Source: Xanthomarina sp. F2636L (GTDB lineage Bacteria; Bacteroidota; Bacteroidia; Flavobacteriales; Flavobacteriaceae). From it: a DNA stretch of 64,000 nucleotides. Made by a program: the position numbers and the translations under genes. Positions 1-64,000 of the stretch are shown in pieces (positions within the stretch are counted from its first letter, which is position 1; the number at the start of each line of letters is the position of its first letter). The DNA is taken from NCBI RefSeq assembly GCF_026410195.1, contig NZ_JAPMLM010000058.1:62001-126000 (forward strand). The letters are read 5' to 3'. The notes under the pieces were generated by a model. It worked only from the letters and a program-made list of their open reading frames with translations, ran no database searches and was not told the DNA's origin.

Positions 1-75
1 TTTCGGAAAATACTCTTGTGCACTAGTACTAATATAGCCCAGTAACAGTATAAGAATGTAAAACTTTTTTATCAT
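1..75 (-). CDS. secreted protein, 5' end only (cut by window edge)
   Basis: Only the first 25 codons are present, reading leftward off the window. The start ATG lies at position 75. The residues form a typical signal peptide: two lysines, then a Leu/Ile-rich core, ending in Thr-Ser-Ala-Gln, the common signal peptidase I site in Flavobacteriaceae. The first mature residues, Glu-Tyr-Phe-Pro-Lys, resemble the mature start of secreted amidohydrolases in this family, but this is a weak inference from five residues. The gene runs in the same direction as the DUF3810 gene, whose stop is 67 bases upstream of this start, so the two may be cotranscribed. The rest of the protein is outside the window. 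Confidence 0.7.
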   Translation of the reverse strand, partial: MIKKFYILILLLGYISTSAQEYFPK

Positions 76-142
76 TTAGGATTGAATATTTGGTAAGTTT
101 CTAAAAATAGAAAATATTGATCGAGAAATTTAAATTTAAGAA

Positions 143-1213
143 TTATTTAACGTGATTCGTTTCAAAATAATTCACAATTAGAGCCACCACATAGCTATAA
201 CTTTTCATACCGTCTTTTTGATTATTGGCTATTAAATAACTGTTGTATGTGCTTTTAAATAAAGGTTCGGCAGGATTTTGATACCTGTCCCAAAAATCTT
301 GAACTTCCTGATAGTTTTTTAAAACACCTTTATTTAAGGTTTTTAAGGTTTCAAAATATAAATTGGTGTCACGTTTGTAGATCTCCAATAAACAATGTTT
401 TAATAAGAATGTATAACCACTATAATTAAAATAAACATCTGGATGATTAATAGCTGCTAAACCCCCAATAAAATTAGCCTCGTTCTCTTTAGCATAACCT
501 AATTGATGAGCCACCTCATGAGAGCCAACTACTGGAAATCTATAAGAAACAATAAGCCCATTAATTTGTGCTTCGTTGGTTAAAGGATTTAAATACCCAC
601 TAAAACCCATATAAGTTAATGGTAAACTAAATAATGATTTTTTAATACTTTTTGGATGGTATTCTAAATGAGGGAACTCTTCTTCTAAAGCTTTATATCC
701 TTTAGGAATTAAAGAAATAATCTCATTCTTACTATATGGTAAATCTATTTTTAGGGTATCGTTTTTAACTAGTTTTAAATGAAGCGCGTTCGACTTTTCT
801 ATTAATTTTTTAGTCACAGAAATAAGTTGCTCGTTGGAGTAATCAGCTTCTAAATTTAAGTTTTTATGTAAAGGCATTCTGTGATAATTCATGGCCCAAA
901 ATAAGTGAAAGGCAAAGTATATAATTGAAACAGCAGCAAACACATCAATCAACCAATATTTGGTGTCTTTTATTACACGTCTTCTATTTAAAATAAGCCA
1001 TCTTATTATATAGATTATGGCAAAACCATAAACTAGATCTCCAAACGAGAAAGGTATCCAACCTAGAGTAAAACGAAAAAAGCTAGAAATAATAGGGTAA
1101 ATTCCCAAGCTGTAATAGGTTTCTACAACTCCTGGAAACTGCTTTAATAATTTCACTATTAAAAATAATGGAATTATGGAAAAAGCTATATATGGTTTTG
1201 GGTTTTTAAGCAT
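143..1213 (-). CDS. DUF3810 family membrane zincin-like protein
   Basis: A 356-residue protein with three hydrophobic segments in the first 110 residues (about 8-24, 40-75 and 85-108), followed by a soluble domain. The motif S-H-E-V-A-H at about residue 232 is an HExxH zinc site, followed about ten residues later by E-N-E-A-N, which supplies a candidate third ligand. This matches the DUF3810 family of Bacteroidota, predicted membrane-bound metallopeptidases of unknown substrate. Family membership is from pattern recognition; protease activity is inferred from the motif only. It is divergent from pepD, and the 72-base gap holds the pepD promoter element. Confidence 0.8.
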   Translation of the reverse strand: MLKNPKPYIAFSIIPLFLIVKLLKQFPGVVETYYSLGIYPIISSFFRFTLGWIPFSFGDLVYGFAIIYIIRWLILNRRRVIKDTKYWLIDVFAAVSIIYFAFHLFWAMNYHRMPLHKNLNLEADYSNEQLISVTKKLIEKSNALHLKLVKNDTLKIDLPYSKNEIISLIPKGYKALEEEFPHLEYHPKSIKKSLFSLPLTYMGFSGYLNPLTNEAQINGLIVSYRFPVVGSHEVAHQLGYAKENEANFIGGLAAINHPDVYFNYSGYTFLLKHCLLEIYKRDTNLYFETLKTLNKGVLKNYQEVQDFWDRYQNPAEPLFKSTYNSYLIANNQKDGMKSYSYVVALIVNYFETNHVK

Positions 1214-1257
1214 CTTTCAAAAATAGACAAATGTTTTAATACTCTATAAGATATAAG

Positions 1258-1265
1258 TACCTTTG
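1258..1265 (+). promoter_or_regulatory. -7 promoter element (TAnnTTTG) for pepD
   Basis: TACCTTTG matches the Bacteroidota housekeeping -7 consensus TAnnTTTG exactly and lies 20 bases before the pepD ATG, a typical leader length. No clear TTG -33 box is visible at the usual distance. Confidence 0.5.
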
Positions 1266-1285
1266 TAAAACTTAAAAATACAGAT

Positions 1286-2746
1286 ATGAATTCAGAAATA
1301 AGAAACCTAGAGCCAAAAGTACTTTGGAACAAATTCGCCGATTTAAATGCAGTGCCAAGAGCTTCAAAAAAAGAAGAACAGGTTATTGCTTTTATGAAAG
1401 ATTTCGGTAAAAAGTTAAATCTCGAAACTATCGAAGATGAAGTTGGTAATGTCATTATAAAAAAACCTGCAACTTCTGGCATGGAAGATCGTGTAACAAT
1501 TGTTATGCAATCGCATTTAGATATGGTTCATCAAAAAAATGCAGATACTAATTTCGATTTTGCTACTCAAGGCATCGAAATGTTTGTGGACGGCGATTGG
1601 GTTCGTGCAAAAGGAACAACTTTAGGTGCCGATAATGGCTTAGGTGTTGCTACAATTATGGCTATTTTAGAAAGTACAGATATTCCTCATCCGGCTATTG
1701 AAGCTTTATTTACCATAGATGAAGAAACGGGTATGACGGGAGCTATGGGATTAAAAGGAGGTTTGCTTGAAGGTGAAATTCTTTTAAACTTAGATACAGA
1801 AGAAGATGATGAGATTGGTGTGGGATGTGCCGGAGGTGTCGATGTAACTGCAACTAGAACATATAACGAAGAAGAGACACCTGAATTTAAAACCGGATTT
1901 TCTATTGTAGTAAGAGGCTTGCAAGGTGGACATTCTGGAATGCAAATTCATGAAGGATTAGGAAATGCTAATAAACTAATGAACCGTTTATTATTTGATG
2001 GTTTTGAAAATTTTGGCTTGCGTATTTCTGAAATCGATGGAGGAAGCTTAAGAAATGCTATTCCTAGAGAAAGTAAAGCTATTGTTGCTATTGATGCTAT
2101 TCATGAAGAGGCTTTTGTAACTGAAATGGCAGATTATGTCAAGGAGATTAAGACAGAACTGAAAACTATGGAACCAGATTTAGAGATTGAAGTTTCTAAA
2201 ACTGAAACTCCTAAAAAGATTATGGATTTAGGGGTTCAGGAAGGTTTAACAAGAGCGTTATATGCCGCATTAAATGGGGTGTATAGAATGAGTGCAGATA
2301 TTCCGGATTTGGTTGAAACATCTAATAATGTTGCTAGAGTGATTGTAAAAGATGGACAGATAGAAATAGCATGTCTTACACGTTCTTCGGTTGAAAGTGC
2401 CAAATGGGATTTGGCTAATATGCTACGCGCAACTTTTGAATTGACTGGTTGCGAGGTAGAATTCTCTGGAGATTATCCGGGTTGGGAGCCAAATATGGAT
2501 TCGGCTATTTTAAAAGTATTAGATAACTTGTACCAAAAGATGAATGGAGAGAAAGCACATGTTGCTGCTTGTCATGCTGGATTAGAATGTGGAATTTTAG
2601 GTCAGAATTATCCAGATATGGATATGATAAGCTTTGGTCCAAACATTAAAGGGGCACACTCTCCAGATGAAAGAGCTCAAATATCTTCAGCTCAAAAATA
2701 CTGGAAATTTGTTTTAGAAATTTTAAAGCAGATTCCTAAGAAGTAA
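1286..2746 (+). CDS. pepD: aminoacyl-histidine dipeptidase (M20 family)
   Basis: A 486-residue cytosolic metallopeptidase that cleaves dipeptides such as Xaa-His. Length and layout match the PepD (carnosinase-like) branch of M20: a metal-binding stretch around residue 77 (M-Q-S-H-L-D-M-V), the Gly-Ala-Asp-Asn-Gly segment near 117 carrying the bridging Asp, D-E-E-T-G with the catalytic Glu near 149, a lid/dimerisation domain in the middle, and C-terminal H-A-G-L-E-C-G near 434. The ATG follows a -7 promoter element by 20 bases. It appears monocistronic: a strong bidirectional terminator follows and the next gene is convergent. Nothing unusual was seen. Confidence 0.93.
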   Translation: MNSEIRNLEPKVLWNKFADLNAVPRASKKEEQVIAFMKDFGKKLNLETIEDEVGNVIIKKPATSGMEDRVTIVMQSHLDMVHQKNADTNFDFATQGIEMFVDGDWVRAKGTTLGADNGLGVATIMAILESTDIPHPAIEALFTIDEETGMTGAMGLKGGLLEGEILLNLDTEEDDEIGVGCAGGVDVTATRTYNEEETPEFKTGFSIVVRGLQGGHSGMQIHEGLGNANKLMNRLLFDGFENFGLRISEIDGGSLRNAIPRESKAIVAIDAIHEEAFVTEMADYVKEIKTELKTMEPDLEIEVSKTETPKKIMDLGVQEGLTRALYAALNGVYRMSADIPDLVETSNNVARVIVKDGQIEIACLTRSSVESAKWDLANMLRATFELTGCEVEFSGDYPGWEPNMDSAILKVLDNLYQKMNGEKAHVAACHAGLECGILGQNYPDMDMISFGPNIKGAHSPDERAQISSAQKYWKFVLEILKQIPKK

Positions 2747-2774
2747 ATTGAAATTTAATTAGAATTAAAAAAAG

Positions 2775-2803
2775 AAAAAGCAGCTCCATTGAGCTGCTTT
2801 TTT
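2775..2803. terminator. bidirectional intrinsic terminator between pepD and the PPIase gene
   Basis: A perfect stem (AGCAGCTC/GAGCTGCT, loop CATT) is flanked by an A-run on the left and a T-run on the right, so it can stop transcripts arriving from both convergent genes. Confidence 0.9.
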
Positions 2804-2831
2804 ACTCTATATACTATAAGGGAACAGAGTT

Positions 2832-3992
2832 TTATTCTGCTATTCCCATGATTTCTAAATCGAAAACTAGATTGCTGTTTGGAGGAATTGGACCCATGCC
2901 ATTTGCTCCATAACCTAAATAACTTGGAATAAATACGCGGGCTTTATCTCCAACATTCATGTTAAGCATGGCTTCTCTAAAACCAGGAACTAAGCTTGCC
3001 GTTTCATTATAAATCATAGGGAATGGTTTGTAACCACCTTGAGTGTCTCTTTGTTCGTTATACTGGTTGTGCTCTTTAGCAACTTCAGCCCAAGAGGTGT
3101 CAAATAAGCGTCCATCTTCAAAATAACCAGCATAATTCACCAATACTTTTTGAGAAGAATTTGGTTTAACTGCAGCCTCATCTTGTTTAGTAAATAGCAT
3201 GACCACACCTGTGTCTAAATTTTTAACTGTACCACCTAAATCGGCGTTTTTAGTTAAGAAAGTTTCAGAAGCTACTTTAGCACTTTCCTTAATTTTTTGA
3301 GCTTCTTCTTCTTTTAATTGTTTTTGTCTTTCTTCAACTTTAGGTAATTCTTCAATGTAGGCTTTAGCAGCATCAAAAGCTTCAGCATCTTTACCTTTTT
3401 TAATAATATTGATAGATTCAACAATTACCGGCTCATTTGGTTTATTTCCTTGTGGGTTTACAGCCACATTAGAAATGCTGTCTTGTACGTCTAAACCAAG
3501 TACTAATTCACCAAAAACAGCATGTCTGTTATCTAAATTAGGGGTAGGAACTTCTGTTATAAAAAACTGACTTCCATTGGTTGCAGGACCAGAGTTTGCC
3601 ATAGATAAAATTCCTGGCTTATCATGTTTTAAATCAGGATGGAATTCGTCTAAAAACTTGTAACCTGGATTACCAGAACCTGTTCCTGTTGGATCTCCTC
3701 CTTGGATCATAAATTTATCAATAACTCTGTGGAAAGTTGTTCCATCATAATATCTTTTACCTTTTAATGAATCTGAAAGGTTAGGATGCGTACCTTCAAC
3801 CAAAGCTACAAAATTAGCTACAGTAACAGGAACTTCCTTATAATGTAGTTTAGCGACCATGATGCCTTTGTTGGTAACAAATTCGGCGTAAAGTCCGTCT
3901 TCTAAATCAGGATATTTTTGCTGTTCGCAAGATGTGACACTTACTAGAAGCGCAAGAATTAAAATTTTCATAGTATGTTTTAAAATGTTCAT
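2832..3992 (-). CDS. dual-domain peptidyl-prolyl isomerase lipoprotein (cyclophilin + FKBP)
   Basis: A 386-residue envelope lipoprotein carrying two unrelated prolyl isomerase folds. The signal peptide ends in S-V-T-S-C (Cys22), a lipobox. Residues about 34-198 are a cyclophilin domain with the hallmark F-H-R-V-I (88-92), M-I-Q-G-G-D (95-100) and S-Q-F-F-I-T (141-146). A charged, coiled-coil-like linker (205-245) leads to an FKBP domain (275-386) with F-D-T-S, V-P-G-F and the GYG segment. It runs in the same direction as gldI, 55 bases downstream, so it may share the gldI transcript and assist folding of surface or type IX-secreted proteins (inference). An internal Met at codon 8 (position 3971) gives a more typical signal peptide and may be the true start. 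Confidence 0.9.
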
Positions 3993-4047
3993 TTGTTAAT
4001 AAATTTTCGGTTTTAAAAATAGTGTTTTTTTGAAATTATAATTGGGG

Positions 4048-4584
4048 TTATTTATCAATGATAGAATTTACAGAAACCTCGCATTTTAATGGCACATTAA
4101 GACCAATTCTATTCTCGTCTCCATAATATCCAAAAGCTTTTTGTGAAGGAAACATAAAGGTTACTGTTTCTCCAGATTTCATGAGTTTTAATCCTTCTCT
4201 TAATCCAGAAAATAATTCTTGTTTATCCATAACATAGGTTTGGTTTTTTATGTCTTCTTTGGAATAAATAAGTTCGTCTGTTAAGGTTTTAACGTTATAA
4301 TTAAAGTTTACAATGTCTCCGAATTCTGGAGAAATCAAGCTGTCTGCCTGTTTTACATTATAATAATACCAAAAACCATTTTCTGAAGCGATATAGTTTT
4401 CTTCAGGGTTTTCTGACATGATTTTTTTAATATAAGCTTGCTCTCTTTCGTTTAATTTAATATTTCTTTCAACAGAAGCATCTATAAAAGAACCGGACTT
4501 TGAAGATACTGGTCTTCTTGCTTCGGGCGATTTACAAGCTACTAGAAGTAGAGTACATATTAATATGGTAAGAATTTTACTCAT
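4048..4584 (-). CDS. gldI: gliding motility-associated FKBP-type isomerase GldI
   Basis: A 178-residue lipoprotein: the signal peptide ends in L-L-V-A-C (Cys17), followed by K-S-P-E-A-R-R-P, the start seen in GldI proteins. The C-terminal half is an FKBP-like fold with G-D-I-V-N-F-N-Y and a G-Y-Y-G-D-E-N loop. GldI is required for gliding in Flavobacterium johnsoniae and is found in gliding and type IX secretion-competent Bacteroidota, where it is thought to fold periplasmic components. Its start overlaps the stop of the upstream DHH phosphoesterase gene by 8 bases, suggesting translational coupling. The FKBP active-site pocket is less canonical than in the neighbouring fusion PPIase. Confidence 0.9.
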   Translation of the reverse strand: MSKILTILICTLLLVACKSPEARRPVSSKSGSFIDASVERNIKLNEREQAYIKKIMSENPEENYIASENGFWYYYNVKQADSLISPEFGDIVNFNYNVKTLTDELIYSKEDIKNQTYVMDKQELFSGLREGLKLMKSGETVTFMFPSQKAFGYYGDENRIGLNVPLKCEVSVNSIIDK

Positions 4585-5596
4585 TATTTAGGGCATTTTT
4601 ATAGCTTGGTAATATACTAATAAAATTTTCAACGGTTGAAATTAAATTTAATTCGCTTTTGCCACCTGCAGCATTAGTGTGTCCTCCACCTTCAAAATGA
4701 GCTCTGGAAAAATCGTTTACAGAAAAATCTCCTTTAGAGCGTAACGATATTTTAATAATGTTATTTTGCGAATCTTCAATAAAAATAGCAGCAAAAATAA
4801 TGTTGTTTAAAGAAAGTGCATAATTTACAAAGCCTTCCGTATCTCCTTTTTTAAAATTAAATTCATTCAATTCGTTTTGAGATAATGTAATATATGCCGT
4901 TCTGTACTCTGGTAAAACTTTTAAATTGCTTAAAGCTCTACCCAAGAGTTGCATACGCTCGTAACTGCTATTATCGAAAATTTGGTTGTAAATTTCTGAA
5001 TGATTGGCACCATTATCAATCAAGTCTCCAGCTACTTGATGTGTTTTGCTTGTAGTGGAAGGAAATCTAAAAGAGCCAGTATCTGTTAAAATCCCAGCGT
5101 ATAAACAACTTGAAATATCTGCATCTATGAGGTTTTTGTCTCCTAGCATTGATATAAAATTATAAACCATTTCGCAGGTGGAACTCATACTAACATCCGA
5201 ATACATATAAGTTGCATAACTGTCTGGTTGTTGATGATGGTCTATCATGATTTTTAAAGCATCACTGGTGCTTAAAGCTTCTTCCATGTCTCCAGTTCTG
5301 TTCAAGGCATTAAAATCTAAAGTAAAAATAACGTCAGCTTGAGAAATTAAGACATCGCTTTCTTCTTTTTGAGAGTCATATTTTAAAATTTCTGATTCTC
5401 CTGGCATCCATTTTAAAAAATCTGGATAATCGTTTGGAGCAATAATTTTTACATGTTGTTTATGTTTTAAAAGAAAATGATATAAGCCTAAAGTAGAGCC
5501 AATAGCGTCTCCATCTGGATTTTTATGTGGAACAATAACTATTTTTTTAGGTGTTTTTAATAGCTGTTTTATCTTTGTAATCTCATCTTTTTTCAT
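4577..5596 (-). CDS. DHH-family phosphoesterase, NrnA-like oligoribonuclease / pAp phosphatase
   Basis: A 339-residue cytosolic enzyme. The N-terminal DHH domain shows [11 protein letters not shown] (metal-binding DxD type motif near residue 24), D-F-N-A-L-N-R (near 94) and M-I-D-H-H-Q (near 117), the signature DHH triad. The C-terminal DHHA1 domain has [10 protein letters not shown] near 303. The family degrades short oligonucleotides and dephosphorylates 3'-phosphoadenosine 5'-phosphate. It lies directly upstream of gldI with an 8-base overlap, an arrangement also known in other flavobacteria. It is divergent from ndk. Whether it favours nanoRNA or pAp cannot be told from sequence. Confidence 0.9.
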
Positions 5597-5629
5597 AGGG
5601 AACGAAGATACAATTTTTTAATATGCGAT

Positions 5630-5663
5630 TTTGATGTTTTTTTATGGAAAAGCATTACTTTTG
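5630..5663 (+). promoter_or_regulatory. promoter for ndk
   Basis: TTTG at 5630-5633 and TACTTTTG at 5656-5663 are separated by 22 bases, fitting the Bacteroidota -33/-7 pattern. The ndk ATG lies 23 bases after the -7 element. Confidence 0.65.
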
Positions 5664-5686
5664 CACCCAAATTAAAAAAAAATAAA

Positions 5687-6106
5687 ATGGCAACTAACAG
5701 AACATTTACAATGCTTAAGCCTGATTCAGTAGAAAAAGGACACATTGGCGCAATTTTAGAAAAAATTAATGCTTCAGGTTTTAGAATCGTAGCAATGAAA
5801 TTAACACAAATGACAACAGCAGATGCTGAAGAATTTTATGCAATCCATAACGAAAGACCTTTCTTTGGAGAATTAGTAGAATATATGACTCGCGGTCCTA
5901 TTGTAGCTGCTATTTTAGAAAAAGAAAATGCAGTTGAAGATTTTAGAACTTTAATTGGTGCTACAAACCCTGCTGATGCTGCTGAAGGTACTATAAGAAA
6001 ATTATATGCTGCTTCTATTGGAGAAAATGCTGTTCACGGAAGTGATAGTGATGAGAATGCTGCCATTGAAGGTGCTTTTCATTTTTCTGGAAGAGAAATG
6101 TTTTAA
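5687..6106 (+). CDS. ndk: nucleoside-diphosphate kinase
   Basis: A 139-residue enzyme that equalises nucleoside triphosphate pools by phosphate transfer through a phosphohistidine. The catalytic His is His117 in N-A-V-H-G-S-D-S, the family signature; K-P-D near residue 11 contributes to nucleotide binding. Length is normal for the family. It has its own promoter and a strong terminator, so it is monocistronic. Confidence 0.97.
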
Positions 6107-6135
6107 TTTAAAGCAGTCCTAAATATTTTATAATC

Positions 6136-6168
6136 AAGCCTGAAAATTAAATTTTTCAGGCTTTTTTT
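6136..6168 (+). terminator. intrinsic terminator after ndk
   Basis: An 11-bp perfect stem (AAGCCTGAAAA / TTTTCAGGCTT) with a six-base loop is followed by a T-rich run. Confidence 0.9.
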
Positions 6169-6208
6169 ATTTTTTTTATTCTAAATTCGCTCCACAAAAA
6201 AATGACTA

Positions 6209-8758
6209 ATGAAAAAAGTAATCATGCTTTTGGTTGGTTTCGTGATGATTAGCTCAGTGGCTTTCTCTCAAAACATGCAAGAAGCTATTAAGAAATTAGA
6301 AACAAAAACAAATGCTAAAATTTCTGTAAACTTAAACGGCATAGCAGAATTTATTAAATTTCCGGCTACCAATCCTTTAGAGTTAGAGGGGCTTACCATT
6401 CAATCTAAGGTGGCTTCGTTTTTAGAATTAAATAAAGATTTATTTCCTTATCAAAATTTAGATAACACTTTTAAGTTTGGCACAGTTAAGATAGATAGTT
6501 ATGGGTTTAAACATATTACTTTAACACAGCATAAAAATAATGTGCCTGTTTTTGATGGTGAGTTACGTTTTCATTTTGATGATAATAATAAGTTGACCGC
6601 TATTAATGGAAATTATATTCCAAGTATAAAAACTCATTCAGAACCTTCAATTAGTGTTTCAGAAGCAAATAGTATTGCATTAGAAACTGTAAATAAACAA
6701 GAGGTTAATAACTCAGGAGTTGCGTTATTTGCTTTTGATACCAACATGTATCTATTTCAAAAAGGGTTGATTGATAATACCTTTGGAGCTACTTATTTGG
6801 TTTATGAAGTTGAGGTTAGAAACGATGCCGATGTTAGAGAATATGTTTATGTAAATGCACATTCTGGTGAAATAACAGAGCAATTTACTGGAATGGCTCA
6901 TGCTTTAGATAGAATTGTTTACGAAAATAACACCTCAAATATTGTTTGGCAAGAAGGAGATGCATTTCCTGGAACGTTGAATATTTGGCAACAAAACGAA
7001 GTTGCAGCATCAGAACATATGTATAATTTTTTCAATAATGCTTTTGGATACGTGTCATATGATGGTGCAGATGCCCAAATGAGAACCATAAATAATAACC
7101 CATATATCTCATGTCCAAATGCTAATTGGAATGGAGTTACAGCAAATTATTGTAACGGAACAGCTTCCGATGATGTAATTGCACACGAATGGGGACATGC
7201 TTACACAGAATATACTAGTGGTTTAATTTATGCCTACCAATCTGGAGCTATGAACGAAGCATACTCTGATATTTGGGGAGAAACCATAGATTTACTTAAT
7301 AACTATGAAGACGCAGACGATGATCAATCGTTAAGAACGGCTTGCTATAGTTCAGATAGATGGAGAATGGGTGAAGATGCTACTGCTTTTGGTGGAGCTA
7401 TTAGAGATATGTGGAGCCCACCATGTAATGGAGATCCTGGAAAATTAACCGATAGCCAATATTATTGTGGAGATGGAGATGGAGGAGGAGTTCATTCTAA
7501 TTCTGGAATTCCAAATCATACCTATGCACTTTTAGTAGATGGCGGAATATATAATGGACAAACCATTACGGGTATTGGTTTTACAAAAGCGGCTCATATA
7601 TTTTGGAGAGCTCAAAGCGAATATCTAACTGCTACTAGCGATTTTTATGCCTTAGCAGATGCTTTAGACGCTTCTTGTTCAGATTTATTAGGAATTAATT
7701 TAGAAGGTTTAAGTACTGCAGCTCCAGTAGGACCTTCTGGTGAAATAATCACAGCTGCAGATTATACGCAATTAATAAACACTTTAATCGCCATAGAATT
7801 AAGAGAAGAAAATGGTTGTGGATTTGTTCCACTTCTTGCAGCAACAACAGATCCTTGTGATGCTGCTATAAATGCTCCAATATTTTTAGAAGACTGGGAA
7901 TCTGGAATAAACGATTGGACATTATCTCAAATTGCAACGAATCCGGAAACTTGGGAAGATAGAGATTGGATTATTGATGTCGATTTGCCAAATGGGAGAG
8001 ATGGTCAAGCTATTTTTGGAGCAGATCCTATCAATGGAAATTGTTCAACCTCTTTACAGAATGGGATTATTAGGTTAGAAAGCCCACTAATTACTATTCC
8101 TGATCAATTAACTGGAGAATTTGAAATGACATTTATGCATTATATTTCTACTGAAGACAGTTGGGATGGAGGTAATATAAAATATAGTTTAGACGGAAGT
8201 CCGTGGGCAATTTTGCCAACAGCTGCTTTTACTGCAAATGCGTATAATGGTTTTATTAACGGAGTTAGTGAAGGAAATGATAATCCATTGGAAGGAGAAC
8301 CTGCGTTTACAGGATCAGATGGAGGTTCTACTTCTGGGAGTTGGGGTAGAAGTTATATTAATTTATCCGATTTAGGCGTAACGGCCAATTCTACAATTCA
8401 ATTTAGATTTGAACTTGGTACAGATGGCTGTAACGGAAGAGAAGGTTGGTATTTAGATGATATTTCTGTTTATAATTGCGAAATGACTCTGTCGGTTACA
8501 GATTTTGAAGATTTGCAAAACGATATTAAAGTTTACCCAAATCCTTCAAATGGAGAGTTTACACTTAAAAATTTAAATAATATTGAGTTAGTAAAAGCGG
8601 AAATTTTTGATATCAATGGAAGATTAATTAAAACTATCGATCTTTCATACAGTCAAAATCTTCAAATTATAGACATGAAGCAGGCTGATGCAGGTATTTA
8701 TTTTATGAATGTACATGCTAAAAACGCAACACAAGTATTAAAGCTTATCAAGCAATAA
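6209..8758 (+). CDS. secreted M4 (thermolysin-like) metallopeptidase with type IX sorting domain
   Basis: An 849-residue secreted protease. The signal peptide ends near residue 20 (V-A-F-S-Q). Residues about 40-230 form an FTP/PepSY-type propeptide with Y-V-N-A-H-S-G-E-I near its end. The M4 catalytic domain carries H-E-W-G-H (326-330) and the third zinc ligand Glu350 in N-E-A-Y-S-D; the 24-residue spacing from His326 to Glu350 matches thermolysin. A beta-rich region (about 555-755) with several W-D/G-W-Y-L-D-D motifs resembles a jelly-roll or MAM-like accessory domain. The last 80-90 residues contain V-Y-P-N-P-S-N-G-E-F near 775 and end in V-L-K-L-I-K-Q, a type A type IX secretion sorting domain. 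It is expected to be exported across the outer membrane and to digest external protein. Confidence 0.94.
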   Translation: MKKVIMLLVGFVMISSVAFSQNMQEAIKKLETKTNAKISVNLNGIAEFIKFPATNPLELEGLTIQSKVASFLELNKDLFPYQNLDNTFKFGTVKIDSYGFKHITLTQHKNNVPVFDGELRFHFDDNNKLTAINGNYIPSIKTHSEPSISVSEANSIALETVNKQEVNNSGVALFAFDTNMYLFQKGLIDNTFGATYLVYEVEVRNDADVREYVYVNAHSGEITEQFTGMAHALDRIVYENNTSNIVWQEGDAFPGTLNIWQQNEVAASEHMYNFFNNAFGYVSYDGADAQMRTINNNPYISCPNANWNGVTANYCNGTASDDVIAHEWGHAYTEYTSGLIYAYQSGAMNEAYSDIWGETIDLLNNYEDADDDQSLRTACYSSDRWRMGEDATAFGGAIRDMWSPPCNGDPGKLTDSQYYCGDGDGGGVHSNSGIPNHTYALLVDGGIYNGQTITGIGFTKAAHIFWRAQSEYLTATSDFYALADALDASCSDLLGINLEGLSTAAPVGPSGEIITAADYTQLINTLIAIELREENGCGFVPLLAATTDPCDAAINAPIFLEDWESGINDWTLSQIATNPETWEDRDWIIDVDLPNGRDGQAIFGADPINGNCSTSLQNGIIRLESPLITIPDQLTGEFEMTFMHYISTEDSWDGGNIKYSLDGSPWAILPTAAFTANAYNGFINGVSEGNDNPLEGEPAFTGSDGGSTSGSWGRSYINLSDLGVTANSTIQFRFELGTDGCNGREGWYLDDISVYNCEMTLSVTDFEDLQNDIKVYPNPSNGEFTLKNLNNIELVKAEIFDINGRLIKTIDLSYSQNLQIIDMKQADAGIYFMNVHAKNATQVLKLIKQ

Positions 8759-8775
8759 TATAGTTTCTATAAAAT

Positions 8776-8809
8776 AAAAAACCCACAACTTGATGTTGTG
8801 GGTTTTTTT
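8776..8809. terminator. bidirectional terminator between M4 peptidase and csp genes
   Basis: A 14-bp stem (AAAAAACCCACAAC / GTTGTGGGTTTTTT, loop TTGAT) with A and T runs on either side serves both convergent genes. Confidence 0.92.
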
Positions 8810-8833
8810 GTTCTAAAAAGATAAGCATATATA

Positions 8834-9025
8834 TTAGATAACTTTTACGTTTATTGCGTTTAATCCTTTTTTGCCTTCTGTTAATTCGAATTCAACTTCA
8901 TCGCCCTCGCGAATTTCATCGATTAATCCTGAAATGTGTACAAAATGCTCTTTGTTTGAACCTTCTTCTATGATGAATCCAAATCCTTTGGCATCGTTGA
9001 AGAACTTAACTGTTCCTTTACTCAT
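8834..9025 (-). CDS. cold-shock domain protein (CspA family)
   Basis: A 63-residue single cold-shock domain protein, the usual size. The RNA-binding motifs K-G-F-G-F-I (RNP1) and H-F-V-H-I-S (RNP2) are both intact. Such proteins bind single-stranded nucleic acid and melt RNA secondary structure. The gene is separated by 80 A/T-rich bases from the DUF721 gene upstream, a leader long enough for the temperature-responsive 5' UTR that some csp genes have, though no defined structure was recognised. Confidence 0.95.
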   Translation of the reverse strand: MSKGTVKFFNDAKGFGFIIEEGSNKEHFVHISGLIDEIREGDEVEFELTEGKKGLNAINVKVI

Positions 9026-9105
9026 AATAAATTTTTATTAAATTAATTACTAGATATAAGGCAAACATTATGCCAAGAATATTATGTGCTTATTAAAAAA
9101 ATATC

Positions 9106-9402
9106 TTATCGTAAGACTATTTTCTTAATTACGTCTTTTCCAAGAGATTCATTTAACATGGAAATAATTTTTTCCTTACCATAACTAAGTTCTTCTCTTA
9201 GCACACTAGAGCTTAATTGTACGTATAGTGTGTCGTTTTTTAATTGAATATCTGTCGTGTAATTATTTACACCATTTCCCATCATGTCTCTCCAGGTGTC
9301 TTGTACATTAACGACATCTAAACCATATTCTAGCTTATTGGTTTCAACAAATTCTTTTAAAGCATCTGCAATGCTAATATGTTCGTTGTTTCTTTTTGCC
9401 AT
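9106..9402 (-). CDS. DUF721 (DciA-like) protein
   Basis: A 98-residue protein matching DUF721: W-R-D-M-M-G near residue 37, followed by L-K-N-D-T-L-Y-V-Q-L-S-S-S-V-L-R-E-E-L-S, the conserved core. DUF721 includes DciA, the ancestral loader of the replicative helicase DnaB in bacteria lacking DnaC. The gene lies just downstream of recF (with one small lipoprotein gene between), a DNA-metabolism linkage also seen in actinobacteria. A DciA role in helicase loading is therefore plausible but inferred. Confidence 0.82.
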   Translation of the reverse strand: MAKRNNEHISIADALKEFVETNKLEYGLDVVNVQDTWRDMMGNGVNNYTTDIQLKNDTLYVQLSSSVLREELSYGKEKIISMLNESLGKDVIKKIVLR

Positions 9403-9414
9403 GTTTTTGAATTC

Positions 9415-9840
9415 TTATTTTGTGATGTCTATAGGTGTAAATTTCTTATATAAAAATACAGCTTTATTTTTATTTATAACTTTAAGTTGCTCATTTGTTG
9501 CTAACAAAACAGTTTCTTTCCAAGTGTCGAATGGAGTTTTATAATATAAGTTTAAACTATCGTTTTCAACTTTAATTGTAAATTGTTCTGTGTCTTTAGA
9601 AGTTTCATAAGTACCATCGAAACCGGGTTTTAACTTTATTCTAAAACCAGCCATACTATCTAAAACCTCAATATAATCTACAGTATCATTATATGTGTAT
9701 TTTTTTTTGCTGCCATCTGGTAATTGTACTTCTTCAATTTCCCAATAGCCTTCAAGATGCTCAATGTATGTGTTTGGGTCTTTAGAACAGCTGTTAAATA
9801 TTAGCAGACTTAAAACTGCGATGAGATATTTTGAGTTCAT
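9415..9840 (-). CDS. small lipoprotein, lipocalin-like
   Basis: A 141-residue lipoprotein. I start it at ATG 9840 because the longer ORF begins with TTG and this ATG gives a clean signal peptide ending in I-F-N-S-C-S-K-D. The mature part contains L-E-G-Y-W-E-I-E-E-V, typical of the first strand of lipocalin-like domains in Bacteroidota lipoproteins, followed by alternating strands. Ligand and function are unknown. It is placed between recF and the DUF721 gene, reading in the same direction, with only 12 bases to the latter. Confidence 0.75.
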   Translation of the reverse strand: MNSKYLIAVLSLLIFNSCSKDPNTYIEHLEGYWEIEEVQLPDGSKKKYTYNDTVDYIEVLDSMAGFRIKLKPGFDGTYETSKDTEQFTIKVENDSLNLYYKTPFDTWKETVLLATNEQLKVINKNKAVFLYKKFTPIDITK

Positions 9841-9947
9841 AATGGAATCAGGTTTAAGATTCAAAGTTCAAAAAAAATGAATTAAGTAACAAGTAGAATG
9901 ATATAAGAATCTAAACTAAACAGTTTATTTATCTTTCTTACATGGCT

Positions 9948-11027
9948 TTATAGTTTAAATATCTCATAAGCTTGATGCACTTGTTTTACAGCTTTTTCGG
10001 TTCTTTCTGCATGAGTATCGCTAATGAAAATCTGACCAAAATTTTCGTTGTCAACCAATTTTAGTATTTGAGACACTCTGTTCTCGTCTAGCTTATCAAA
10101 AATATCATCCAGTAACAAAATAGGATTTTCGCCACTTTGGGCTTTAATAAAATCGAATTGCGCTAATTTTAATGCAATTAAAAAAGATTTTTGTTGTCCC
10201 TGACTACCAAATTTCTTTATGGGATGATTTTCAATTTCAAAAACCAAATCATCTTTATGGATACCAACACTTGTGTACTGTAAAGCCTTATCTTTATTAA
10301 TGGAATTCTTTAATAATATTTCTAGTTGCCCTTGGTTTAAATCGCTATTGTAAATTAAACTAACATCTTCATTTCCATTGCTAATAGCGTTGTATCGTTC
10401 TTTAAAGATAGGAATAAAAGTCTTTAAAAAAGCTTGTCTTTTTTCAAAAACAACATGTCCATAATCATTAAGCTGTTTGTTGTAAATATTTAATGTATCC
10501 GCATTAAAAGTATTGTTTAGGGCAAAATATTTTAATAAAGAATTTCTTTGAACAAGAATCTTATTATAATTTATTAAGGTATTTAGATAGGTTTTATCGC
10601 TTTGAGAAATTACACTATCAATAAATTTTCTACGGGTTGTACTGCCTTCAGTAATTAAATCTCTATCTGCTGGCGAAATTATAACAAGAGGTAAAAACCC
10701 AATATGATCACTAAATCTATCGTAATTTTTGCTATTGCGTTTAATTATTTTTTTCTGACCCTTTTTTAAGCTAACAACAATTTTTTCTTTTTTATCTGCT
10801 TTTTCATAGTCTCCATTAATTACAAAAAAGCTTTCGTCATGTCTTATGTTTTGAGAAGCAATTGGGTTAAAATAGCTTTTTCCAAAGGATAAGTGATATA
10901 TGGCATCGAGCACATTCGTTTTACCAACACCATTGTTTCCAACAAAACAATTAATCTTGTGGTTAAACTCAAAAGACTGACTTTCAAAATTTTTATAGTT
11001 GAGTAATGAAAGTGATTTTAAAATCAT
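9948..11027 (-). CDS. recF: DNA replication and repair protein RecF
   Basis: A 359-residue SMC-like ATPase that helps load RecA at single-strand gaps. The Walker A motif G-N-N-G-V-G-K-T-N lies at about 30-38, and the Walker B region [13 protein letters not shown] lies near 309, with the D-loop just after. The length is normal. It appears to head a leftward group recF - lipoprotein - DUF721. The gene ends 107 bases before the lipoprotein start, so cotranscription is uncertain. Confidence 0.95.
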
Positions 11028-11129
11028 AAAAAAGTAACTTAAATACGGTTTTGAATTTCTAAAAGAATAAGTTGTGCAAATTATTGAAAAATAACAAATA
11101 AATAGGCTTTTATATATGAAGAAAAATCA

Positions 11130-11137
11130 TATTTTTG
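11130..11137 (+). promoter_or_regulatory. -7 element that fixes the start of the TPR gene
   Basis: TATTTTTG matches TAnnTTTG exactly. It overlaps the TTG at 11135 that begins the longest ORF, so transcription would start after that codon. The real start is therefore the ATG at 11159. Confidence 0.6.
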
Positions 11138-11158
11138 CTCCGCATTAATTTAAAGAAT

Positions 11159-11929
11159 ATGGCAACTTACAAGAAAAGAGGATACAAACCAGCTAATAAA
11201 GAAGAAAAGGAGCACGATATTGTTGATAATTCAACAACTGCTGAAGTTTTTAATACATTAGATGAGTCGGCTTCAAAAACGGAAGACTGGGTTATTGCTA
11301 ATCAAAAATACATTTTTATAATTATTGGAGTTGTAGCGGCTGTTGTGTTAGGATATTTAGGGTTTAACGAATTTGTTGCTAAACCAAAACAAAGCGAAGC
11401 ATCGAATGAAATGTTCCATGCTCAAAAATATTTTAATCAAGCTGTAACTGGTACACAAAAGGACTCACTTTATACTCTAGCATTAAATGGAGGAGAAGGA
11501 AAACTAGGGATGATAGATATAGCATCTGAATATAGTGGAACTCCTGCAGCTAATTTAGCAAACTATTATGCTGGAATGGCTTATTTAAACTTAAAAGATT
11601 ATAAAAATGCAGTAACGTATTTAAGTGATTTTTCTAGTAAAGATTTAGTTTTAGCTCCTATGGCTAAAGGTAGTATTGGTGATGCTTTTGTACAGTTAAA
11701 CCAACCAGAAGATGCTCTAGATTACTATGAGCAAGCTGCTAAATTAAGAACAAACGATTTTACAACACCTTTGTATTTATATAAAGCTGGTATTATTGCT
11801 TTAGAATTAGGTAAAGCAGATAAAGCGCTTACTTATTTTAATAATATTAAAGAAAACTATGCGTCTTCTACTGAAGCATCTAATATTGATGTGTTTATAG
11901 GAAAAGCACAAGTGTTGGCTAATAAATAA
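11159..11929 (+). CDS. tetratricopeptide-repeat membrane protein (YfgM-like)
   Basis: A 256-residue protein with a lysine-rich cytoplasmic N-terminus, one transmembrane helix at about 50-70, and TPR-like helical repeats over the remainder (L-A-N-Y-Y-A-G-M-A-Y-L-N-L-K-D-Y near 140 and later units). The layout resembles YfgM/TPR_21 proteins, membrane-anchored periplasmic TPR proteins linked to envelope protein quality control. The start at ATG 11159 is chosen because a -7 promoter element overlaps the upstream TTG. It is 25 bases upstream of ribH and probably cotranscribed with it. Confidence 0.8.
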   Translation: MATYKKRGYKPANKEEKEHDIVDNSTTAEVFNTLDESASKTEDWVIANQKYIFIIIGVVAAVVLGYLGFNEFVAKPKQSEASNEMFHAQKYFNQAVTGTQKDSLYTLALNGGEGKLGMIDIASEYSGTPAANLANYYAGMAYLNLKDYKNAVTYLSDFSSKDLVLAPMAKGSIGDAFVQLNQPEDALDYYEQAAKLRTNDFTTPLYLYKAGIIALELGKADKALTYFNNIKENYASSTEASNIDVFIGKAQVLANK

Positions 11930-11954
11930 TTTCTCCGTTAATCGGAAAGAACAC

Positions 11955-12437
11955 ATGGCAACAGAGAACAAAAATTTATCTGAATACGATAAAACTACAA
12001 TCCCAAGCGCGAAAAATTTTCGGTTTGGGATTGTTGTTTCAGAATGGAACGATACCATAACAGAAGGATTGTTTAAAGGTGCTTATACCGCATTATTAGA
12101 TAACGGAGTAGATCCAAATAACATTCTACGATGGGATGTGCCTGGGAGTTACGAACTTATTTTTGGTTGTAAAAAGATGCAAGAAAAAGATGTTGATGCA
12201 GTGATTGCTATTGGAAGTGTCATTCAAGGAGAAACCAAGCATTTCGATTTTGTGTGTGAAGGAGTCTCTCAAGGTATCAAGGATCTGAACATACTTCATG
12301 ATATTCCTGTTATTTTTTGTGTATTAACAGACAATAATCTACAGCAAGCCATCGATCGATCTGGTGGTAAACATGGAAATAAAGGTACAGAAGCTGCTAT
12401 TGCTGCTATCAAGATGGCTGTTTTAAATAAGCTGTAA
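11955..12437 (+). CDS. ribH: 6,7-dimethyl-8-ribityllumazine synthase
   Basis: A 160-residue enzyme catalysing the penultimate step of riboflavin synthesis, joining 5-amino-6-ribitylaminouracil with dihydroxybutanone phosphate. Motifs seen: V-V-S-E-W-N-D (substrate binding), V-P-G-S-Y-E-L, I-G-S-V-I-Q-G-E-T-K-H-F-D-F with the catalytic His, and G-N-K-G-T-E-A-A. The length is usual for the icosahedral enzyme. It follows the TPR gene closely; other rib genes are not in the window. Confidence 0.96.
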   Translation: MATENKNLSEYDKTTIPSAKNFRFGIVVSEWNDTITEGLFKGAYTALLDNGVDPNNILRWDVPGSYELIFGCKKMQEKDVDAVIAIGSVIQGETKHFDFVCEGVSQGIKDLNILHDIPVIFCVLTDNNLQQAIDRSGGKHGNKGTEAAIAAIKMAVLNKL

Positions 12438-12455
12438 AAAAAGTGTATCTACTCC

Positions 12456-12492
12456 AGTAATAAAAAGGATAAATCCTACTTCTTACTTTTTT
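12456..12492 (+). terminator. possible terminator after ribH
   Basis: An imperfect stem (AGTAA and AGGAT pairing with ATCCT and TTACT) ends in six Ts. The inner loop is only two bases, so the fold must open slightly. Moderate support. Confidence 0.4.
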
Positions 12493-12592
12493 AAAAAATT
12501 CTGTATTGATTTTGCAATCATTAGCGATATTTTAGCCTATGAATGTTAACAATTTTTGGCATTTGAAAGCCTGTTATTCTTTGTTTTTTAAG

Positions 12593-12600
12593 TATTTTTG
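12593..12600 (+). promoter_or_regulatory. -7 element before the small membrane protein / mutL group
   Basis: TATTTTTG matches TAnnTTTG and lies 24 bases before the GTG start at 12624. No TTG box at normal distance was seen. Confidence 0.45.
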
Positions 12601-12623
12601 AAACATATCAAAGGATTATACTC

Positions 12624-12836
12624 GTGGCTATATTCAAAAAGAATAGACAATTTAATATCAAACCTAAATATCAAAAGGACACTGATGCAAGTCAGGAGAA
12701 AGATATTCAGTCAAAATGGCACGAATTAAAACAAGCAAGAACACGAAAAAGTAGTATTTTAACCTCACCATGGTATATGGTCTTGTTTTTGATAGTTCTT
12801 TTAGTGCTTTGGTATTTTTTAAGTGGTTATGAATAG
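12624..12836 (+). CDS. small C-tail-anchored membrane protein
   Basis: A 70-residue protein starting with GTG. It has a basic N-terminal half beginning M-A-I-F-K-K-N-R-Q-F and one C-terminal transmembrane helix at about 50-66, so the basic part should face the cytoplasm. It is followed 8 bases later by a related-looking 91-residue protein and then mutL. Function unknown; no domain recognised. The conserved layout of the pair argues that it is a real gene. Confidence 0.65.
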   Translation: MAIFKKNRQFNIKPKYQKDTDASQEKDIQSKWHELKQARTRKSSILTSPWYMVLFLIVLLVLWYFLSGYE

Positions 12837-12844
12837 ACGATTGT

Positions 12845-13120
12845 ATGGGGATTTTTAAAACAAGAAAAAATAAAACGTATAGTTATACACCTAGACATTA
12901 TAAAGGTGAAGGCAATCCGTATGAAATAAAACATAAGTTCGACGATTTTAGAACAACGGTTGGAAGTAATAAAGGATTAAAAAATAAGCTTGTTACAGCT
13001 CTTAATGATTATAAAAATAATCAAGATAAAACGGCAAATAAACGAGTTTTAATAATTATTGGAATTTTAGTTTTAATCTTCCTTTTTATTATTGAATTCG
13101 ATTTATCCATCTTCTTTTAA
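12845..13120 (+). CDS. small C-tail-anchored membrane protein (neighbour of ribH)
   Basis: A 91-residue protein with a basic, aromatic N-terminus (M-G-I-F-K-T-R-K-N-K-T-Y-S-Y) and one C-terminal transmembrane helix at about 72-90. Close relatives in Flavobacteriaceae are, as I recall, sometimes labelled riboflavin synthase subunit beta in databases. That label is not supported here: the protein has no lumazine synthase motif, and the true ribH is upstream. The mutL start follows after 8 bases, so the two small genes and mutL probably form an operon. Function unknown. Confidence 0.72.
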   Translation: MGIFKTRKNKTYSYTPRHYKGEGNPYEIKHKFDDFRTTVGSNKGLKNKLVTALNDYKNNQDKTANKRVLIIIGILVLIFLFIIEFDLSIFF

Positions 13121-13128
13121 AAGCGCTC

Positions 13129-14982
13129 ATGTCAGATATTATTCAGTTATTACCAGATCATGTAGCTAACCAAATAGCAGCAGGAGAAGTTGTACAACGT
13201 CCAGCCTCTGTTGTTAAAGAGCTTTTAGAGAACGCTATTGATGCCCACGCAACTATTATAAAACTACTTGTTAAAGATGCAGGAAAAACTTTAGTTCAGG
13301 TTATTGATAATGGTTCAGGAATGAGCGTTACAGATGCCAGATTAAGTTTTGAGCGTCATGCCACTTCAAAAATACGTTCTGCAGAAGATTTATTCCAATT
13401 ACACACTAAAGGCTTTCGAGGTGAAGCTTTAGCTAGTATTGCTGCTATTGCTCATGTAGAATTAAAAACCAAACAAGAGCAGGATGAGGTTGGAACACAA
13501 ATAGTTATTGAAGGTAGCGAAGTGGTTTCTCAAGACGTTATAGTAACTACAAAAGGCACATCGATAGCAGTAAAAAATTTATTTTTTAATATTCCTGCCA
13601 GACGTAATTTTTTAAAATCTAATCAGGTGGAAACGCGTCATATTATTGACGAATTTCATAGAGTTGCTTTAGCACATCCAAACATTCAATTTGTAATGTA
13701 TCATAATGGAAGTGAGTCTTTCAATCTTCCAGAAAGTAATTATAGACAACGAATAGTAAATATCTTTGGTGCTAAAACTAACGAAAAATTAGTTCCAGTA
13801 AATGAAGAAACCGAAGTGCTAAAAATTTCAGGATTCGTTGGAAAGCCTGAGTATGCTAAGAAAACCAGAGGTGAACAATTCTTTTTTGTAAACAATAGAT
13901 TTATAAAAAGCGCTTATTTAAATCATGCTATTACATCGGCTTTTGAAGGGCTTTTAAAAGACAACACGCATGCTAGTTATTTTTTAAATTTAACGGTAAA
14001 TCCTCAAACTATAGATATAAATATTCACCCTACTAAAACAGAAATTAAATTTGACGATGAACATACGCTCTATGCCATTTTAAGAGCTTCAGTAAAACAT
14101 AGTTTGGGACAATTTAATATTGCTCCTGTTTTAGATTTTGAAAGAGATGCTAATCTAGATACTCCTTACAATTATAAGGATGTTCATAATCCAAGTGTCC
14201 CAAATATAGAGTTTGATAGAAGTTTTAATCCGTTCAAAGAAAAAACCGTTTCGGGGAAGCAAATTACTGCATTTAAAAAACAAACGCCAGCTAATTGGGA
14301 TAGTTTGTATGTAGGATTAGAATCAAAAGGCACTCAAACACAAAAGGATTTTTCTAGTGTGCAATTTGAAAGTGAAGAACAAACGGGCTCTATTTTTGGA
14401 GATCATACACAGGTTGAAAAGAAGCAAACCACATTTCAAATTCAAAATAAATATATTATTAGCACTATTAAATCAGGGATTTTAGTAATTGATCAACATC
14501 GCTCACATCAACGTGTACTCTATGAAGATTTTCTTAAGAATATGACCATAAAAGAAAGCATGAGTCAGCAATTACTATTTCCTGTTCAGTTGCATTTTTC
14601 ACCTCAAGAAATTGAGATTATTAATCAAGTAAAAGAAGATTTAGAACATACAGGGTTTTTGTTTTCAGAAATTACATCAGATCATATTGAAATTTCAGGA
14701 GTACCTGTTCATGTTCCTGAAAGTGAGGTTTCGGTAATCTTAGAGCAGTTAATTAGCGATATTGAAAATGAAGTTCCAGATAGTAATTTTAGTCCAACAG
14801 ATTTATTAGCAAAATCGATGGCAAAAAGCCTGGCAGTAAAGACTGGGCAATTTCTTTCTGTACAAGAGCAAGAACATTTGGTAAACAGTCTATTTGGTTG
14901 TAAAGAACCTAATATGTCGCCAACAAATAAAACAACGTTTATAACGTTGGGTGTAGATGAATTAGATAAAAAATTTATATAA
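13129..14982 (+). CDS. mutL: DNA mismatch repair protein MutL, endonuclease site degenerate
   Basis: A 617-residue protein. The N-terminal GHKL ATPase domain is intact: E-L-L-E-N-A-I-D-A-H near 33, D-N-G-S-G-M near 60 and K-G-F-R-G-E-A-L-A-S-I near 96. The C-terminal dimerisation domain has the position of the metal endonuclease motif DQHAxxExxxxE at 455-466, but it reads D-Q-H-R-S-H-Q-R-V-L-Y-E, with Gln461 replacing the Glu. The ACxxAxK region reads A-K-S-L-A-V-K (565-571), without Cys, and the CPHGRP zinc motif region reads S-P-T-N-K-T (597-602). The expected metal-ligand set is therefore largely lost. The protein probably works as an ATP-driven matchmaker without nicking DNA itself (inference). 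Confidence 0.93.
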   Translation: MSDIIQLLPDHVANQIAAGEVVQRPASVVKELLENAIDAHATIIKLLVKDAGKTLVQVIDNGSGMSVTDARLSFERHATSKIRSAEDLFQLHTKGFRGEALASIAAIAHVELKTKQEQDEVGTQIVIEGSEVVSQDVIVTTKGTSIAVKNLFFNIPARRNFLKSNQVETRHIIDEFHRVALAHPNIQFVMYHNGSESFNLPESNYRQRIVNIFGAKTNEKLVPVNEETEVLKISGFVGKPEYAKKTRGEQFFFVNNRFIKSAYLNHAITSAFEGLLKDNTHASYFLNLTVNPQTIDINIHPTKTEIKFDDEHTLYAILRASVKHSLGQFNIAPVLDFERDANLDTPYNYKDVHNPSVPNIEFDRSFNPFKEKTVSGKQITAFKKQTPANWDSLYVGLESKGTQTQKDFSSVQFESEEQTGSIFGDHTQVEKKQTTFQIQNKYIISTIKSGILVIDQHRSHQRVLYEDFLKNMTIKESMSQQLLFPVQLHFSPQEIEIINQVKEDLEHTGFLFSEITSDHIEISGVPVHVPESEVSVILEQLISDIENEVPDSNFSPTDLLAKSMAKSLAVKTGQFLSVQEQEHLVNSLFGCKEPNMSPTNKTTFITLGVDELDKKFI

Positions 14983-14994
14983 GTACTTTGTCTT

Positions 14995-15762
14995 ATGATG
15001 AATAATATTACAGATACTGTAAAACATTTGATTATTATTAATGTAATCATGTTTATTGGAACCCTTGCTATTGGTGGTCAGGCCTTTGGTGAAAACACGT
15101 TGTTTTACGATTGGTTTGCCCTTCATTTTCCAAAAAATGCAGCCTTTCAACCTTGGCAGATAATTACACACATGTTTATGCATGGAGGATTTATGCATAT
15201 TTTCTTTAATATGTTTGCACTTTGGATGTTTGGTACTGCTGTAGAAAGTCAATTGGGAAGTAAAAAATTTCTATTTATTTATATTTCTGCAGGATTGGGA
15301 GCCGTATTATTTCAATTAGGATTTTATTATTTTAATTACTTACCAGGTTATAACGAATTGATTAATGGTGGTTTGTCTAAAGATATGGTGGTTCAAGCTT
15401 TAAATACAGGTCAAACTACTGGTGGTGTAACCCAAAGTCAATTGGTAATATTAAAAGATCTTTTCCAAATATATCACGCTTCTATGGTTGGGGCTTCAGG
15501 TTGTATAATGGGAATTTTAGCAGCTTTCGGAATGATGAACCCTGAAGCCAAATTGATGCTTATTTTTTTACCAATCCCCATAAAAGCTAAATATTTTATT
15601 CCTGGAATTATTCTTCTAGATGTTATTTCAGCTTTAACTGGACAATCATTTTTTAGCCCGAGTAATACTGCTTATATGGCCCACATTGGAGGTGCTTTAA
15701 CAGGGTTTATAATTATGTGGTATTGGAAAAAAACACAGTTTAATAAAAACCGGTGGAACTAA
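14995..15762 (+). CDS. rhomboid-family intramembrane serine protease (first of tandem pair)
   Basis: A 255-residue polytopic protein with about six transmembrane helices. The catalytic dyad is present: Ser168 in G-A-S-G and His230 in A-H-I-G-G. The L1-loop/helix-2 histidine motif (G-G-F-M-H-I-F-F-N-M, 64-73) is also intact. A long insert at about 115-155 between helices is typical of Bacteroidota rhomboids. It lies 12 bases after mutL and 3 bases before a second rhomboid, so the three are likely cotranscribed. The substrates are unknown. Confidence 0.92.
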   Translation: MMNNITDTVKHLIIINVIMFIGTLAIGGQAFGENTLFYDWFALHFPKNAAFQPWQIITHMFMHGGFMHIFFNMFALWMFGTAVESQLGSKKFLFIYISAGLGAVLFQLGFYYFNYLPGYNELINGGLSKDMVVQALNTGQTTGGVTQSQLVILKDLFQIYHASMVGASGCIMGILAAFGMMNPEAKLMLIFLPIPIKAKYFIPGIILLDVISALTGQSFFSPSNTAYMAHIGGALTGFIIMWYWKKTQFNKNRWN

Positions 15763-15765
15763 AGA

Positions 15766-16635
15766 ATGACAACGCTTAATAAAGATATACAAGACAAACT
15801 GCAGAACTTAAATGTGTTCGAAAAAATAATTGGAATCAACCTCATTATCTTTTTTGTTGGTTTAATTATTAAAGTAGTTTTTTCAATGGGCTCTAGCCTA
15901 AGTTGGCTAGAACTACCAAGCGATTTTATGGATTTTATTTTAAAACCATGGAGCCTTATTTCTTACGGATTTACACATTACGATTTTTGGCATATCCTAT
16001 TTAATATGCTTTGGTTGTACTTTATTGGACGCATGTTTATGAATATGTTTTCGGTAAAAATGAGTTTAAATGTTTATTTCTTAGGAATTATTACTGGAGG
16101 TATATTGTTTTTATTTGGCTATAATGTATTTCCAGGTTTTTTTGAAGGGAGTAGCCGACTTGTTGGTGCTTCAGCAGGTGTTAGAGCATTACTAATATTT
16201 TTATGTGCTTATATGCCAAATATGGAAGTGCGCTTTTTTACTTTCAATTTAAAACTGTGGTATGTTGGCGCTGCAATTGTAGCTTTTGATGTGCTTGGGC
16301 TTTTTGGATTAAATGCTGGTGGAAATCTCGCGCATATAGGTGGTGCTTTGCTAGGATATTTCTATGCTATCCAATTAAAAAAAGGAACAGATATAGGAAA
16401 AGGCTTCGAAAAATGGATGGATTGGTTTGCAGGTTTGTTTAAAAAATCTAATAAATCGCCTCTAAAAACCGTTCATAAAAAGAAGTCTCAGAAAGTTGCT
16501 GGTTTTTCTAAAGATGAATTTAACGAGTTTAATAAGCAGAAAAAAATCGATCTCATTCTAGATAAAATTAGTAAAAGTGGTTACGATAGTTTAACTAAAG
16601 AAGAGAAAGAGTTTTTGTTTAAAGCAGGTAAATAA
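15766..16635 (+). CDS. rhomboid-family protease with C-terminal cytoplasmic tail (second of tandem pair)
   Basis: A 289-residue protein with Ser136 in G-A-S-A-G, His190 in A-H-I-G-G and the D-F-W-H-I-L-F-N-M motif near 73-81, so it should be active. After the last membrane helix (about 205) comes a lysine-rich tail with D-E-F-N-E-F-N and a C-terminal L-T-K-E-E-K-E-F-L motif, matching the small DUF6576 domain appended to Bacteroidota rhomboids. Sequence similarity to the upstream copy is limited to the active-site helices, so the pair is old or not a recent duplication. Confidence 0.92.
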   Translation: MTTLNKDIQDKLQNLNVFEKIIGINLIIFFVGLIIKVVFSMGSSLSWLELPSDFMDFILKPWSLISYGFTHYDFWHILFNMLWLYFIGRMFMNMFSVKMSLNVYFLGIITGGILFLFGYNVFPGFFEGSSRLVGASAGVRALLIFLCAYMPNMEVRFFTFNLKLWYVGAAIVAFDVLGLFGLNAGGNLAHIGGALLGYFYAIQLKKGTDIGKGFEKWMDWFAGLFKKSNKSPLKTVHKKKSQKVAGFSKDEFNEFNKQKKIDLILDKISKSGYDSLTKEEKEFLFKAGK

Positions 16636-16647
16636 TAGATTGTACAT

Positions 16648-17673
16648 ATGAAAAACCTAAAGCTTATCGATAAATTCATTTATGTGATTAATGCTTTAGT
16701 GGCAACCATGCTTTTGCTTTCGTATGTGCTTCCTTATTTTCCTCCAAAAACGTTTGCTTTGCTTTCTGTTTTAAGTTTGGGTGTGCCTTTTTTAATTTTA
16801 ACTAATGTGCTTTTCTTTATTTATTGGTTGATAAAACTCAAAAAGCAACTCATTACTTCCTTAGTTGTTTTAATTATTGGATATTTTACTTTGGGATCTT
16901 TTTATAAGTTCTCGTCATCAGATTTGGAACCTGATAAAACCGATTTATCGGTTATGAATTATAATGTGCGTTTGTTTAATCTTTACGATTGGATTCCAGA
17001 AAAAGGCATTGAAACAAAAATGGTAGATTTTATAAAATCAAAATCTCCAAATGTGCTTAGTTTACAAGAATATCATCCTCATAAAAACATAGATTTATCC
17101 TTTTATAAATACAAATTTGAAAAACTGTCTGGAAATAAAGTGAAATATGGACAGGCTATTTTTTCGCAATATCCCATAATTCATTCTGGTTCTGTAGAAT
17201 TCCCAAATACTTCTAATAATGCCATTTTTGCAGATATTGTTAAAGATGAAGATACCATTAGAATTTATAATGTTCACTTGCAATCTCTTAAAATAGATGC
17301 TAATGTTGAAAAACTAAAACAAGAAGATTCCGAATGGATTTTAAAACGTGTGGAACAAACCTTTAAAATGCAGCAATTACAAACCGAAATATTTTTAAAA
17401 CACAAAGAATCAAGTCCGTATAAAATGATTATTTGTGGCGATTTCAACAACTCTGCTTTTTCTTATGTTTATAAAGAGATTAAAGGCAATTTAAAAGATG
17501 CCTTTAAAATGGCAGGAAATGGTTTTGGAAGAACTTACGATTTTAAATTTTTTCCCATAAGAATAGATTTTATTTTTGCTCAAAAGGAGTTTGAAGTCAC
17601 AGACTTTAAAACTTTCGATAATAAATATTCAGATCATTATCCTCTTTTAGCAACTTTTAAACTTCATCCATAA
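16648..17673 (+). CDS. membrane-anchored endonuclease/exonuclease/phosphatase (EEP) family protein
   Basis: A 341-residue protein with three N-terminal transmembrane segments (about 10-30, 34-58, 63-86), then an EEP domain facing the periplasm. Metal and catalytic motifs: M-N-Y-N-V-R near 103, L-Q-E-Y near 138 (Glu ligand), N-V-H-L-Q near 209, C-G-D-F-N-N near 265 and S-D-H-Y-P-L near 330. The family contains nucleases, sphingomyelinases and inositol phosphatases, and the substrate here cannot be assigned. It follows the rhomboid pair by 12 bases. Confidence 0.88.
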   Translation: MKNLKLIDKFIYVINALVATMLLLSYVLPYFPPKTFALLSVLSLGVPFLILTNVLFFIYWLIKLKKQLITSLVVLIIGYFTLGSFYKFSSSDLEPDKTDLSVMNYNVRLFNLYDWIPEKGIETKMVDFIKSKSPNVLSLQEYHPHKNIDLSFYKYKFEKLSGNKVKYGQAIFSQYPIIHSGSVEFPNTSNNAIFADIVKDEDTIRIYNVHLQSLKIDANVEKLKQEDSEWILKRVEQTFKMQQLQTEIFLKHKESSPYKMIICGDFNNSAFSYVYKEIKGNLKDAFKMAGNGFGRTYDFKFFPIRIDFIFAQKEFEVTDFKTFDNKYSDHYPLLATFKLHP

Positions 17674-17683
17674 CTTAACAAAA

Positions 17684-18010
17684 ATGAATTGGATTTTATT
17701 AATTATAGCTGGATTGTTCGAAGTGGCTTTTGCAGCCTGTTTAGGCAAAGCAAAAGAAACTACAGGAAATGAAATGATTTTATGGTATGCGGGTTTTATT
17801 GTTTGTTTAACTATAAGTATGTTTTTACTTGTTAAAGTCACTCAAGAATTACCTGTTGGCACTGCGTATGCTGTTTGGACAGGAATTGGAGCCGTTGGAA
17901 CTGTGCTTGTTGGGATTTTTGTGTTTAAAGAACCAGCTAGTTTCTGGAGAGTCTTCTTTCTATTTACTTTAATAACGTCTATTGTAGGTTTGAAATTTGT
18001 TTCAAATTAA
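17684..18010 (+). CDS. small multidrug resistance (SMR) transporter, Gdx/SugE-like
   Basis: A 108-residue protein with four membrane helices. The essential proton-binding Glu is Glu13 in G-L-F-E-V. The motif T-A-Y-A-V-W-T-G-I-G-A-V-G matches the SugE/Gdx subgroup, which exports guanidinium, better than the EmrE drug-export subgroup, which usually has S-G-V-G. No guanidine riboswitch can fit in the 10-base gap to the upstream gene. The next gene is convergent with 2 bases between the stops. Confidence 0.85.
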   Translation: MNWILLIIAGLFEVAFAACLGKAKETTGNEMILWYAGFIVCLTISMFLLVKVTQELPVGTAYAVWTGIGAVGTVLVGIFVFKEPASFWRVFFLFTLITSIVGLKFVSN

Positions 18011-18012
18011 AA

Positions 18013-18321
18013 CTACATCAACATGCAATCTACAGAATCGGCAATGATGTGAATAACCAAGCCTAAACCAATTAATCTTGTTTTCTTAGGAAGTAATAAA
18101 AGCACATAAACTACCATGGCGTAATAACTGTGTAATGGATGAAAATTAATACTACATCTATTTGGATCAAACATGGGAGTAGCAAGTAAATGATCTAAGT
18201 CTATTAGCATACCACAAATCATGATAAGATAAGCCATTTTCCATTGTTTTTTAAAAAAGAAAATGGCAACTGCTAAAGGCAATAAAAAGTGTATCCCATA
18301 ATGTACAATAGGTTGCAACAT
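18013..18321 (-). CDS. DUF6122 family small membrane protein
   Basis: A 102-residue protein with four predicted membrane segments. The motifs M-L-I-D-L-D-H-L-L, F-H-P-L-H-S-Y and I-H-I-I-A-D-S-V-D are rich in His and Asp, resembling the membrane metal-dependent hydrolase superfamily (YdjM/DUF457), although the protein is shorter. Its start codon overlaps the stop of the upstream WbqC-like gene by one base, indicating translational coupling. Activity unproven. Confidence 0.75.
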   Translation of the reverse strand: MLQPIVHYGIHFLLPLAVAIFFFKKQWKMAYLIMICGMLIDLDHLLATPMFDPNRCSINFHPLHSYYAMVVYVLLLLPKKTRLIGLGLVIHIIADSVDCMLM

Positions 18322-18941
18322 TATATATGTTTGAATTGATTTTCTAAATAAATTGAAGCATTAGGACCTTCGTTAAATAACAAATCTAAAACACTTAAAT
18401 TTGATATAAAACCATGCTTATCGTTAAATACTTGCATGTAAAAATCGAAGTTATATAATGGCTCTTTTCTAGCGTTTGTTAAATGTCTAAAATCGGTTTT
18501 ACCTTCTAACGATTTCTCATAGATTTTAGTTTTAGAACTATTTAATTCTAGTTGTAAACAATCGAAAATCACATCCAAACAAGCCATGTTAAAATCTAAA
18601 AGTTTTTCTGCTTTTTTAGTGAAAAGAGGTTGGAAATCATCTTCGTAAAACTCAAAGAAAGGAGATGTCCTATAAGCTGTTTCTATAGATTTCCAATGAA
18701 TGGCTTGCCAGCTTTCATTATTGTAAATCTTAATATCTCGATATTTTTGTCTTTCTTTTTGGGTGTGGATAATAGGAATACTTAACTGTAAATTCCCATT
18801 AGCTCCATAAATATACGTTCTGTTTCTATAGGTTTGCTTTTGATAGTTATCGTCCATTTCAAACGTTACTTGGTCTGATTGAACCATAGCAGCAACATGT
18901 GCAATGTTTGGAAAATATGTTGGATGGATTAAAACGTCCAT
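18321..18941 (-). CDS. WbqC-like family protein
   Basis: A 206-residue protein beginning with H-P-T-Y-F-P-N, followed by R-N-R-T-Y-I and a central W-K-S-I-E-T-A-Y-R, all conserved in WbqC-like proteins. Some members are linked to O-antigen or sugar-modification loci, others sit next to lepB in Bacteroidota, as here. The exact reaction is unknown. It is 64 bases downstream of lepB, in the same direction, and overlaps the following DUF6122 gene by one base. Confidence 0.85.
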   Translation of the reverse strand: MDVLIHPTYFPNIAHVAAMVQSDQVTFEMDDNYQKQTYRNRTYIYGANGNLQLSIPIIHTQKERQKYRDIKIYNNESWQAIHWKSIETAYRTSPFFEFYEDDFQPLFTKKAEKLLDFNMACLDVIFDCLQLELNSSKTKIYEKSLEGKTDFRHLTNARKEPLYNFDFYMQVFNDKHGFISNLSVLDLLFNEGPNASIYLENQFKHI

Positions 18942-19005
18942 TAGTTTAGTTGTTTGAAGTTAGGTTTTTTTAAAATATTCAGCCAAACGTCTTTAAGCCT
19001 AACAA

Positions 19006-20583
19006 CTAACTATTTGCTTTTTTATGCTTTCTCCACTTGTTAAAACCGAATAAAACAGCTAATGCAATTAAAAACGGAATTATATAAGATACAGGTTTTC
19101 CACTTCCGTGAACCGTAGTGAAAAATCTGTCCCAACGTGGTTTTCCAAATCTATCCCAACTCATCCAGATAAATACTGGTTTTCCTACCACATGGTCAAA
19201 TGGTACAAATCCCCAAGATCTAGCATCTTGAGAGTTATGACGGTTGTCTCCCATCATCCAGTAGTAATCGTTTTTAAAAGTATAAGAGGTTGCTACTTCT
19301 CCATTAATAAAAATTTGATTTCCCTTTATTTGAAGTGTATTATTCTCATATTCTGTAATAACTCTTTTATATAAAGGCAAAACATTTAAATCTAAATCAA
19401 TTGTTGCACCAGCTTCAGGGATGTAAAGTGGACCAAAAAAATCATTGTTCCAATGGTAGTTTGGATCGTGAGGAAACACGCTAGCTTCACGCTGTCCTTT
19501 TTCTCGTTTTAAAGATTCGACACTTGCAACGTTTGGATGATCTTTAAACTGATTTAAGGTCTCATCTGTTATTCCAGGAAAATAACTTATAGAATAATCT
19601 TGATTGTATTGTGGCAAATCAGTAATATCATATCTTTTAGTTAATTGATCGTTATTGAAAGGACCGTTTTTAGTTTCAATTTTATAAGAAAACTGCAGTT
19701 TAGCTCTATCTGGTAATTCATTTTGTTTCCCATTAATATAAACATAACCATCTCGAACTTCTAGTGAATCTCCAGGTAATCCAACGGCACGTTTTACATA
19801 GTTTGTTTTCTTATCGATAGGTTTATAGCGATTTCTATCTGTATAACGCATATTTAGCATGGTATCTACAGGCCAGTTAAACACAACAATATCATTGCGC
19901 TTTATGTTTTGAAAACCAGGAATACGCATATAAGGTAAAGACAGCTTATTAACAAAGGCTGTGTTTTTTTTCTCTAAATGATCGTTATACAAATAAGATT
20001 TCTTTTTTATAAAAGGAATGGTATCATGAACCATTGGTGCAGCAATAGTAGTCATTGGTACTCGAGGCCCATAATGAAATTTACTTACAAAGAGAAAATC
20101 TCCTACCAATAAGGATTTCTCTAATGATGATGTTGGAATGGTATAAGGTTGAATAAAATATGTATGGACAATGGTAGCAGCTACAATAGCAAAAAGAATG
20201 GAACTCACCCAATCTCCTGCTGAAGTTCGAGGGTGTAAACTTCTGTCTTTAACATGTTCAAGATCTAAAACATAATTAAGGTAATAATTATAAAAGCCTA
20301 AGGTTAAGATTGCCAGAACAGTATCTTTTGTCGTGTTTTTTCCAAAACTTCTAGCAGTTTCAACCCAAACTACAGGAAACATTATAAGATTTACAATAGG
20401 TAAGAAAAGTAAAATAGTCCACCACCAAGGTCTATTAATTATTTTCATTAAAATAACAGCATTGTAAACTGGAACAAAAGCTTCCCAAGCTTGTCTACCA
20501 GCTTTTATATATAATTTCCAAGTTCCTAATCCATGAATTATTTGAATAATTATTAGGAAAATAAACAATTGCGTTAAGGTCAT
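19006..20583 (-). CDS. lepB: signal peptidase I, long Bacteroidota form
   Basis: A 525-residue membrane protease that removes signal peptides. Three or four hydrophobic helices in the first 145 residues form an N-terminal module, beginning with a segment like DUF5684. The nucleophile is Ser153 in I-P-T-S-S-L, and the general base Lys264 lies in V-K-R-A-V-G-L-P-G-D. The C-terminal box M-G-D-N-R-H-N-S-Q-D-A-R-S-W-G is intact. A large insert of over 120 residues between the Lys motif and that box, plus a C-terminal helix near 503-517, is typical of the phylum. It is the likely enzyme for the many signal peptides in this window. Confidence 0.95.
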   Translation of the reverse strand: MTLTQLFIFLIIIQIIHGLGTWKLYIKAGRQAWEAFVPVYNAVILMKIINRPWWWTILLFLPIVNLIMFPVVWVETARSFGKNTTKDTVLAILTLGFYNYYLNYVLDLEHVKDRSLHPRTSAGDWVSSILFAIVAATIVHTYFIQPYTIPTSSLEKSLLVGDFLFVSKFHYGPRVPMTTIAAPMVHDTIPFIKKKSYLYNDHLEKKNTAFVNKLSLPYMRIPGFQNIKRNDIVVFNWPVDTMLNMRYTDRNRYKPIDKKTNYVKRAVGLPGDSLEVRDGYVYINGKQNELPDRAKLQFSYKIETKNGPFNNDQLTKRYDITDLPQYNQDYSISYFPGITDETLNQFKDHPNVASVESLKREKGQREASVFPHDPNYHWNNDFFGPLYIPEAGATIDLDLNVLPLYKRVITEYENNTLQIKGNQIFINGEVATSYTFKNDYYWMMGDNRHNSQDARSWGFVPFDHVVGKPVFIWMSWDRFGKPRWDRFFTTVHGSGKPVSYIIPFLIALAVLFGFNKWRKHKKANS

Positions 20584-20647
20584 AGTTTTGTCTTTTGTTT
20601 TTTTATTAGTGCAAAATCACTAAAAAATGTTACTTATTATGTAAGTG

Positions 20648-21349
20648 TTAACCAATATTTAACACATCATTCATGGTGAAAACTCCTGTTTTTCCCACAA
20701 TCCATTCTGCAGCTACAATAGCTCCAAGAGCAAACCCTTCTCTAGTGTGCGCTGTGTGTGTTATGGTTATAGTATCTGTTTTACTTGTATAGTCTATAGC
20801 ATGTGTTCCAGGAACATTTTCTAATCGTTTGGCTGTAATAGGAATGCTATTTTCCTTGGTTTTGTTTAGTAGCCATTTGTTGTATTCTTGATGTTCTGAT
20901 ATAATTCCTTCTGCCAAGGTTATAGCTGTGCCACTTGGTGCATCTAGCTTTTGCGTATGATGAATTTCTTCAATAGAAACCTGATATTGTTTCAATTGGT
21001 TCATCATTTTTGCTAGATGTTTGTTTAGTTCAAAAAAAATGTTGACTCCTAAGCTAAAATTTGAAGCATAAATAAAAGAGCCCTTATTTTCAAGACAAAG
21101 TTGTACAGCATGTTCGTAATTATTTAACCAGCCTGTTGTTCCAGAAATAACAGGAACTCCTGATTTTAGACACTTTGCAATATTAAAAAAGGCAGCTTTT
21201 GGTACGCTGAAGTCAATAGCAACATCAGCTTGAGAAATATCGTAACCATCCTCATCATTGGTTTTTATTACAATTTCATGTCCACGTCGTAAAGCAATTT
21301 CTTCAATTGTTTTACCCATTCTTCCATAACCAAGCAATGCAATTTTCAT
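20648..21349 (-). CDS. dapB: 4-hydroxy-tetrahydrodipicolinate reductase
   Basis: A 233-residue enzyme of the lysine and diaminopimelate pathway. The dinucleotide-binding motif is G-Y-G-R-M-G-K near residue 7, and the catalytic and substrate region E-I-H-H-T-Q-K-L-D-A-P-S-G-T-A lies near 129. It is short compared with the E. coli enzyme (273), which is usual for Bacteroidota. It lies between DUF5683 and lepB in a leftward series starting at parA; the 3-base gap from the DUF5683 gene suggests cotranscription. Confidence 0.95.
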   Translation of the reverse strand: MKIALLGYGRMGKTIEEIALRRGHEIVIKTNDEDGYDISQADVAIDFSVPKAAFFNIAKCLKSGVPVISGTTGWLNNYEHAVQLCLENKGSFIYASNFSLGVNIFFELNKHLAKMMNQLKQYQVSIEEIHHTQKLDAPSGTAITLAEGIISEHQEYNKWLLNKTKENSIPITAKRLENVPGTHAIDYTSKTDTITITHTAHTREGFALGAIVAAEWIVGKTGVFTMNDVLNIG

Positions 21350-21352
21350 GAA

Positions 21353-21955
21353 CTAGAATTTGAAATTTAATGTTAGACCTAGATCTCCGGTATTATCGTA
21401 TTCATTTAATTTATAATGAGGTTTTAGAGATAAGTTATCATCTACATTATATTGAAGTAAATGTGCATCTACATTGGCATCAATAATGTTTAAGGCGTAA
21501 ATAGCGATGGTAACCAATAGCGAAATTTCTCTGTTTCTACCAAAGTTTTTTTGTGCTTCCTGTAAGCCATCTGTAGTAACGGTTCCAAAAAACTCATCAT
21601 CTTCAAAACCGGCTAATCGTCTTTTATAGGCATCTCTATAACGGTTGTATTCTTTGTTGTTATCTATGTAGAAATAAAGTCCAACTCCCAAACCAGCATA
21701 GACAATAGGTATTTTCCAGTATTTTTTATTGTAAGCTTGGCCTAAACCAGGTAGGACAGCAGAATAGAAAGCAGCACGAGCAGGAGATAAAGGGTCTATA
21801 GGGTCTTGAATTATAGATCCTGCTTCCACAACCAACTCTTCTGTTGGAATGTTGTTTTCGTTCTTTTTCTTATCTTTTTTCTTGTCTTCTTGTGCAACAG
21901 TAGATAGACAAAACACAAGAAAAAAAACAGCTAGTATGACAAGTTTATTTGGCAC
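21353..21955 (-). CDS. DUF5683 family envelope protein
   Basis: A 200-residue protein with an N-terminal signal peptide or membrane anchor (to about residue 21) and a lysine-rich stretch. The DUF5683 core follows: A-A-F-Y-S-A-V-L-P-G-L-G-Q-A-Y-N-K-K-Y-W-K-I-P near 64, with two or three hydrophobic segments. Function unknown. It overlaps the end of parB by 11 bases, so it is translated with the partition genes. This parA-parB-DUF5683-dapB-lepB order is common in flavobacteria. Confidence 0.85.
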   Translation of the reverse strand: MPNKLVILAVFFLVFCLSTVAQEDKKKDKKKNENNIPTEELVVEAGSIIQDPIDPLSPARAAFYSAVLPGLGQAYNKKYWKIPIVYAGLGVGLYFYIDNNKEYNRYRDAYKRRLAGFEDDEFFGTVTTDGLQEAQKNFGRNREISLLVTIAIYALNIIDANVDAHLLQYNVDDNLSLKPHYKLNEYDNTGDLGLTLNFKF

Positions 21956-22844
21956 CCTTTATTAGTTTTAACATACGTTTAAAATCTTCTTCGGAATGAA
22001 ATGGAATTGTAATATTCCCTTTGCCATTCTTAGAAACTTTAACGCTAATTTTATGTCCAAAGTATTCAGAAAAATCTTGAGTTCCTTTTTTTATGAAATT
22101 GGGGATTTCTAGTTTTTCTGGAACCTCTATTGTTTTCTTGTTTTGGTAGGTCTTAACCAAAGCTTCTGTGTCTCTAACAGATAATTTGTTTGAAATAATT
22201 TTTTCGTAAATATCAAGTTGAATGTTTTGATCTTCAATATTGATGATGGCTCTTCCATGACCCATGGAAATAAAACCATCTCTCATACCAGTTTGAATAA
22301 TAGGATCTAACCTTAATAAACGTAAATAATTAGCAATGGTTGAGCGTTTTTTTCCAACACGTTCACTCATTTGCTCTTGCGTTAAGTTAATTTCATCAAT
22401 TAATCTTTGGTAAGATAAAGCAATTTCAATTGGATCTAAATCTTGACGTTGAATATTTTCAACCAAAGCCATTTCTAAAGATTCTTGATCATTTGCAATA
22501 CGAATGTATGCTGGAATGGTTTTTAAGCCAATTAATTTGGAAGCTCTAAAACGTCTTTCTCCAGAAACTAATTGAAACTTATTAAATTCAAGCTTCCTAA
22601 CAGTTATTGGTTGAATAACACCTAATTCTTTGATAGAAGATGCTAGTTCTAATAAAGTTTCTTCATTAAAATTAGTTCTTGGTTGAAACGGGTTGATATC
22701 AATAGTTTCTATGTCTAATTCAACAATACTACCAATAACCTTATCTGCATTTTTATCTTGTACAGATGATATGTCGTTTGAAGGGTCTTTTAAAAGAGCC
22801 GATAATCCTCTTCCTAAAGCCTGTTTTTTTGTTGCCTTCGCCAT
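21945..22844 (-). CDS. parB: chromosome partitioning protein ParB
   Basis: A 299-residue CTP-dependent DNA clamp. The N-terminus has G-R-G-L-S-A-L-L, the ParA-interaction motif. The ParB/Srx nucleotide-binding domain carries N-P-F-Q-P-R and G-E-R-R-F-R-A (boxes I and II), followed by the helix-turn-helix (T-Q-E-Q-M-S-E-R-V-G-K-K-R-S-T-I) that reads parS. It starts 2 bases after the parA stop. I saw no parS palindrome in the window. Confidence 0.95.
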   Translation of the reverse strand: MAKATKKQALGRGLSALLKDPSNDISSVQDKNADKVIGSIVELDIETIDINPFQPRTNFNEETLLELASSIKELGVIQPITVRKLEFNKFQLVSGERRFRASKLIGLKTIPAYIRIANDQESLEMALVENIQRQDLDPIEIALSYQRLIDEINLTQEQMSERVGKKRSTIANYLRLLRLDPIIQTGMRDGFISMGHGRAIINIEDQNIQLDIYEKIISNKLSVRDTEALVKTYQNKKTIEVPEKLEIPNFIKKGTQDFSEYFGHKISVKVSKNGKGNITIPFHSEEDFKRMLKLIKGAK

Positions 22845-22846
22845 TT

Positions 22847-23611
22847 TTAGGAGTTTTTAATAATAAGTTCTTTTGCCAAACTTAAGTAATTAGAAGCGCC
22901 TTTGCTACTTGCGTCATAGTTTATAATACTTTCTCCATAGCTTGGAGCTTCACTTAAACGAACATTTCTTTGAATAATGGTTTGAAATACCATATCGTTA
23001 AAATGCTTTTGGACTTCTTCAACCACTTGATTGGATAGACGTAAACGCGAATCGTACATAGTTAACAATAAGCCTTCAATATCTAAGGTTTGATTATGTA
23101 TTTTTTGAACACTTTTAATGGTGTTTAAAAGTTTTCCTAAGCCTTCTAATGCAAAATATTCACATTGAATTGGAATAATTACAGAGTCTGAGGCTGTTAG
23201 GGCGTTTAATGTTAATAACCCTAGAGAAGGTGCGCAATCTATTAGAATAAAATCATAGTCATTCTTAATATCTTGTAATGCTTTTTTAAGCATATATTCA
23301 CGTTCTTCCTTGTCTACTAATTCAATTTCTATAGCTACTAAATCTATATGCGATGGAATTACGTCCAGATTTGGTGAGCTGGTTTTTAAAATAGAATCTT
23401 TGGCATTGCTAGAATGTTCCAACAATTGGTAGGTACCAACGTCTACTGTATCTACATCTATTCCTAATCCTGAAGTCGCATTGGCTTGTGGGTCTGCATC
23501 TATTAAAAGTACTTTCTTTTCAAGTACTCCAAGAGAAGCAGCTAAATTTATTGAGGTTGTTGTTTTTCCAACGCCACCTTTTTGATTAGCAATTGCTATG
23601 ATTTTACCCAT
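22847..23611 (-). CDS. parA: chromosome partitioning ATPase ParA
   Basis: A 254-residue Walker-type ATPase. The deviant Walker A motif K-G-G-V-G-K-T-T lies at about 10-17 with the signature first Lys, and D-A-D-P-Q-A-N follows near 39. It forms a dynamic nucleoid-bound pattern that moves ParB-parS complexes. It is the first gene of a tight leftward series with parB, DUF5683 and dapB. A terminator from the upstream outer-membrane gene lies in the 123-base gap before it. Confidence 0.96.
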   Translation of the reverse strand: MGKIIAIANQKGGVGKTTTSINLAASLGVLEKKVLLIDADPQANATSGLGIDVDTVDVGTYQLLEHSSNAKDSILKTSSPNLDVIPSHIDLVAIEIELVDKEEREYMLKKALQDIKNDYDFILIDCAPSLGLLTLNALTASDSVIIPIQCEYFALEGLGKLLNTIKSVQKIHNQTLDIEGLLLTMYDSRLRLSNQVVEEVQKHFNDMVFQTIIQRNVRLSEAPSYGESIINYDASSKGASNYLSLAKELIIKNS

Positions 23612-23680
23612 TAATGATTTGGTTTTTTATAACCGTAAAAATACAATTATTTGTGAGTTTAAAAAACGTAACTTGTTAAC

Positions 23681-23708
23681 AAAAAAGTCGCTTCTTCAAG
23701 CGACTTTT
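23681..23708 (-). terminator. terminator after the outer-membrane barrel gene
   Basis: On the minus strand the stem AAAAGTCGCTT / AAGCGACTTTT with a four-base loop runs into six Ts. It separates the barrel gene from parA. Confidence 0.88.
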
Positions 23709-23734
23709 ATCTTACTAGAAGTTTTTATTAAAAA

Positions 23735-24889
23735 TTAAAACACATATGTTGCTTTTAATTGAAAGCCAGACATTTTATAATAACCTTCTATTCTGCTTAA
23801 GTTATCGGTAGAAACAACTTCAAATTTGTTTTCTGGTTGATATGTTAAATTAAAATCTATTTTTTGTTTTCCAAAGTGAATATATGAACCGATACCAAGG
23901 TTATAAGCTAATTTATTAGTAGAATCAAAATTTATTAATTGCGCTCCAAACACGGCATCTTGAACAGAAACACTAGACATGGAATTAAAAATAAACCCAC
24001 CATTAAACCCTATGTAAGGGCTAAACGTTTTACTAATGTTATTAAAAGTATATCGTGTTCCAATCATTCCGGTGATATAAGATAGTTCAGATTTTAAATG
24101 AATTAAATTCTCACTAGAATTAAACTTTTTTGGTAAAGAATAATCTACTAAAATTATAAATCCTAAACGCTTCTCTAGCATATTTGTGTTAAAATATACC
24201 TGAGCTCCAATTACTGGTGTTCCATAATTATTAGAAACCCCTGGAGATAAATCGTCAAAAGTAGTATTTAAGAAGCTATAGCCTATATTTACACCAATTT
24301 CAATAATTTCTGAAGGTGCATTTGCAAGTTCAATAATGTTTGTTGCAAACTGGGTGTCTTCACTTAAATTACAGGTGTTAAAAGTTTCAACAACATCTTT
24401 TAAAACACTAATTGAAATAGATTGATTTTTATTATAAGCAAGTTCTTGCGCTTCTTGACATTTATTAACAAAAACCGAAAGAGTTGCATAGTCAAATCTA
24501 TTTAAGGTTTTTTCATCAATTACAACTCTTGGAATTTCCTTTAAACCATATTCTTCATTTTCTAAAAAATAATTTTTCCCACTTTTATAAAGCGATAAGG
24601 TGCTTTTGCTAACTTCTTCTAAAAGATATAAGCTTTTTTTATATTGTCTTGTTTTGTAGTTAACATTATTTTTTCTGAGGCTTACAACATCATTTAAAGA
24701 AATGTCTGTCTTGTCATTATTTGCCGTTTTAGTTTTTAATCCAACAATAAAATCTTCTGTATTGTATTCAAAACTTACTTTATCAAATTGTTTTTTGGAG
24801 CCATCTTTAAAAGTAATGGTCGAAGAATTATTTTGTGCAAACCCATAGGTAGAACATAAAATTAAGTAGATTAGGATTGTTTTTTTCAT
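23735..24889 (-). CDS. outer-membrane beta-barrel protein of unknown function
   Basis: A 384-residue protein with a signal peptide cleaved after F-A-Q (about 19). The N-terminal part (20-175) begins with short repeats like F-K-D-G-S-K-K and is helical later. From about 193 onward come alternating strands ending in Y-K-M-S-G-F-Q-L-K-A-T-Y-V-F, a C-terminal aromatic strand typical of outer-membrane barrels, about 8 strands. No family was recognised beyond outer-membrane beta-barrel. It is divergent from nirK but ends in its own terminator, and its relation to denitrification is unknown. Confidence 0.65.
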   Translation of the reverse strand: MKKTILIYLILCSTYGFAQNNSSTITFKDGSKKQFDKVSFEYNTEDFIVGLKTKTANNDKTDISLNDVVSLRKNNVNYKTRQYKKSLYLLEEVSKSTLSLYKSGKNYFLENEEYGLKEIPRVVIDEKTLNRFDYATLSVFVNKCQEAQELAYNKNQSISISVLKDVVETFNTCNLSEDTQFATNIIELANAPSEIIEIGVNIGYSFLNTTFDDLSPGVSNNYGTPVIGAQVYFNTNMLEKRLGFIILVDYSLPKKFNSSENLIHLKSELSYITGMIGTRYTFNNISKTFSPYIGFNGGFIFNSMSSVSVQDAVFGAQLINFDSTNKLAYNLGIGSYIHFGKQKIDFNLTYQPENKFEVVSTDNLSRIEGYYKMSGFQLKATYVF

Positions 24890-24914
24890 ATTATTTTTTT
24901 ATTTTTTAATGGTT

Positions 24915-24922
24915 CAAAGATA
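24915..24922 (-). promoter_or_regulatory. -7 element for the outer-membrane barrel gene
   Basis: On the minus strand TATCTTTG matches TAnnTTTG, 25 bases before the ATG at 24889. No TTG box at standard spacing was seen. Confidence 0.45.
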
Positions 24923-24979
24923 TTATTTCCAAAAGCTAATTTCATGATTTTTGTCATATTTTCGCTAAGTTTATACGCA

Positions 24980-24987
24980 TATATTTG
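24980..24987 (+). promoter_or_regulatory. -7 element of the nirK promoter
   Basis: TATATTTG matches TAnnTTTG. Transcription would start near 24993, a few bases before the palindromic site at 25001-25016, so a protein bound there would block initiation or early elongation. Confidence 0.6.
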
Positions 24988-25000
24988 CAGTGTAACAATT

Positions 25001-25016
25001 AGGATTAATTTGTCCG
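25001..25016 (+). promoter_or_regulatory. putative Rrf2/NsrR operator before nirK
   Basis: AGGATTAATTTGTCCG, followed by AATTAAG, is one of three copies of an RGGA-N8-TCCG site in this window; the others lie before ric (32021-32036) and rrf2 (32555-32570). Position just after the -7 element suits repression. The regulator is inferred to be the Rrf2 protein encoded at 32076-32510. Confidence 0.6.
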
Positions 25017-25057
25017 AATTAAGAACTGAATTAATAAATCACTAAAAATTATTTTTT

Positions 25058-26527
25058 ATGAAAACAAACCAAAAATCAAAAAGAAAATTTAGATTAGTAA
25101 GGAATATGGCTTTACTAATAACACCTATCTTTTTTGTAGCTTGTTTAAACGACAAGAAAGAAGAGAAAGTAAATGCAGCTGAAATTCCAGTAAATCAAGA
25201 GATGATGGCCGAATTAACTTCGCCACCAAACGTTCCAACACCCGTAGGAGCAAGAAAAGCGAAAAAGCTTAAAGTGAATATGGAAATACTAGAAGAAGAA
25301 GGCGAAATGACGGACGGTGTGCGCTACAACTATTGGACATTTGGAGGTTCTGTACCAGGAAGTTTTATTAGAACTCGAGTAGGTGATGAAGTAGAGTTTA
25401 CATTATCGAATCACCCCGATAACAAGTTGCCGCATAATATTGATTTACATGCCGTAACTGGACCAGGTGGAGGCGCTGAGTCTTCTTTCGTAGCTCCAGG
25501 TTTTGAAAAAACGTTTTCTTTTAAAACGTTAAATCCAGGGCTTTTTGTTTACCATTGTGCTACAGCACCAGTTGGGATGCATATTGCAAACGGAATGTAT
25601 GGTTTAATTTTAGTTGAACCAGAAGGAGGTTTACCACCTGTAGATAAAGAATATTATATTATGCAAGGTGATTTCTATACCAAAGGAAAAAATGGTGAAA
25701 GAGGATTACAACCTTTCGATATGCAGAAAGCAGTTGATGAAAATGCAGATTACGTGGTGTTTAACGGTAGTGTTGATGGTTTAACAGGCGATAATGCTAT
25801 TACTGCCAAAGTAGGAGAAACTGTAAGACTTTATGTTGGTAATGGTGGACCAAACCTAGTATCATCATTCCATGTTATTGGCGAAATATTTGATAAAGTA
25901 TATGTTGAAGGTGGCGATTTAATTAACGAAAATATCCAAACAACACTTATCCCTGCAGGAGGTGCTGCTATTGTAGAGTTCCGTGTAGACGTTCCTGGGT
26001 CACTTGTTTTAGTAGATCACTCTATTTTTAGAGCTTTTAATAAGGGTGCGTTAGGAATTTTAAATGTTGAAGGAGAAGAAGATGAGAAAATCTATTCAGG
26101 TGAAACATATGAAGGTATCTACCATCCGGAAGGCCCTGGTATTCAAAGTATGCCTACAACAGATGAAATTGTAGAATCTGAAGTTCCAGCAAAATCATTT
26201 GAGGAGCAAATGGAATATGGTAAACAAGTATATATGCAAACCTGTTTTGCTTGTCACCAAGGTGAAGGTCAAGGGATTCCTAATGCGTTTCCTCCATTGG
26301 CAAAATCAGATTACTTAAATGCTGATGTTAATCGTGCCATTAGTGCGGTAGTAAATGGGTTAAGTGGAGAAATAACTGTAAACGGAAAAACTTATAATAG
26401 TGTTATGACGAGACAGATGATTTCTTCAGAAGAGGTTGCAAATGTATTAACTTACGTTTACAATAGCTGGGGTAACAATAAACAAGTTGTTACAACAGAG
26501 ATGGTTAATAAAGTAAAAAATAAATAA
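25058..26527 (+). CDS. nirK: copper nitrite reductase fused to C-terminal cytochrome c domain
   Basis: A 489-residue lipoprotein-like protein (signal peptide ending V-A-C, Cys29) that reduces nitrite to nitric oxide in the periplasm. The two cupredoxin domains hold all expected ligands: His126, Asp129 and His131 (H-N-I-D-L-H), His166-Cys167, His175, Met180 (type 1 and type 2 copper), His272 in S-F-H-V-I-G-E (catalytic) and His321. A cytochrome c domain follows at about 380-480, with C-F-A-C-H at 396-400, giving an internal electron donor. This NirK-cytochrome c fusion is known in other bacteria. The operon continues with nirV, SCO and porin genes. A TAnnTTTG promoter and a candidate Rrf2 operator precede it. 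Confidence 0.96.
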   Translation: MKTNQKSKRKFRLVRNMALLITPIFFVACLNDKKEEKVNAAEIPVNQEMMAELTSPPNVPTPVGARKAKKLKVNMEILEEEGEMTDGVRYNYWTFGGSVPGSFIRTRVGDEVEFTLSNHPDNKLPHNIDLHAVTGPGGGAESSFVAPGFEKTFSFKTLNPGLFVYHCATAPVGMHIANGMYGLILVEPEGGLPPVDKEYYIMQGDFYTKGKNGERGLQPFDMQKAVDENADYVVFNGSVDGLTGDNAITAKVGETVRLYVGNGGPNLVSSFHVIGEIFDKVYVEGGDLINENIQTTLIPAGGAAIVEFRVDVPGSLVLVDHSIFRAFNKGALGILNVEGEEDEKIYSGETYEGIYHPEGPGIQSMPTTDEIVESEVPAKSFEEQMEYGKQVYMQTCFACHQGEGQGIPNAFPPLAKSDYLNADVNRAISAVVNGLSGEITVNGKTYNSVMTRQMISSEEVANVLTYVYNSWGNNKQVVTTEMVNKVKNK

Positions 26528-26536
26528 ATTTTAATT

Positions 26537-27313
26537 ATGAAAACCAAAGTCTTTAGCTTGTTATTAACGTGTTTAGTTTTTCAAACTTTTATGTTTGGAC
26601 AAGCTAAAGAAATGGTTCTCATAGAAGGTAGTCGCTATTTACCACTTTACGGAAGGGATTCTACAGTAGTTGCTGTCAAGGATTTTAAAATGGATGTGTA
26701 TCCAGTAAGTGTTGAAGAATATATGACTTTTTTAAAAGATAATCCGAAATGGCGAAAGTCTAATGTTAAAGGATTATTTGCAGACAAAAGTTACTTGTCT
26801 AACTGGGAATCCGATTTAAAAATGAATGAATCTGTTAACCCAAATAGTCCAATTACAAATGTATCTTGGTTTGCAGCTAAAGCTTACTGCGAATGCCAAG
26901 ACAAACGTTTACCAACTGTTGATGAGTGGGAATATGCTGCTATGGCAGACGAAACTACTAAAGATGCTAGAGTTAAACCAGATTATAACGCACGGATTTT
27001 ATCTTGGTACGAAGAACCTCGTAAAGAACTTATTATTGGTGATAGCCCAAAAAATATATGGGGAGTTTACGATTTGCACGGCTTAGTGTGGGAGTGGACT
27101 CTAGATTTTAATTCGGTATTAATCACTGGAGAATCAAGAAAAGATACCGATAAGGACAGTAATTTGTTTTGTGGTAGTGCGTCCATAAATGCTACCGATT
27201 TAATGAATTATGCAGCCTTTATGCGTTATGCGATTAGAGGAAGTTTGCAAGCAAAAAATTCTATGAAAAACTTAGGTTTTCGTTGTGTAAAGGATGTAAA
27301 TGAATTAAAATAA
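26537..27313 (+). CDS. nirV: NirV-like formylglycine-generating-enzyme-fold protein
   Basis: A 258-residue secreted protein (signal peptide to about 22) with the SUMF1/FGE-sulfatase fold: P-V-S-V-E-E-Y near 56, N-V-S-W-F-A-A-K-A-Y-C near 110, R-L-P-T-V-D-E-W-E-Y-A-A near 125, G-V-Y-D-L-H-G-L-V-W-E-W near 174, and G-F-R-C-V near 250. NirV proteins are SUMF1-like partners encoded next to nirK in several denitrifiers, and their role is not settled. It lies 9 bases after nirK and abuts the SCO gene. The symbol is based on fold plus position. Confidence 0.85.
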   Translation: MKTKVFSLLLTCLVFQTFMFGQAKEMVLIEGSRYLPLYGRDSTVVAVKDFKMDVYPVSVEEYMTFLKDNPKWRKSNVKGLFADKSYLSNWESDLKMNESVNPNSPITNVSWFAAKAYCECQDKRLPTVDEWEYAAMADETTKDARVKPDYNARILSWYEEPRKELIIGDSPKNIWGVYDLHGLVWEWTLDFNSVLITGESRKDTDKDSNLFCGSASINATDLMNYAAFMRYAIRGSLQAKNSMKNLGFRCVKDVNELK

Positions 27314-28033
27314 ATGAAATATCTAAAAACAATCATATCAGTAATGATGTTGCTTATAGTAGTAACATCTTGTAATTCAGATAAATCTAAAGGTTCTCAA
27401 GAAGAAGTAGCCGTTTATCAATGTCCCATGCAATGCGAAGGGGATAAAACCTATACTGAAAACGTAACTTGTCCTATCTGTAAAATGGATTTAAAACAAG
27501 TTGATGCCCAAGTAAAAAAATCTGAAGCTAGCGATGAAATTTCAGGTGAATCTATTTTTAATCTTACTAGTAAATGGAATACAGAAGAAGGTAAAGAAAT
27601 TCAACTTGAAGATTTAAAAGGAAAAACCTTAGTTATGGTTATGATTTATACGTCTTGTAAAGCAGCCTGTCCAAGACTTGTTGCAGATATGCGAAATATT
27701 GAAGCTAAAATTCCTAAGGAAAGATTACAAAATTTAAACTTTGTTCTAGTAAGTATAGACCCTACTGTAGACACACCAAAACGTCTTAAAGATTTTGCCA
27801 TAGAAAATGTTATGGATGATGAGCACTGGACATTTTTACAAGGAACAGAAAGTGGTGTAAGAGAGTTTGCCAATGTTCTTTCTGTAAAATATAAAGAAAT
27901 TTCACCTATAGACTTTTCACATTCTAATATTATAAGTGTTTTTAATTCTGAAGGCGAGTTAATCCACCAACAAGAAGGCTTAGGTGTAGACAATAAAGAA
28001 ACTGTAGAAGCTATTATTCAGTTAACACAATAA
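27314..28033 (+). CDS. SCO/SenC copper chaperone with heavy-metal-binding N-terminal domain
   Basis: A 239-residue lipoprotein (lipobox V-V-T-S-C, Cys20). Residues about 35-62 hold two Cys pairs, C-P-M-Q-C and C-P-I-C, in a small heavy-metal-binding domain like those on copper efflux proteins. The SCO1/SenC thioredoxin fold follows, with the copper-binding C-K-A-A-C (Cys115, Cys119) and the distal His in F-S-H-S-N near 203. SCO proteins insert copper into oxidases, and here the nirK context suggests delivery to nitrite reductase. It abuts nirV with no intervening bases. Confidence 0.9.
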   Translation: MKYLKTIISVMMLLIVVTSCNSDKSKGSQEEVAVYQCPMQCEGDKTYTENVTCPICKMDLKQVDAQVKKSEASDEISGESIFNLTSKWNTEEGKEIQLEDLKGKTLVMVMIYTSCKAACPRLVADMRNIEAKIPKERLQNLNFVLVSIDPTVDTPKRLKDFAIENVMDDEHWTFLQGTESGVREFANVLSVKYKEISPIDFSHSNIISVFNSEGELIHQQEGLGVDNKETVEAIIQLTQ

Positions 28034-28043
28034 TTTTACCACT

Positions 28044-28079
28044 CGATAATTATTAAAAAGCGTTTTTATAACGCTATCG
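28044..28079 (+). promoter_or_regulatory. leader stem-loop before the porin gene
   Basis: A perfect inner stem AGCGTT / AACGCT (loop TTTAT) lies inside outer arms CGATA / TATCG. No T-run follows, so it is not a standard terminator. It could tune porin expression within the nirK transcript or stabilise the 3' end of the upstream message. Confidence 0.4.
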
Positions 28080-28097
28080 AATCCTAAAAATAATACA

Positions 28098-29369
28098 ATG
28101 AAAAAAATACTAGCAATCCTATGTATAGGACTTGGCATGGCAACCTATGCTCAAGAATTTGAAGTTTCGGCAGAATTAAGACCTCGGTTTGAATACAGAC
28201 ATGGTTACAAAACATTAGCCGTAGACTCTATAAATGCAGCTGCTTTTGTATCTCAGCGAACACGTTTAAATTTTGGGTACAAAAGTGAAAAACTAAATGC
28301 CTATTTTAGTTTGCAAAACGTAAGAGTTTGGGGAGATGTTCCAACTTTATCAGATTCTGATGTCAACGGCACAGCCATTCATGAAGCTTGGGCTGAAGTT
28401 CTTTTAAACAACCAGTTTTCTTTAAAATTTGGACGCCAAGAAATTGTTTACGACGACCAACGAATGTTTGGTAATGTAGGCTGGGCACAACAGGCCAGAA
28501 GCCACGATGCGCTTATTGTAACCTTTAAACCAAATAAAAATAACAGAATAGACTTAGGTTTAGCTCTTAGTGCTGAAAGTGAATCTTTGGCTGAAATAGA
28601 TTATAATGTAAATAACTACAAATCGTTTCAGTATCTATGGTATCATACCCGTTTAAGTGATATTGGATTGAGCTTTTTAATTCTTAATAATGGTTTGGCT
28701 TATTACGATTTAGATAGCGAGCAACAAGTAGATTATAACCAAACTTTTGGAACACATGCTAGCTATGCTAAAAGCAAACTAAAAGCAGATGCTTCTGCTT
28801 ACTTTCAAACAGGAAAAATAGCAAATACAGATTTAAGCGCTTTTAACTTCGCTTTAAATGCATATTATGACATTACAGATAATTTTAATATAGGTTTAGG
28901 AGGTGAGTATTTATCTGGTACAGATATGAACACTACAAGTAATAAGCTTGAATCTTTTAATCCTTGGTATGGAACCAACCATAAATTTAATGGATGGATG
29001 GATTATTTCTATGTTGGCAGTCATTCAGCTTCTGTTGGGTTACTGGATTTGAATGCAACCATTGCTTACCAAAAGAATAAATTTACAGCGAAATTAATGC
29101 CACATTTCTTTTCCTCAGCAGCAACTATTATTAATGGTTCAGGAGAGGAGTTAAGCAATACTTTAGGAACTGAAATAGATTTGACACTTGGTTATAATTT
29201 CTCGAAAGACATCCAGTTTCAAGTAGGATATTCTCAAATGTTTGCTACAGAAAGTATGGAAGTTTTAAAAGGAGGAGATAAAGATGCAACCAACAATTGG
29301 GCGTGGGCTATGATTGTGGTAAAACCAACCTTGTTTAAAACCAACTTCAAAAAAGAAGTAACAGAATAA
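28098..29369 (+). CDS. porin, alginate-export-like outer-membrane barrel
   Basis: A 423-residue protein with a signal peptide (cleavage after T-Y-A-Q, about 19) followed by many amphipathic strands. E-V-S-A-E-L-R-P-R-F-E-Y-R near 21 and L-K-F-G-R-Q-E-I-V-Y-D-D-Q-R-M-F near 113 are typical of alginate-export-type (AlgE-like) 18-stranded porins. Members adjacent to nirK are frequent in Bacteroidota. Its place at the end of the nirK-nirV-SCO series, 64 bases after SCO, suggests it passes nitrite or copper across the outer membrane (inference). The gene is convergent with the hemerythrin gene, 17 bases away. Confidence 0.82.
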   Translation: MKKILAILCIGLGMATYAQEFEVSAELRPRFEYRHGYKTLAVDSINAAAFVSQRTRLNFGYKSEKLNAYFSLQNVRVWGDVPTLSDSDVNGTAIHEAWAEVLLNNQFSLKFGRQEIVYDDQRMFGNVGWAQQARSHDALIVTFKPNKNNRIDLGLALSAESESLAEIDYNVNNYKSFQYLWYHTRLSDIGLSFLILNNGLAYYDLDSEQQVDYNQTFGTHASYAKSKLKADASAYFQTGKIANTDLSAFNFALNAYYDITDNFNIGLGGEYLSGTDMNTTSNKLESFNPWYGTNHKFNGWMDYFYVGSHSASVGLLDLNATIAYQKNKFTAKLMPHFFSSAATIINGSGEELSNTLGTEIDLTLGYNFSKDIQFQVGYSQMFATESMEVLKGGDKDATNNWAWAMIVVKPTLFKTNFKKEVTE

Positions 29370-29386
29370 AAACTATTTAAAATAGA

Positions 29387-29848
29387 TTATTTCCAAAATT
29401 CATCATCAAGATTGTCTTCAAAAGGCGCTTCGTGGTGAATTTTTTCTATTAGAATTAATTGCTCTTCTGTTGCAATTTTTTGAATTTCAGGAAAAAGCAC
29501 GCGTTCCTCAAAACGAATATGTTGTTCTAATTCTTCTTCAATTTTACTTAAGGTTTTTGGTTCTACTTCTGTTTCCGAAAACAATCGCTTTAAACGTCTG
29601 TGTTCTGCTAAAGCACGTTTTACCAGTTCATTGTCACTTTCTAAAATAGGGAAAACATGATTTTCTTCCATGTCAAAATGAGGAATCAAATGTGTTTCAA
29701 AAAACCAATCTGCATATGTTTTTATACGTTTTGGATCTATGTTTTTATTGAATCCGCTTCTAATTTTCCATGATAAAAGTAAGCCATGATGATGCTCTCT
29801 GCTTAAAGGTTGTAACGCTTTATGACGTTTTTGAGGTTTGGTTTTCAT
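29387..29848 (-). CDS. hemerythrin-like di-iron protein
   Basis: A 153-residue cytosolic four-helix protein. Iron-ligand motifs: S-R-E-H-H-H near 20, H-F-D-M-E-E near 54 and H-I-R-F-E-E-R-V near 110, plus E-H-R near 80. Such proteins bind O2 or NO at a di-iron site. The gene overlaps the end of the upstream membrane-protein gene by 29 bases, implying tight coupling. Together with ric and the Rrf2 regulator upstream, a role in NO handling is likely. Confidence 0.88.
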   Translation of the reverse strand: MKTKPQKRHKALQPLSREHHHGLLLSWKIRSGFNKNIDPKRIKTYADWFFETHLIPHFDMEENHVFPILESDNELVKRALAEHRRLKRLFSETEVEPKTLSKIEEELEQHIRFEERVLFPEIQKIATEEQLILIEKIHHEAPFEDNLDDEFWK

Positions 29849-31031
29849 ATGATTTGGTTTTATAAATATTAAAAATAAGACCTACAATTCCTAAAGGAAG
29901 TAAGATACTACTTAAAAACAGTAAGACATAATAGTTTGGTAACAATCCTATTCCAAAGTAAAACAAACAGCCTTGAATTATTAAAATGAGCTCTGTTAGC
30001 ACAAACCCCAATACAAAAATATACATTCCAAGAGTTATGTTTTTATTGAACTTTACTAAGTTGCTTTGTAAAATATAAACAAATAAAAATCCTGAAATAA
30101 CGCCTAACATGGTTAAATGTATGAAGCCAATTACTAAGTTTCTATGTTGAAATGCCATATTTGAAATTTCTGGAATTAATGATAAAGTTTGCATACCTAT
30201 TTTTAATATGAAACAGAATAAGGCAAACCTTAACATGAACTTAATAATTTTAGAGCTTTCATTGATTACTTTTTTAAAGCCGGGTTTAATTAGATTTAAA
30301 AAAATCATTAAAGCAGCTATTTGAAGTATTACACCCAAACCATTAACCCAAAGTAACGTAATATGTGGGGCAAACCAGTTTATAGGTAAAGCAAATGTGA
30401 GAATGGTTGAGGTAATTAGTAATTTAAAAAAAAGTCTAAATTTTCTTGAGTCTTTTATCTGTAACTTATGAAACAGAATGGCTAAAACAGCTATTAAAAA
30501 CCATCCGTTAAACTGAAAATGTAGGAAAAACTGTATGGCAATTTGATAAAAAGCTGAAGCCTGACCAAGAATTCCAACTGCAGGACCTAAACACCATACT
30601 CCAATGGTAGAAATAATCATAAATAGGAGTGATCCTTTAAGTAACAGTTTGGAGACTATAGACTGCGTTTCATGGTTTTTCCAAATAAGTCTAAAAAAAT
30701 AATAACTACAAAATATATGGAGCGTCGAGAATGTTATTGAAATTGCAGCATAGCCTTGAAAAGGAAAACTGAACAACATACCAACAACTGCAATTTGGGT
30801 AATCCAGAATAAGATATTGTAAACATGTTTTTTCTCAGGAATAAAATAATGGACAAAAAGTGTGTAAAGCATTAAATATACCCAACCCAACATGGCAATA
30901 TGTGAATGCGCATGTGTTAAAAACCGATAATTAAAAGAGATAGGAGATAAATAGGTGTAGCGCAAAGCCAATCCTAATAAGGCTGCAATAAGAAAATTAA
31001 TTAAGCAAGTAAGTACGAGCTTTTTGGGCAT
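29820..31031 (-). CDS. polytopic membrane protein with heme-copper-oxidase-like His motifs
   Basis: A 403-residue protein with about 12 membrane helices. I start it at ATG 31031, since the longer ORF begins with TTG. Conserved-looking histidines: H-A-H-S-H-I-A-M-L-G-W (His40, 42, 44) at the start of the second helix, L-H near 105, F-F-L-H-F-Q-F-N-G-W (His171), H-I near 223, and H-R-N-L-V-I-G-F-I-H-L-T-M-L-G (His296, His305). These resemble the heme ligands of subunit I of heme-copper oxidases and NO reductases, but the fold is divergent and the assignment is tentative. Coupled to a hemerythrin gene and next to ric and an Rrf2 gene, it is a candidate NO-responsive heme protein. Confidence 0.65.
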   Translation of the reverse strand: MPKKLVLTCLINFLIAALLGLALRYTYLSPISFNYRFLTHAHSHIAMLGWVYLMLYTLFVHYFIPEKKHVYNILFWITQIAVVGMLFSFPFQGYAAISITFSTLHIFCSYYFFRLIWKNHETQSIVSKLLLKGSLLFMIISTIGVWCLGPAVGILGQASAFYQIAIQFFLHFQFNGWFLIAVLAILFHKLQIKDSRKFRLFFKLLITSTILTFALPINWFAPHITLLWVNGLGVILQIAALMIFLNLIKPGFKKVINESSKIIKFMLRFALFCFILKIGMQTLSLIPEISNMAFQHRNLVIGFIHLTMLGVISGFLFVYILQSNLVKFNKNITLGMYIFVLGFVLTELILIIQGCLFYFGIGLLPNYYVLLFLSSILLPLGIVGLIFNIYKTKSYENQTSKTS

Positions 31032-31126
31032 ATTTAAAAACAATAGTAAAATGTAAAAGTAACGAAATAAAGAAAAACACTCCTCTTGTATTAGAAAAAC
31101 TACATGAACATAAACTTACTCCTCAA

Positions 31127-31134
31127 CAAATTTA
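31127..31134 (-). promoter_or_regulatory. -7 element for the His-rich membrane protein / hemerythrin pair
   Basis: On the minus strand TAAATTTG matches TAnnTTTG, 96 bases before the ATG at 31031. The long leader holds an imperfect inverted repeat (31074-31087 with 31152-31165). No copy of the RGGA-N8-TCCG site was seen here. Confidence 0.35.
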
Positions 31135-31204
31135 AAACCATAATTAATTACAGGAGAAGTGTTTTATTAAATACTATTACTAATGTTAAAATATTTATAT
31201 TTTA

Positions 31205-31241
31205 AAATCTGGAAGCCGTTGGGGAAGAGACTCCCAGATTT
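31205..31241 (-). terminator. possible terminator after ric
   Basis: Arms AAATCTGG / CCAGATTT enclose a 21-base loop that itself can pair GGG with CCC. On the minus strand it is followed by a T/A-rich run, not a pure T-run, so support is moderate. Confidence 0.4.
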
Positions 31242-31275
31242 ATCTTTAGAAAATGTCATTTGCTATTAATCATTC

Positions 31276-32007
31276 TTAAAGAAAAGCTTTTTCTAATTTG
31301 GCAGCTTCAGGGAATAATATGTTATTTTCTAAATGGATATGTAAGTGTAAATCTTTTTCAAACTCATCCAACATGGCAAATGTTACTTTGTATGTATTAC
31401 AAGCATCTGCTGGAGGTGTATAATTGTCTGTCAATTCAGCAATTTGTCTAAAGCGCTCTCCTTCATTCTCATGTTCTTGCATCATGGCAGCAATAGGATT
31501 AGCAACAGTTTCAAACTGTGGAGATAAAATGGCACCTTTTTCTATTTGTGCTTTTACCATCTTTTTAATGAAAGGGAATAAAATTAATTCCTCTTTTTTC
31601 ATATGAGATGCAAGCTCACCAGTAGAAGCAGTAAACAACTCATTGATTTTAAATAATTCAGGATGATTCCCACCATGTACTTTACAAAGCTTATCTAAAA
31701 ACTGACGTAAAACAGGTGTTTTTTCTTCCACATATCTGTGATGTTTTTTCTCAATATACTCAGCTAATAAATCTAATGGCCATGATTTGTAATCTATAGA
31801 TTGATTTGCATTGGAAGATACAATCTTATCTAAGTCGCTTAATAAAGTGTTGCTATCAATATTATTTTTTGTACAAACTTCTTCGATTGTTCTGTCACCT
31901 TTACAGCAGAAATCTATTCCATACTTAGAAAATACTGAAGCTGTTCTATAATCTTCGGCAACATACTGCCCTATTTGTTTTTGTGTGTCTTTAGTTAATG
32001 TTTCCAT
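31276..32007 (-). CDS. ric: iron-sulfur cluster repair di-iron protein (ScdA/YtfE/Ric)
   Basis: A 243-residue protein. The N-terminal ScdA_N domain has Y-R-T-A-S-V-F-S-K-Y-G-I-D-F-C-C-K-G near 20-37 with the twin Cys. The hemerythrin-like domain supplies iron ligands H-H-R-Y near 93, H-G-G-N-H near 114, H-M-K-K-E-E near 133, H-E-N-E near 179 and H-I-H-L-E near 223. Ric proteins repair Fe-S clusters damaged by NO or oxidants and can release NO from iron. It lies downstream of rrf2 with a 68-base gap containing a copy of the shared palindromic site. Confidence 0.94.
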   Translation of the reverse strand: METLTKDTQKQIGQYVAEDYRTASVFSKYGIDFCCKGDRTIEEVCTKNNIDSNTLLSDLDKIVSSNANQSIDYKSWPLDLLAEYIEKKHHRYVEEKTPVLRQFLDKLCKVHGGNHPELFKINELFTASTGELASHMKKEELILFPFIKKMVKAQIEKGAILSPQFETVANPIAAMMQEHENEGERFRQIAELTDNYTPPADACNTYKVTFAMLDEFEKDLHLHIHLENNILFPEAAKLEKAFL

Positions 32008-32020
32008 AATTATTTTTATT

Positions 32021-32036
32021 CGGATGTTTTTATCCT
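32021..32036 (-). promoter_or_regulatory. putative Rrf2/NsrR operator before ric
   Basis: On the minus strand AGGATAAAAACATCCG followed by AATAAAA matches the nirK and rrf2 sites in both half-sites and spacing. It ends 14 bases before the ric ATG. Confidence 0.55.
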
Positions 32037-32075
32037 ATTTATATTTAAATTTTTTTAAGTGAACTCAATTATTTT

Positions 32076-32510
32076 TTAAGTTTTTAAAAATGAGACACCA
32101 GATTTAATGTCTAATGCTAATTCTTCTAAGTTTGTGTTTTCCAACATAAATTTTAATTCGTCTCTAACAGATTTAAATTTATCGTGTACTGGGCAAGGAT
32201 GCAACTCATCACAAGTATGTAAACCTAAGCCACAACCTTTATAAATACTGTCTCCATCTATAGCATTAACAATTTGAGATAATTTAATAGTTGCAATAGC
32301 ATGTTTGTCTATCTCAAAACCACCATAAGCACCTTTTACAGAGTTAATAATTCCATGTCTTACTAGATCTTGAAGAATTTTAGCTGTAAAAGCTTCTGGA
32401 GAATTTATTTCTTTAGCAATAGCTTTCAGGCTAACTCGTTTATTTTCATAAGAGTTTAACGCTATATAAATAGACGCTTTAATTCCGTATTCGCATGCTT
32501 TAGAAAACAT
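32076..32510 (-). CDS. Rrf2-family transcriptional regulator, NsrR-like
   Basis: A 144-residue regulator with the Rrf2 winged helix (C-E-Y-G-I-K-A at the N-terminus, A-F-T-A-K-I-L-Q-D-L recognition region near 40-49, G-A-Y-G-G-F wing near 60). Three cysteines, Cys93, Cys100 and Cys106, have the spacing C-X6-C-X5-C, close to the cluster ligands of NsrR and IscR. Adjacent ric, hemerythrin and nirK genes favour an NO-sensing NsrR role over IscR, as no isc/suf genes are near. Its own promoter overlaps a near-perfect 30-base palindrome, consistent with autorepression. Confidence 0.88.
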   Translation of the reverse strand: MFSKACEYGIKASIYIALNSYENKRVSLKAIAKEINSPEAFTAKILQDLVRHGIINSVKGAYGGFEIDKHAIATIKLSQIVNAIDGDSIYKGCGLGLHTCDELHPCPVHDKFKSVRDELKFMLENTNLEELALDIKSGVSFLKT

Positions 32511-32530
32511 ATAATAGTTTTAATTCGGTA

Positions 32531-32562
32531 CAAATGTAAAATAAAAATTTAATACGGACAAA
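32531..32562 (-). promoter_or_regulatory. rrf2 promoter
   Basis: On the minus strand TTTG (32562-32559), a 20-base spacer and TACATTTG (32538-32531) give a complete Bacteroidota promoter, with the start codon 20 bases further at 32510. The -33 box lies inside the operator. Confidence 0.72.
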
Positions 32563-32577
32563 TTTATCCGAATTAAA
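32548..32577. promoter_or_regulatory. 30-base palindromic operator between rrf2 and an M16 peptidase gene
   Basis: The arms match at 13 of 15 positions around the core CGGACAAATTTATCCG (32555-32570). It covers the -33 box of rrf2 and lies 67 bases before the peptidase start at 32644, so it may act on both genes. Confidence 0.65.
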
Positions 32578-32643
32578 ATAATGTTAAATTTTAAAACAGA
32601 TTTATTTGTAAGATTTTATATATATTTAAAGAAACAAAAAAAT

Positions 32644-35409
32644 ATGAAATCAAAAAATCGATTTATTGCTGTATCCGCTAGTTTATTGCTATTTATAATG
32701 TCTTTTACTACAGCGGCGCAAATTAAACAGACTGCGAGTGTTGAAGGAATAACAGAATATAAGCTAGATAATGGTTTAAAAGTGCTATTGTTTCCAGATA
32801 ATTCGTCATCAACAATAACAGTAAATATTACCTATAAGGTTGGTTCTAGGCATGAAGGTTACGGAGAAAAAGGCATGGCTCATCTATTAGAACATATGGT
32901 ATTTAAAGGCACACCAAAACATCCTAATATTCCAGAAGAACTTACATCTCATGGAGCTAGGCCTAATGGAACAACTTGGTATGATCGTACTAACTATTTC
33001 GAAACATTTAATGCAACAGATGAAAATTTAGATTGGGCTTTAGATTTAGAAGCAGATAGAATGGTGAATTCTTATATTGCAAAAAAGGATTTAGAATCTG
33101 AATTTTCCGTAGTAAGGAATGAGTTTGAAAGTGGCGAAAACTCACCTTCAGGTGTGTTGATGAAAAAAGTTATTAGTGCTGCATTTATGTGGCATAACTA
33201 CGGTCAGTCAACTATTGGTAATCGTTCAGATATTGAACGTGTTCCAATAGAAAACTTACAAGCATTTTATAAAAAGTATTATCGCCCAGATAATGCCGTA
33301 TTAATGGTAACCGGTAAATTTGAAACGGACAAAACTTTAGCTCTTATTGAAAAAAAGTTTTCTGGTTTAAAAAACCCTTCAACACCATTAAACGATGTGC
33401 CAACTATAGAGCCTCCACAAGATGGAGAAAAGTTGGTGACTTTAAATAGAGTAGGAGATTTACAAATTGTTTCTGCATTATATCATACCCCAGCCGGATC
33501 TCATGAGGATTATGCTGCTATGAGCATCGTAGATAAAGTGCTTAACGATGTCCCATCAGGGAGAATATATAAAGCTTTGGTTGATGAGAATAAAGCCTCT
33601 TCTGTTTGGTCGTTTATGCCATTTACAAAAGAGCCTTCTTTTATTTATATAAATGTAAATGTGCCTTCAGATAAATCTTTACCAGAAGCAGAAGCAGCGT
33701 TATTAGGCCTATTAGATGATTTAAAAAATAATCCAATTACTGAAGAAGAACTCAATAGAGCGAAATCTTTAGAGCTTAAACAAATAGATCAGTTATTTAG
33801 AAATTCGTCTTTTTTAGCTACTTATATGAGTGAATTCATAGGCGCTGGAGATTGGAGATTAGCTTTTATAAATCGAGATAGAATAGAGGAAATGACTGTA
33901 GACAAAGTTAACGCTGCTATTCAGAGGTATTTAATTCAAACGAATAGGACAGTAGGAAAGTTTATTCCAACCGAAAAACCTATGCGTGTTGCCATTGAGC
34001 ATACAGAAAATGTAGAAGAGTTAGTTGCTAATTATAAAGGTAAAGAAAGCCTGGGAGCAGGAGAAGCTTTTGATGTGTCTTATGATAATATTGCAAGTCG
34101 TTTAGATATAGGAAATCTTGAAAAAACGGTTATCGAATATGGCTTTATTACTAAAGATAATCGTGGAGAAACAGTTAATCTTACATTTACCATTAGAAAT
34201 GGAAATATAAACGATTTCATGAATAAAGGAATGATTGCTAGTTATACTGCAGGTATGTTAGATAAAGGAACAACTACCAAAACTAGACAAGATATTGAAG
34301 ATAAATTAAGCGCTTTGAAATCTTCAGTAAATATCAATGGTTCTAATGGTAACATTCGCGTGACAATAAATAGTACTCGCGAAAATCTAAAAGGGGCTTT
34401 AGCAATAATGACAGATATGTTAAAGAATCCAAAGTTTGATCAAACAGAATTAGATAAATTAAAAACACAAGCTCTAGCTAGTATCGAACAAAATAAAACA
34501 GAGCCACAGTTTTTAGCCATTAGAGAAATTGGATTGTTAAATCAGAACTACAAAAAAGGACATCCAAATTACAATATGTCCATTGATGAAGAAATTGCAG
34601 CTATTAACGATGTAAGCATTGAGAAAATTCAATCGTATTACGATACGTTTTACGGGATATCAGATAATGCAACTTTAGTAGCTATTGGAAATATTAATGA
34701 GCAAGAGCTGAAAGATTATTTTGAAGCTGAATTTGCAGATTTTAAAGTAAATAAACCATACCTGCCAATAGCAGACCCATACATTGCAAATACAACAGAT
34801 AATGTTAAAATTAAAACGCCAGATAAGAAAAACTCGATTTCCTTTGGTGTATTGTCGTTTGAAGTAAGTCAGAATAATGAAGACTATGCAGCTCTACAAA
34901 TGGCTGGAGCTATTTTAGGTGGTGGGTTTTTGAATTCTCGAATTGCAAATAGACTACGTCAGCAAGATGGAGTTAGTTATGGAGCAGGAGGAAGTGTAAA
35001 CGTCGATAGCGATAATAAGGATAAAAACTCTTCCATTTTTGTGTATGCTATTTATGCTCCAGAAAATGCTGCAAAAGTACAATTAGGATTTAAAGAAGAG
35101 ATTGCACGTTTTATTCAAGATGGTATTACTGAAGAAGAACTTCAAGTTGCAATAAACGGATGGGTTCAAGGTCAAAATGTGTCTAGAGCAAAAGATAATG
35201 AGTTAGCAAGATTAATTAATAACAACTTATATTATAATAGAGATTTAAACTTTCAGAAAGAAATTGAAGAAAACGTAAAAGGTTTAACTGTTGATGACGT
35301 TAATACAGTCATTAAAAAGTATTTCAAAACATTCGAAGAATGGACGGTTGTTAATGCTGGAGATTTTGAAGAATTAAAAATTACTAATGAAGATAAAAAA
35401 GTAGATTAA
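32644..35409 (+). CDS. M16 (pitrilysin-type) zinc peptidase, secreted
   Basis: A 921-residue protein. I start it at ATG 32644: the longer ORF adds 21 residues before a perfect signal peptide that ends in T-T-A-A-Q. The inverted zinc motif H-L-L-E-H is at residues 80-84, with the distal Glu in R-N-E-F-E-S near 160. The second M16 half (about 500-910) lacks the zinc motif, as usual, and carries the R-x-x-x-x-x-Y-type loop near V-S-Y-G-A-G. It probably degrades peptides in the periplasm. It is divergent from rrf2, with the palindromic operator between. A second M16 gene occurs at 52835-55624. Confidence 0.92.
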   Translation: MKSKNRFIAVSASLLLFIMSFTTAAQIKQTASVEGITEYKLDNGLKVLLFPDNSSSTITVNITYKVGSRHEGYGEKGMAHLLEHMVFKGTPKHPNIPEELTSHGARPNGTTWYDRTNYFETFNATDENLDWALDLEADRMVNSYIAKKDLESEFSVVRNEFESGENSPSGVLMKKVISAAFMWHNYGQSTIGNRSDIERVPIENLQAFYKKYYRPDNAVLMVTGKFETDKTLALIEKKFSGLKNPSTPLNDVPTIEPPQDGEKLVTLNRVGDLQIVSALYHTPAGSHEDYAAMSIVDKVLNDVPSGRIYKALVDENKASSVWSFMPFTKEPSFIYINVNVPSDKSLPEAEAALLGLLDDLKNNPITEEELNRAKSLELKQIDQLFRNSSFLATYMSEFIGAGDWRLAFINRDRIEEMTVDKVNAAIQRYLIQTNRTVGKFIPTEKPMRVAIEHTENVEELVANYKGKESLGAGEAFDVSYDNIASRLDIGNLEKTVIEYGFITKDNRGETVNLTFTIRNGNINDFMNKGMIASYTAGMLDKGTTTKTRQDIEDKLSALKSSVNINGSNGNIRVTINSTRENLKGALAIMTDMLKNPKFDQTELDKLKTQALASIEQNKTEPQFLAIREIGLLNQNYKKGHPNYNMSIDEEIAAINDVSIEKIQSYYDTFYGISDNATLVAIGNINEQELKDYFEAEFADFKVNKPYLPIADPYIANTTDNVKIKTPDKKNSISFGVLSFEVSQNNEDYAALQMAGAILGGGFLNSRIANRLRQQDGVSYGAGGSVNVDSDNKDKNSSIFVYAIYAPENAAKVQLGFKEEIARFIQDGITEEELQVAINGWVQGQNVSRAKDNELARLINNNLYYNRDLNFQKEIEENVKGLTVDDVNTVIKKYFKTFEEWTVVNAGDFEELKITNEDKKVD

Positions 35410-35432
35410 TAATTTTTTATAGATTATAAAAT

Positions 35433-35466
35433 AAGCCGATTAGCTTCATGCCAATTGGCTTTTTTG
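35433..35466 (+). terminator. terminator after the M16 peptidase gene
   Basis: Arms AAGCCGATT / AATTGGCTT (one G-U pair) with an 11-base loop are followed by T-rich sequence. Confidence 0.8.
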
Positions 35467-35908
35467 TTTTACTTATTGTTTAGACAGTAAAACCAACTCA
35501 GAATTTCTTAATAAAGGGTTAATTTGAAGGGAACTATTTGAAATGTCAGGAATATTGGTTATGTTCGCTTAGTTACCAAAAACAACCAATACCTTGGTTT
35601 ATTTTGTTGATTATGAGAAACGCCTTTAAAAGACATATTCAGTTTTTTTTAACTTTACTTAAAGTTTATCATAGGACTTTTGGGTTTTTAAATTACGCAC
35701 TTCAACCCTCAGTTCCAATTAGAAAATCTAAAATTATCTTTCCGAATTTTTAAGCACTCGCGAGTGTGCTTTAAACAATTCGATTGTCTTACTCCATCAA
35801 TTAATAAATCTATGTGTTTAACACTTAGTATAAACTCGTAGGAGTAGGTTACACTAATAGAATTGACGTTTTATTTATAATTAATTATTAAATTTAAAAC
35901 ATATTATC
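35467..35908. other. gene-poor spacer with short inverted repeats
   Basis: No convincing gene was found. It holds an inverted repeat TATTGGTT (35553-35560) / AACCAATA (35584-35591), a perfect 12-base palindrome CACTCGCGAGTG (35755-35766) within a longer AAGC...GCTT frame, and complementary ACTCC / GGAGT stretches near 35791 and 35841. It may be the promoter and leader region of the 35-residue ORF that follows. A 71-codon ORF at 35538-35753 looks non-coding. Confidence 0.5.
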
Positions 35909-36016
35909 ATGGCTAAAGGTAGAAATTTAAAAGCGCCTAAAGTAGATCTTAAAGAAAGAAGACAAGAAAAAATAAAACAAAAATTAGAAGCAAAACAAAC
36001 AAGAAAACGCAAATAA
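35909..36016 (+). CDS. very small basic protein (35 residues)
   Basis: An ORF below usual annotation size: ATG at 35909, stop TAA at 36014. Of 35 residues, 15 are Lys or Arg, with Glu and Gln spaced for a single long helix (D-L-K-E-R-R-Q-E-K-I-K-Q-K-L-E), and the C-terminus is R-K-R-K. Nothing else is encoded on either strand here. A strong plus-strand-only terminator follows 62 bases after the stop, which supports a rightward transcript. A nucleic-acid or ribosome-binding role is plausible from charge only. Confidence 0.6.
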   Translation: MAKGRNLKAPKVDLKERRQEKIKQKLEAKQTRKRK

Positions 36017-36077
36017 TAGTTGTTCAATTCCGAAACATATTGGTTATATAGATTAAAGTCGGAATATTAGTTAAGTG

Positions 36078-36118
36078 AAACCCCTTGAAGAGCCATTTTC
36101 AAGGGGTTGTTTTTTTTG
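36078..36118 (+). terminator. strong intrinsic terminator after the 35-residue ORF
   Basis: An 11-bp perfect stem AACCCCTTGAA / TTCAAGGGGTT with an 8-base loop is followed by G and eight Ts. There is no T-run on the minus strand, so it acts on rightward transcripts. Confidence 0.9.
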
Positions 36119-36129
36119 GATTATGTGCT

Positions 36130-36717
36130 TTATTTAGGAAGTTTAATCTTGTTTGTATTCTCGTACCTAAAGTCGTTAAAAGCTTTTAATTGAGTCGTAA
36201 TTTTTTCTTTCCAGACAATCATTTGTTGTTCATTTCTGCCACTTTCGGTTTCGTTAACGAATTTGATTCTAATTTCAGAAAACTCAGCCATAATATCATT
36301 ACTAATTTGATTCACAATATCAAAGCCTTTAGAAATTTCTTTCTTATGTTCTAAAACACGCTTTCTAAATTTCCTAGCTTGAATTTCAGAAAGGTCAAAT
36401 TGCATTTGCTGAAAATCTATTTGCTTGTCTAAACTTCTAATTTTGGTAGTGTCAATCCAAGAAGCGTTCCCTAGGAAGACGTTATCAATTTTCTGATTTA
36501 GGTTTCGTTTCATGAAATCAAATCCCCCAATAGCATGAGAAATCATAAACTGACTATAAACATATTCGTTATTGCCGTCATTGATTTTAATTTTAAAATC
36601 GTCTATGGTTAATTTCGATTCAGAACTCCATCTTTTTTGTCCTTCTTGCAAACTTTGAGCAAAAGTGGAATGTAAGCTAAGAAAGCATAGTATAAATCCC
36701 AGAAATATTTTATTCAT
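36130..36717 (-). CDS. secreted DUF922-like protein with decayed metal motif
   Basis: A 195-residue protein with a signal peptide ending S-T-F-A-Q (about 21). L-T-I-D-D-F-K near 36 and the segment F-Q-Q-M-Q-F-D-L-S-E-I-Q-A-R-K-F-R-K near 102-119 resemble DUF922, a predicted secreted zincin family whose core reads H-E-Q-x-H-F-D-I-x-E-x-x-A-R. Here the HExxH positions are F-Q-Q-M-Q, so zinc binding and catalysis are probably lost. The assignment is by eye and moderate. The gene follows the AAA-GGCT gene by 40 bases in the same direction. Confidence 0.6.
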   Translation of the reverse strand: MNKIFLGFILCFLSLHSTFAQSLQEGQKRWSSESKLTIDDFKIKINDGNNEYVYSQFMISHAIGGFDFMKRNLNQKIDNVFLGNASWIDTTKIRSLDKQIDFQQMQFDLSEIQARKFRKRVLEHKKEISKGFDIVNQISNDIMAEFSEIRIKFVNETESGRNEQQMIVWKEKITTQLKAFNDFRYENTNKIKLPK

Positions 36718-36757
36718 TTGTTAAATGCTAAGTAATTAGTATAAAGTAAGAAATAGG

Positions 36758-37804
36758 TTAAAACGAATTATGAGCTACGTAAATCCAAACCTCTGCACCA
36801 GATTCTGTGGTTTCCTGAACCCTTTTGTAGTTAGAAAGTCCAAATCTATCTATTTGCATAAGTTCTGCTCCTGTTATTTCAAGTACAAGCCCTTCAATAG
36901 TATTACTGCCTCCTCTTGATTTTGTGGCAATGGAAAGTTTATCTGTTTTATTTATTTTAATTACTGAAGTGTCCTTTATTTCTATATCGGTTAATATATA
37001 ATCAGATAAGGTGTCTTCTTTACCTTTAATTTCTCTCCCAAAATGAGCTTGTTGTACCTGTTTAGATTTTAATGCGCCATAAGAAAAGAGTAAATGTTTT
37101 CTTTGTTTTTCAAATTCAATAACATGGGCTTTAATTTGTTGATAAGCTAAATCTTTGGCTTCAGCAAAGGAAATTCCATAGCTTCTTTTAATCTGGTTAA
37201 TATTGTCTGGGAAACTGGATAAAACGCCATCGTAATAAATATCTAAAGCCTCTTTTGTTGGTAATAGATATTCTAGTCTTATCTGAAACCTTCTCAATAA
37301 TGCCGTATCAATAATATCTAAATGATTGGTTGCACAAATGAGTAAGGACGTATCCGATAAATGATCAATTTGCTGAATTAAGGCATTAACCAATCTTTTT
37401 ATTTCGCCAGAATCTTTATTATCATAATCTCTTAATTTACCTATAAAGTCAAATTCATCTATAAATAAAATAGCTTTATCGTTTGAGGCTGTTTTAAAAA
37501 TATCTGAAAGGTTTTTTGCTGTTTCTCCTAATCTTGAAGATACGAAACTACCTAAATTTAAGGTAATTACCTTTTTGTTTAATGCCAGTCCAATAGCATG
37601 TGCTGTAGCCGTTTTTCCACAACCTGTATGACCATGAAGTAAAATTTTATTATCTACAGGAATATTAAGGGTATTTAAAGCTTCTATATAAGTAAATTCT
37701 TCAATCAGCTGATTTATTCTTCTTCTGTTTTCAATATCCAGATGGAGCTCATCAAGACTTAGAACCTTGTTTTTAGAATTTAAAGTGTTATTATGGTTTG
37801 CCAT
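36758..37804 (-). CDS. AAA ATPase fused to a gamma-glutamylcyclotransferase-like domain
   Basis: A 348-residue protein with two modules. Residues about 45-190 are a classical AAA domain: Walker A G-H-T-G-C-G-K-T (58-65), Walker B I-L-F-I-D-E-F-D (112-119), sensor-type C-A-T-N (157-160) and an arginine-finger-like L-L-R-R-F (169-173). Residues about 237-345 match AIG2/GGCT-like proteins: the F-S-Y-G-A-L loop (240-245, family YGSx/YGTL), F-G-R-E near 255, I-E-G-L-V-L-E-I-T near 303 and Y-K-R-V then W-I-Y-V. The position of the catalytic Glu (family Y-E before Y-K-R) reads F-G-L, Gly322, so the cyclotransferase activity is probably lost. The substrate of the ATPase is unknown. Confidence 0.82.
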   Translation of the reverse strand: MANHNNTLNSKNKVLSLDELHLDIENRRRINQLIEEFTYIEALNTLNIPVDNKILLHGHTGCGKTATAHAIGLALNKKVITLNLGSFVSSRLGETAKNLSDIFKTASNDKAILFIDEFDFIGKLRDYDNKDSGEIKRLVNALIQQIDHLSDTSLLICATNHLDIIDTALLRRFQIRLEYLLPTKEALDIYYDGVLSSFPDNINQIKRSYGISFAEAKDLAYQQIKAHVIEFEKQRKHLLFSYGALKSKQVQQAHFGREIKGKEDTLSDYILTDIEIKDTSVIKINKTDKLSIATKSRGGSNTIEGLVLEITGAELMQIDRFGLSNYKRVQETTESGAEVWIYVAHNSF

Positions 37805-37922
37805 GGTTTTAAATCTTGTATAGAATGTAGCAAATTAAAAAGGGAGCTTGCATTTACATGAAAAGTATATTCGTAACATCCTAAGAAAGAAACAAAAGAA
37901 TTAATTTAAATGTTTAAAATTG

Positions 37923-40079
37923 TTAGTCCATTAAAATTTCCAAAATCTGTATAGCGGCATCACTAATTCTAGTTCCAGGACCAAAAACAGCCATGGCTCC
38001 AGCATCGAATAAATATTGATAATCTTGTTTTGGAATCACGCCTCCAACAACGACCATAATATCTTCTCGACCATAGTTTTTAAGTTCTTCGATAACTTGT
38101 GGCACTAAGGTTTTATGTCCTGCAGCTAAGGAGGAAACGCCTAATACATGTACGTCGTTTTCTACAGCTTGTTTAGCAGCTTCTTGAGGGGTTTGGAAAA
38201 GAGGTCCAATATCCACGTCAAAACCTACGTCTGCATAACCTGTGGCAACCACTTTGGCACCTCGATCATGACCATCTTGGCCCATTTTAGCAATCATGAT
38301 ACGTGGTCTTCTACCATCTTGTTCTGCAAAAGCATCTGCCATTTGCTTGGCTTTGCTAAACGAACTATCGTTTTTTATTTCTTTACTATACACACCTGAA
38401 AAGGATTTAATTTGTGCCTTATATCGTCCGTATACAACTTCTAAAGCATCGCTTATTTCACCAAGGGTTGCTCTTTCTCGAGCAGCTTCAACAGCTAAAG
38501 CTAGTAAATTATTGTTCTCTTTCAAAAGAGAGTCTTTAGAATTTTTAGTCCAAATTCTGGCGGCCTCGGTTAAATTGGCTAAAGCTTTTTTTACTTTATC
38601 AGTATCTCGTTCTGCCTTTATCTTGTTTAAACGCTCTACCTGTTGAGTTCTAACCGTTTGATTATCTACTTCTAAAGTGGCAATTGGGTCTTCTTGGTCT
38701 AATCTGTACTTGTTAACACCAACAATAATATCTTCACCAGAATCTATTCTTGCTTGTTTTCTTGCAGCAGCTTCTTCAATGCGTAATTTTGGAATTCCAG
38801 CTTCAATAGCTTTGGTCATCCCACCAAGTTCTTCCACTTCTTCAATAAGTTTCCAAGCATTTTGAGCGATATCGTTTGTTAGTTTTTCAACATAAAAACT
38901 TCCAGCCCAAGGATCCACGGTTTTAGTGATTTTGGTTTCCTCTTGAAGGTAAATTTGGGTGTTTCTAGCTATTCTTGCAGAGAAATCTGTTGGTAACGCA
39001 ATGGCTTCATCTAAAGCATTTGTGTGCAAAGATTGTGTGCCTCCAAAAGCAGCAGCAGCAGCTTCAATACAAGTTCTGGCTACATTATTAAAAGGATCTT
39101 GCTCTGTTAAACTCCAACCACTAGTTTGACAATGTGTTCTTAAAGCCAAAGATTTTTTGTTTTTTGGATGGAACTGTTTCACCATTTTTGCCCATAACAT
39201 TCTGGCAGCTCTCATTTTGGCAATCTCCATAAAATGATTCATGCCAATAGCCCAAAAGAAAGATAATCTAGGAGCAAAGGTATCTATGTCCATGCCAGCA
39301 TCTATGCCTTTTCTTATGTATTCTAATCCATCGGCTAAAGTGTATGCTAATTCAATATCTCCAGTTGCTCCAGCTTCCTGCATGTGGTATCCAGAGATAC
39401 TGATACTATTGAATTTTGGCATATTTTTGCTAGTATATTCAAAAATATCTGAAATAATTTTCATGGATGGTGTTGGAGGGTAGATGTATGTATTTCTAAC
39501 CATAAACTCCTTTAAAATATCATTTTGAATAGTACCTGCCAATTGTTCTGGCTTCACACCTTGTTCTTCGGCTGCCACAATATAAAAAGCCATAATTGGT
39601 AAAACAGCACCATTCATAGTCATAGAAACACTCATTTTATCTAGTGGAATCTGATCGAAAAGCACTTTCATATCTTCTACAGAATCTATAGCTACTCCTG
39701 CTTTTCCAACATCGCCAAATACGCGTACATGATCTGAATCGTAACCTCTATGTGTAGCCAAATCGAAAGCAACGGATAAACCTTTTTGTCCTGCCGCTAG
39801 ATTTCTTCTGTAAAAGGAATTGCTTTCTTCAGCAGTAGAGAATCCAGCATATTGGCGAATAGTCCATGGCCTACGAACATACATCGTACTGTATGGCCCA
39901 CGAAGATATGGAGAAATTCCAGCTACAAAATTTAAGTGTTCTAAATTACTTAAATCGTCTTTACTATAAGTGGATTTAACATCAATATTTTCGGCTGTAT
40001 TAAATACAGAATTTACTAAAGACTTTTCAGTTTCTAAATCTGTTTTTAAAGTGATATGTTGAATGTTTTTTCTTGACAT
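37923..40079 (-). CDS. mutB: methylmalonyl-CoA mutase large subunit, B12-binding
   Basis: A 718-residue enzyme interconverting methylmalonyl-CoA and succinyl-CoA. The N-terminal TIM barrel holds R-G-P-Y-S-T-M-Y and [13 protein letters not shown] near 70-110. The C-terminal cobalamin domain has D-G-H-D-R-G-A-K-V (near 608), the base-off His motif, followed by G-V-S-S-L-A-A-G-H and G-G-V-I-P. Its partner mutA lies upstream in the same direction, with one lipoprotein gene between. Confidence 0.96.
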
Positions 40080-40102
40080 TTTAATGGTGTATCAATTCCC
40101 TA

Positions 40103-40798
40103 TTATTTTTTGGCGTCTATTAAATTAACAGCATTAGGTAAGCCATTATTGTTTTTATTAGCATTATTGTTCTTTGGTTTTTCTGAAACTAATGCAGGAT
40201 CGACATTGAATAAATTTGCATAATATAAATCGAAAGCCACATAAGCGGCCATATACCTGTCTTCATGAGCGTTTTTAACTAATTTAATAAGCGGAGCCCC
40301 AAAAATATCTGCTCTCATGCTGTTGGTAGATACTAAAGCGTTATAGGTAGCTTGTAGGTCTTTATTTTTAAAATTCTTAGAAAGACAATTTAAGAGATCT
40401 GATTGATAGTTGATACTATTATCTGTTTGCCATAAGTCTTTGTCATTTTTTAATGCTTCAAAAATCTCCATGGTATGAGGAGATACAATCTCTTGGAAAT
40501 TTACCTTCCCATTTATGGCATCTCGTGTAAAAAATGAATAGCCTCTTCTAATATTTTTATTTTTTGGATCGTATTTGTCAGTAATATCATCTTCGAAAGA
40601 AAGCAGAGCTTCAAAATATAATTTGGTATCTAAATTATCGCAAACTAAAATGTTTTCTTGATCTGCATACTTATAATTATTAAATGATGCTGATTCATCT
40701 TGACAGTTAAAAAGAGTCAAGCATAAAACAATTATTGTAAGTTTTAATAGGTTTTTACTCATGGCAATATTATTTATTTTTTTAATTGAGGTTTTCAT
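40103..40798 (-). CDS. lipoprotein of unknown function between mutA and mutB
   Basis: A 231-residue protein with a lipobox L-F-N-C (about residue 32); the mature part is helical, with an Asn/Lys-rich C-terminal tail. Its ATG at 40798 overlaps the mutA stop by four bases (ATGA), so the two are translationally coupled. A second Met 12 codons later would give a shorter signal peptide. No known domain was recognised. A surface lipoprotein inside the mutase operon is unexpected functionally, and its role is unknown. Confidence 0.72.
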   Translation of the reverse strand: MKTSIKKINNIAMSKNLLKLTIIVLCLTLFNCQDESASFNNYKYADQENILVCDNLDTKLYFEALLSFEDDITDKYDPKNKNIRRGYSFFTRDAINGKVNFQEIVSPHTMEIFEALKNDKDLWQTDNSINYQSDLLNCLSKNFKNKDLQATYNALVSTNSMRADIFGAPLIKLVKNAHEDRYMAAYVAFDLYYANLFNVDPALVSEKPKNNNANKNNNGLPNAVNLIDAKK

Positions 40799-42147
40799 TC
40801 AGATTTTAGTCTGTTTTTTTCTAAAGTTTCGGCTAACCTTTTTTCAATTATTGGCTCGATAAGTGTTTTTCTAGGGTTGGTTTTAACAAAAGGATAAAGT
40901 TCCAAATCCTGTTTCATTTTATCGTTTGGATTAGGGTGTTTGTTTGTTCCTAAAAGAACTTCTTCACCTGTATTAAATTGTGTTTGTTCTTTTTCAGCAC
41001 TTTCTTTTATTTTTCTTTGAATGGTGCCTTCTTTTAATTGTTTTAAAAAGCCACCATGAGCTTCGATATCTTTAAATAACTCTAGGGCCTTTTCTGCTAA
41101 TTGCTGACTAAGACTTTCTATATAGTATGCACCATCTGAAGGATTATTTACTTTGTCGAAATAACTTTCATGTTTTAAAACCAAGAGTTGATTTCTGGAG
41201 ATACGACTTCCAAATTCGTTGTCTTTATGATAAATAGCATCGTAAGCTAAATTATTTATGGTATTTGCGCCACCAAGTATAGAACTCATACATTCTGTGG
41301 TAGTACGAAGCAAATTGGTGTTATAGTCGTAAAGTGTTTTGTTACGTTTAGTTGGGACTACAAATATATGACACTCAGAAGTAATGTTATATTCTGAAGA
41401 TAGCGTGTGCCATAAGGTTCTTAAGGCTCTTAATTTGGCAATTTCGAAAAAATAATTGGTGCCAACAGACACATTAAAGATTACTTGAAGAGAATCTTTT
41501 TGGCTTAAATGATTTAAATATTCATTTACATGAGCCAAAGCATATGCTAGTTGCTGAACCATATTTGCTCCAGCATTTTGGTATAATGCCACATCGACAC
41601 TCATGGTAGATGTTTTATTAACTATAGCTTCAAATTCTTTATGGTCTTCTTGCAGCGTAGTAAACCAATTTCCGCTTCTTGAAAGGTTTCCAATAATATC
41701 TGTTAGAATAACAGTTCTTTCTTTTGAAGCAATTTCAAAGATTTTATTAACATAGGATGAAGCTATAAACTGAAGTTCAAAAAATAGCTGTGTTTTACTT
41801 GAGTCAATATCTTTTAAAAGAATTTCAATTGAAACATCTTCTGAAGGAATAATAAATTTTAAACTTTCTGCACCTCTATTTAATAGTTCTTTAGCGTGTG
41901 TATTTGATTTTTGAACATCGGCTACAAAGATGGTTTCACAAATATGCCATTGTGTAGCTTTTGATGAAGACATGTTTGGTATTGAAGAAAATTCGTCTGC
42001 ATGATAAAAAGGTTTTACATGGATGCCTTCGTTTGTTTTCCATATAAGCGTATCGTTATAATCGGCTCCTTTAAGGTCTGCTTGAATTTTTTGTTTCCAT
42101 TCTTTAGATGAAACATCGCTAAATTCTTCAAATAATTTATTGCTCAT
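40795..42147 (-). CDS. mutA: methylmalonyl-CoA mutase small subunit, short form
   Basis: A 450-residue homologue of the mutase barrel. It is shorter than the 610-640 residue actinobacterial small subunit, because the C-terminal cobalamin-like domain is absent; this short form is usual in Bacteroidota. Segments N-A-G-A-N-M-V-Q-Q-L-A-Y near 192, A-K-L-R-A-L-R-T-L-W near 237 and S-R-I-S-R-N near 318 align with the mutase fold. It is non-catalytic and pairs with MutB. It overlaps ftsB (11 bases) and the lipoprotein gene (4 bases). Confidence 0.93.
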   Translation of the reverse strand: MSNKLFEEFSDVSSKEWKQKIQADLKGADYNDTLIWKTNEGIHVKPFYHADEFSSIPNMSSSKATQWHICETIFVADVQKSNTHAKELLNRGAESLKFIIPSEDVSIEILLKDIDSSKTQLFFELQFIASSYVNKIFEIASKERTVILTDIIGNLSRSGNWFTTLQEDHKEFEAIVNKTSTMSVDVALYQNAGANMVQQLAYALAHVNEYLNHLSQKDSLQVIFNVSVGTNYFFEIAKLRALRTLWHTLSSEYNITSECHIFVVPTKRNKTLYDYNTNLLRTTTECMSSILGGANTINNLAYDAIYHKDNEFGSRISRNQLLVLKHESYFDKVNNPSDGAYYIESLSQQLAEKALELFKDIEAHGGFLKQLKEGTIQRKIKESAEKEQTQFNTGEEVLLGTNKHPNPNDKMKQDLELYPFVKTNPRKTLIEPIIEKRLAETLEKNRLKSE

Positions 42148-42466
42148 TTTTATCTTTTTTAGCTATACTATCTTGGTATTCAATAATAAATATTTCTTCA
42201 TTTTCTTTCTTCATATAATATTTTTCACGAGCTAATTTCTCAACACCTTCTTCGGTACTCAGTTCTTTTATGGCTTTACGATCTTTAATAATTTCGTTTT
42301 TGTAAAAGTTTTTTTCGGCTTCAAGTTCATCAATATCTGAGTTTAATTCGTTGTGAATTAACCATGAATTGGCATCGAAAAAAAACATCCAAACAGCAAA
42401 TACAACTAGGATTAAAACAAAAATGTTTTTAAAAGGTTTTAAGTATTTACTTGTTTTTTTAGCCAT
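42137..42466 (-). CDS. FtsB/DivIC-family septum formation protein
   Basis: A 109-residue bitopic protein: a basic cytoplasmic start, one transmembrane helix at about 14-27, then a periplasmic coiled coil (about 38-70) and the conserved L-A-R-E-K-Y-Y-M-K-K-E-N-E near 82, the hallmark of FtsB/DivIC. It acts in the divisome with FtsL and FtsQ. It starts one base from the udk stop and overlaps mutA by 11 bases. Confidence 0.9.
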   Translation of the reverse strand: MAKKTSKYLKPFKNIFVLILVVFAVWMFFFDANSWLIHNELNSDIDELEAEKNFYKNEIIKDRKAIKELSTEEGVEKLAREKYYMKKENEEIFIIEYQDSIAKKDKNEQ

Positions 42467-43074
42467 TATACTAAACGTTGATTGATAATAGTTTTAACAA
42501 TATCTACAGCAACCGTATTGTATTTGTTGTTAGGAATAATAATGTCTGCATATTCCTTCATTGGTTCAATAAATTGTTGGTGCATAGGTTTTAATGTGTT
42601 TTGATATCTAGCCAATACTTCTTCAATATCTCTGCCACGTTCTGTGATGTCACGTTTTAGACGACGTACCAATCGTTCGTCACTATCTGCATGAACAAAT
42701 ATTTTAATGTCGAACATCTCTCTCAATTCTGGATTTGTTAGAATTAAAATCCCTTCAACAATCATCACTTTTCTTGGATGCGTTAAAATGGTGTCTCCAG
42801 TTCTGTTATGTTTAATAAAAGAATAAACAGGTTGGTGAATGTCGTTGCCTTTTTTTAATTCTTTTAAATGATTTTCAAGTAATTCGAAATCAATAGAACG
42901 AGGATGGTCGAAATTAATTTTAACTCTTTCGTCCAGACTCAAGTGAGAGGTGTCTTTATAATAGGAGTCTTGCGAAATTACACCAACCTCTCCTTCTGGT
43001 AACTGATTTAATATTTGGTTTACAACCGTTGTTTTTCCACAACCTGTTCCACCTGCAATTCCAATAATTAGCAT
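42466..43074 (-). CDS. udk: uridine kinase
   Basis: A 202-residue pyrimidine salvage enzyme that phosphorylates uridine and cytidine. The P-loop G-I-A-G-G-T-G-C-G-K-T-T lies at about 5-16; D-S-Y-Y-K-D near 36, F-D-H-P near 55 and R-R-L-K-R-D-I-T-E-R-G near 132 are family motifs. It heads the leftward group udk-ftsB-mutA-lipoprotein-mutB. A -7 element (43099-43106) precedes it by 24 bases. Confidence 0.95.
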   Translation of the reverse strand: MLIIGIAGGTGCGKTTVVNQILNQLPEGEVGVISQDSYYKDTSHLSLDERVKINFDHPRSIDFELLENHLKELKKGNDIHQPVYSFIKHNRTGDTILTHPRKVMIVEGILILTNPELREMFDIKIFVHADSDERLVRRLKRDITERGRDIEEVLARYQNTLKPMHQQFIEPMKEYADIIIPNNKYNTVAVDIVKTIINQRLV

Positions 43075-43098
43075 GAATTTGATTTTTTATTTAAAGCA

Positions 43099-43106
43099 CA
43101 AATTTA
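43099..43106 (-). promoter_or_regulatory. -7 element for the udk-ftsB-mutA group
   Basis: On the minus strand TAAATTTG matches TAnnTTTG, 24 bases before the udk ATG. No clear -33 box. Confidence 0.45.
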
Positions 43107-43163
43107 GGTATTTACATTGGAAATATGAGTGCTATTTTTGAAACTTACAAATCAATAGACTTA

Positions 43164-44270
43164 TTACTTTTCAGGTAAAAGTTTAACAATGCCTAAATTC
43201 TCCACTCCTACATACATATAGCCATCTAGACCTTGTTCAATAGACCGAACTCTGCCAAGGCCTTCCAATAATTTTTCTTCACTTAGAACCTTATCCTCTT
43301 TTAAAATGCATCTACTAACATACTGAAATTTTAAAGATCCAACCAATAAGTTACCTTTCCATTCTGGATAGATATCGCTAGAAATAAATGCCATTCCACT
43401 TGGAGCAATAGATGGTACCCAATAATGTATAGGAGATTCCATACCTGGAAGCTCTGTATAATCTGTAATTTTTGTACCTACATAATTTACTCCATAAGAT
43501 ACTTTAGGCCATCCATAATTTTTACCAGAATTTATAATATTTATCTCATCACCTCCCTTAGGTCCATGCTCATGAGTCCAAATTTCTCCATTTTTTGGAT
43601 GAATTTTCATACCTTGAGGATTTCTGTTACCATAAGTATAAATTGCCTTTTTTGCATTTGGTGTATTATAGAACGGATTGTCTTCAGGAATTCTTCCATC
43701 GTCATAAAGTCGATAGACTTTGCCGCCATCTTTTGTTAAATCTTGGGGATTTATATCTTTTTCACCTCTGTCCCCAATGGTAAAATACAAATAACCCTTA
43801 TTATCAAATATAATTCTGGAACCAAAATGATAGCTTGTTGTGGTATTTGGTGATGCTTTATACAGTAATTCTTTATTAATTAATTGATTGTTTTCAATTT
43901 TTGCTCTCATAATAGCGGTATTGCAACCTTCTTTCTCACCTTCAGGAGAAGCGTATGAAATGTAAATCCAACCATTATCTTTATAATCAGGGTGAAGTTC
44001 AATATCCATTAACCCACCTTGACCTAATACTTCTATCTCAGGCAAACCTTCGATAAGTGTTTTTTTTCCATCTATAAAATGGATGAGTTCGCCTTTTTTT
44101 TCAGTAATCAACATGGAGTTATCTGGTAAAAATGCAAACCCCCAAGGAATATTTAAATCAGGAACAACAACTTGATAGGTTTCTTTAGAAGCTATCTTCT
44201 TTTTATCTTGTCCGCAAGATATTACACTAAATAAGCAAAAAATTAAGATGAAAGAGTAAGATGATTTCAT
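43164..44270 (-). CDS. PQQ-dependent sugar dehydrogenase family lipoprotein
   Basis: A 368-residue lipoprotein (lipobox S-V-I-S-C, Cys19) with the six-bladed propeller of soluble aldose-sugar dehydrogenases. W-G-F-A-F-L-P-D near 41, G-Q-G-G-L-M-D-I-E-L-H-P near 83, G-S-R-I near 151, G-D-R-G near 168, R-N-P-Q-G near 217 and H-E-H-G-P-K-G-G-D-E near 234 are the family's PQQ and calcium site motifs. It probably oxidises sugars in the periplasm. It is convergent with nothing nearby; the start is about 100 bases from the tRNA-Pro gene. Confidence 0.9.
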   Translation of the reverse strand: MKSSYSFILIFCLFSVISCGQDKKKIASKETYQVVVPDLNIPWGFAFLPDNSMLITEKKGELIHFIDGKKTLIEGLPEIEVLGQGGLMDIELHPDYKDNGWIYISYASPEGEKEGCNTAIMRAKIENNQLINKELLYKASPNTTTSYHFGSRIIFDNKGYLYFTIGDRGEKDINPQDLTKDGGKVYRLYDDGRIPEDNPFYNTPNAKKAIYTYGNRNPQGMKIHPKNGEIWTHEHGPKGGDEINIINSGKNYGWPKVSYGVNYVGTKITDYTELPGMESPIHYWVPSIAPSGMAFISSDIYPEWKGNLLVGSLKFQYVSRCILKEDKVLSEEKLLEGLGRVRSIEQGLDGYMYVGVENLGIVKLLPEK

Positions 44271-44307
44271 GATATAGTAATTTAATCTATAAATTTAAAA
44301 ATAAAAG

Positions 44308-44339
44308 TTGTTGGTTGTTAAAGAAAAGTCATATATTTG
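44308..44339 (+). promoter_or_regulatory. promoter of tRNA-Pro
   Basis: TTG (44308-44310) and TATATTTG (44332-44339) with a 21-base spacer match the Bacteroidota pattern; another TTG at 44311 gives 18. The tRNA begins 40 bases after. Confidence 0.7.
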
Positions 44340-44378
44340 CACCTCGAAATTCACTATGTGAGTATTAGATAGCCAATT

Positions 44379-44453
44379 CGGGGTGTAGCGTAGCCCGGTT
44401 ATCGCGCCGCGTTTGGGACGCGGAGGTCGCAGGTTCGAATCCTGCCACCCCGA
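44379..44453 (+). tRNA. tRNA-Pro, anticodon TGG
   Basis: A complete cloverleaf of 75 bases without encoded CCA. The acceptor arms CGGGGTG / CACCCCG pair, the anticodon stem CCGCG / CGCGG encloses TTTGGGA with TGG at the anticodon, and the T arm GCAGG-TTCGAAT-CCTGC is standard. The anticodon reads CCN proline codons. It has its own promoter and terminator. Confidence 0.96.
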
Positions 44454-44459
44454 CTAATT

Positions 44460-44492
44460 AAGCCTAAAATCTGTAAGATTTTAGGCTTTTTT
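44460..44492 (+). terminator. terminator after tRNA-Pro
   Basis: The stem AAGCCTAAAATC / GATTTTAGGCTT with a 5-base loop is followed by Ts. Confidence 0.9.
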
Positions 44493-44535
44493 AGGCAAAA
44501 AGTCGTCGGAGTCAGCCGAACGTTAGTTTTGTCAT

Positions 44536-44571
44536 AAAAAAAGCCGTCAACTGCGATAGCAGTTTAGGCTT
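44536..44571 (-). terminator. minus-strand terminator-like stem-loop downstream of tRNA-Pro
   Basis: The stem AAGCC plus AACTGC pairing with GCAGTT plus GGCTT (loop GATA, small bulge) is followed on the minus strand by seven Ts. It could stop leftward transcripts that pass the sigma factor terminator. Confidence 0.6.
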
Positions 44572-44608
44572 GATTGAGCAACATCACTTAATCAGGATCA
44601 GCGAAGCT

Positions 44609-44628
44609 AATCCTGCCACCTCGACTAA
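44609..44628 (+). repeat. duplicated tRNA-Pro 3' end (19 of 20 bases)
   Basis: The sequence repeats 44438-44457 (the T-arm end, acceptor 3' strand and four bases after it) with one C-to-T change, 171 bases downstream. It is preceded by CAGGAT...ATCCTG, which folds like a longer T arm. The rest of the tRNA is absent. It looks like a tRNA or att-site remnant. Confidence 0.7.
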
Positions 44629-44662
44629 AAAAAACCAATCATGAAAATGATTGGTTTTTTTT
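44627..44662. terminator. bidirectional terminator next to the ECF sigma factor gene
   Basis: The stem CCAATCAT / ATGATTGG with a GAAA tetraloop has eight As before and eight Ts after, so it works in both directions. Confidence 0.92.
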
Positions 44663-44691
44663 GTTTATTTTAAATTTTTCGTTGTAAAATA

Positions 44692-45267
44692 TTAATTACC
44701 AAACAACAAAAATAAAATTCCATCTACTTTAGGACCTATTTTTATTCGTAAAATCGAAAAAGCTTTGGTTATATGTGCTTCAACAGTTTTAAGAGAAATA
44801 TTTTTATGCTCAGCAATTTCAATATTTGTAAGACCACTTTCTTTACTTAATAAAAAGATTTCTCTGCATTTGGGTGGTAAATTCTGAATTTCCTTCTTTA
44901 CAAGACCAATCAAATGTTCTACGGCACTTGAATCGTTATCCTCTATAATAGTTGTAAGTTCTTCAATATATTTTTTTTCTAATGGGAATACATTTTTTTG
45001 CTTTCTATACTGATCGATAAATTCGTTATAAACTAATTTATATAGAAAACTTTTTATAGAAAATTCAGATTTTAATTTACCTCTTTTCCTCCAAGTGCGT
45101 ATAAAAACATTTTGTACAATATCTTCAGCTAAATCGTGGTCCCGTGTTAATCCATAAGCATACACACATAGTTTATGATGATAATTATCCACCAAATAAG
45201 TATAAGCTTTTGATTCTCCAGATTTTAGAGATTCAATAAGGTGCGTGTTATCTGAATACAGATTCAT
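44692..45267 (-). CDS. ECF sigma factor (sigma-70 family)
   Basis: A 191-residue RNA polymerase sigma factor. I use ATG 45267 because the longer ORF starts with TTG. Region 2 shows H-D-L-A-E-D-I-V-Q-N-V-F near 55 and region 4 holds L-P-P-K-C-R-E-I-F-L-L-S with the helix-turn-helix T-N-I-E-I-A-E-H-K-N-I-S near 145. The type accompanying FecR and SusC/D genes in Bacteroidota is activated by the outer-membrane receptor through the anti-sigma factor. It is divergent from the fecR gene, with about 115 bases between. Confidence 0.92.
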   Translation of the reverse strand: MNLYSDNTHLIESLKSGESKAYTYLVDNYHHKLCVYAYGLTRDHDLAEDIVQNVFIRTWRKRGKLKSEFSIKSFLYKLVYNEFIDQYRKQKNVFPLEKKYIEELTTIIEDNDSSAVEHLIGLVKKEIQNLPPKCREIFLLSKESGLTNIEIAEHKNISLKTVEAHITKAFSILRIKIGPKVDGILFLLFGN

Positions 45268-45383
45268 AATATGAGAAAATACCAATAAAAAAGGTTATTT
45301 GTTGTGCAAAGTATAAAAAAAGTGAATAAAAAAGTTAGGGTTGTTTAAAAAAGGTTCGTAATAGATGTAAATAATAGATTAAA

Positions 45384-46553
45384 ATGATATCTCCAAATCA
45401 GGAAAAATTAATAATTAAATTTCTAACCAATCAGGCAACTGCCTTAGAGTTAGATTGTCTTGAAAAATGGCTTGAAGATTCTAATAATAAAGAGTTATTC
45501 AAAACATTTGTAAAAATAAATTACGCAGTGGAATATAATGTAAGACAATATGACTCAAATAAAGTGAAGACTGCGTTGTTGGATGTTATAAACCAAGATA
45601 AGAAGGTAATTAAGCTAAACAAATCCAAACAATTTTTAAAATATGCAGCTGCTGCAATTGTAGTAGGAATATTAGCAACAGGATATTTCTTTAAAGATAC
45701 GTTTTATGATAATAAAGAAGAATTTCAATCTATACAAATAGCTAGTCCTATCGAGATAGGTTCTAATAAAGCCGTTCTTACTTTAGAAGATGGAAAAGAA
45801 GTTGCTCTTGAGAAAACAAAAGTCTACGAGACAAAAAATTTAAGTAGCGACGGAGAAACCTTAATTTATCAGGCTGCTGAAGAAAACCTCACAGAAATAA
45901 CCTATAACTACTTAACCATTCCTAGGGGAGGACAGTTTTTTATCACTTTGTCTGATGGAACCAAAGTTTGGTTAAACTCCGAATCCAAAATAAAATACCC
46001 AGTTTCATTTCAAGAGAAAAAACCTCGTAATGTCGAGCTGGTTTATGGTGAAGCTTATTTTGATGTATCTCCAAGCGAAGTACACAATGGAGCTTCTTTT
46101 ATAGTAAGTTCTAAAGGCCAAGAAATTGAAGTTCTTGGTACAGAATTTAACGTAAAAGCCTATCAAGATGAAACCATTACTTACACCACATTGGTAGAAG
46201 GTAAAATTGCTTTAGAGACAAATGATAATAAAGAAATACTAAAACCAAGTCAGCAAGCCATAATTGTTGAAGGTGAAAATGGCATTGATATTAAAACAGT
46301 TGAGGTTTATGGAGAAATCTCTTGGAAAGATGGCATTTTTAGTTTTAAAGGAAAATCCTTAAAACACTTGATGAAAGTTCTTTCCAGATGGTACGATGTA
46401 GAGGTAGTATTTGAAAATAAAGAGCTTGAAAATATGACTTTTAAAGGGGTATTAAGTAAGCAACAATCAATTGAAGAAATATTGTCTGCAATTAAAAGCG
46501 CAAGTGTTATTAATTCATTTGAAATTAAAGATAAAACAGTTTTTATAAAATAA
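45384..46553 (+). CDS. FecR-family anti-sigma factor
   Basis: A 389-residue inner-membrane protein: a cytoplasmic sigma-binding domain (1-85), one helix at about 88-104, and a periplasmic FecR domain with L-S-D-G-T-K-V-W-L-N-S-E-S-K-I-K-Y-P near 192 and G-E-A-Y-F-D-V near 222. A C-terminal STN-like DUF4974 domain begins with K-G-K-S-L near 327. It transmits a signal from the STN domain of the neighbouring SusC-type receptor to the sigma factor. It is 101 bases upstream of that receptor gene. Confidence 0.93.
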   Translation: MISPNQEKLIIKFLTNQATALELDCLEKWLEDSNNKELFKTFVKINYAVEYNVRQYDSNKVKTALLDVINQDKKVIKLNKSKQFLKYAAAAIVVGILATGYFFKDTFYDNKEEFQSIQIASPIEIGSNKAVLTLEDGKEVALEKTKVYETKNLSSDGETLIYQAAEENLTEITYNYLTIPRGGQFFITLSDGTKVWLNSESKIKYPVSFQEKKPRNVELVYGEAYFDVSPSEVHNGASFIVSSKGQEIEVLGTEFNVKAYQDETITYTTLVEGKIALETNDNKEILKPSQQAIIVEGENGIDIKTVEVYGEISWKDGIFSFKGKSLKHLMKVLSRWYDVEVVFENKELENMTFKGVLSKQQSIEEILSAIKSASVINSFEIKDKTVFIK

Positions 46554-46654
46554 AAAGGGAACAAAGATTAGACCGTCGAAAGCATAATACTTTATTCCCG
46601 AAAATTCATTACTAATCAATTAAATGTTTAACCAATTAAATAATATGCAAATTT

Positions 46655-49600
46655 ATGGAAATTAACTTAAAGACAGTTTTTTTTAGCTTTAGAAAAAAAC
46701 TATTAATCCAGATTATGAAATTGTTCGTTCTTTTATGCTGTTTTACAGCTTTTAGTTTTACTCCAGCAACAATTGTTTCGCAAAATGCTAGAGTAACAAT
46801 TGATATGGATAAAACAGTAACAGTAGATGAAGTGTTTGATATTATAATGAATCAAACTGATTATAGATTTATCTACCAAGAAGGTCTGTTTAACAACTTG
46901 CCTAAAGTAGAGTTAAGAAAAGGAAGAATAAAAGCAAATAATTTGTTAAAAAGAAGTCTATCTTCTGGAACCTTCGATTTTGAATTTACTCAAAATAATA
47001 CTATCGTTATTAAAAATCAGTCCTCAAAAGCGCAAGATAATTTGTTTCAAGATCGTGAAGTTAGTGGAATTGTAAAAGACGAAACTGGTATGCCCATGGC
47101 CGGAGTTACCATTGTGGTAGAAGGCACACAAAGAGGTGTTGTTACTAATTTTGATGGTGGATATACTATAGTTCTCGAAGGAAGTGAAAATATTTTGGTG
47201 TTTTCTTCTTTAGGCTATAAAACAGAGCGTATTAGTGTTGGAGAAGAGAATGAGATAAATATAATCATGAAAGAAGATTTAAGTCAATTAGAAGAAATTG
47301 TACTTATTGGTTATGGCGAACAAAAACGTGAAGACGTTAGTGGAGCTATATCTTCTATAGATCCAGGAAATGTAATACAGGCTGCTACAGGGTCTATTGG
47401 GTTTGATAAAGCTTTAGGTGGCTTAGTCAAAGGTGTTCAAGTTAGTCAAGCAAGTGGACGTCCTGGAGCACCTGCAAGACTTAATATTAGAGGTGTTACT
47501 TCACCACTTTCAGATATAGGAGGGTTAAATCAGCCTTTATATGTTATCGATGGAGTTCCTTTTAATATTGATGCTTTAGCCGGAGCCAATCCCTTATTAA
47601 CAATTAATCCTAGCGATATTGAAAGTTTTGATATTTTAAAGGATGCTGCAGCGACTTCTATTTATGGATCTCGTGGTGCAAATGGTGTGATTATCATTCA
47701 AACGAAAAGAGGAAAGCGTAATCAAGAACCTAGCATTAATTTTTCTTATGCAACAACTATAGCAAAGCCTATAAATACAGTAGATGTTTTAGATGCTAGT
47801 CAATATCGTGAATTTTACGATTTGCTTATCCAAAATAGTGTGAATGCTATGAATGCTGGACAAATGGATCCGTTTTTCGCTTTCGATTTAGCAAATATTG
47901 GATATGTGGATATAGATTTTAGCACCTTTGAAGTTACCTACGATGGGTTAAGAGAGGATTACTTTGGTACTGCTAACACAGATTGGAATAATGAAGTATT
48001 TAGAGATATGGCTATTACCAACCAGGCTAATTTAAGTTATAATGGAGGAAGTAGTAAAACTAATTACTCTTTAAGCTTGTCTTTTATAGATCAAGAAGGG
48101 TTAACCATATACGATGAGTTAGCACAATATACCTTAGGAGTTTCTTTAGATACAGATATCAATAAATATATAACTGTTGGTGGTTCTGTTAATGTAGGTC
48201 ATACAAAATCTAATTCAGGTGAAGATGATTTGTTTGGACAATATACTGTAAACTCATCTATTGCTCAAGCCAGACCAGATTTACCTGCTTATGATGAAAA
48301 TGGTCAATTGTTTGGACAAGAAGTTTATACGTATGGTTTTCCAACTTACGAGCCTAACCCATTAATGCGTTTACAAAATAAAACAACTAATAAAGCATAT
48401 AATTTTATTGGGAATGGTTATATTGAAGTAGAACCTATTAATAGACTAAAAATTAAGGCAGATGTTAATTCTGCAGTATTTTATACAGACAACAGTAGTT
48501 TTGTGCCAAAAATTACTCAAACCGATTTTGTGTTTTTTGAAAACGATTCCTTTTTAAGTGAGGCTACAGGTTTAGTAACCAATTTAACTACTAACTTAAC
48601 AGCTAATTACGATTTTACACTATCTGATAATCACTTTAATGTGATGGTAGGAGCAGCTTGGGATCGTACAAAATTTGATAATAAAAGTCAGTTTTATACA
48701 GGATTTCCTAATGACGATGTGCTAACAAACGCATCATCTGCTGAAACTGTTTTAGGATATAGTCATACGCAATTAGAAACGGGATTAAACTCTTTATTCT
48801 CTCGTTTAACATACGATTATAAAGGTAGATATAATGCCACCTTTAATTTTAGAACAGATACCTCATCAAAGTTTGGTCCAGATAATAAACGAGCATATTT
48901 TCCATCGCTTTCTGCTGGTTGGAATATATCAAATGAACAGTTTATGAGTGATTCTAAAACTGTTGATGCCTTAAAATTTAGAGCAAGTATTGGACGTGTA
49001 GGTTCTACAAATGTATCAGATTACGCTTATATCCAATTTATTGAAACAAATTCTGGAGATAATTATTTAGGTAATACAGGTTTGGTTTTAGGTAATAATT
49101 TTCCTAATCCTAATGTAGGATGGGAAACAACCGAAGAGTTAAATTTAGGGTTAGATTTTGGTTTATTTAATTCTAGATTACGTGGAGGACTAGATGTGTA
49201 TACCAGAAAAACCAATGGTGCTTTAGTAAAAGCTCCTATCCCATTAGAATTGGGTCCTAGCACATACTACTCTAACTTATTGGATGTAACAAACAAAGGG
49301 GTAGAAGTAAGTTTAGGAGGTGATATTATTAAAAACAAGAACTTTACTTGGACTGCAAATATTAACTGGGCTTTTAATAAAAATAAACTGGTGAGTCTTA
49401 ACGGAGCCAATATTAACGATTATCAACTAGACTATTTTGTGGAAGGGCAACCAGTAGGAACGATTAAAGGCTATAAAGTGGTTAAAATTATCCAATCACA
49501 AGACGAGATAGATGCGCTTAACGCAAACTCTCCAACAGGTTTTTACGATCAATTCTCAACTGGAGCAGGAGATTACCTGTATGAAGATATTAATGGAGAT

Positions 49601-50149
49601 GGACAAATTACACAAGAAGACAGAACCATTATTGGTGATATAGAACCAGATTTCTTTGGGGGTATTTCAAATACATTTGTATATAAAAACTTTAGTTTAT
49701 CAGCTTTTTTCCAATTTTCGGTAGGGGCAGAATCTGTTTGGAACTCCATTCCATTAGGAACATTTAATAATTTGGGAGAAAACAAGTATAGTGAATACGC
49801 TTTAAATACTTGGACTCCAGAAAATCCAAATGCACAATATGCGAGAGCATTGTACTTTGATCCTTCAGCTAGTAGTAGAGTGTCCGACCGTTATTTATAC
49901 GATACGTCTTATTTAAGACTAAAAAGCCTGCAACTTTCTTACAACTTAGATAAGAATTTAATGAATAAAATAGGAATAGATCACGCAACCTTAATGCTTA
50001 CAGGATCTAATCTGGTAACCTGGACGAAATGGCCAGGAATAGACCCGGAAACTTTTTCTGAAAGAGGTGGGATAATAGATAGTGTTAGCAACGAGGATCC
50101 ATATCCTTTAGCTAGATCATTCTCATTAGGTTTACAAGTTCAATTTTAA
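46655..50149 (+). CDS. SusC/RagA-type TonB-linked receptor with STN signalling domain
   Basis: A 1164-residue outer-membrane transporter. After a signal peptide (ending near 43), an STN domain (about 48-120) links to the anti-sigma factor. A carboxypeptidase-like regulatory domain follows (G-I-V-K-D-E-T-G-M-P-M-A-G-V near 138), then the TonB box region (E-E-I-V-L-I-G-Y-G near 215), the plug (G-S-R-G-A-N-G-V-I near 337) and a 22-strand barrel ending in L-G-L-Q-V-Q-F. The substrate is imported together with the SusD-like lipoprotein encoded next, 11 bases downstream. Confidence 0.96.
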   Translation: MEINLKTVFFSFRKKLLIQIMKLFVLLCCFTAFSFTPATIVSQNARVTIDMDKTVTVDEVFDIIMNQTDYRFIYQEGLFNNLPKVELRKGRIKANNLLKRSLSSGTFDFEFTQNNTIVIKNQSSKAQDNLFQDREVSGIVKDETGMPMAGVTIVVEGTQRGVVTNFDGGYTIVLEGSENILVFSSLGYKTERISVGEENEINIIMKEDLSQLEEIVLIGYGEQKREDVSGAISSIDPGNVIQAATGSIGFDKALGGLVKGVQVSQASGRPGAPARLNIRGVTSPLSDIGGLNQPLYVIDGVPFNIDALAGANPLLTINPSDIESFDILKDAAATSIYGSRGANGVIIIQTKRGKRNQEPSINFSYATTIAKPINTVDVLDASQYREFYDLLIQNSVNAMNAGQMDPFFAFDLANIGYVDIDFSTFEVTYDGLREDYFGTANTDWNNEVFRDMAITNQANLSYNGGSSKTNYSLSLSFIDQEGLTIYDELAQYTLGVSLDTDINKYITVGGSVNVGHTKSNSGEDDLFGQYTVNSSIAQARPDLPAYDENGQLFGQEVYTYGFPTYEPNPLMRLQNKTTNKAYNFIGNGYIEVEPINRLKIKADVNSAVFYTDNSSFVPKITQTDFVFFENDSFLSEATGLVTNLTTNLTANYDFTLSDNHFNVMVGAAWDRTKFDNKSQFYTGFPNDDVLTNASSAETVLGYSHTQLETGLNSLFSRLTYDYKGRYNATFNFRTDTSSKFGPDNKRAYFPSLSAGWNISNEQFMSDSKTVDALKFRASIGRVGSTNVSDYAYIQFIETNSGDNYLGNTGLVLGNNFPNPNVGWETTEELNLGLDFGLFNSRLRGGLDVYTRKTNGALVKAPIPLELGPSTYYSNLLDVTNKGVEVSLGGDIIKNKNFTWTANINWAFNKNKLVSLNGANINDYQLDYFVEGQPVGTIKGYKVVKIIQSQDEIDALNANSPTGFYDQFSTGAGDYLYEDINGDGQITQEDRTIIGDIEPDFFGGISNTFVYKNFSLSAFFQFSVGAESVWNSIPLGTFNNLGENKYSEYALNTWTPENPNAQYARALYFDPSASSRVSDRYLYDTSYLRLKSLQLSYNLDKNLMNKIGIDHATLMLTGSNLVTWTKWPGIDPETFSERGGIIDSVSNEDPYPLARSFSLGLQVQF

Positions 50150-50160
50150 AAAATAAAAAA

Positions 50161-51576
50161 ATGAAAACATTTAAAAACACATATAAAAGTCTAGTTTATT
50201 TATTTCTTTTAGCTATAGTTACAAGTTGTAGTATAGACGACGTAGAGCCTATCAATCAATTACCAGCTGAAGATGCTATTACAGACGAAACCTCTGCACA
50301 ACAAGTTTTAAACAGTGTATACGATTTAGGAAGAGAATTCGATTTAGGAGGCTTCCCACTTTATCTGGCAGCTTACGGAAACGAAGGAATGATTACCGGA
50401 TTCCTTTCTGGTAGCACAGGTTACAATACCAATCAAGTACCTGTAGAAAATATATTTTTAGCAAACCTTTATAACGGACATTACAAAATTATAAATCAGA
50501 GTAATTTTTTAATCCAAGAACTTGAGGCTGGTAAAGCAATAGGTATTTCAGATGAGCGTAAAACAGAAATGATTGCAGAAGCTAAATTTCAAAGAGCATT
50601 TTCACACTTTACTTTGCTACGTTATTTTGGTCAGTTTTACGATCTAAATTCAAGTCTTGGAATTGTTATAAAAGACCAATTCTCTTCAGAGCTTGTTGCA
50701 TTACCTAGAAACACAGTTCAAGAAGTTTACAATCATATTATTGAAGATTTAGAATATGCAGAAGCTAATGGTCCTATTTTTATACCTCATTACTTTACAG
50801 GTAGCCTAGCAGCACGTGCGTTATTAGCTAAAGTATCTCTTTATATAGGCGACTATCCAAGAGCAGCTATATTAGCTGATCAGGTAATTAATAATGTTGA
50901 GGACTATGCTTTAGAAACAACTTACTCTTCAATTTTTTCAAATAGTTTTGATTCCTCAGAAGTTATTTTTGCACCATATTCTGGTCCAGAAAATGAAGGA
51001 GGTAGTACTATGAATCAGGTAAATAGAACTACTTATAGCGAAAACTTAAGAGCTTTATCAGATGCTCAAGTTGGAGTTGTAGGAGATGGTGACCTATCTG
51101 GCACAGGTGCAGGTTACGACCCAAGATTCAGTTTTGCTTATTCTCAAGTAACACAAGGAAATAACCAAAATGGAAAATACCCTTTTTTAGATAATGTATC
51201 TTCACAAGGAAATACACTTTATCATCTTCGTTTAGCCGAAATATTTTTAATCCACGCAGAAGCAGAAGCAAGACGTTCAGGTGGTGTTCTAACCGATGCT
51301 TTAGGTAGTTTGAATATAATTAGATTACGTGCAGGTGTAACTGCTAAAAATTTAGATCCTTTAACTATTTTAGAAGATATTCGTCAAGAAAAATTATTAG
51401 AATTGTTTTTTGAAAATGGCGAGTCTTGGTTCGATATGGTTCGATATGCAAAGTTGGGAGATATTGATATATCTACAGTAAAACCAACGGTAATTTCAGA
51501 AAACCAATATGTATTACCAATTCCTTCGCAGGTAAGAATAGGTAATAACAATGTGAGTCAAAATCCTGGTTATTAA
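50161..51576 (+). CDS. SusD/RagB-family surface lipoprotein
   Basis: A 471-residue lipoprotein (lipobox V-T-S-C, Cys22) with SusD-family helical repeats: A-E-A-K-F-Q-R-A-F-S-H-F near 141, A-A-R-A-L-L-A-K-V-S-L-Y near 220, and the C-terminal R-L-A-E-I-F-L-I-H-A-E-A and I-R-Q-E-K-L-L-E-L-F-F-E-N-G near 360-430. It forms the lid over the SusC-type channel. The ligand cannot be deduced. No glycoside hydrolase lies nearby. Confidence 0.95.
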   Translation: MKTFKNTYKSLVYLFLLAIVTSCSIDDVEPINQLPAEDAITDETSAQQVLNSVYDLGREFDLGGFPLYLAAYGNEGMITGFLSGSTGYNTNQVPVENIFLANLYNGHYKIINQSNFLIQELEAGKAIGISDERKTEMIAEAKFQRAFSHFTLLRYFGQFYDLNSSLGIVIKDQFSSELVALPRNTVQEVYNHIIEDLEYAEANGPIFIPHYFTGSLAARALLAKVSLYIGDYPRAAILADQVINNVEDYALETTYSSIFSNSFDSSEVIFAPYSGPENEGGSTMNQVNRTTYSENLRALSDAQVGVVGDGDLSGTGAGYDPRFSFAYSQVTQGNNQNGKYPFLDNVSSQGNTLYHLRLAEIFLIHAEAEARRSGGVLTDALGSLNIIRLRAGVTAKNLDPLTILEDIRQEKLLELFFENGESWFDMVRYAKLGDIDISTVKPTVISENQYVLPIPSQVRIGNNNVSQNPGY

Positions 51577-51612
51577 ATATATAACCAAGTATGAACTTTT
51601 AAAACAATATAT

Positions 51613-52647
51613 ATGAAACATATTAGTATAATAGCCATAATAGTATTACTTGTTGTCTCTTGTAAACAAGAACAATCACCAAAAGACTATTTAATTTTGG
51701 AAGGTAAAATTACCAATCCAATTGATAGTTTAAATTTACGCTTGTTTGATCCTATTGCTAACAGAACCATAATGGTTGATGTTGATGAACAAGGGAATTT
51801 TAATGATACTATTAAAATTGAAAAACCGGCTACATTCACGGCAGTTTATAAAAACATCTTTAGTATATTTTTAAAAAATAATATGGATGTTAAAACAGAA
51901 TTTAATACCGAAGATTTTAATACTAGCCTTAAGTTTTCAGGAAATGGTGCAAACGAAAGTAATTTCTTAAAAATAAAATCGGCTAAAACAACTGATTTAT
52001 TTGGTGAGAATTATAAAGACTATCTAAGTTTAGATAAAGCAGATTTCGATAAAAAAACCGATACCTATATTGAGTTTTTAAAAAATGATTTAAGAGCCAA
52101 AGCTACAGACTTAGATTCAACATTTGTATTAGATCAAAAATTAGGTTTAGATAAATTTAAAGAAGAAATAACCGCTCAACATAAAGAGCAACAAACCATA
52201 AACAAAACTTTAGGAAAAGGAAATCCTTCTCCTCAATTTGTAGATTATGTAAACTATAAAGGAGGAACAAACTCTTTATCAGATTATAAAGGGAGTTATG
52301 TTTATATAGACGTTTGGGCTACCTGGTGTGCGCCATGTAAATACGAAATTCCATTTTTAGAAAAAGTAGAAAAGCAATATCACGATAAAAATATCAAGTT
52401 TGTAAGTCTTTCTATCGACAGAATAGCTGACGAAAAGAAATGGAGAGCCATGATTAAAGATAAAAATATGAGCGGGATTCAATTGTTAGCAGATAACGAC
52501 TTCGAATCGCAATTTGTTAAAGATTATTTTATCTATGGAATCCCGAGGTTTATCCTTATAGATCCTAATGGAAACATTGTTAATTACGATGCGCCTAGAC
52601 CTTCAGAAGAAAAATTAATAGAGTTATTTAATTCTCTTAATATTTAA
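51613..52647 (+). CDS. TlpA-like thiol-disulfide oxidoreductase lipoprotein
   Basis: A 344-residue lipoprotein (lipobox V-V-S-C, Cys17). The N-terminal region (about 20-120) resembles DUF4369, a beta-rich domain often preceding TlpA domains in Bacteroidota. The thioredoxin fold starts near 200 and has the active site W-A-T-W-C-A-P-C-K near 236-244, with the cis-Pro in Y-G-I-P-R near 313. It lies 36 bases after susD in the same direction. It may keep receptor or substrate cysteines reduced. Confidence 0.9.
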   Translation: MKHISIIAIIVLLVVSCKQEQSPKDYLILEGKITNPIDSLNLRLFDPIANRTIMVDVDEQGNFNDTIKIEKPATFTAVYKNIFSIFLKNNMDVKTEFNTEDFNTSLKFSGNGANESNFLKIKSAKTTDLFGENYKDYLSLDKADFDKKTDTYIEFLKNDLRAKATDLDSTFVLDQKLGLDKFKEEITAQHKEQQTINKTLGKGNPSPQFVDYVNYKGGTNSLSDYKGSYVYIDVWATWCAPCKYEIPFLEKVEKQYHDKNIKFVSLSIDRIADEKKWRAMIKDKNMSGIQLLADNDFESQFVKDYFIYGIPRFILIDPNGNIVNYDAPRPSEEKLIELFNSLNI

Positions 52648-52675
52648 TCCATTGTTTTAGTTTATTTATTAGATT

Positions 52676-52693
52676 AGAGAGCATCTGCTCTCT
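52676..52693 (+). terminator. weak stem-loop after the TlpA-like gene
   Basis: AGAGAGC / GCTCTCT with loop ATCT is a strong short hairpin, but no T-run follows. Termination is uncertain. Confidence 0.35.
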
Positions 52694-52800
52694 GGTCTGA
52701 TAATGTTTAAAACGTATAAGTATTATTAAGAATTGTCATTTTATTAATGTCACTTCGTTTTTAAAAATCATTCCTAAATCATTCATTTTCAAGAGTTATT

Positions 52801-52808
52801 TATTTTTG
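52801..52808 (+). promoter_or_regulatory. -7 element for the second M16 peptidase gene
   Basis: TATTTTTG matches TAnnTTTG, 26 bases before the ATG at 52835. It gives the peptidase its own promoter besides possible read-through from the SusC/D genes. Confidence 0.5.
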
Positions 52809-52834
52809 TAAATGTCACTTTAACATATTTAAAT

Positions 52835-55624
52835 ATGAACAACTTAAAACAATTTAGCAAACACATATTATTTGCCATTTTCTTTTTACCATTAGTTATG
52901 GTATCTCAAGAATTAGATTCCAAATTTCAGAAGGTATCAGAAATGGGAGAAATTGAAGAATATCTATACCAACCTAATGGGATGGAAATTTTATTACTTC
53001 AAGATAATTCTGCACCAGTAGTTACGGTTCAAATAGTATATCGTGTGGGTTCTAAACACGAAGTTTCTGGAAACACGGGTTCTACACACTTATTAGAACA
53101 TTTAATGTTTAAAGGAACAGAAAAGTTTAATAAAACTAAAGGAACTTCTATAGATAGTAAATTAACTTCCATAGGAGCACAAATGAATGCGACTACTTGG
53201 AATGATAGAACCAACTACTATCAAACAATTCCAAGCGATAAGATTGAAATAGCTTTAGATATTGAAGCAGATAGAATGCGTAACTCTCTATTGCTAAAAG
53301 AAGATAAAGAAGCCGAAATGACGGTTGTAAGAAATGAGTTTGAAAGAGGTGAAAACAATCCAAATAGTGTTTTAAGAAAAGAAATTTGGGCTGCTGCTTA
53401 TATGGCTCATACCTATCACCATTCTACCATAGGATGGCGTTCGGACATAGAAAATATGTCTATGGAAGCTCTAAGAAACTTCTACGATACATACTACTGG
53501 CCAAATAATGCCACTTTAACTATAGTTGGAGATTTTCAAAAAGACAATCTTTTTCAGTTAATTGATAAGCATTTTGGAGTTATTTCTAAAGCACCACATG
53601 TTATGCCTCAACCAATAACTGAAGAACCTAAACAATACGGTCCAAGAAAAGTGGTAATTAAAAAAGCAGGACAACAAGGTGTTATTAATGTTACCTATAA
53701 AATTCCAGGAAGATTACACGAAGATTTACCAGCATTAACCGTTTTAGGTGAAATTATTGGTAGTGGTCCATCTTCTTTACTAACTAAAAATTTGGTAGAT
53801 AAAGGTTTAGCTTATTATGGCTATGCTAGTCCGTCGCAATTTCAAGAAGTAGGCTTATTTACAATAGGTTTAGGTTTTGAACCAACATCGGACCATGATA
53901 GCTTAAATAAAAAAGTTTTAGACATTTTAGAACAAGTTAAAACTGAAGGTGTTAAGCAAGAAGAAGTAGATAGAATTATAGCCAAAATTAATGCCGAAAC
54001 TATCTTGTATAGAGATGGTTCTGCTAGTATTTCTGCCGAGTTAACAGAAGTTATTGCAGTTGGAGATTGGAAGGAGTTCTTTAATGCAAATACAAAACTA
54101 GCTCAAGTTACAGCAGAGGATGTTAAGCGTGTTGCAAATACGTATTTAGTAGAAGACCAAAGTACAACTGGTTACTTTATTCCTGTAATACCAGGAGCTA
54201 ATAAAGAGACTGCAGAAGAAGCAAATAATGTTTTTGAAGCAGACGAATTTGGAAAGTTTTATTACAGACATCCAGAGCATACCAAAACAGACCTTGAAGC
54301 ACATAAATTAGCTAATAATACAACTGCTGAAGTTTTGAAGGTAGAGAAAGACAAAGACAAAGACTTTGAACGTAAAACTATTGCTGGTATTGATGTTATT
54401 TCAAAAGAAACTGGAGCTAAAGACTTTATTACTGTGGCGGCTAGTTTTGCCATTGGAGAATATTTGGCCCAAGAACATAATGAAATGGTACCATCTTTAA
54501 CTACACAGTTATTGAGTAAAGGAACACTTAAAAACGATAAAATTCAGTTTTCTCAAAAAATAGAAAAATTAGGTGTTAATATTTCAGTAAGCGCAGATAG
54601 TTACAATGTTAATATGTCTTTTAAATGTTTGAAAAAAGACTTAAATACGGTTGTTGAGTTATTAGCAGAAGAGTTGAGATATCCATTATTTGACGAAGAT
54701 GAGTTTCAACTTATCAAAGATCAAAACATCGGTCAATTAAAACAGGGTTTATTAGACCCTTCAACCATGGGTAATATTGCTTTACTGCAAATTATTTATC
54801 CTGAAGGACATCCAAATTATGCAACGTCCATTGAGGCTTTAATTGAAGAAGTACAAAACACAAGTATAGAGGATGTAAAAGCATTTCATAAAAAATACTT
54901 CGGACCAAAAAGTATGCACTTAGTAGCTATTGGAGATGTTGATACTAAACCCTTATACAAAGCTATATCTTCGTCTTTTAAAGGATGGAAAGGTGGTGTT
55001 GATCAATTATTAACTTCAAAAGAAATAATAAAGGTTAATGCTGAAACTAAAATTGTAACCATTCCTGAAAAGCCAAGTGCAGAAATGATTATTGCTCAGT
55101 TTACGGGACTAAATAGATTAGATAAAGATTTTTTACCTTTTTATATTGGTAACAGTGTTTTTGGTGGCGGATTTTCAGGTCGTTTAATGAGAACGGTAAG
55201 AGATGAAGATGGTTTAACTTATTCTATAGGTTCAGGACATTCTGGACATACCTATAATAAAGGATATTGGATGGTAAAAGCTTCTTTTAATCCAGAATTA
55301 TTTCAACAAGGTTTAGATGCCACTATGGTACAATTAGAGAAGTGGGTGAACCAAGGTATTACACAAGAAGAGCTAGACGCTAAAAAAACAAATATTACTG
55401 GTAGTTTTAAAGTAGGAATGGCAACCACTACAGGTTTAGCAGGAACTATTTTAAATTTTGTAAAAAGAGGTCAATCTCCAGATTATATGTATCAATACTC
55501 CAAGGATATTGAAGCAGTAACTTTAGAGCAAGTAAATGCAGCGATTAAAAAATACATTGATTTAGATAAATTAATCATTGTTAAATCTGGATCCTTAGAC
55601 GAAAACGGAAAACCACTTGAATAA
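52835..55624 (+). CDS. M16 (pitrilysin-type) zinc peptidase, secreted
   Basis: A 929-residue protein with a signal peptide (to about 25, M-V-S-Q). The inverted zinc motif H-L-L-E-H occupies residues 85-89, with the distal Glu in R-N-E-F-E-R-G-E near 166. The inactive second half follows from about 520, with D-G-L-T-Y-S-I-G-S near 800. It resembles the 32644-35409 peptidase in layout but is clearly diverged. Its position after the SusC/D and TlpA-like genes suggests it trims imported peptides. Confidence 0.92.
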   Translation: MNNLKQFSKHILFAIFFLPLVMVSQELDSKFQKVSEMGEIEEYLYQPNGMEILLLQDNSAPVVTVQIVYRVGSKHEVSGNTGSTHLLEHLMFKGTEKFNKTKGTSIDSKLTSIGAQMNATTWNDRTNYYQTIPSDKIEIALDIEADRMRNSLLLKEDKEAEMTVVRNEFERGENNPNSVLRKEIWAAAYMAHTYHHSTIGWRSDIENMSMEALRNFYDTYYWPNNATLTIVGDFQKDNLFQLIDKHFGVISKAPHVMPQPITEEPKQYGPRKVVIKKAGQQGVINVTYKIPGRLHEDLPALTVLGEIIGSGPSSLLTKNLVDKGLAYYGYASPSQFQEVGLFTIGLGFEPTSDHDSLNKKVLDILEQVKTEGVKQEEVDRIIAKINAETILYRDGSASISAELTEVIAVGDWKEFFNANTKLAQVTAEDVKRVANTYLVEDQSTTGYFIPVIPGANKETAEEANNVFEADEFGKFYYRHPEHTKTDLEAHKLANNTTAEVLKVEKDKDKDFERKTIAGIDVISKETGAKDFITVAASFAIGEYLAQEHNEMVPSLTTQLLSKGTLKNDKIQFSQKIEKLGVNISVSADSYNVNMSFKCLKKDLNTVVELLAEELRYPLFDEDEFQLIKDQNIGQLKQGLLDPSTMGNIALLQIIYPEGHPNYATSIEALIEEVQNTSIEDVKAFHKKYFGPKSMHLVAIGDVDTKPLYKAISSSFKGWKGGVDQLLTSKEIIKVNAETKIVTIPEKPSAEMIIAQFTGLNRLDKDFLPFYIGNSVFGGGFSGRLMRTVRDEDGLTYSIGSGHSGHTYNKGYWMVKASFNPELFQQGLDATMVQLEKWVNQGITQEELDAKKTNITGSFKVGMATTTGLAGTILNFVKRGQSPDYMYQYSKDIEAVTLEQVNAAIKKYIDLDKLIIVKSGSLDENGKPLE

Positions 55625-55717
55625 AAGACTTTAAAAAAGATGCTTATTTAATTCGTACATTTATATTAATATAATGAGTCACTTTTAACTAATTAGCTAA
55701 AAGTGATTCATTATAAA

Positions 55718-57241
55718 ATGTTTAAAATCATGGGTAAAGCAATTTCAGATACAGTTTCAAAAAATAAAATTTCTGACTTAGAAAACTATTTTAAACCTTT
55801 TAGAGAGCAGATTATTGGTTTAAATCAAACATTCCAATCTCCTTATGGAAAAATGGATATGCTTTATGCCGATTGGACTGCAAGTGGCCGACTTTACAGA
55901 CCCATTGAAGAAAGGTTTTTAAATACTATTGGTCCTTTTGTGGCAAACACACATACGGAAACTTCTACTTCTGGTGCAGCTATGACTAAAGCATATCATG
56001 AGGCCAAACATATTATTAAAAAACATGTAAATGCTAACGATGAGGATGTCTTAATTTCTGTAGGCACAGGAATGACAGGAGCCATCAATAAATTTCAACG
56101 CATATTAGGTTTAAAAATACCAGAAGCAGCAAAGCCTTATACAGATATTCCTGCCGAACTAAAACCAGTAATTTTTATTTCGCATATGGAACATCACTCT
56201 AACCAAACTTCCTGGTTGGAAACTATTGCAAAAGTTGAGGTTATTCCTTGCGATGAAACAGGTTTAATGTGTTTTAAAAGCTTGAATAATTTATTAGACA
56301 AGTATAAAGATCGGCCAATAAAAATAGCTGCAATCACGGCCTGTTCTAATGTTACTGGAATTAAGACAGAATATCACAAAGTAGCTAAAATTATGCATCA
56401 AAACAACGGACTTTGTTTTGTGGATTTTGCTTGTTCTGCACCTTATGTGGCTATAGATATGCATCCCGAAGATCAAGACGCATATTTAGATGCCATTACT
56501 TTTTCTCCTCATAAATTTTTAGGAGGACCAGGAGCTTCTGGAATATTAATATTCAATAAGAAACTATATAAAAATCTTGTACCAGATAATCCAGGAGGAG
56601 GTACTGTTGCTTATACAAATCCTTGGGGAGATCATGATTATATTGACGATATTGAATCCCGTGAAGATGGTGGAACACCAGGTTTCTTACAAACTATAAA
56701 AGTAGCTTTAGCTATTAATTTGAAAGAAAAAATGGGAGTCGAAAATATTTTGGAAAGAGAACATGAGATTAATAATCATGTGTTTGAGAGATTATTTAAA
56801 ATAGAGAATCTACACTTGCTAGCAGGAGAGCATAAAAATCGTTTAGGCGTTTTTTCATTTTATATAGATCAAGCACATTATAATCTAATTGTTAAACTTT
56901 TAAACGATAGGTTTGGTATTCAAACCAGAGGAGGTTGCTCTTGCGCTGGAACTTATGGGCATTTTTTATTGCATGTAAATAAAAAAACATCCAAAGCTAT
57001 AGAGAAAAAAATCTTAAAAGGCTTTTTAAATGAAAGACCTGGTTGGGTTCGTATGTCTATTCATCCTACTATGACAAATGTTGAAATTGATTTTATTTGT
57101 GAAGCTATAAAAGAAGTTGCACTTCATTTTGAAACATGGGGTGAAGATTATACATACGATAAAGTAAAAAATGAATTCATTCATAAAACACAACCTGAAA
57201 TAGAAGAGCAAATAACAAAAGACTGGTTTTGTATTGGTTAA
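55718..57241 (+). CDS. PLP-dependent class V aminotransferase-fold enzyme, cysteine-desulfurase-like
   Basis: About 507 residues from ATG 55718 (an ATG at 55730 is equally possible; the longer ORF begins with GTG). The PLP Lys lies in F-S-P-H-K-F-L-G-G (Lys266 from this start). M-E-H-H-S-N and C-S-N-V-T-G contribute to cofactor binding. R-G-G-C-S-C-A-G-T-Y-G has a Cys where desulfurases place the persulfide. The C-terminal 60 residues are an extension. The family covers cysteine desulfurases and epimerases; substrate undecided. The gene's stop abuts that of the convergent outer-membrane gene with no base between. Confidence 0.85.
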   Translation: MFKIMGKAISDTVSKNKISDLENYFKPFREQIIGLNQTFQSPYGKMDMLYADWTASGRLYRPIEERFLNTIGPFVANTHTETSTSGAAMTKAYHEAKHIIKKHVNANDEDVLISVGTGMTGAINKFQRILGLKIPEAAKPYTDIPAELKPVIFISHMEHHSNQTSWLETIAKVEVIPCDETGLMCFKSLNNLLDKYKDRPIKIAAITACSNVTGIKTEYHKVAKIMHQNNGLCFVDFACSAPYVAIDMHPEDQDAYLDAITFSPHKFLGGPGASGILIFNKKLYKNLVPDNPGGGTVAYTNPWGDHDYIDDIESREDGGTPGFLQTIKVALAINLKEKMGVENILEREHEINNHVFERLFKIENLHLLAGEHKNRLGVFSFYIDQAHYNLIVKLLNDRFGIQTRGGCSCAGTYGHFLLHVNKKTSKAIEKKILKGFLNERPGWVRMSIHPTMTNVEIDFICEAIKEVALHFETWGEDYTYDKVKNEFIHKTQPEIEEQITKDWFCIG

Positions 57242-58390
57242 TTATTTTCTGTTATTCCAAGCACAGCCAAAAATAATATAGTAGCCAAAATCATTATTAG
57301 ACCATGCTACGTCTATTCCCATACGTATTTTAAACTTTCGGGCAATGAGGTATCTAAATCCTGTTCCGTAATTATAAACTAATTCGGCATCATTAAAAGA
57401 AACATTTTCCAGAACAGCTTTGGCAAGGCCTCCAAAACCCATTAAACTCCATCTGGTAGAAAAATCAAAACGTTGTTCTGTTTCTATTAGAAAGGTCGAT
57501 TTACCCTGATATCTCATTTTTGGAACCCCACGTAAATTAATGTAAGGCTCTGTATAAAACGGTGCGTTATTGAACTGCATTTCAGAACCCAAACGCAATC
57601 CACTAACAAGCTTAGGTGTAAATTGATGATAATATAAAGCAGATATTTCTAAGTTTCCAAAATCATAATCACTTCCTGTCCAATCGGCATTAAAGTGATA
57701 GGTGGTGTTTATTAAAAAACCATTATCAGGCGTGAAAATATTATCTCTATTATCAAACTCTAAAACCAGACCAGGACTGCTAAGGGTGCTTTTTAACGAT
57801 TTATTATCAATAAACTCTGGAAGATTTTCAAATTTAAATTCAGGCGTAACTTCATTTTTTAAAAATAAATATTCCACACCTATAAAAAAACCAGATGTAT
57901 TAATTTCTTTTAAAAGCGAAACAAAAATGGGTAAAGCTTTAAAGTTAAAAGTATATGTCTTTTCGCCTATTGTAGGTAGTGTTCTGTAAAAATCCATATT
58001 AACAGACGAGTAGGCCATCATGACTTGATATTTTAAATTATATTTAGATATAGTTGCCATTCTTAATGCTCCAACCATCCAAGTGTTATTAGCCGTATAG
58101 CCACCAAAAGCTGTTGTAATATCTGGAGGAGTAGCTTGACCCTCAATGGGATGTTTGTTAGGACTAATAAAAACTGGAGAAATAACACCTCCAATATTGC
58201 CTAAAGCGGGTTCTGTAATAGGTTGAATAATTGGAATAAAACCTTTCGGATTCATTAAGAAGTTGCTAAAATCCAGTTTGTTATCTAAAGAATCTCTAAA
58301 AACACTTTTCTTTTTTGAAGTTTGTGAATAGGAAGAAGTAGCAAAAACCAAACATAATGTAATTGTAATAATGGTTTTTAGAGCTTTCAT
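57242..58390 (-). CDS. Omp85/BamA-like outer-membrane barrel without POTRA domains
   Basis: A 382-residue protein with a signal peptide ending S-Y-S-Q (about 23) and a C-terminal surface-antigen (D15/BamA) type barrel. F-D-N-R-D-N-I-F-T-P-D-N-G-F near 212 and Y-I-N-L-R-G-V-P-K-M-R-Y-Q-G near 282 are typical of the Omp85 barrel (VRGF/Y-like motif). N-terminal POTRA repeats are absent, so it belongs to the small flavobacterial BamA/TamA-like group of unknown role. It shares a stop-to-stop junction with the PLP enzyme gene. Confidence 0.8.
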   Translation of the reverse strand: MKALKTIITITLCLVFATSSYSQTSKKKSVFRDSLDNKLDFSNFLMNPKGFIPIIQPITEPALGNIGGVISPVFISPNKHPIEGQATPPDITTAFGGYTANNTWMVGALRMATISKYNLKYQVMMAYSSVNMDFYRTLPTIGEKTYTFNFKALPIFVSLLKEINTSGFFIGVEYLFLKNEVTPEFKFENLPEFIDNKSLKSTLSSPGLVLEFDNRDNIFTPDNGFLINTTYHFNADWTGSDYDFGNLEISALYYHQFTPKLVSGLRLGSEMQFNNAPFYTEPYINLRGVPKMRYQGKSTFLIETEQRFDFSTRWSLMGFGGLAKAVLENVSFNDAELVYNYGTGFRYLIARKFKIRMGIDVAWSNNDFGYYIIFGCAWNNRK

Positions 58391-58524
58391 AAGTTTTTTA
58401 TACTAAAAATTAAAAGTAGGTAAAATTTTACTTTAATAATAATTTGTTTTTAGAGCCTCCATAAAAAAAACGTTAATATTTTAATAAGGTAGCTGAGTGC
58501 TATGGTTTTCCGACTAATATTTGG

Positions 58525-58532
58525 TAGTTTTG
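58525..58532 (+). promoter_or_regulatory. -7 element for the SlyD-like gene
   Basis: TAGTTTTG matches TAnnTTTG, 24 bases before the ATG at 58557. No typical -33 TTG seen at normal spacing. Confidence 0.5.
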
Positions 58533-58556
58533 CCCAAATTTTAAAAATACAATTTT

Positions 58557-58985
58557 ATGAGTCATGTAAAAGAAAATGATACAGTAAAAGTTCATTACAC
58601 AGGAAAATTAAGCAGTGGTCAAGTTTTTGACAGTTCTGAAGGAAGAGATCCTTTAGAGTTTACGCTTGGTCAAGGAATGTTAATTCCAGGTTTTGAAAAA
58701 GCTGTATTAGAGATGAAAGTAAACGATAAAAAAACAGTTGTTATTGGTAAAGATGAAGCTTACGGCGATGTTCAAAAAGAATTATTTCACGAAGTGAAAA
58801 AAGAACAATTACCACAAGATATGGCTCCAGAAGTAGGAATGGGATTAGCGTCTAAAAACCCTGATGGATCTGAAAATCAATTTCGTGTAGCTGCTGTTAA
58901 CGAAGACCATATTGTAGTTGATGGAAACCACCCTCTTGCTGGTCAAGATTTAACCTTCGAATTAGAATTGGTTGAGATAAAATAA
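58557..58985 (+). CDS. slyD: SlyD-like FKBP-type peptidyl-prolyl isomerase
   Basis: A 142-residue cytosolic protein. The FKBP fold has V-H-Y-T-G-K-L-S-S-G-Q-V-F-D-S-S near 13-28 and P-G-F-E-K-A near 42. An insert-in-flap chaperone domain lies at about 70-120, as in SlyD. The His-rich metal-binding tail of E. coli SlyD is absent. It should act as a prolyl isomerase and holding chaperone. It is monocistronic with its own promoter and terminator. Confidence 0.9.
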   Translation: MSHVKENDTVKVHYTGKLSSGQVFDSSEGRDPLEFTLGQGMLIPGFEKAVLEMKVNDKKTVVIGKDEAYGDVQKELFHEVKKEQLPQDMAPEVGMGLASKNPDGSENQFRVAAVNEDHIVVDGNHPLAGQDLTFELELVEIK

Positions 58986-59007
58986 ATATACATTTTGTAT
59001 AATCTTA

Positions 59008-59036
59008 AAAGCTTGGGTTCGCTCAAGCTTTTTTTA
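59008..59036 (+). terminator. terminator after the SlyD-like gene
   Basis: AAAAGCTTG / CAAGCTTTT with an 8-base loop, followed by Ts. Confidence 0.9.
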
Positions 59037-59217
59037 TACTCAAATGTTAAATTAATTGTAATTGGCGTGCTAAATTAAAAAATCTATGGTATTATATATT
59101 AAATCAATTAGCAGAACTATTTAAATGTCAGCGACATTTATTAAATTGCATATAGAATTATACAAGATTCACTTTTTGATTTTAAAGAGACATTATTAAT
59201 TATAAAATTAAAATACC

Positions 59218-59547
59218 ATGGGAAAAGAAAGTAGTACATTATTAGGAATATTGGCAGGAACAGCCATTGGAGCAACATTAGGAATTTTATTTGCCCCAGA
59301 CAAAGGTTCAAACACAAGACAACGTATAGCAGATGAAGCTGCATCAGCTAGAGACAGAGTGTCTGCAGAAGCACATCATTTAAGAGATAAAGTGGCTGAT
59401 ACAGTTTCAAGTAAAAAAGAAACCTTAGACGAACAAATAGAGGATATTGTTAGTAATGTGAGTCATAAAACAGAAGATGTGATTACCACTCTGGAAAAAA
59501 CGTTAAAGGACCTTAAAGCCAAAAACAAAAAGTATCAAAAATCTTAA
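59218..59547 (+). CDS. YtxH-family stress protein
   Basis: A 109-residue protein. The N-terminus L-L-G-I-L-A-G-T-A-I-G-A-T-L-G-I-L-F-A-P is the YtxH membrane/glycine zipper segment (about 8-27), followed by a long charged amphipathic helix region (30-109) with K-E-T-L-D-E-Q-I-E repeats. YtxH proteins accompany general stress regulons in Firmicutes and Bacteroidota. It starts a three-gene run with 5 and 3 base gaps to the next two genes. Confidence 0.88.
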   Translation: MGKESSTLLGILAGTAIGATLGILFAPDKGSNTRQRIADEAASARDRVSAEAHHLRDKVADTVSSKKETLDEQIEDIVSNVSHKTEDVITTLEKTLKDLKAKNKKYQKS

Positions 59548-59552
59548 TTTGA

Positions 59553-59903
59553 ATGAATATTTTTGAATCCATAAATGATACATCTGGTAAAATGGCAGAT
59601 GCAGGAGAAACTTATGCTAAAAAAACCCAGGAGTACATTAAGTTAAAAGTTTTTCAACAGATTAGTGTGTCTATTAGTTATATATCTAAAGCACTAATTA
59701 TTGGAGGTCTGTTGTTTATAGCTTTATTTTTCTTAGCCTTTGCTTCAGCTTTGGCAATAGGACAATGGCTTGAAAATTTAGCATTGGGCTATCTAATTGT
59801 ATCTTTACTTTTTATAATTTTAACAGTTATTGTCTATTACAATAGGAAGTTTATCGATAAGAAAATTATAAAAAGGATATCTACTAAATTTTTTGACTCA
59901 TAA
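59553..59903 (+). CDS. small two-helix membrane protein, holin-like (competence/phage holin superfamily)
   Basis: A 116-residue protein with two membrane helices at about 45-65 and 73-94, an amphipathic start and a basic C-terminus. This resembles the phage-holin-like family (DUF1469-type) that accompanies YtxH in stress cassettes. The name holin does not imply a phage here. It is preceded by the YtxH gene and followed by a 66-residue gene, so the three form one operon. Confidence 0.75.
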   Translation: MNIFESINDTSGKMADAGETYAKKTQEYIKLKVFQQISVSISYISKALIIGGLLFIALFFLAFASALAIGQWLENLALGYLIVSLLFIILTVIVYYNRKFIDKKIIKRISTKFFDS

Positions 59904-59906
59904 CAC

Positions 59907-60107
59907 ATGAAACAATATCAATCTTTCGAAGACATAGAAACAGAATTAAAGCATTTAGATCTAGAGCGAAAAATAGCTTGGGAAGAATTGAAATTTTTAA
60001 AAAATGAATTTCAAGAAGATTTAAAACCTGCAAATTGGATTCAATATGCTCTTAAATCAGCTGGTAAATATGGCTTGTTTTTATTAGCAAAAAGGTTTTT
60101 CAAGTAA
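59907..60107 (+). CDS. small cytosolic/membrane-associated protein of the YtxH cassette
   Basis: A 66-residue protein with an acidic, helical first half (F-E-D-I-E-T-E-L-K-H-L) and a C-terminal hydrophobic segment with basic end (G-L-F-L-L-A-K-R-F-F-K). It resembles small proteins (DUF6327-like) seen behind YtxH and holin-like genes in flavobacteria; the family name is tentative. It lies 3 bases after the holin-like gene and is followed by a terminator. Function unknown. Confidence 0.7.
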   Translation: MKQYQSFEDIETELKHLDLERKIAWEELKFLKNEFQEDLKPANWIQYALKSAGKYGLFLLAKRFFK

Positions 60108-60121
60108 AAATCATAAAAACT

Positions 60122-60168
60122 TATAAAACAAAAAGGGAATCTAAATCAGGTTCCCTTTTTGTTTTATA
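60122..60168. terminator. terminator after the YtxH cassette
   Basis: An 18-bp perfect stem (inner part AAAAAGGGAA / TTCCCTTTTT) with an 11-base loop is the longest stem in the window. T-rich sequence is within the right arm, so it stops the upstream operon. Confidence 0.9.
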
Positions 60169-60225
60169 ATTCACAAACAGTCTAATGTTTATTTATTTGA
60201 GCTAAGATATAAATTAATCAAGTCA

Positions 60226-60254
60226 TTGTTTTTTCTATAATTTAAATATGTTTG
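60226..60254 (+). promoter_or_regulatory. promoter of the SYLF gene
   Basis: TTG (60226-60228), an 18-base spacer and TATGTTTG (60247-60254) fit the Bacteroidota consensus, 25 bases before the ATG. Confidence 0.65.
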
Positions 60255-60279
60255 ACTATAACATTTTAAAACATAAATT

Positions 60280-60813
60280 ATGAAAACTATTAAAACACTA
60301 ATGGCAGTTTGCCTACTATTTATATCAGTTGGAGTAACTGCCCAAAACGACAAAGACAAACAAGTTATTTCAGATGCTGAAAATGCCAAAGCTACCTTGT
60401 TGGAGAAAGATCCAGGCTTAGAAAAGTTCTTTGATACTTCTGCTGGATATGTTATTTTTCCTAACATTGGAAAGGGGGCATTAATTATTGGTGGTGCAAT
60501 GGGAAATGGTGTTGTATATGAAAACGAACACATTATTGGGATGGCCAATTTAAAAAAATTAAGTGTAGGCTTGCAAGTTGGTGGAGAATCGATTATTGAG
60601 GTAATCTTTTTTGAAACTGAAAAAGCTTTAAAAGAATTTAAAGAAGGAAACTTTGAGTTTTCTGCCAGAGCTTCAGCAATTGCAGCAGATAAAGGAGTTT
60701 CAAAAGATGTTAATTATAGCGATAACGTTTTAGTTTTTGCGATGCCAAAAGTAGGATTAATGGCAGATACATCTGTAAGTGGACAGAAATTTGAATTTCA
60801 CCCATTTAAATAA
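60280..60813 (+). CDS. SYLF (YSC84-like) lipid-binding domain protein, secreted
   Basis: A 177-residue protein with a signal peptide (ending near T-A-Q, 22). The SYLF domain follows: A-G-Y-V-I-F-P-N-I-G-K-G near 55, G-G-A-M-G-N-G-V-V-Y near 70, and L-Q-V-G-G-E near 95. SYLF domains bind acidic phospholipids. The position amid envelope stress genes suggests a membrane-protection role. It has its own promoter and terminator. Confidence 0.9.
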   Translation: MKTIKTLMAVCLLFISVGVTAQNDKDKQVISDAENAKATLLEKDPGLEKFFDTSAGYVIFPNIGKGALIIGGAMGNGVVYENEHIIGMANLKKLSVGLQVGGESIIEVIFFETEKALKEFKEGNFEFSARASAIAADKGVSKDVNYSDNVLVFAMPKVGLMADTSVSGQKFEFHPFK

Positions 60814-60839
60814 AAAAAAGAATTAAATTATAGATAAAG

Positions 60840-60867
60840 AAGGTTGGCGGTTTGTCAACCTTTTTTT
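60840..60867 (+). terminator. terminator after the SYLF gene
   Basis: AAGGTTG / CAACCTT with a 9-base loop, followed by Ts. Confidence 0.85.
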
Positions 60868-60960
60868 ATAGAATAAGTGAAAGTTACATTAAAATGAATA
60901 GAGTTAAGTAAAATTTGTTTACAGTCAAGCCAGAGAATTATAATATATTAAGTTTATAAT

Positions 60961-62310
60961 ATGAAAATCATAGAATTCGATGTTTTTGTAATAGGTAGTG
61001 GTGTTGCTGGACAATTAGTGGCTAAGTCATGTGCAAAAGCAAATTTAAAAGTAGCCATAGCTGATAATCGAGAGTATGGAGGCACCTGTGCGAATAGAGG
61101 TTGCGATGCTAAAAAAGTACTATTAGGTCCAACCGAAGTTTATCAGCATGCTTTAAATTTAAAAGGAAAAGGAATCACCTCTGTTCCAAATTTAGATTGG
61201 GAAAAACTTCAAAACTTCAAAAGAACATTTACAGATAGGGTCCCTTTGGAAACAGAGAAAATTTTGGAGAAGTTAGGGGTAAAACGATATCATCAATCTC
61301 CTGTATTTATTGATAAAAACACACTTTCGGTTGAAGGTAAAACCGTTAAAGCAAAAAAAATAGTCATTGCTACTGGACAGATTCCTAGAACTTTAAAAGT
61401 TTTAGGAAATAACTTATTGAAAACTTCAGATTATTTCCTTAAAATGAAACAGATTCCAGACGAAATTGTTTTTATAGGTGCAGGTTACATTGCTATGGAA
61501 TTTGCACATATAGCAGCTAGAAATGGAAGTAAGGTTACCATTTTAGATCATGGGAGTAGAGCTTTAAATGGTTTTGATCCTGATTTAGTTTCAGAGCTTA
61601 TTAGCGAATCTGAGAAAATGGGAATCCAGTTTATTTTTAATGCTAAAGTGACAGAAATAGAGAAATTAAGAACCAATTATAGAATAATTTATAAAATAAA
61701 AAATGAAGAAACATCATTAAAAGCTAAACTGGTGTTTAATACAGCAGGCAGAGTTCCAGCTATAGCTAATCTACATTTAGAAAAAGGAGATATAGATTAT
61801 TCCATAAAAGGAGTTTCGGTAAACAAATATTTGCAAAATACAAGTAATCCTAATGTGTATGCCTGTGGAGATGTGTCAGATCATAGCTTGCCTTTAACTC
61901 CATTATCAGGAATTGAAGCAAAAGTAGTAGCTGAGAATATTTTACATGGTAATAAAAAACAAATAGAAACACCTATTGTGCCTTCTGTGGTGTTTAGCTT
62001 GCCAAACTTGGCAACTGTAGGCTTGAGTGAAGAAGAGGCAACAACAAGATATAAAGACTTAATTGTAAATTATCAATCCGTCCCAAATTGGTATAATGCC
62101 AAACGCATAAAAGCTTCGGTTTATGCTTATAAAATTCTAGTGAATAAAAGAAATAATCACATTGTTGGTGCTCACATTCTTGGACCTCATGCAGCTGAAA
62201 CTATTAATTTATTTTCGATGGCTATGCATCAAAAAATGACAACAAATGATATTAAAAATATGATATTTACCTATCCTTCTTGGGGAAGCGATATAAAAAG
62301 CATGATATAA
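60961..62310 (+). CDS. class I disulfide-reductase-like flavoprotein (FAD, NAD(P)H)
   Basis: A 449-residue protein like glutathione or lipoamide reductases. G-S-G-V-A-G at 12-17 binds FAD, the redox pair lies in G-T-C-A-N-R-G-C (Cys43, Cys48), and the NAD(P) site is G-A-G-Y-I-A-M near 178. A-C-G-D-V completes the FAD site. The C-terminal interface region, which in true reductases reads H-P-T-x-S-E with the catalytic His-Glu, reads F-T-Y-P-S-W-G-S-D here, without the His. The electron acceptor is therefore unclear. It is followed closely by the YihY gene. Confidence 0.87.
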   Translation: MKIIEFDVFVIGSGVAGQLVAKSCAKANLKVAIADNREYGGTCANRGCDAKKVLLGPTEVYQHALNLKGKGITSVPNLDWEKLQNFKRTFTDRVPLETEKILEKLGVKRYHQSPVFIDKNTLSVEGKTVKAKKIVIATGQIPRTLKVLGNNLLKTSDYFLKMKQIPDEIVFIGAGYIAMEFAHIAARNGSKVTILDHGSRALNGFDPDLVSELISESEKMGIQFIFNAKVTEIEKLRTNYRIIYKIKNEETSLKAKLVFNTAGRVPAIANLHLEKGDIDYSIKGVSVNKYLQNTSNPNVYACGDVSDHSLPLTPLSGIEAKVVAENILHGNKKQIETPIVPSVVFSLPNLATVGLSEEEATTRYKDLIVNYQSVPNWYNAKRIKASVYAYKILVNKRNNHIVGAHILGPHAAETINLFSMAMHQKMTTNDIKNMIFTYPSWGSDIKSMI

Positions 62311-62315
62311 TACTT

Positions 62316-63212
62316 ATGGTTCTAACAAATTCAAATAAATTTAAAATTAAAGACCTGCCTTCGCTAATAGTTGAAACTTATAAAGCTTGGGATGCTTCTA
62401 ATCCATTTCGATTAAGTGCTATTGTTGCTTATTATGCTGTACTTTCAATGCCTGGACTTTTGGTAATTATTATCAACCTAGTTGGTGCTGTTTGGGGAGT
62501 TGATATTGTTCAAGGCAGATTAACTAATGAGATTTCCAGTGCTTTAGGGAGTGATGCTGCAGATTCAATACAAACCATGATGATAGAAACCCAAAACGAG
62601 AATAAAAGTACTTTGGCAACTATTTTAGGGATAGTCACCTTAATTTTTGGTGCTACGGGTGTTTTTTATCACTTACAACTTTCTCTTAATCAAATCTGGC
62701 AAGTAAGCTCAGAAAATAGTATGAGTTTTGGTAGAATGTTGTTAAGTCGCGCAAGAAGTTTTGCATTTATATTAGCCATGGGGTTCTTACTTCTTATAAG
62801 TTTTTTGGTTACAACAGCCATATCAGTACTTAATGAATATATACAAAGTCTTCTTCCAGATTTAATAGTTTATATTGCTTTTGTGTTGGATTTCTTAGTG
62901 TCTGTTGGAATTATTACAGTTCTATTTGCTATGATATTTAAATTCCTGCCAGATGCAAAGATTAGATGGAAAACCGTTTGGATAGGAGCTTTAATAACTT
63001 CAGTTTTATTTGTATTAGGGAAGTTTTTACTCGGACTCTATTTTGGAGAAGCCAATCCAGGTTCAACTTATGGAGCAGCTGGAACTATTGTATTAATTCT
63101 ACTTTGGGTTTCATATTCTTGCTTAATCTTATTCTTTGGTGCCCAGTTTACTTGGGTCTATGCCAAACGTTATGGTCTAGGAATTCAGTCTAATATAAAA
63201 AGTAAATCTTAA
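62316..63212 (+). CDS. YihY/virulence factor BrkB family membrane protein
   Basis: A 298-residue protein starting at ATG 62316 (the longer ORF starts with TTG inside the preceding gene). About six membrane helices; L-S-A-I-V-A-Y-Y-A-V-L-S-M-P near 30 and F-G-A-T-G-V-F-Y-H-L-Q near 111, plus Y-G-A-A-G near 248, are YihY/BrkB signatures. The name does not imply tRNA or ribonuclease activity; function unknown. It lies 5 bases after the flavoprotein gene. A bidirectional terminator follows. Confidence 0.9.
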   Translation: MVLTNSNKFKIKDLPSLIVETYKAWDASNPFRLSAIVAYYAVLSMPGLLVIIINLVGAVWGVDIVQGRLTNEISSALGSDAADSIQTMMIETQNENKSTLATILGIVTLIFGATGVFYHLQLSLNQIWQVSSENSMSFGRMLLSRARSFAFILAMGFLLLISFLVTTAISVLNEYIQSLLPDLIVYIAFVLDFLVSVGIITVLFAMIFKFLPDAKIRWKTVWIGALITSVLFVLGKFLLGLYFGEANPGSTYGAAGTIVLILLWVSYSCLILFFGAQFTWVYAKRYGLGIQSNIKSKS

Positions 63213-63286
63213 AAAAGAAGTTGTATAAAATTATTATAAAAAGTAAGAGATATAGTTTTTATATTTAGTAGAATATCTAACATATA

Positions 63287-63319
63287 AAAATGCCTCTAAT
63301 TAAAAATTAGAGGCATTTT
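63287..63319. terminator. bidirectional terminator between YihY and CsbD genes
   Basis: A 15-bp perfect stem (AAAATGCCTCTAATT / AATTAGAGGCATTTT) with a 3-base loop lies between convergent genes. Confidence 0.88.
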
Positions 63320-63343
63320 AGTTTTAAGAGTTTACTCTTATAA

Positions 63344-63535
63344 TTAACTTTTCCAATCGTTAATTTCATTTTTTAAATCTTCTTTGGTTTTACCAGTTTT
63401 CTCTTGAAGTTTTCCTAGCATTTCGTCAAATTTACCTTCAGAATAGGTTAAGTCGTCATCGGTAAGTTTACCATATTTTTGTTTAAATTCACCTTTAACT
63501 TGTTTCCATTTACCTTCTAATTGATCCTTGTTCAT
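63344..63535 (-). CDS. CsbD-family stress protein
   Basis: A 63-residue hydrophilic protein with the CsbD consensus: L-E-G-K-W-K-Q-V-K-G-E-F-K-Q-K-Y-G-K-L-T near 6-25 and later K-L-Q-E-K-T-G. CsbD proteins are abundant stress-induced helical proteins of unknown mechanism. The gene has a separate transcript, convergent with YihY. Confidence 0.92.
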   Translation of the reverse strand: MNKDQLEGKWKQVKGEFKQKYGKLTDDDLTYSEGKFDEMLGKLQEKTGKTKEDLKNEINDWKS

Positions 63536-63753
63536 GATTTTATTTTTTTAATTAATATTATTTTGATAATTACAATTTACCGTAATTATATCTTTGTTCT
63601 TAACTCAAAAAAATAATTTCTTGCACCAATAACACTCATTGTATTGAGAGTAACCTTTTTTCTGATTGTGTTAAATAAACTTATTCTTTCTAACCATATT
63701 TGATTTATTCTGATTAAGAAGAATAACAATTAAAGAAAAAACTAATAATTATT

Positions 63754-63993
63754 ATGGATAGTTCAGCTATAAAAAATGAAGCGCAATATGAAGCTTTAAA
63801 AGATAAAGGCTACAGCAAAGAAAAAGCTGCTAGGATTTCAAATACACCAGATGCTGGTAAAAAAGGAGGTAAAGCAAAACCGTATGAAGAGAGGACAAGA
63901 AGCGATTTATATGAACAAGCAAAAAATGTAGGTATTAAAGGACGATCTAAAATGGATAAGTCTGAATTAATTATCGCGCTACGCAACAATTAA
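63754..63993 (+). CDS. Rho-N-terminal-like small protein (DUF7218-type)
   Basis: A 79-residue basic protein. The first half, with Y-E-A-L-K-D-K-G-Y-S-K-E-K-A-A-R-I-S-N and G-K-K-G-G-K, precedes a C-terminal Rho-N-like helix bundle: L-Y-E-Q-A-K-N-V-G-I-K-G-R-S-K-M-D-K-S-E-L. Such proteins occur near stress genes and are thought to bind nucleic acid. It stands alone; 218 A/T-rich bases separate it from the CsbD gene, with no other gene visible. Confidence 0.85.
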   Translation: MDSSAIKNEAQYEALKDKGYSKEKAARISNTPDAGKKGGKAKPYEERTRSDLYEQAKNVGIKGRSKMDKSELIIALRNN

Positions 63994-64000
63994 TATGCTA

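Follow-up and report, generated by a model that had tools for sequence, protein, structure and literature searches.

Genes and predicted operators of the locus

The window, meaning the whole analysed stretch of 64,000 nucleotides, carries genes for a copper nitrite reductase (nirK), a RIC/YtfE/ScdA di-iron protein (ric) and an Rrf2-family regulator (rrf2). A related palindrome, treated below as a predicted operator, was located before each of them. The features were as follows.

24980..24987, plus strand: candidate -7 box of nirK, TATATTTG
25001..25016, plus strand: nirK operator, AGGATTAATTTGTCCG, both halves GGA-type
25058..26527, plus strand: nirK, copper nitrite reductase whose C-terminal domain is a cytochrome c, predicted target (TIGR02376, 357.5 bits, cut-off 296.3)
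26537..29369, plus strand: three genes close behind nirK, namely
26537-27313, plus strand: formylglycine-generating-like protein
27314-28033, plus strand: SCO1/SenC
28098-29369, plus strand: alginate-export-like porin
31276..32007, minus strand: ric, RIC/YtfE/ScdA di-iron protein, predicted target (TIGR03652, 242.4 bits, cut-off 204.7)
32021..32036, minus strand: ric operator, AGGATAAAAACATCCG, within the rrf2-ric gap
32076..32510, minus strand: rrf2, Rrf2-family regulator of 144 aa with C93-x6-C100-x5-C106-x2-H109
32531..32538, minus strand: candidate -7 box of rrf2, TACATTTG, 20 nt downstream of TTTG 32562-32559
32555..32570, minus strand: rrf2 operator (predicted to be autoregulatory), CGGATAAATTTGTCCG on the strand of rrf2, covering the -33 TTTG

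Judged by spacing only, nirK and the three genes behind it probably form one operon. The ric gene and the membrane protein-hemerythrin gene pair are probably separate units here, because a gap of about 230 bp lies between them and an inverted repeat lies behind ric. In genome G093, the ric and membrane protein-hemerythrin genes abut.

The operator consensus is TAATTAGGATAAATTTATCCTAATTA, the part common to all three copies being (A/C)GGA-N8-TCCG. The earlier note had the coordinates and strands of the three 16-mers right, as well as the AATT or AATA after each, but its motif RGGA-N8-TCCG fits only two of them, because the rrf2 copy starts with CGGA (CGGA...TCCG on both strands). Its placement of the copies relative to the promoters held. 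The nirK copy lies just past the candidate -7 box, with TATATTTG 13 bases upstream of it and the nirK ATG 41 bases downstream, and the -33 box of rrf2 lies inside the operator copy. The boxes were named after the promoter consensus, which has TAnnTTTG as its -7 element. Using a matrix trained only on 24 rrf2 promoters from other genera, and hence out of sample, the sites ranked first in the 64 kb, at 34.1 (rrf2), 29.7 (nirK) and 21.2 bits (ric); the next site scored 13.8 bits.

Classification of the Rrf2 protein

Membership of the Rrf2 superfamily was indicated by PF02082 (85.3 bits, cut-off 73.3) and TIGR00738 (83 bits, cut-off 30). The winged-helix fold expected of the family was borne out by a structure model with a pLDDT of 84.8, which gave Foldseek matches to CymR, RsrR, IscR and NsrR structures. 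The three Cys and the His were invariant in all 20 aligned Rrf2 rows.

The window Rrf2 departs from the textbook picture of NsrR. Its assignment to NsrR by descent was not supported, given the low score with the NCBIfam NsrR profile (NF008240, 29.2 bits, cut-off 182), a different operator and the IscR-like His after the third Cys, which E. coli NsrR lacks in the alignment. There, the position of NsrR Asp8 is taken by Glu7, which is itself replaced in some relatives. Like the window protein, E. coli IscR carries the His two residues past the third Cys and matches in fold; its first Cys spacing (C-x5-C-x5-C-x2-H) is one residue shorter than the x6 of the window Rrf2. Although IscR (TIGR02010) was the top-scoring named equivalog, its 51.8 bits lie far below the cut-off of 207.55, identity to E. 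coli IscR is 26% and no isc or suf target was recognised. A tree built with the two E. coli proteins, IscR and NsrR, left the kinship unsettled, because both stand on very long branches.

Frequency of the motif

In the window, RGGA-N8-TCCG matched twice against 0.71 expected, and two or more matches occurred in 13 of 100 shuffles; this form was dropped, as the rrf2 copy escapes it and its frequency, taken by itself, is close to that of chance. The pattern GGA-N8-TCCGAATW matched four times in the 3.37-Mb genome, as did its reversed control. Three matches are the sites described here and the fourth (C65) falls within a reading frame. With two mismatches allowed, the own genome yielded 153 sites, fewer than the 359 of the reversed control, which makes this count uninformative.

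The exact 14-mer GGAYAAWWTTRTCC occurred at 0.356 per Mb in genomes with an ortholog of at least 62% identity, at 0.157 in those with 51-61% and at 0.119 in the rest, with 0.295, 0.236 and 0.217 for the reversed control. Counting per genome was set aside: the first and last class differ threefold, totals are near the control and the enrichment is modest. Among 20 regions retrieved around 14-mer matches, many matches lay inside reading frames.

A genome scan with a sequence model, in which 150 of 4014 candidates were scored, placed rrf2 first (E 3.5e-5) and nirK second (E 8.1e-5), followed by a site at 0.13. The ric site came fifth (E 0.74), beneath two sites overlapping reading frames; support for it is comparative. 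The same scan of 16 ortholog-bearing genomes, likewise with 150 candidates each, returned 45 sites at E<=0.02. Fifteen lay at rrf2 (13 had been used in training), 11 at ric, five at nirK, eight at the quinol-type NO reductase gene qNOR or its ferredoxin-cupin genes and two at the nosZ operon. Single sites were found at norCB, a globin gene, a cupin gene and a cysH-like gene; no isc or suf gene was recognised among the 45.

Conservation at rrf2 promoters and behind rrf2

The palindrome was found at -72..-40 of rrf2 in 29/30, 21/27 and 7/10 loci and in 5/14 loci of other families, where shuffling predicts 0.14, 0.12, 0.04 and 0.05, respectively; 15 paralog rows (L240-L254) were left out of this count. 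Further named loci (the best 80 of 533 relatives, minus six repeating training loci) carried the operator before rrf2 in 69 of 74 cases. Where ric is adjacent, an operator stood between rrf2 and ric in 20/21 loci, not counting L021, whose sequence stops 10 bases past rrf2, and then in 59 of 60 further loci. Conservation at orthologous promoters, which the earlier note had made a test of its proposal, was thereby established.

With qNOR in place of ric behind rrf2, the site was present in 10/10 loci, the identity of qNOR being confirmed in all ten (three by Pfam). With a convergent gene in that position, it was present in 1/4 (exception L370). Its presence thus depends on which gene is the target, not on the place behind rrf2 as such.

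On the proposed check against random frequency, the short motif is near chance in window and genome. Counts of the short motif make a weak case; what goes well beyond chance is the evidence of other genomes. One could still regard the three sites as a chance likeness, or as a palindrome common to promoters or terminators of an AT-rich genome, given the near-chance counts and the terminator-like appearance ascribed to one copy. Out-of-sample ranking, near-universal promoter conservation and dependence on the target gene make this extremely improbable.

nirK and the identity of the regulator

Sequence was read at 30 of 36 nirK, 30 of 73 nosZ, all 20 qNOR and all 26 norB places. The matrix used for nirK, qNOR and nosZ was trained on rrf2 sites, some of which came from the same genomes; none of the nirK, nor or nos sites of those genomes entered the training. 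A nirK score of at least 14 was obtained in 10/14 genomes whose Rrf2 is at least 62% identical, in 0/8 with 51-61% and in 0/8 with nothing above 50% (Fisher 3.3e-5). Some genomes of this last class do have Rrf2 proteins, of a more distant kind. The four close-ortholog genomes below 14 were G013 (13.3), G021 (3.0) and, with AAA-type sites, G080 and G127. Three more nirK sites have one AAA-type half (G005, G125, G134). An AAA-type dialect was seen at nirK in 7/16 genomes of the two lower identity classes.

Comparison of these promoters makes a shared regulon of nirK, ric and rrf2 well supported. The local Rrf2, proposed earlier as the regulator of all three, is indicated as such because orthologous promoters keep the operator, which tracks the target gene and, at nirK, scores only in genomes with a close ortholog.

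The only other Rrf2 of the genome is encoded 4.6 kb from norB on another contig, and it or both paralogs might read the sites. Its own promoter carries AATATAGGATAAAAGTATCTTTTTAT, with one GGAY-type half, and the sites at norC and the nosZ operon, with AAA-type halves, are related. However, among the six promoter sites read in the genome (rrf2, ric, nirK, norC, nosZ operon and paralog), GGAY occurs in both halves only at rrf2, ric and nirK. Moreover, the operator travels with window-type rrf2 and the gene behind it across 74 loci, and nirK stays below threshold where only more distant Rrf2 proteins occur. A paralogous reader is therefore rather improbable, and the local Rrf2 remains the preferred regulator.

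Operator dialects and proposed sister regulators

In this genome, the sites of norC, the nosZ operon and the paralogous rrf2 belong to a related dialect, marked by half-sites of the AAA type. A GAY-N6-RTC site was present in every one of the 15 paralog rows (L240-L254), 37-59 bp upstream of the start. The nosZ operon was no longer counted among the targets of the window Rrf2 and was left to the paralogs, because in 11/15 retrieved paralog rows the site lies between the paralogous rrf2 and a divergent nosZ-operon cytochrome gene. Also rejected was norCB as a general target, with matrix scores of at least 14 in 2/8, 0/3 and 1/15 genomes of the three identity classes.

The paralog near norB, together with the AAA-type dialect at norC, the nosZ operon, the paralog and some nirK genes, suggests that sister Rrf2 regulators share out denitrification. 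For Flavobacteriaceae at large, we give roughly even chances to a scheme of sister types (ric/nirK/qNOR, norCB-associated and nosZ), each with its own GAY-N6-RTC dialect, in which targets would change master between species by two or three outer operator bases, as nirK apparently did.

Proposed regulon and signal

Directly seen are the conserved operator, its tie to the regulator gene and the targets, and the invariant Cys/His set. DNA binding and repression by Rrf2, the type of its cluster and NO as its effector are what we infer. The palindrome is likely to be the operator of the adjacent Rrf2, with rrf2 itself, the nirK operon and ric, as well as qNOR in relatives, forming one regulon under NO-relieved repression. 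It is very probable that Rrf2 governs a set of NO-related genes through its own DNA code, since related marine bacteria keep the site before the same genes and nitric oxide reductase.

A dimeric Fe-S Rrf2 would most likely repress by occupying promoters, seated over the -33 box at rrf2 and near the start site at nirK. Damage to the cluster by NO, or by some other compound formed when nitrite is reduced, would cause Rrf2 to release the DNA. The cell would then make nitrite reductase together with RIC, a protein of NO stress, and with NO reductase if it has one.

The targets nirK, ric and qNOR, and in single genomes norCB or a globin gene, make NO a well-founded presumption as the signal. The same regulon could instead answer to an IscR-like sensing of Fe-S supply, iron or redox, any loss of the cluster switching the genes. 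The Cys/His motif resembles the IscR layout, IscR is the closest named equivalog and RIC has been proposed as an Fe-S cluster repair protein, although YtfE has also been argued to be mainly a nitrite reductase (PMC9052748). Against such a signal, nearly all 45 sites lie at the regulator, RIC and denitrification or NO genes, with one at a cysH-like gene and none at a recognised isc or suf gene, and the protein falls far short of the IscR cut-off. We consider it a possible but unlikely substitute for NO.

Comparison with known systems

NsrR regulons, including that of Streptomyces coelicolor, resemble the window system in the Rrf2 family, the three Cys and an overlapping set of targets, nirK, norB and dnrN being among those named (PMC1274295, PMC11500311). 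The published NsrR consensus, gATGyAT-N5-ATrCATc (Rodionov 2005, PMC1274295), differs from GGAYAAWWTTRTCC and is not matched in the window system. NsrR of Thermus thermophilus, likewise an Fe-S protein, regulates the genes of nitrite reductase and NO reductase as well as the one that encodes it, with sites mostly 50-73 bp before starts, as here; it differs in its site (CTTGACC-N2-GGTCATGG), in being a dual activator/repressor and in lineage (PMC5748679). Rrf2 genes on clade II nosZ scaffolds from sediment metagenomes belong to the same family, near a denitrification gene and partly in the same phylum. By position they resemble the nosZ-linked paralogs, unlike the window Rrf2, and the available text gives no motif, target set or mechanism for them (PMC6264515).

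Among the literature matches listed, none described an operator code for nitrite or N2O reduction genes in Flavobacteriaceae. A testable operator would allow prediction of which denitrification steps switch together in a genome, and the operator dialects offer a natural experiment in the divergence of regulators and sites. Flavobacteriaceae are common in marine sediment; among the 149 genomes sampled from this family, nirK was present in 35 and nosZ in 71.

Genes and sites in the window

The genes concerned and the three operator sites were located as follows.

25001-25016, plus strand: nirK operator
25058-26527: nirK, encoding a NirK protein that carries a cytochrome c domain
31276-32007: ric, encoding RIC/YtfE
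32021-32036, minus strand: ric operator
32076-32510: rrf2, encoding an Rrf2-family protein
32555-32570, minus strand: rrf2 operator

Downstream of nirK, tightly spaced, lie a formylglycine-generating-like gene, a SCO1-like gene and a porin gene. The 3.37-Mb genome also carries nosZ (TIGR04246, 935 bits against a cut-off of 625) and norCB, a gene pair for a COX1-family and a cytochrome c subunit with a NorQ-type ATPase gene behind it; no NCBIfam equivalog gave a name to the norB relative, and quinol-type NO reductase (qNOR) was absent at E ≤ 1e-100. Judged from its genes, this set could on paper carry nitrite to N2.

The earlier note had described a shared palindrome ahead of nirK, ric and rrf2 and suggested a regulon under an NO-sensing Rrf2 protein; all three sequences were recovered at their positions. 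Its formula, RGGA-N8-TCCG, fitted the nirK and ric copies (2/3) and failed for the rrf2 copy, which starts with C on both strands. RGGA-N8-TCCG occurred twice in the 64-kb window (0.71 expected). GGA-N8-TCCGAATW occurred four times in the genome, three of these being the nirK, ric and rrf2 sites, and the reversed control also four times. Judged on frequency alone, the short motif was not convincing.

Conservation of the operator at rrf2 and ric

The search for Rrf2 relatives covered 149 genomes from the same family; 88 matched at E ≤ 1e-15. Reading of the top 30 loci gave TAATTAGGATAAATTTATCCTAATTA as operator consensus upstream of rrf2 and in the rrf2-ric gap. A matrix built from 24 of these rrf2 promoters, none of them from the window's genus, ranked the three sites top in the window (34.1, 29.7 and 21.2), the next score, 13.8, lying within a gene. 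A sequence model from the same sites put rrf2 at the top of the genome-wide ranking (E 3.5e-5), nirK next (8.1e-5), and ric only fifth (E 0.74), under two sites overlapping reading frames.

A GAY-N6-RTC palindrome 40-72 bp upstream of the rrf2 start was present in 29/30, 21/27 and 7/10 loci of three sets and in 5/14 loci from other families, with shuffle expectations of 0.14, 0.12, 0.04 and 0.05, respectively. Where ric was adjacent, 20 of 21 loci of the first set carried the gap site. A GTDB genome scan yielded 80 loci, the best 80 of 533 relatives, of which 74 were kept after dropping 6 repeats. Most titles named a genus of Flavobacteriaceae, Formosa, Bizionia, Winogradskyella, Gelidibacter and Algibacter among them, and some read just 'Bacteroidia bacterium'; the closest named relative of the window's Rrf2 among these 80 was Formosa maritima (91%). 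In these loci the palindrome was conserved both at rrf2 (69/74) and in the gap before an adjacent ric (59/60). Ten of the remaining 14 loci have qNOR behind rrf2, all with the gap site; these qNORs were 54-55% or 82-97% identical to qNOR places from the search at E ≤ 1e-100, three being confirmed by Pfam. The other four have a convergent gene, and the site was present in one (locus L370). On the whole, then, the site goes with its target rather than with the position.

Sites at nirK and NO reductase genes

For nirK, 30 of 36 places were read and a site was called at a matrix score of 14 or more. Genomes were classed by the identity of their best Rrf2 to that of the window. A site at nirK was called in 10/14 genomes of the ≥62% class and in 0/16 others (51-61%, 0/8; nothing above 50%, 0/8; Fisher for ≥62% against the rest, 3.3e-5). 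At qNOR the corresponding counts were 8/10, 2/5 and 0/5.

With a threshold of E ≤ 0.02, 45 sites came up in the 16 ortholog-bearing genomes scanned: 15 at rrf2 (including 13 training sites), 11 at ric, 5 at nirK, 8 at qNOR or the ferredoxin-cupin genes associated with it (one of them in genome G134, which has no qNOR hit at E ≤ 1e-100), 2 at the nosZ operon, and 1 each at norCB, a globin, a cupin and a cysH-like gene. At loci L095 and L096, genes for a 2Fe-2S ferredoxin-like protein and a cupin were noted: in G110 they lie between operator and qNOR, and G134 has both genes and no qNOR match.

Second Rrf2 protein and related operators

A Pfam search found two Rrf2 proteins in the genome. The other one, 29% identical to the window's Rrf2, is encoded 4.6 kb from norB, its gene preceded by AATATAGGATAAAAGTATCTTTTTAT about 38 bp upstream. 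This gene (in region G000:C66:96107-102473; L255, L297) lies near genes resembling cytochrome oxidase subunits III/IV (Pfam COX3, COX4_pro) and norCB. TATAAAAGATAAAAAGGTCTTTTAAA starts 45 bp upstream of norC, and at the nosZ operon TTTAAAAGATGTTTTTATCCTAAATA starts 92 bp upstream of the cytochrome gene. Among fetched paralog rows, 11/15 had a related site between the paralogous rrf2 and a divergent cytochrome gene, pairs that by coordinates adjoin nosZ. At norB, a GAY palindrome lay 476-617 bp upstream in 19 of 26 places, 17 of the 19 with an AAA-type half. The nirK palindrome was present in 14/14 genomes with a close ortholog, with an AAA half in 5 and two in 2 of those, and in 7/16 genomes without, with an AAA half in 7/7 and two in 5/7. 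The pattern, not perfectly clean and no proof, suggests sister regulators with neighbouring codes, nirK changing hands.

Loci L034, L184, L185, L188 and L189 have SPEPFTAK in place of SPxAFTAK as predicted recognition helix, and at four of these loci the rrf2 operator is of the form AAAGAY...RTCTTT; nirK and qNOR sites of G127 are likewise of this type. The link is no clean rule, L237 having SPEPFTAK with one G-type half. A similar TAAATATGAT stretch follows many nosZ-operon sites (L150-L157 and other nosZ loci), possibly a promoter part or a second binding site.

The Rrf2 protein and the proposed regulation

C93, C100, C106 and H109 were invariant in 20/20 aligned relatives. H109 aligns with the His that follows the third Cys in E. 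coli IscR and that E. coli NsrR lacks, and the NsrR Asp8 position is Glu7 in the window's Rrf2. Asp8 of Streptomyces NsrR is described in PMC11500311 as the labile fourth ligand. The AlphaFold model has an Rrf2 fold (mean pLDDT 84.8); by E-value, Foldseek placed CymR and RsrR first, IscR next and NsrR lower. The protein is a superfamily member scoring under both NsrR and IscR cut-offs.

As the earlier note had described, the -33 TTTG of rrf2 falls inside its operator, and the operator of nirK lies after the candidate -7 box, starting 14 bases past the end of TAnnTTTG. Both placements are compatible with repression. Rrf2 would bind the operators and repress rrf2 and nirK, and the signal would be NO acting on its putative Fe-S cluster, NO being the likeliest because the targets make or handle it. 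The role of RIC is itself debated: PMC9052748 describes YtfE as an NO-generating nitrite reductase.

None of the open-access literature matches listed described this operator or its regulon, nor was the 14-mer GGATAAATTTATCC found in open-access literature. The set would be a variant of the NO regulons already known for the Rrf2/NsrR kind.

Genes behind ric

An apparently membrane-bound protein of ~400 aa (29820-31043; matching neither Pfam nor NCBIfam at E 0.001) is encoded adjoining a hemerythrin-domain gene (29387-29848), and the same pair lies behind ric in G093 (L109). An inverted repeat 3' of ric, AATCTGG...CCAGATT (31200-31245), is perhaps a terminator parting ric from this pair.
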